From NCBI GenBank assembly GCA_003990745.1, contig RBNI01004032.1:1-14767 (forward strand): DNA of 14,767 nt. The letters are read 5' to 3'. The translations under genes and the position numbers were made by a program. Under the pieces are notes generated by a model. It did not search any database. It saw nothing but the letters and a program-made list of their open reading frames with translations, and was not told the origin of the DNA. The DNA is from Jimgerdemannia flammicorona. Lineage: Eukaryota > Mucoromycota > Endogonomycetes > Endogonales > Endogonaceae. This document shows, piece after piece, positions 1 to 14,767 of this stretch (position 1 is its first letter; every line of letters starts with the position of its first letter).

Positions 1-318
1 GTCAGCCACAATTCACATCTCATCATTTGGGAACCGAATCAAGAAGAAGCCCAAGAAGTCTCTGTCTTTGAAGAGGAAGCCCAAGAACTCCAAGACCCTG
101 CCCCTGAAGAAACCCCCTCTGACACTGAAACTGATGAGTTTTCAGAAGAAGAAGAGGAGCAACAGAGAGTCTACCAGTCCTCTGTCCGCATTCAAGCTGT
201 TCAAGGGTTGGAGAATGTTGTTGAAGATGACTGGCCACTTTTCTACCCCCTCACCTCTTGGCCGGCACTTCCCCCTTTTGAGGAGAGGTATGATGAAGAA
301 GAAATCTTAACCCAGTAA
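1..318 (+). CDS. C-terminal part of an unrecognised acidic protein (5' end outside window)
   Basis: Frame 1 is open from the first base to a TAA at 316-318, giving 105 residues with no start needed inside the window. The middle is strongly acidic, with runs such as FSEEEEEQQ and many Glu-Pro/Glu-Thr pairs. The end is aromatic and proline-rich (WPLFYPLTSWPALPPF), followed by EERYDEEEILTQ. There are no internal stops and the DNA keeps CpG, unlike the decayed elements to the right, so this piece is younger or less mutated. A sequence with an LTR-like TATA box and AATAAA follows within 500 bp, so I infer the C-terminus of a retrotransposon polyprotein. I see no RT, integrase or chromodomain motif to prove this. 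A host protein tail or a transposase C-terminus remain possible. Confidence 0.5.
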   Translation, partial: VSHNSHLIIWEPNQEEAQEVSVFEEEAQELQDPAPEETPSDTETDEFSEEEEEQQRVYQSSVRIQAVQGLENVVEDDWPLFYPLTSWPALPPFEERYDEEEILTQ

Positions 319-400
319 GATTTGCCCACTGCAGACGAAGGGTACTATTTCCTCTAGAAGTACCACCTGTCAGCTGCGAGAATTGTGCAGCCTTCACATT

Positions 401-646
401 AGCGTTTTGTCAGCAAGTCCGAATCCAGCATTGCTACCCAGCACAACCAAATTCAGTGTTGCTATCCAGTACCACCATTTTCAGCGTTTTGTCAGCAAGT
501 CCGAATCCAGCGTTGCTACCCAGCACAACCGAATCCAGCGTTGCTATCCAGTACCACTGTTTTCAGCGTTTTGTCAGCAAGTCCGAATCCAGCGTTGCTA
601 CCCTCCACAACCGTTTCTGGCAACAATCAGCACTCCTGTCTGCTCA
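401..646 (+). repeat. Three tandem copies of an 82-bp unit
   Basis: The string AGCGTTTTGTCAGCAAGTCC begins at 401, 483 and 565, an exact 82-bp period. Copies one and two match over nearly the full unit with a few transitions; copy three diverges in its second half. Each unit also contains a shorter internal repeat built on AATCCAGCGTTGCTAYCC. Its position upstream of a TATA box suggests a U3 enhancer-like array, which is an inference. Short ORFs across it are repeat artefacts. Confidence 0.85.
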
Positions 647-800
647 TCCGAATTCAGTGTTGCTATCCCCTACAACCCAATCCGTAGTAAACAATAGCCT
701 ACACCTCGCATCGTGCAAGCCAATAGCACAGCAAAGCTCGCCACAATGTAGTATACCTTAGCCTTAGTCATGCCCCCCCCCCCCATAGCTAGCAAACTTG

Positions 801-832
801 TATAAATAACCCATATCCTTAGAGTGAATAAA
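801..832 (+). promoter_or_regulatory. TATA box and nearby AATAAA signal
   Basis: TATAAATA lies at 801-808 and AATAAA at 827-832. The close spacing of a promoter element and a polyadenylation signal on one strand is typical of an LTR, where transcription starts and ends in the R region. It is the main support for calling this an LTR. Confidence 0.55.
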
Positions 833-899
833 CCTCAGTCAATTGGTCTTTTATCTGAACAATGCAGAAGTCTAGTGTAAGATAAAACCAACTTAAGTA

Positions 900-1480
900 T
901 TTGAGAAACTTTGAGAAAAGACTCCAAGAGCCAAGGAAAACTCTTGTTCAAGAACTGCCGCTAAGGAAAGCTGCCAGGAAAACCGCCGCCAAGTTAAGGA
1001 AATCAACCGCTACAAATATTCAAGTTTCAAGACCATGGACCGCCCGCAGTCAGACAGTTTTACAGAGAAAACACACTGCCTCCAAGAGAACGGAATTCTG
1101 AGAACAAAATAACTAGAGCAACGGATCGCTCGAGGTTTGAGTTAAAGAATTTCTCTTGCCATGGAAAGAAAGAAAACGTTACCCGACCGCCAACCGCCGC
1201 CATTCGGACCATGCATTCGAGACCGCCATTCGAGATTCAAGACCCGGAAACCCAAGGATACCCAGCCAAAGGATACTAGACCACCAAAGACCAACCTGCC
1301 AGCCTACGCGAACGACCCGAACCGCATACGTTCAAGAAGTAATTCGCCCCCGAGCCTCCACCGTACGAATCGAATGACCTGTCATGTGACCATCGACCCG
1401 CGAACGTCACCAACGCTTGCAGTTATACATCGCGCGCTTCACACAAGTGGCACCATTGAACAGTGTTTGAACCTTTAGTT
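900..1480 (+). other. CpG-rich leader or U5-like region with a possible Arg/Pro-rich ORF
   Basis: This stretch is rich in CpG and short direct repeats such as CATTCGAGA and CCAAGGATAC. It has one ATG-started frame at 1161-1478 (105 codons) whose product is rich in Arg, Pro, Thr and Lys and matches no family I know. A basic, low-complexity translation is what untranslated retroelement leader sequence often gives, so I do not call it a gene. An N-terminal gag region is an alternative. The CpG-rich character ends sharply near 1490. Confidence 0.35.
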
Positions 1481-1576
1481 ATACAAATCGAATGCCACAA
1501 TAGATAGTTGTATTGATTCTGAGGTCTGATCTTCTTGACCTGTGATTCCTTGATAAATTCCTAAGCCTGCTGTTCC

Positions 1577-2290
1577 TTATTGGCTATCATCAGACTGGTA
1601 ACCTATAGAGTCTTCATCTGACTCCCTTCCCTGATGAGATAGTGCATCCTCATACTGACTAGGTCCTTCAAAGAGAATATCAGTCTCTGGCTGGGTAGAT
1701 GGGTCTGCTCCTTGTTCAGCAGTAGGAGATGGTTGGCCTGCTTGCTCATTCTCATACCTAGTTATGGTAGAGGCATAGTATACAACTAGCCTGTAGTAGA
1801 GGGAGGTCTTGATAGAGGTATGATGATATCTGTCAGAGGCAATCCACTCAGCAGCTGCTTCTCTTGCAGCAGGGGGTGTGATATAATCTAGAAAATCCTA
1901 AGTTGCTACAGCAGTAGATTCTGGGATCCTAGTGGTTCCAATGTGTTCTTGGAGGAGTTCATAGAACCTATGACAGCTAACAATATTCCTAAGTCCTGGG
2001 TGGTATGTCCTAAAGGCCTGGTATAGATCCTTATAAGTCTGGTCAATTATAAGTTAGTGGGTCCTTAGGTCTGTGGTTTCCTGGTACTACCTGGTCCTAA
2101 TGGCAAGGGCTTCTCTGGCTCTGGTTTGAGGATCCACAGTTATTTCTGGGGGTTACTCCTGTCCAAGGTTGGTCTTGTTCCAACTTTAGGAGTATGTTCT
2201 TTGGTGCCTTCTTGGCTAGTAATCTGCTGCTACCAAGTTGTAATAACTCTCACTTCTACCCCTCTCTTATCCTTTGGATAATTAGGAAAG
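1577..2290 (-). pseudogene. Broken, unrecognised gag-like reading frame
   Basis: Read on the minus strand, one frame runs from about 2152 to a TAA at 1577-1579 (about 191 codons) with three internal stops (TAG, TAA, TAG), all convertible to Gln by one C-to-T change. It includes YHPGLRNIVSCHRFYELLQ and AAREAAAEWIASDRYHH, and ends in an acidic Gln/Ser/Asp-rich tail finishing SDDSQ. An upstream piece in another frame (about 2160-2290, with VRVITTW and TSQEGTKEHTPK) suggests a frameshift near 2150. It lies downstream of a putative 5' LTR on the same strand, so gag is the simplest guess. I see no zinc knuckle or family motif, so the function is unknown. Confidence 0.45.
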
Positions 2291-2552
2291 TGGACTATTA
2301 CTTAGGGACTTAGTATACAATGTGTACCAAGAAGCCTTCAGTTTGAAGAAGCACTCACTTAAAAGTAGTTATAGCAGCAGTGCCTTCTATTTCAAAGGTC
2401 TTTCTCTTGTGCCCTATTTTGAGGGTCTTGTTCTTTATATACTAGTCTCAGTTCTGGCAGAAGTTAGCTAGGCTTTTGAAGTTTAGTCAGAAACACTAGA
2501 GTCACTTAGATGTCATTACTAAGACTCAGGGGAATGTGTGTGTGTGGGGGGG
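2291..2552 (-). other. Leader between putative 5' LTR and gag-like frame, with a TG/G microsatellite
   Basis: No coding frame stands out. At 2535-2552 there is (TG)6 followed by a run of G. A primer-binding site would be expected just inside the LTR end here, but I cannot match one to a tRNA by eye. Confidence 0.35.
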
Positions 2553-2959
2553 ACTTGATTCTTGTATCAAGGACTGAACTAAAACTGCTTTATTTCAGAT
2601 AGAAACTGGGAGGTATTTATACAAGTTGGTCTGCGATTTCTGACTAAGTATGAGTGACTAATTTGGTAACTATAATGAGGTTTGTGATTGCGACCTTTGT
2701 CAGATGGTTTTTGGTAAAGAATAACTTTATGATTAGGACCTCAATTACTAAGCAATGATCAGCTGCTGTAGTAATAGTTGCTGCAGCACTGATTGTTGAG
2801 GATAAGCTGGATATTGTTTTCCATGTCGTTTCGCATTATTCATCATTCATAATTCATATGTCATGCTTCATTCATATGATGATATCATCACTCACTGGGT
2901 CATATGATCACTTGTCTTATCGTGTCCCATCTGTTTGCTTGCTTGTTTGTTCTATTACA
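2553..2959 (-). mobile_element. Putative LTR, minus strand, about 407 bp
   Basis: On the minus strand the segment starts TGTAATAGAAC at 2959, has TATAAATA (2614-2621), then AATAAA (2589-2594), and ends near a C-run/CA repeat at about 2552. The start is where homology to the LINE reverse transcriptase stops, so the LTR element seems to have inserted into that LINE fragment. A gag-like frame lies further along the same strand, so this would be a 5' LTR. It retains several CpG sites while the adjoining 1500-2620 interval has none that I can see. The 3' edge is approximate and no second LTR is in the window. Confidence 0.5.
2589..2621 (-). promoter_or_regulatory. TATA box and AATAAA in the minus-strand LTR
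   Basis: The plus strand shows TATTTATA at 2614-2621 and TTTATT at 2589-2594, giving TATAAATA then AATAAA on the minus strand. This order fixes the LTR orientation. Confidence 0.5.
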
Positions 2960-3084
2960 CCACCTCTCTTGTAGGGACAATTGTTTCAATGATATCTCCA
3001 CTCACTAGCCCATTTCTCAGCACTATTGTCTCACACTTATGCCAGTTGAGTTTTGCTCCAGAGTGTGCCTCATACCATTCTACC

Positions 3085-3097
3085 ATCTTCTTAAGTG

Positions 3098-3149
<52 letters not shown>

Positions 3150-3192
3150 GTCACTTGGACTCCATTCCTTTATTAATCTTCTTAAGTGCCTC
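3085..3192. repeat. 17-bp target-site duplication around the minimal LINE insertion
   Basis: ATCTTCTTAAGTGCCTC occurs at 3085-3101 and again at 3176-3192, directly bordering the T-tract and the LINE 3' end. In the host RT frame the repeated sequence encodes EALKK. Exact identity of both copies points to a fairly recent event. Confidence 0.93.
3102..3175 (-). mobile_element. Minimal LINE insertion: 29 nt of 3' end plus 45-nt A tail
   Basis: On the minus strand this is 29 nt beginning TAATAAAGGAATGGAG and ending AAGTGACTAT, followed by 45 A (seen as T at 3102-3146). The same 3' terminus, TCCAAGTGACTAT plus poly(A), ends the LINE copy at 14719-14767. A changed form ends the copy at 8512. It is flanked by a perfect 17-bp duplication, so it is a complete target-primed insertion that kept almost nothing of the element. 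It sits inside the RT gene of an older copy of the same family and creates a run of Lys codons there. Confidence 0.9.
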
Positions 3193-3286
3193 AACATCTG
3201 CTACTAAACCAAGTCCAACCACCATATCATCCACAAAGATCCCCATAATCTTGGAGTTTATAGTTATATTGTGCTTCTAGAGCTTA

Positions 3287-4776
3287 GCAGTAATAGTGAA
3301 GATAGTTCTGGGGCTGATCTTGAAGCAGATGGCTGGAGCTGCCTCAGTAAAGTTTCTGAAGAGGCTTGAGAGAGTGAAAGTGGACTTTAAAGAGGCTGCT
3401 CTCTTAGAGGAGATATTGAAGATAGGGTTGACTATTGGTGAGATAGTGGTTCCAATAGCTCACTGTCTGAGATGAGACCCCAGAGTGGTCCAGCTACTAG
3501 TAAAGAGAGTGCTCATAATGATGACAGTCAAGACAAGGGAGAGGATAGAGGAGGTCATAGCTAAGTATAGCAAGGTGGTTGATATTGGTTTCTAGGTCTG
3601 AGAGGAGACTTTGTTTAGGATAAGAGATGTGGATGTCAGACTTCAGCTGGCTGAGAAAGAGACTATAGAGAAGCTGAGAGACTGGCCTTCAGTATTGATA
3701 TAGAGGGCATTTATCTATAAGATAATGAGAGTGAAGAGGAGTATAGAGGAGGAGGAGAATCTGATAGAGGTACTGGAGGAGCTCAGTAGAGTGATGGAGA
3801 GGTGGGCCAAGATATTACAGGCTTATGTGGACTCAATATACTTGGAGGTAGTAGATGAAAAGTGTATTCAGGTAGATAAGAGACAGTGGAAGAGGGCTCA
3901 GGAATATAAGAGATAGAGAGAGTTGCTGGCTAGTTTGAAGGAGAAGGAGAAGGTATTGTTCAGTTCAGATAAGACTATTGAGAGTACTTGGGAGAGTATC
4001 TGGGCTGATGAGGAGGTGGATAGGAGTGTGAAGGCTGGGGGGTTAGAGCCAGGAGGCAAGAGATCAGACTCTCTATAATGATAATACTGGAAGTATGAAA
4101 GGAAAGTAAGGATATGTGAAGGTAAGCTGGGGGCATATGGCTGAAGACTGGTGAGGATATAGAGATATTGAGGACTTACTGTATTCAATTTGGAGTATCT
4201 GAGATAGCAAGTGGGGAGCAGGTGGTTGAGGTTAGAGAAGATAAGCTGATAGATGTTTCTGAGGAGAAGTGAGATAAGTCTGTAAGTGCTAAAGCAGATA
4301 CTATGATACTCAGGATCAGCCAGCCAGTGACTTCTGGGGGCAAGAAGATTGGAGATCTGTAGTAGATATACTAGGTGATAAATAACTTAGCAGCTAAGGA
4401 GTTGAGGAATATAGACTTGTGAGTTATCAGTGAGGAGTACTGAGCAAGAGTACTGCAGAGAGATGGTATTGTGGAGGCCCTGGCAATGGAGGTGCTGACT
4501 ATATTTCTAGATGAAAAGAGTTATACAGTGGATGAGGTGAGAGAGGTAGAGATGGTGATAGCTACTAGAGAGCATACAGTCTTCTGATGAGAACAGAGGC
4601 ATAGACTGGAAATCTGGCAAGGGGCTTGCTTAGAGTACCAGAAGAAGATAGAGTTGAAGGATGATATAGTAATAGATGAGCTTTTGGTTGGACTAGAGGA
4701 TAAGCAGGTTGAGAAGGAGGAGGCTGCTGCTGAGTATAACTTGGACTTGATGAGGGAGGAGATAAATATAGAGTTG
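3287..4776 (+). pseudogene. LINE ORF1 remnant, charged and coiled-coil-like
   Basis: One frame runs from about 3287 to 4078 with only a handful of stops (TGA, TAG). It encodes Glu/Lys-rich, heptad-like sequence such as EEEENLIEVLEELSRVMERW (3743 onward). After a frameshift between about 4080 and 4310, a second frame runs to a TAA near 4776, with AAKELRNIDL, EALAMEVLTIFLDEKSYT and a Glu-rich end. LINE ORF1 proteins bind RNA and assist target-primed reverse transcription, often through a coiled coil and CCHC knuckles. I see the coiled-coil character but no CCHC motif. Its place directly upstream of the endonuclease domain is the main evidence that it is ORF1. Confidence 0.6.
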
Positions 4777-4833
4777 TAAAGAGAATATATCTATTTCAAC
4801 ATTATTCTCTATGAATAATACAACTAATATTTT

Positions 4834-7800
4834 TCATTGAATGTAAATGACCTAAGAGGTTCTGAGAGGCAAAATAATATTTTTACTTGGTTAAAGAGAT
4901 TAGAGACTGATCTCTTTCTTTTGCAGAATATATGTTGTGAGAAGGATCTTGATCAATAAGAGTGGACAAGGAAATAGAGTAGAGCTGCAGTTTGGAATAG
5001 CAAGGTTGGGCTACTGGTATAGAAAGGATGAGGTAAAATATATGGAAGCAGAAACTGGAGAGATCAAATGGTTTAGAGAGAGTGGTACTAGCCTAGATGG
5101 GAGCCAATTATAGTTAGATCTTGTTATTGCCCTATAGTTAGGAGTGAGTATATAGAGTGAATTGAGGGTCTTTTGGATAGTAGAGTACTTGTAGAGACAG
5201 GAGTGGAGATACTTGGGAGAGACTTCAACATAGTTTATTTAACATAGTTGGACAGATCAGATAGGGGGAGAAATGTAAGGAGTAGGAGTAGTGGGCTAGA
5301 AAATTAAGAGGAGATAGAGTGACTTAGTTTCTTGGTAGATGCTGGTCAAGCAATGTGGGGTAATAGGAGAGTCTATACCCATTGGGTGGAAGGCCTGAAG
5401 ACTAGGATTGACTGGGTACTGATAGTCAATGGCTGGGGTCTGGATGTCTGGAAGTTCCTGGAGATTGAGTGGTATCTATAGTCAGATTATTAGTGCTTAT
5501 TAGAGCATGGGTGGTTTGGGGGAAGTGGAGATGGGCCTGGACATTAGTGCCTCAATTTCTCTTTGCTAGCTGAGAAGAGACTATAAGATACTTAAGTAGA
5601 GAGTATTAGTTAGAAAGTAGATTGTTAGGTCTGAGAGAGTACTCCAGTAGGTGTTTGATAGATGAGGTTGAAGGAGGCTACTAGGGTTTACTAGAGTGAG
5701 GCTGGCAGGATGGCAGGAAGACAGCAGAGGAGAAGGATGACATGGGCCTCTGCTAGACTAACCCAGCTTTAGGAGAAATGGACTGCTATTTTGGCCTTAG
5801 ATGGAGTAGAGAATTGGAGATTAATGTGAGTAAAGCTAGAGGTTGCTGAGTTTCAACTGATGTTGAGGGAGGAGGAGAAGACTCTTGTGAAAGAAATAGC
5901 TATATGGCTGCATTAGCAGGGGCTTGAGAAGAGAGAGAGGCCATCTAAATATCTCTCACAACTTCTTCAGATAAGAAGGGTGAGGCAGAGGTGGGAGAAG
6001 ATCCTGGATTCTGAGAGTCTACTGGTGTATAGCTTACAAGATATTTTAGACTCTCTGAAGGAGAGATGGAGCAGTCTATGGAGTAAGGAGGAGGGTGGGG
6101 CCAATATTACTGAGATTGAACATACTTTGGAGGATTGACTCTCTCTACAAGTAAATGGGCTTGAGGGTTTAGTATTGCTAGTTCAGGAGGAGGAGATTTA
6201 CCAGATTCTTGCTATAACTAAGCTAGGTACTGTACCAGGAGAGGATGGTCTGCCCTGGGACTTCTGAAAGAAGATAGTGAGTGTCTCTGGAGTGCTGAGA
6301 GAGATGATAGCACTGTGTGACTTGATACTATAGTTAGAAAAGTAGGTGAGAGGGCAGGATCTGGGCCTAGTGACATTGTTGTATAAGAATAAGGGCAGGA
6401 GAGAGAATTGAAAGAACTAGTGACCAATTATACTCCTGAATATAAATAGAAAGATAGTCACTAAGGTAATTGTTGTAAGACTGTAGAGGGTAGCCCAGTA
6501 AGTACTTGGTGAGAAGCAATGGGGTTTTGTTGGAGACCAGCTTATTCAGAATGATACAGCTTGAGTTTATGGCATCATTGAAGAAGCCTGTGGGCTGGAT
6601 GAGAGATTAGTCTTCCTGGATCAGGAGAAGGCCTATGATTATGTCTGATGGATCTGGCTGGTGAAGATACTGGATAGAATTGGAGTTTCTCAGTAGTTTT
6701 AAGTGTTAATAATCAACCTACTGAAAGGGAGTAGGGTGGTGCTTATGTGCAATAGCTATCAGAGAGTAGTATTCTCTCCAGGTAGAGGCATTCCCTAAGG
6801 TGACCCACTATTTTCTATTTTGTATACTCTATCTTTAGAGCTATTGATGGATAGAATTTGGCATAAGATAGTTGGACTCTCTATATTTGAAATTGTCTAG
6901 AAGGTTGGGGTCTTTGCAGATGATATAGTAGTTGACTTAGATCAATTGTAGATATAGAGACTTTTAAGGAAATGGTGGAGTGGTATAAGATATACTCTGG
7001 GGTGAAACTCAACTAGCATAAGTGTGAAACAATAGTATTGGGCAATAGTCTAGTAGGAGGAGATATCATTGGAACAATTGTCCCTGCTAGAGATACTATA
7101 AGATACTTGGGTATTTTCCTTTCAGTCTATGGATCACTCCTCCCTAGGACCTAGTGAGAACAGTGGGTAGTTATTTGGAGAGAGGCTCTGCAGAGCTGGA
7201 GTAGCCATCACATCTCTTTGGCAGACTGCATTTCAATCTTAAATATCTACTGGTTTTCAAAGTTATAGTATTTGACTTATCATTTAGATATTCCAGCCTG
7301 GGTAGTGAAGATGCTATTTAAGCTAGCCAAGGACTGGATCTGGGCTGAGAGGTGGAGTCAGATTAGCTGGGAAATTCTGTCATTACCAGTAGATAGAGAA
7401 GGTCTTAGACTGATTAACTGCCCAAAAAGACTATATTACCTAAGAGTATGGTAGCTGAAGAGAGCTATAGAACTGAGGGGTGACAGCTGGGTTCCTCTGA
7501 TGAAAAAGATTTGGGAGATGAGATTTTCACCAAGGAGCTCTTTAGAAGATCTACTGTCTTTAGTTGAAATTAGGAGAAGTGAGTGCATGCAGTATAGGGA
7601 CTTCTGGTAGAGATTAGTTAATAGGACATACTACATTGATATTTACTGGTAGGAGACTGAGGAGAAGATGCTATGGAGTCTAGCAATATAGAGATAGAAT
7701 TGAGTATTATTGGAGTACTTCACTAATTGACTTTGATATTGGTAACAGAGTGGAGTATCAGAGAGAGTTAGGACAGGATGTATGGTCTAGTGGCTGGCAG

Positions 7801-8330
7801 ACAGTCAGTATTGAAGAGAGGTAAGACTGGAATGAAGTCTGGTCCTAGAGTGCAGAGATATAGTAATGGCTACTACTTAAGTATAGTAGCAATTGCTAAG
7901 AAGGAACATCATACTCAACTTTCATTTGGGCTACCTTGTAGAGGGTAGACAATTTGATTGTAAGAAGTATTATAATATAGAACAGGAAGGGGGGTTTGTG
8001 CAGATACCAGAATATTGACTGGGGGAGTATGAGATACTTAGAGACTTTTGGTTAGCAGTTGGAGATAAATTAGGTATTGTGAGAAGAGAAGATGGTGAGA
8101 GGGGTCAATAGGAGGATTTGAGAGATAGATTGGTGAGGGGGGGGTTGGAAATGAGTAGCTCACAGTTGGTTGAGTATTAGCTATATAGGTAGGGCTGGCA
8201 AGATACTGGTTGTTTGTTTTTGAGGAAGGGGGGTAATTGAGTTTGGGAGTATAGTTGGCAAAATGAGAGGAGTTGATAGTAGATGTCTTGAGGGTGATAG
8301 CTGGGATGGGGCCTGCTGGGGGATTATTAG
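4834..8330 (+). pseudogene. LINE ORF2 remnant: endonuclease and reverse transcriptase
   Basis: The endonuclease starts with SLNVNDLRGSER (4834 on), then GRDFN (DFN at 5221-5229), RIDWVL (about 5406) and SDY at 5482-5490, where the family has catalytic SDH. His to Tyr is one C-to-T change. RT motifs follow: PGEDGLP (about 6236), LLYKNKG, FLDQEKAYDY (about 6611), a QGDPL-like GDPLF (about 6798) and FADD at 6913-6924. A downstream frame at 7272-7454 matches the conserved region after RT (AWVVKMLFKLAKDWIWAERW). The end, near FVQIPEY, is homologous to copy 2. There are many stops, and a frameshift lies between 6924 and 6978. The protein would nick target DNA and copy its own RNA; this copy is dead. 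Confidence 0.85.
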
Positions 8331-8509
8331 CAATATTTGGTAGAGAAGATTTATAGACAGAGTGAGAAGAGGGTTATAGTAGTAAATAGTAAGGTGATTT
8401 TTAAATATGAGAGTATGGAGGAGGGGTCTCCCTAGGAAGATTGGATAGTGGGTTGAGGTACTGTATTTATATTTGATAGACTGATAATAAATAACAAAGT
8501 CTAAGAGAC

Positions 8510-8512
<3 letters not shown>

Positions 8513-8581
<69 letters not shown>
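8513..8581 (+). repeat. Poly(A) tail of LINE copy 1 (69 A)
   Basis: An uninterrupted A run follows AGACTAT. It marks the 3' end of the LINE and abuts the truncated integrase end of the gypsy element on the other strand. Confidence 0.95.
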
Positions 8582-8582
<1 letters not shown>

Positions 8583-9707
8583 CCTCTAGTTTTTATAACT
8601 ATAAAACTTCTACTATATTCTAATATATCAGAACTTTGTCTTTTATCTTGATAATCTTCAAGAGCTTGTAAATATTTTTCATATTATTTTGTTATAGAGT
8701 CTGTACCTTAGTTATATAATTCTTAGCCTTCTTTCTAATTTGATATAGTCTCTATATTTCTGTATCTATATATTTTCATATAGTATCTCTATTAGATAAT
8801 AGGATTCCTTGAGAACTTTCTTCTCTAAATAGCATTTCTCAAGGGGTAAAATGAGTACTTTGTGATTGGATATTCTAGAGAGCAGATAATACTATTGATA
8901 GATAGTAATCCTAGTTTTTGTAATTATTATAATCTTAGTAATAACATTCTTAAGAATCTTATTGGTTCTTTCTGCCTGTCTATTTTCTTGAGAGTGATAG
9001 GCTGTAGTTTGAATGTACTAGATCTTACATATACTTTTTATAGAGAACCTTAAAGAACTGATTCATGAATTCTGTTTCTCTATCTGTAATTACTTATGTT
9101 AGAGTCTTAAATCAGCAGATAATTTCTTTGTTAAAAAAATCAGCTATTGACTATATATTAGCTTTTTTGAGAAGTTCTGCCTCTATCTATTTTGTAGAAA
9201 GATTTACTATGATAATAATATATTAGTTACTAGTTAAAGTTAAGGGTAGAGGGCCAATTATCTATTGCTATATGGGCAAAGAGTACTGGTTCTATGTATG
9301 CTAATCCTGGGATCTAATTTTATTAGTCTTGTTTCTATTTCTAGTATTTGTCATAGGTTCTGATAAATCATCTGATGTCTTTCTCTATTTCTAGCCACTA
9401 TATTGTTCTCTTTACTTTATTATAAGTATTTGTTCCTTCTAGATAGTCAAGTTTATATACTGATTTTATTACTTGCTCTTTCTTATATTTAGGTATAACT
9501 AGTAGCTTTTCTTTCTTCAATATTTCTCTATCAGTTTCAAATTATTTCTATATTCTGTTGATAATTATTTGTGTTTATTTTTCCAGATATTGGGGTATCT
9601 TTTGCTATCTCAGATAGGTAATAATTCTATAGTAGAGCTCTTTATTTATAATTAGTTTACTAGTTCAGAGTTCTTTAAAGTATCTGTGAGAGAGTATTTG
9701 TATTTGT
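8582..9707 (-). pseudogene. Gypsy integrase remnant, 3'-truncated
   Basis: After the RNase H end motif LSQIL comes a degenerate zinc-binding region (about 9350-9420): KVKRTI and YDKY stand where integrases have a GH-containing segment and CxxC, so both zinc cysteines now read Tyr. Next is IAIDNWPSTL (about 9250), the usual position of the catalytic-core start. The best-kept part is TAYHSQENRQAERTN at 8961-9005, matching the family signature T-x-YHPQ-x-N-GQ-x-ER-x-N with the catalytic Glu present. SLEYPITKYSFYPL follows. Frame changes and stops are frequent. The C-terminal part, including any chromodomain, is missing at the LINE poly(A) junction. Integrase would insert the cDNA; this one is inactive. 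Confidence 0.85.
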
Positions 9708-10056
9708 ATTTGTATTAGTGCTCCCAATAAATTAAATCAAAGGCTAATTCAATTCAAGATTCAATTTGAACCCTATTTTTCAAAATATAATAACTTGATT
9801 AATACACATCCAAATTCAATAATATTTAGCTTATTATATTCCTCTTATATAAGAAAATCTAACAAGCTAAAAATTATTAAATTTGGATATGTATTTATCA
9901 AGTTATTATATTTTGAAAAATAGGAGTTAAATTGAACTCTCAATTTAATTCAAATTTGATTTGAATTAAAAAATCTCTAATTCAATTTAATTTGAATGAC
10001 TCTCAATTTAATTTGATTCAAATTGATTCAATTTATTTGAGAATACTAATTTGCAT
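9708..10056. repeat. 8-bp target-site duplication of the MITE
   Basis: ATTTGTAT lies at 9708-9715 and ATTTGCAT at 10049-10056. They differ by one C/T, as expected if decay continued after insertion. The left copy lies in a short TATTTG tandem, so its exact register could shift by one unit. Confidence 0.75.
9716..10048. mobile_element. hAT-like MITE, 333 bp, inside the gypsy RNase H-integrase junction
   Basis: The ends form imperfect inverted repeats: TAGTGCTCCCAA-TAAATT at the left and, reverse-complemented from the right, TAGTATTCTCAAATAAATT. A second pair of long inverted arms lies inside (about 9775-9835 and 9870-9930), sharing TTTTTCAAAATATAATAACT. There is no coding capacity. Flanking 8-mers ATTTGTAT and ATTTGCAT are the duplicated target. 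TIRs starting YARNG and 8-bp duplications are hallmarks of the hAT superfamily. Removing the insert joins gypsy sequence SERTNAN to NTLSQIL, rebuilding the usual G-x-x-N-x-x-AD-x-LSR linker. AT-rich short direct repeats fill the right half. Confidence 0.82.
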
Positions 10057-11432
10057 TAGTTCTTTCAGAATAGTATATAATAGTTATATTATAGGCTTGC
10101 AAATTTATAATTTATTTAACATAGATTTTTTTAGGTTGTTCAATCATTAGTAGCTAGGTGAGGGCTGAGTGGTCTGTCTGAATAGTGAAGTGTCTTTTGG
10201 CAAAATAGTAATGGAACTTTTTTATAGCTCAGATAACTGTGAGATATTTCAACTTATAGGATTTGTATTCTTTTTTAGCTCTTTGGATTTCTTGACTAAG
10301 ATATATAATAATATACTTTACTTTATCTTCTTCTAAGCCAGGACTGCCTCTAGTTCTTATATACTTATATCTATCTATAGGATAAACTCTTGAGTCCAAT
10401 CAGGTCTTCTAAAGATAGATACTTAAATCAATCTAATCTTGAGCTTATCAAATGCCTTTTGTTATCTACCAGTCTATTAGAACTTGATATCCTTCTTGTT
10501 GAGTTCATAGATTGGATCTGCAATATTGGAGAATCTCTTAATAAATCTATAGTAATATATGATAAATTCTATGAAGGTTTGGACTTTAATAATAATAGTA
10601 AGCCTTAGATATTGTTACTGCTTATATCTTGAAGGGGTCTGTGGATGTTCCATCTTAATTAATAATATGGCCAAGAGTAAGAAATCTCAATTTCTACAAA
10701 CTTATACTTCTTGAGCTTAATGTATAGACTATGGTTCCTCAACTTCTTCATCATCTATTAGATATACTGTAGGTTCTCTTCTGGTATCTTACTATAGATA
10801 ATTATATCATCCATATAAATCATCAGCCATCTTTCCATATTATAGTAGAAGATTTTCTTTATTATTTATTAGAAACTTGCTAGTATATTATATATTCTAA
10901 ATGTTATTTGTAGGTAGATATAGGTTTTATCTGGAGTGATGAAGGCTGACTTTTTACTTACTGCTTTAGTGAGACTAATTTGATAGAATTCTGAATATAG
11001 GTCTAAGATACTGTAATACTATACTTCATTTCCCAAAGTTATAAAGATATTACTAATAAAAAGCAGTAGTTATTAATCCTTTTTGATAGCTAGATTGAGC
11101 TTCCTATAGTCTATATAGAGTCTTAAGGTGAATTTTCCTAACTTATTTCTTTTCTTCAGAACTAGTATAACTAGTGAAGCCCAAGGACTACTGGCTTATT
11201 TGATGATACCAGCTTCTTTTATCTGTTTGATTTCTTTTCTGAGCCATTCACAATAGGCCAGCAGAATGGATCTTGCTTTTTGATAGATTAGTTCAGTATC
11301 TCCTATATCTATGTATATTATAATAGTAGTATGGAGTCTTTTCTTTAATATCTTTGAAGTCTGTGGCCAGAATATCTTTGAATTTATAGAGTATCTTCTT
11401 GAGTTTCTTTTTGAGTGGGAATTTATTCTCAA
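10057..11432 (-). pseudogene. Gypsy reverse transcriptase and RNase H remnant
   Basis: The minus-strand frame 11432-11196 holds the RT entry region IDIGDTELIYQKARS and ends KQIKEAGIIK, the usual lead-in to RT. Next come ASSPWASLVILVLKK and LYIDYRKLN (about 11090-11190). The catalytic YMDD is at 10806-10817 within MIYMDDIIIYSK, followed by two stops, then KLKKYKF where the family has KCxF (Cys to Tyr). RNase H is shown by QTDHSALT (DHSALT at 10158-10175) and by IINLQAYNITIIYYSERTN just before the MITE. A frameshift near 11340 separates this from the dUTPase frame. It would copy the element RNA to cDNA and degrade the template; stops and shifts make it inactive. Confidence 0.88.
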
Positions 11433-11499
11433 TGATATAACTGTATTTATTCATGGTTCTCTTCTTCTTGTTGTCTAGTTTGGTAATTTTAATACTAGC

Positions 11500-12090
11500 A
11501 AATACTTCTCTTTCTGTAGATCTGAATTCTTTCCTTCCCCTCTCTGTTTTCTTCAGCTTCTTGACTTCTATAATCTTTAGCTGTAGGACTGAAAAGATCA
11601 GTATCTGTACCAGTCAATTCTTCTTCTTAATTAGAAATGAGATTGTTAAGTTGTAATTCCTAATAATGAGTAGTATTTCTTCAATATAATCTAAATCAAT
11701 AACTTCTACTTTAATAGTAATTTTACTCTTAGTCAGACTACTTCTTATCTTGAGGATTCCAATATAATCTTTTGGAATAGTTATTTCCAGACTAGTTGTA
11801 AGTAGAGTAGTTGTCTGGGGTTTAAGTATAATTTCTTTAACTATAGTGATATCTATTTTGGCTACATTTTCTGACTTATATTCTGATAGAACTACATTAG
11901 GGTAAATATTCTGAATCTTGACCTTGATCTTTTCTTCATCATTACTGTCTTCTAGAAGAGCTGGTGGTTCATTATCCTTCTCTTCTATCTCTTCTTCTCT
12001 TGTCTGTTTCTCAAGAGCCTTCAGTCTTCTTTTATAATAGATCTTCTTGATTGTGCTAGTATACTGGTAACAGTTATTTATATATTTCAT
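11500..12090 (-). pseudogene. dUTPase domain embedded in the gypsy polyprotein
   Basis: An open minus-strand frame of 158 codons starts at 12090 and stops at a TGA (11614-11616). The same frame continues to about 11340. After an acidic linker (EEEIEEKDNEPP) all five motifs of trimeric dUTPases can be followed: AKIDIT for motif 1 (A-G-x-D-L); RSSL for motif 2 at 11734-11745; VIDLDY for motif 3 at 11686-11703, then EEILLIIRN; LVQILI for motif 4, just after the TGA at the place of a conserved Arg; and TERGRKEFRST for motif 5 (RG-x-GGFGST) at 11515-11547. Several motif glycines are replaced by Lys, Glu or Arg through G-to-A changes. dUTPase hydrolyses dUTP to dUMP and pyrophosphate, limiting uracil in cDNA. 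This copy is dead. Confidence 0.83.
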
Positions 12091-12177
12091 GCAGTATATT
12101 CTGATTCCATAGAGGCAGACTCTTTATAGTATATACCCTTTAATAATTCTCTTACACTATTCTTCTTTACTTATTTA

Positions 12178-12945
12178 TCTAACCTTCTTTTTCTTTTTCT
12201 GAGTAGTCACCATGTAGGCCTCTTCTTGCTTACTCTTTTCTTTCTCTATCTTAAAGAGTACTCTCTTATTGATATTAATAAGAATTCTTATCTTCTGGGC
12301 ATTTAGGTCAATTATTTCTCTAGCTTTATAAAATCACTAGTTGCTAATGAGGATATCATAGTTGGTTATATTAGTTACAATTATATCTACCAAAATGATT
12401 GCTCTTCCAAACTTGATGGGCATATCTTGGATCTTTTCTAGAGATATGGCTCTTATTCTATCTGCTGTAATAAATACTAACTTAGTTGCTTCTTCAACCT
12501 CCCAATCTAGATAGTCTGCTACTTTCTTACTAAGAAGATATTCTTCTACTCTAGTGTTAATGATGGCCTTGAAGATTCTATCTTCAATTTGATAGGTTGT
12601 ATAGGCAGAGATCTTATAATTATCTTTACTTTCTTCTTCTAAGTTTTCTTAAATATTATTGGTCTCAGTTATCTTCCAATCCTACTTCTTAATTATCTTG
12701 GTAAGTCTATATCTCATTTACTGTCTGAATGTGAGAATTTCTACCAGCTGGCCAAAGATTGCATTGACCTTCTGTTGGATGAGATCCTTAAAGATATTAT
12801 ACTTAAAGATCTTGATTTTATTAAGCTTCTTTTTCTTTTCTCTCTTATTGGCTAGGGTAGTTTCTTGAATAATATCTTGAACAGCTTGTTCCAGCTCTAT
12901 ATTTTGATCTATTTCTTCAGCTTGGCTTTCTGTAGCAGTCTTCAT
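12178..12945 (-). pseudogene. Gypsy pre-protease and aspartic protease remnant
   Basis: One minus-strand frame runs from an ATG at 12943-12945 to a TAA at 12175-12177 with four internal stops. The first part (YNIFKDLIQQKVNAIFGQLVEIL) resembles the segment that precedes the protease in fungal gypsy elements. The catalytic loop is INTRVE (NTRV at 12547-12558), where an active enzyme has DTGA. Asp to Asn, Gly to Arg and Ala to Val are all G-to-A or C-to-T changes. Downstream, NYDILIS with a stop before WFYKARE matches the family D-x-ILGM-x-WL motif. A Lys-rich tail ends the frame. The protease would cut the polyprotein; here the active site is lost. Confidence 0.78.
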
Positions 12946-12949
12946 CTAT

Positions 12950-13837
12950 TTTTCTACTGAATTCTTTTTGAGTCTTTCTGATAGTCTCTATAAGATTTCT
13001 TATAGATATCCTTTTTAGTAATTTGTATAGAATAAGCCTCTTATTCTTCTTTATCTGATTCTCTAATTTCTTCAAAAGTAATAGTATTGGCCTGTTCTTT
13101 ATTTCAAGTAGCATTGCTTTGCTAGATCTTGCACTTAGTCTCACTTATACATTAATATAAGGAGTGGTCTTCTTCTCTACAGGTGTAGCAGGTGTCTCTC
13201 TTTTTATCTAAGATAGTAGTAAACTTCTGAACTAAATAGTAATTCCTTTCTTTGATTTCCTTTACCATATTTCCTAGATGAGCAGTCATTTTAGTAAACT
13301 TTTTGACTAGTTCCTCTATGAGATTACTATTCTCTACTACTCAGTAGCTCTTAGCTAAGGTGTGTTTTGATTGATTACTATAATAGGAATCACACTAGTT
13401 GTCTTAGGTACTTCAATTCTAACTCTAGTGACTCTTTCTATTATGTAATCTTATAGATATCTAGCTATTCAGTATTGCTGAGTATAGATGACTTTTTGTT
13501 GTAGATCCAGAACTACTAGTGATGAGCAAATTACTATAGCTATCTCTGAATATACTCTCTTTATGAAGATAGCTTCAGCTACTTGATCTTGAATAACATC
13601 AGTATAATCTGCAAGAATTATCTAATATTGAATTCTAGTGTAGAATATATTTAGATCCTCACTCATTTCTTAGTATATAATATTGAGCTAATTCTTTAGA
13701 GCTTGCTTGATCTCATCTATATAATAGATTGCTCAGAGCCAGGTCTTCTATACTATCAGTATAGTATTATCATCATTTTCTATATGAGTTATAGTTATAA
13801 ATACTGCTTTTATAAAATCTCATAGGCTGAAAGACAT
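12950..13837 (-). pseudogene. Gypsy gag remnant with capsid and CCHC zinc knuckle
   Basis: A start codon at 13835-13837 opens a frame reading MSFSL, stop, DFIKAVFITITHIENDD. The capsid-like part has EDLNIFYTRIQY and EAIFIKRVYSEIA, with stops at Gln/Arg positions. After a frameshift near 13330 the frame gives EELVKKFTKMTAHLGNMV, then the knuckle CYTCREEDHSLY, stop, C at 13149-13190, an exact C-x2-C-x4-H-x4-C spacing if the TAA is read as one residue. An acidic tail (EEIRESDKEE) follows to about 12950. Gag packages the element RNA into particles. The start is chosen because it precedes the first gag-like residues. About 100 bp of leader separate it from LINE copy 2. Confidence 0.8.
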
Positions 13838-13940
13838 AAGAACTACTTACTGTCTTACTGTCAGAGTTTTTATAGCAGTATACATACTACTTAAAATTAT
13901 CAATGAAGATAATAATTGATTCATTTGAGATATATTTGTA
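13838..13940 (-). other. Residual 5' leader of the gypsy element
   Basis: About 100 bp of AT-rich sequence lies upstream of the gag start. I see no LTR and no primer-binding site. The sequence changes character at about 13940, where homology to the LINE begins. Confidence 0.4.
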
Positions 13941-13949
13941 AATGATATT

Positions 13950-14549
13950 AGAGATGGAGTGGAGTATCAGCAGGGTCTTGGCCAGGACCTTTGGCCAAGT
14001 GGTTGACAGGCAGTCAGGATTGGCAAGGAGTAGGACTGGGCTGGTATTTAGACTTGGAGCGCTGAGGTGCGGTGGTGGCTTCCCCCCAAGTTTTGGATGG
14101 TGTGGTGGTGAATGCTGTGGAGGAATGTTATGCTGAATTTCCGCACCAGGCATCTGGTGGATAGTGGCTGTTTTGATTGTGAGGAGTGTTATAATGTAGG
14201 GCAAGCTAGAGGCTTGGTGTAGACACCAGAATATTGGCTGGGAGAGTGTGAGGTTTTGGAGGACTTTTGGGTTGAAATAGAGAATAGGCTAGGGGTAGAG
14301 AGAAGACCAGTGGGTGAAGGGGATCACTGGGAGGACTTGAGATCTCAGCTGATGGGGGGGGTGGGTGATAGTTGGATCACTGTCAGATGGGTGCTAGCAG
14401 TTTGGGTGGGTCTGGCAGGTCATTGGCTATTTGTGTTTGAGGAGGGGCAGCGAATAAGCCTGCAGGAGAAGGTTATAAGGTGGGAGGAGCTGTTGGGGGA
14501 TCTGATGACTAGTTGGTGGACAGGTTGGGGTCCTTCAGGGGGGCAGTAG
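13950..14549 (+). pseudogene. C-terminal end of LINE ORF2, copy 2
   Basis: One frame runs without frameshift from 13950 to a TAG after GPSGGQ near 14549, with five stops (TGA or TAG) before 14223 and none after. It carries CEEC (Cys codons at 14178 and 14187) and PEYWLGEC (Tyr at 14232, Cys at 14247). The spacing is C-x2-C-x14-Y-x4-C, matching the C-terminal CCHC motif of LINE RT proteins except for Tyr in the His place. Copy 1 shows CKKY and PEY at the same place. The last 97 codons (from 14256) are fully open and Trp-rich. The motif likely binds nucleic acid during target priming, known from the family only. Confidence 0.8.
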
Positions 14550-14730
14550 CGAGGTTTGATGACAAGGATATGTGAACAGAGTGGAGGGAGAGTGGGAATT
14601 ATATTCGATAGAGTGGTGTTTCATTGAGAAGAGGTAGGAGGGAGGGGCCCCCCTAGGGGGATTGGATAGGGGGAGGGCTCATTGTATTATATAGGATAGA
14701 TGGGGGTAATAAAGGATGAGTCCAAGTGAC

Positions 14731-14733
<3 letters not shown>

Positions 14734-14767
<34 letters not shown>
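14734..14767 (+). repeat. Poly(A) tail of LINE copy 2, cut by window end
   Basis: An unbroken run of 34 A follows GTGACTAT and reaches the last base, so its true length is unknown. Confidence 0.95.

What the first reader, a model, noticed from the sequence alone, without database searches (positions are those of the whole stretch)
11500..12090. dUTPase domain between protease and RT of a fungal Ty3/gypsy element
Seen: five trimeric-dUTPase motifs in order in one minus-strand frame (AKIDIT; RSSL; VIDLDY; LVQILI; TERG-x-x-x-F-x-ST), preceded by a protease and followed by RT. Known: dUTPases occur in betaretroviruses (near the protease) and non-primate lentiviruses (between RNase H and integrase), and are not a standard part of Ty3/gypsy polyproteins. 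Inference: this lineage captured a dUTPase, perhaps to keep uracil out of cDNA in cells with low dUTPase activity. I cannot tell from here whether this arrangement has been described.
Basis: partly seen in the sequence, partly recalled or inferred. Interest (0 to 1): 0.78.

Follow-up and report, generated by a model that had tools for sequence, protein, structure and literature searches.

The report
dUTPase inside a fungal Gypsy retrotransposon
A decayed copy of a fungal jumping gene carries, between its protease and reverse transcriptase, an enzyme domain that destroys dUTP; this arrangement was already known in fungi, but other elements in the same genome have the two enzymes in the opposite order around a shared cysteine-histidine motif.

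Summary
Minus-strand 11901-11515 is a trimeric-type dUTPase (PF00692, 39.7 bits on its first open piece, E 4.9e-10) with one in-frame TGA at 11616-11614. It lies between protease (12609-12280) and RT (11156-10677) of a Ty3/Gypsy remnant, 13935-8584. A less decayed copy fuses CCHC-PR-Cys/His motif-dUTPase-RT-RNase H in one 1111-aa frame (L062). Of 8 environmental relatives, 6 show PR-dUTPase-RT by Pfam.

The arrangement is in print for fungi (PosPlaTy3-5; Tmt1 cited; PMC2864245, PMC6431247) and rotifers (PMC5408684): a new member of a known kind.

Added here: three other Gypsy families of this genome (A1-A3; one with a chromodomain) carry dUTPase before the protease, and in A1 and A3 a homologous Cys/His motif lies between the two enzymes, so the order is reversed. 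The dUTPase tree sets the window's lineage (B) apart from them (93/88), but one shared capture is not excluded (AU p 0.109 for B with A1 and A3). The role, removing dUTP during reverse transcription, is inferred.

The parts
8584..13935 (-). Remnant of a Ty3/Gypsy element (gag to integrase); both LTRs missing; about 75% identical to copy L064
   Evidence: blastn of the L064 element: two blocks 13935-10049 and 9713-8584
13155..13331 (-). Gag C-terminal part with the zinc-knuckle (CCHC) region
   Evidence: tblastn to the L064 frame, 51% identity, E 2e-17; CCHC in P0001 by Pfam
12280..12609 (-). Aspartic protease; the window copy has stops and a changed active-site stretch
   Evidence: tblastn 69% identity, E 6e-43; Pfam RVP_2 on the open copy
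12043..12210 (-). Conserved Cys/His motif (C-x-H-x5-C-x2-H-x3-C-x2-C in L062 and L064), putative zinc finger without a Pfam match
   Evidence: tblastn 57% identity, E 9e-20; homologous to the motif of families A1 and A3
11515..11901 (-). dUTPase domain, motifs 1-5, one in-frame TGA at 11616-11614
   Evidence: Pfam PF00692 39.7 bits on the first open piece; tblastn 71% over 129 residues
11154..11511 (-). Linker between dUTPase and RT; the frame changes near 11313
   Evidence: tblastn in two frames
10677..11156 (-). Reverse transcriptase, several stops
   Evidence: tblastn 62% identity, E 1e-59
10085..10473 (-). RNase H, followed closely by the insert
   Evidence: tblastn 63-67% identity, E 3e-39
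9714..10048 (-). 335-base A+T-rich insert in the element, predicted to fold into a long hairpin (113-nt inverted repeat)
   Evidence: gap between blastn blocks; repeat I2; fold z -14.5
8584..9713 (-). Integrase part of the same element, truncated at 8584 next to a poly-A run
   Evidence: blastn 74% to L064; integrase reading frames in L064 by eye

Best explanation
This is a RIP-like-decayed, truncated copy of a high-copy fungal Ty3/Gypsy family whose polyprotein reads Gag(CCHC)-PR-Cys/His motif-dUTPase-RT-RNase H(-integrase). In intact relatives the dUTPase would be made as part of Pol, carried into the virus-like particle, possibly cut free by the protease, and would hydrolyse dUTP to dUMP next to RT so that less uracil enters the cDNA. 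Shown: domain identity, position, open fusion in relatives, the main catalytic residues kept in distant relatives. Inferred: packaging, processing, activity and benefit. The domain was acquired in, or before, the common ancestor of the PR-dUTPase-RT lineage, not recently in this genome.
For: PF00692 match and order of domains. One open frame of 1111 aa (L062, CCHC to RNase H), 1061 aa (L063, gag to RT) and 900 aa (L064, gag end to RT), each with PR-dUTPase-RT. In 6 of 8 environmental proteins the order PR-dUTPase-RT is seen by Pfam (P0005, P0006, P0007, P0010, P0011, P0063); P0009 begins inside PR with a weak trace and P0008 ends inside the dUTPase. In the domains extracted, the motif 1 Asp and the motif 3 Asp and Tyr (roles recalled) are kept in 8 of 8 (P0005-P0011, P0063). 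RT-first survey: one search scored 150 places of 5973 candidates; I fetched 10 that by eye are absent's list; 2 ran off the contig; 6 of the other 8 have the dUTPase at this place, and 2 are truncated or deleted. N/S relative to a neutral expectation is 0.32 for dUTPase, 0.30 for RT, 0.39 for PR (18-22 copies per part). dUTPase tree and RT tree both separate B from the A families.
Against: No activity, expression or transposition data. Each of the three open B copies read in full departs from the usual form in at least one motif position, so none is shown to be active. Among the distant relatives, P0063 departs in motif 2 and P0005, P0009, P0011 and P0063 in motif 5, which P0008 lacks. In one search the acidic spacer (0.37), the Cys/His motif (0.42) and the linker (0.22) also lie well below 1, so the constraint signal is not specific to the dUTPase; the pairs are not independent and the rates come from the same data. 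The domain is free of stops in only 18 of 35 distinct copies (19 of 37 loci, two copies held twice; 39 loci were given), a set chosen by similarity. Support for the B side is 93/88, below the starred level.
Confidence: 0.8

Rival explanations
1. The domain has become a structural or regulatory part of Pol without dUTPase activity, as described for the dUTPase-related protein of bovine immunodeficiency virus.
For: A dUTPase-related protein that lacks activity but is still needed is reported (PMC4261571, title and start of abstract in the listings). The three open B copies each depart in a motif position. In family A2 motif 5 departs from the usual TxRGxGGF form (recalled form).
Against: In the window's lineage the motif 1 Asp and the motif 3 Asp and Tyr are kept in 8 of 8 distant members.
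Confidence: 0.15
2. All dUTPases in the Gypsy elements of this genome descend from one capture and were moved within Pol (one shared acquisition), rather than from separate captures.
For: The Cys/His motif next to the dUTPase is homologous in families B, A1 and A3 (scores 164 and 130, shuffle maxima 55 and 49). AU does not reject B with A1 and A3 as one clade, p 0.109.
Against: The free tree places A1, A2 and A3 on the side of the five solved cellular dUTPases (82/91, open) and B apart (93/88). B with A1, A2 and A3 together is rejected weakly, p 0.034.
Confidence: 0.3
3. The dUTPase stretch is a chance or independent insertion of a host gene into this one copy.
For: None beyond the single decayed window copy.
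Against: Same position in the three open copies read in full and in 6 of 8 testable RT-selected copies, and in environmental relatives.
Confidence: 0.01

Closest known systems
PosPlaTy3-5 of Postia placenta (Novikova et al. 2010, PMC2864245; passages read)
   Same: Gypsy element of a fungus with dUTPase between PR and RT; other families of that genome carry it at the N- or C-terminus of Pol
   Different: Sequence not compared here (not held); the paper's file legend speaks of dUTPase domains from chromodomain-containing elements, whereas Pfam found no chromodomain in three C-terminal pieces of one B copy
Tmt1 of Tuber melanosporum and the Phanerochaete chrysosporium elements (Riccioni 2008; Novikova and Blinov 2008; seen only as cited in PMC2864245, PMC5408684, PMC6431247)
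   Same: Fungal LTR elements with dUTPase; PMC6431247 cites Riccioni for the place between PR and RT
   Different: Original papers not read; sequences not compared. PMC5408684 cites the Tuber paper for 'basidiomycetes', PMC2864245 calls Tuber an ascomycete
Rotifer Juno, Vesta, TelKA and planarian Burro elements (PMC5408684, PMC6431247; passages read)
   Same: dUTPase between PR and RT
   Different: Animal hosts; Juno has an extra zinc knuckle after, not before, the dUTPase; relation of the domains untested
Betaretroviruses (order recalled) and Taro bacilliform virus polyprotein (P0012)
   Same: dUTPase in a retroelement polyprotein near PR
   Different: dUTPase lies before PR (P0012: 947-1070, PR 1116-1206), as in the A families here, not between PR and RT

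Membership tests
Trimeric dUTPase (PF00692) | Conserved motifs and profile match above cut-off | tested here: met
   39.7 bits in the window piece, 83.5 bits in P0001; cut-off 22
Trimeric dUTPase (PF00692) | Enzymatic dUTP hydrolysis | not testable with these tools
   No assay; motif 1 Asp and motif 3 Asp and Tyr kept in 8 of 8 relatives
Ty3/Gypsy LTR retrotransposon | PR-RT-RNase H-integrase order | tested here: met
   PR, RT and RNase H by Pfam on P0001; integrase frames after RNase H in L064-L066, by eye; three L064 end pieces gave no Pfam match
Ty3/Gypsy LTR retrotransposon | Long terminal repeats | tested here: inconclusive
   Found in 2 of 4 B loci examined, L064 and L066 (97% over 300 nt, 96% over 249 nt, start spacing about 6.25 kb); missing beside the window copy, where the only LTR-like hit is about 60 nt at 784-842
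Chromoviruses | Chromodomain after integrase | tested here: inconclusive
   No Pfam match in three C-terminal pieces of one B copy, L064; present in A2 copy L023 (PF00385, 63.9 bits). No other B copy, and no A1 or A3 copy beyond one integrase piece, was scanned
PR-dUTPase-RT fungal Gypsy elements (PosPlaTy3-5, Tmt1) | dUTPase between PR and RT in one frame | tested here: met
   L062, L063, L064 (Pfam on L062)
PR-dUTPase-RT fungal Gypsy elements (PosPlaTy3-5, Tmt1) | Common descent with those named elements | not tested
   Their sequences were not held

The most novel reading that the evidence does not exclude
Within one fungal genome, two separate Gypsy lineages exchanged or rearranged a block made of dUTPase, a Cys/His motif and protease, so that the enzymes swapped sides around the same motif (B: PR-motif-dUTPase; A1 and A3: dUTPase-motif-PR). 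In favour: the window family's motif is much closer to that of A3 and A1 (scores 164, 130) than to that of its own distant relatives (45-50). The motif would be a retroelement-specific partner of the dUTPase and protease, perhaps a nucleic-acid-binding or cleavage-site module.
Probability: 0.4. Interest if true: 0.5.

Novelty: new member of a known kind. Interest (0 to 1): 0.35.

Why it matters
It suggests that the dUTPase in this kind of fungal Gypsy element is an old, kept part of Pol rather than a local oddity. A genome with both orders, in high copy number and with open frames, would let one ask whether dUTPase helps retrotransposition and how polyprotein modules are reshuffled. The shared Cys/His motif is a concrete lead that I did not meet in the passages read.

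Tried and rejected
Host dUTPase gene: a search of the own genome with a solved dUTPase stretch (3f4f, yeast by recall) returned, in 150 places scored of 4922 candidates, retroelement copies among them; the two opened (L069, L073) belong to a further family, A3, and no host gene was identified. So 'captured from this host' could not be tested.

Relatives lacking the domain: looked for by RT. L079 stops matching the element inside the end of the dUTPase; L082 joins gag to the linker by an internal deletion that removes PR, motif and dUTPase. Neither is an intact relative without the domain.

Selection: one search gives low values for every part (0.22 to 0.42), spacer included, so I do not lean on it.

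Independent captures: favoured by the free tree, but AU p 0.109, 0.034, 0.148 and 0.344 for four constraints, named after the tree was seen, leave it open. P0063 was counted with B there; P0035, which the free tree puts inside B on a long branch, was not. The tree used 48 of 68 extracted domains; 20 near-duplicates or fragments were dropped beforehand (among them P0052, an A1 fragment; P0065, a fragment close to P0063; P0064, partial; ginger and stand-alone near-copies). FIV (P0066) was never extracted. Most stand-alone rows were found by a search with the B domain, so sampling leans towards B-like sequences.

Species: not named. The 18S rRNA search did not complete.

Confidence of the best explanation was lowered from 0.85 to 0.8 on checking, because each open B copy departs in a motif position; the no-activity rival rose from 0.12 to 0.15 for the same reason.

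Full report
What is in the window. The minus strand from 13935 to 8584 is one Ty3/Gypsy element, about 75% identical to a less decayed copy in the same assembly (L064), in two blocks separated by a 335-base insert at 10048-9714. Piecewise alignment gives gag with the zinc-knuckle region 13331-13155, protease 12609-12280, a Cys/His motif 12210-12043, dUTPase 11901-11515, RT 11156-10677 and RNase H 10473-10085, with in-frame stops in most parts and a frame change near 11313. The dUTPase frame has a single stop, the TGA at 11616-11614. PF00692 finds the domain from its first open piece alone at 39.7 bits, E 4.9e-10, and the same piece matches solved dUTPases, the best at E 1.2e-6.

Decay. Of 1197 differences from L064 in 5096 aligned bases (all four blastn blocks, two of them LTR fragments of about 60 bases), 892 are C-to-T or G-to-A and 176 are the reverse, counted from L064 to the window. 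The rate is 51% at CpA, 59% at TpG and 66% at CpG, against 22% at CpT and 21% at ApG, with 38% at CpC and GpG. This is the pattern expected of repeat-induced point mutation (RIP, recalled). L064 is a related copy, not the ancestor, so direction is an inference.

Relatives in the genome. With PF00692, 150 places were scored of 5391 candidates, each above the cut-off. With the window's dUTPase piece, 150 places of 4568 candidates. These are lower bounds. Two kinds appear among the copies opened. Kind B, the window's own, reads CCHC-PR-Cys/His motif-dUTPase-RT-RNase H in a single frame of 1111 aa in L062; L063 and L064 agree as far as their frames reach, which is the end of RT. LTR pairs in L064 and L066 start about 6.25 kb apart and are 97% and 96% identical over 300 and 249 nt; L065 and L067 showed none in the stretches held. 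Kind A has the dUTPase before the protease: A1 (L021, L024, L026), A2 (L022, L023) and A3 (L069, L073). A2 carries a chromodomain (L023). L022 also shows an A2 copy inserted into a B copy: the L064 match is split around the A2 element, overlapping by 8 bases.

Relatives elsewhere. A search with the PR-dUTPase part of L062 gave 9 proteins among the 7987 candidates scored; seven, P0005-P0011, are 30-52% identical over 37-64% of the query. P0005, P0006, P0007, P0010 and P0011 have PR, dUTPase, RT and RNase H in that order, with a CCHC hit before them in all but P0007; P0008 ends in the dUTPase; P0009 begins inside PR with only a weak trace. P0063, found by another search, also has PR-dUTPase-RT. 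The other two of the nine are Taro bacilliform virus (P0012), with dUTPase before PR, and a protein with Pol_BBD and integrase matches, copia-like by recall (P0013).

Trees. In the dUTPase tree of 48 rows the 12 B rows fall on one side of a branch (93/88) together with P0063 and one long-branched stand-alone protein, P0035. The four A rows fall on the other side, in a weak group (82/91) with five solved cellular dUTPases (yeast, plant, alga and amoebae by recall), Taro virus and others. Holding B, A1 and A3 together costs 14.1 log units, p-AU 0.109; B with all A, p 0.034; the A families alone, p 0.148; A1 with A3, p 0.344. In the RT tree of 13 rows the three A rows (A3 partial) are set apart with 97/92, Taro virus joins them with 82/73, and the seven B rows and P0063 lie outside; the frog row is very long; holding A and the window's family together gives p-AU 0.17. 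So separate captures are favoured, not proved.

The Cys/His motif. In B it lies between PR and dUTPase, in A1 and A3 between dUTPase and PR. Local score of B (L064) against A3 is 164 and against A1 130; in 2000 shuffles each the maxima were 55 and 49. Against its own distant relatives P0005, P0010 and P0011 the same L064 motif scores only 49, 45 and 50, reached by 4, 2 and 1 of 2000 shuffles. P0010 and P0011 exceed the shuffles against A1, P0011 also against A3; P0010 against A3 was reached by 4 of 2000, P0005 against A3 and A1 by 8 and 98 of 2000. By blastp the three segments of B (L064) and A3 (L069) align in swapped order: dUTPase E 6e-20, motif E 4e-16, PR E 6e-6. P0006 and A2 show no such motif (by eye). 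Pfam has no match there at E 0.01.

Function. The motif 1 Asp and the motif 3 Asp and Tyr are kept in 8 of 8 distant members, which argues for an active enzyme; the three open B copies each depart from the usual form in some motif position, which argues for caution. Pooled N/S ratios are dUTPase 0.32, RT 0.30, PR 0.39, spacer 0.37, Cys/His 0.42, linker 0.22, so they add little. The uracil-exclusion role follows from what is known of retroviral dUTPases; Novikova et al. mention replication in non-dividing cells (PMC2864245, passage).

What is in print. PMC2864245 (passages): dUTPase in Postia placenta elements at the N-terminus of Pol, the C-terminus, or between PR and RT, with earlier reports from P. 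chrysosporium and T. melanosporum, role and origin unclear, apparently independent acquisitions. PMC5408684 (passages): between PR and RT in rotifer families. PMC6431247 (passages): same place in planarian Burro, fungi and rotifers. [quoted passage not shown] PMC11105155 (passage): dUTPase domains enriched with retroviral families in Entomophthora muscae. PMC3248453 (find only): no word beginning with dUTP. PMC4531489 (find only): no mention of gypsy, retrotransposon, fungi, Ty3 or caulimovir. I did not meet the Cys/His motif in those passages, and I made no answered search aimed at it (one search was not accepted), so I make no claim that it is unpublished.

Host. The genome is a fungus by 18 Fungal_trans match rows (0 of 14 control genomes). 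No species was named.

Verdict.

Noticed in passing
window 9714-10048: A 335-base A+T-rich insert interrupts the element between RNase H and integrase; it is predicted to fold into a long hairpin (-79 kcal/mol, z -14.5), like a MITE.
   Followed up: partly
window 3102-3161, 8498-8583, 14718-14767: Three long A or T tracts with nearly the same flank (ATAGTC..), in both orientations, look like 3' ends of poly-A retrotransposons; one abuts the truncated end of the Gypsy element at 8584.
   Followed up: no
window 3001-8500: Strong, sustained GC skew (about 0.28 to 0.58 in 1-kb windows) with only short open frames (up to 162 aa in a scan for 80 aa or more), perhaps a decayed non-LTR element.
   Followed up: no
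G000 as a whole: The window shows RIP-like decay, yet no DNA_methylase (PF00145) match was found in the assembly at E 1e-5 (0 matches, 4 candidates scored), and Fungal_trans gives only 18 match rows. Introns or gaps could hide genes. A powdery-mildew-like fungus that has lost RIP, with old decayed copies, is one guess (absence of RIP in Blumeria hordei: PMC10648671, start of abstract in the listing).
   Followed up: partly
L022:483-6511: An A2 (chromovirus) copy sits inside a B copy, with an 8-base overlap of the split match that could be a target duplication.
   Followed up: partly
window 401-646: Tandem 82-base repeats (three copies, D3, 93% and 66% to the first) in the left part of the window.
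   Followed up: no
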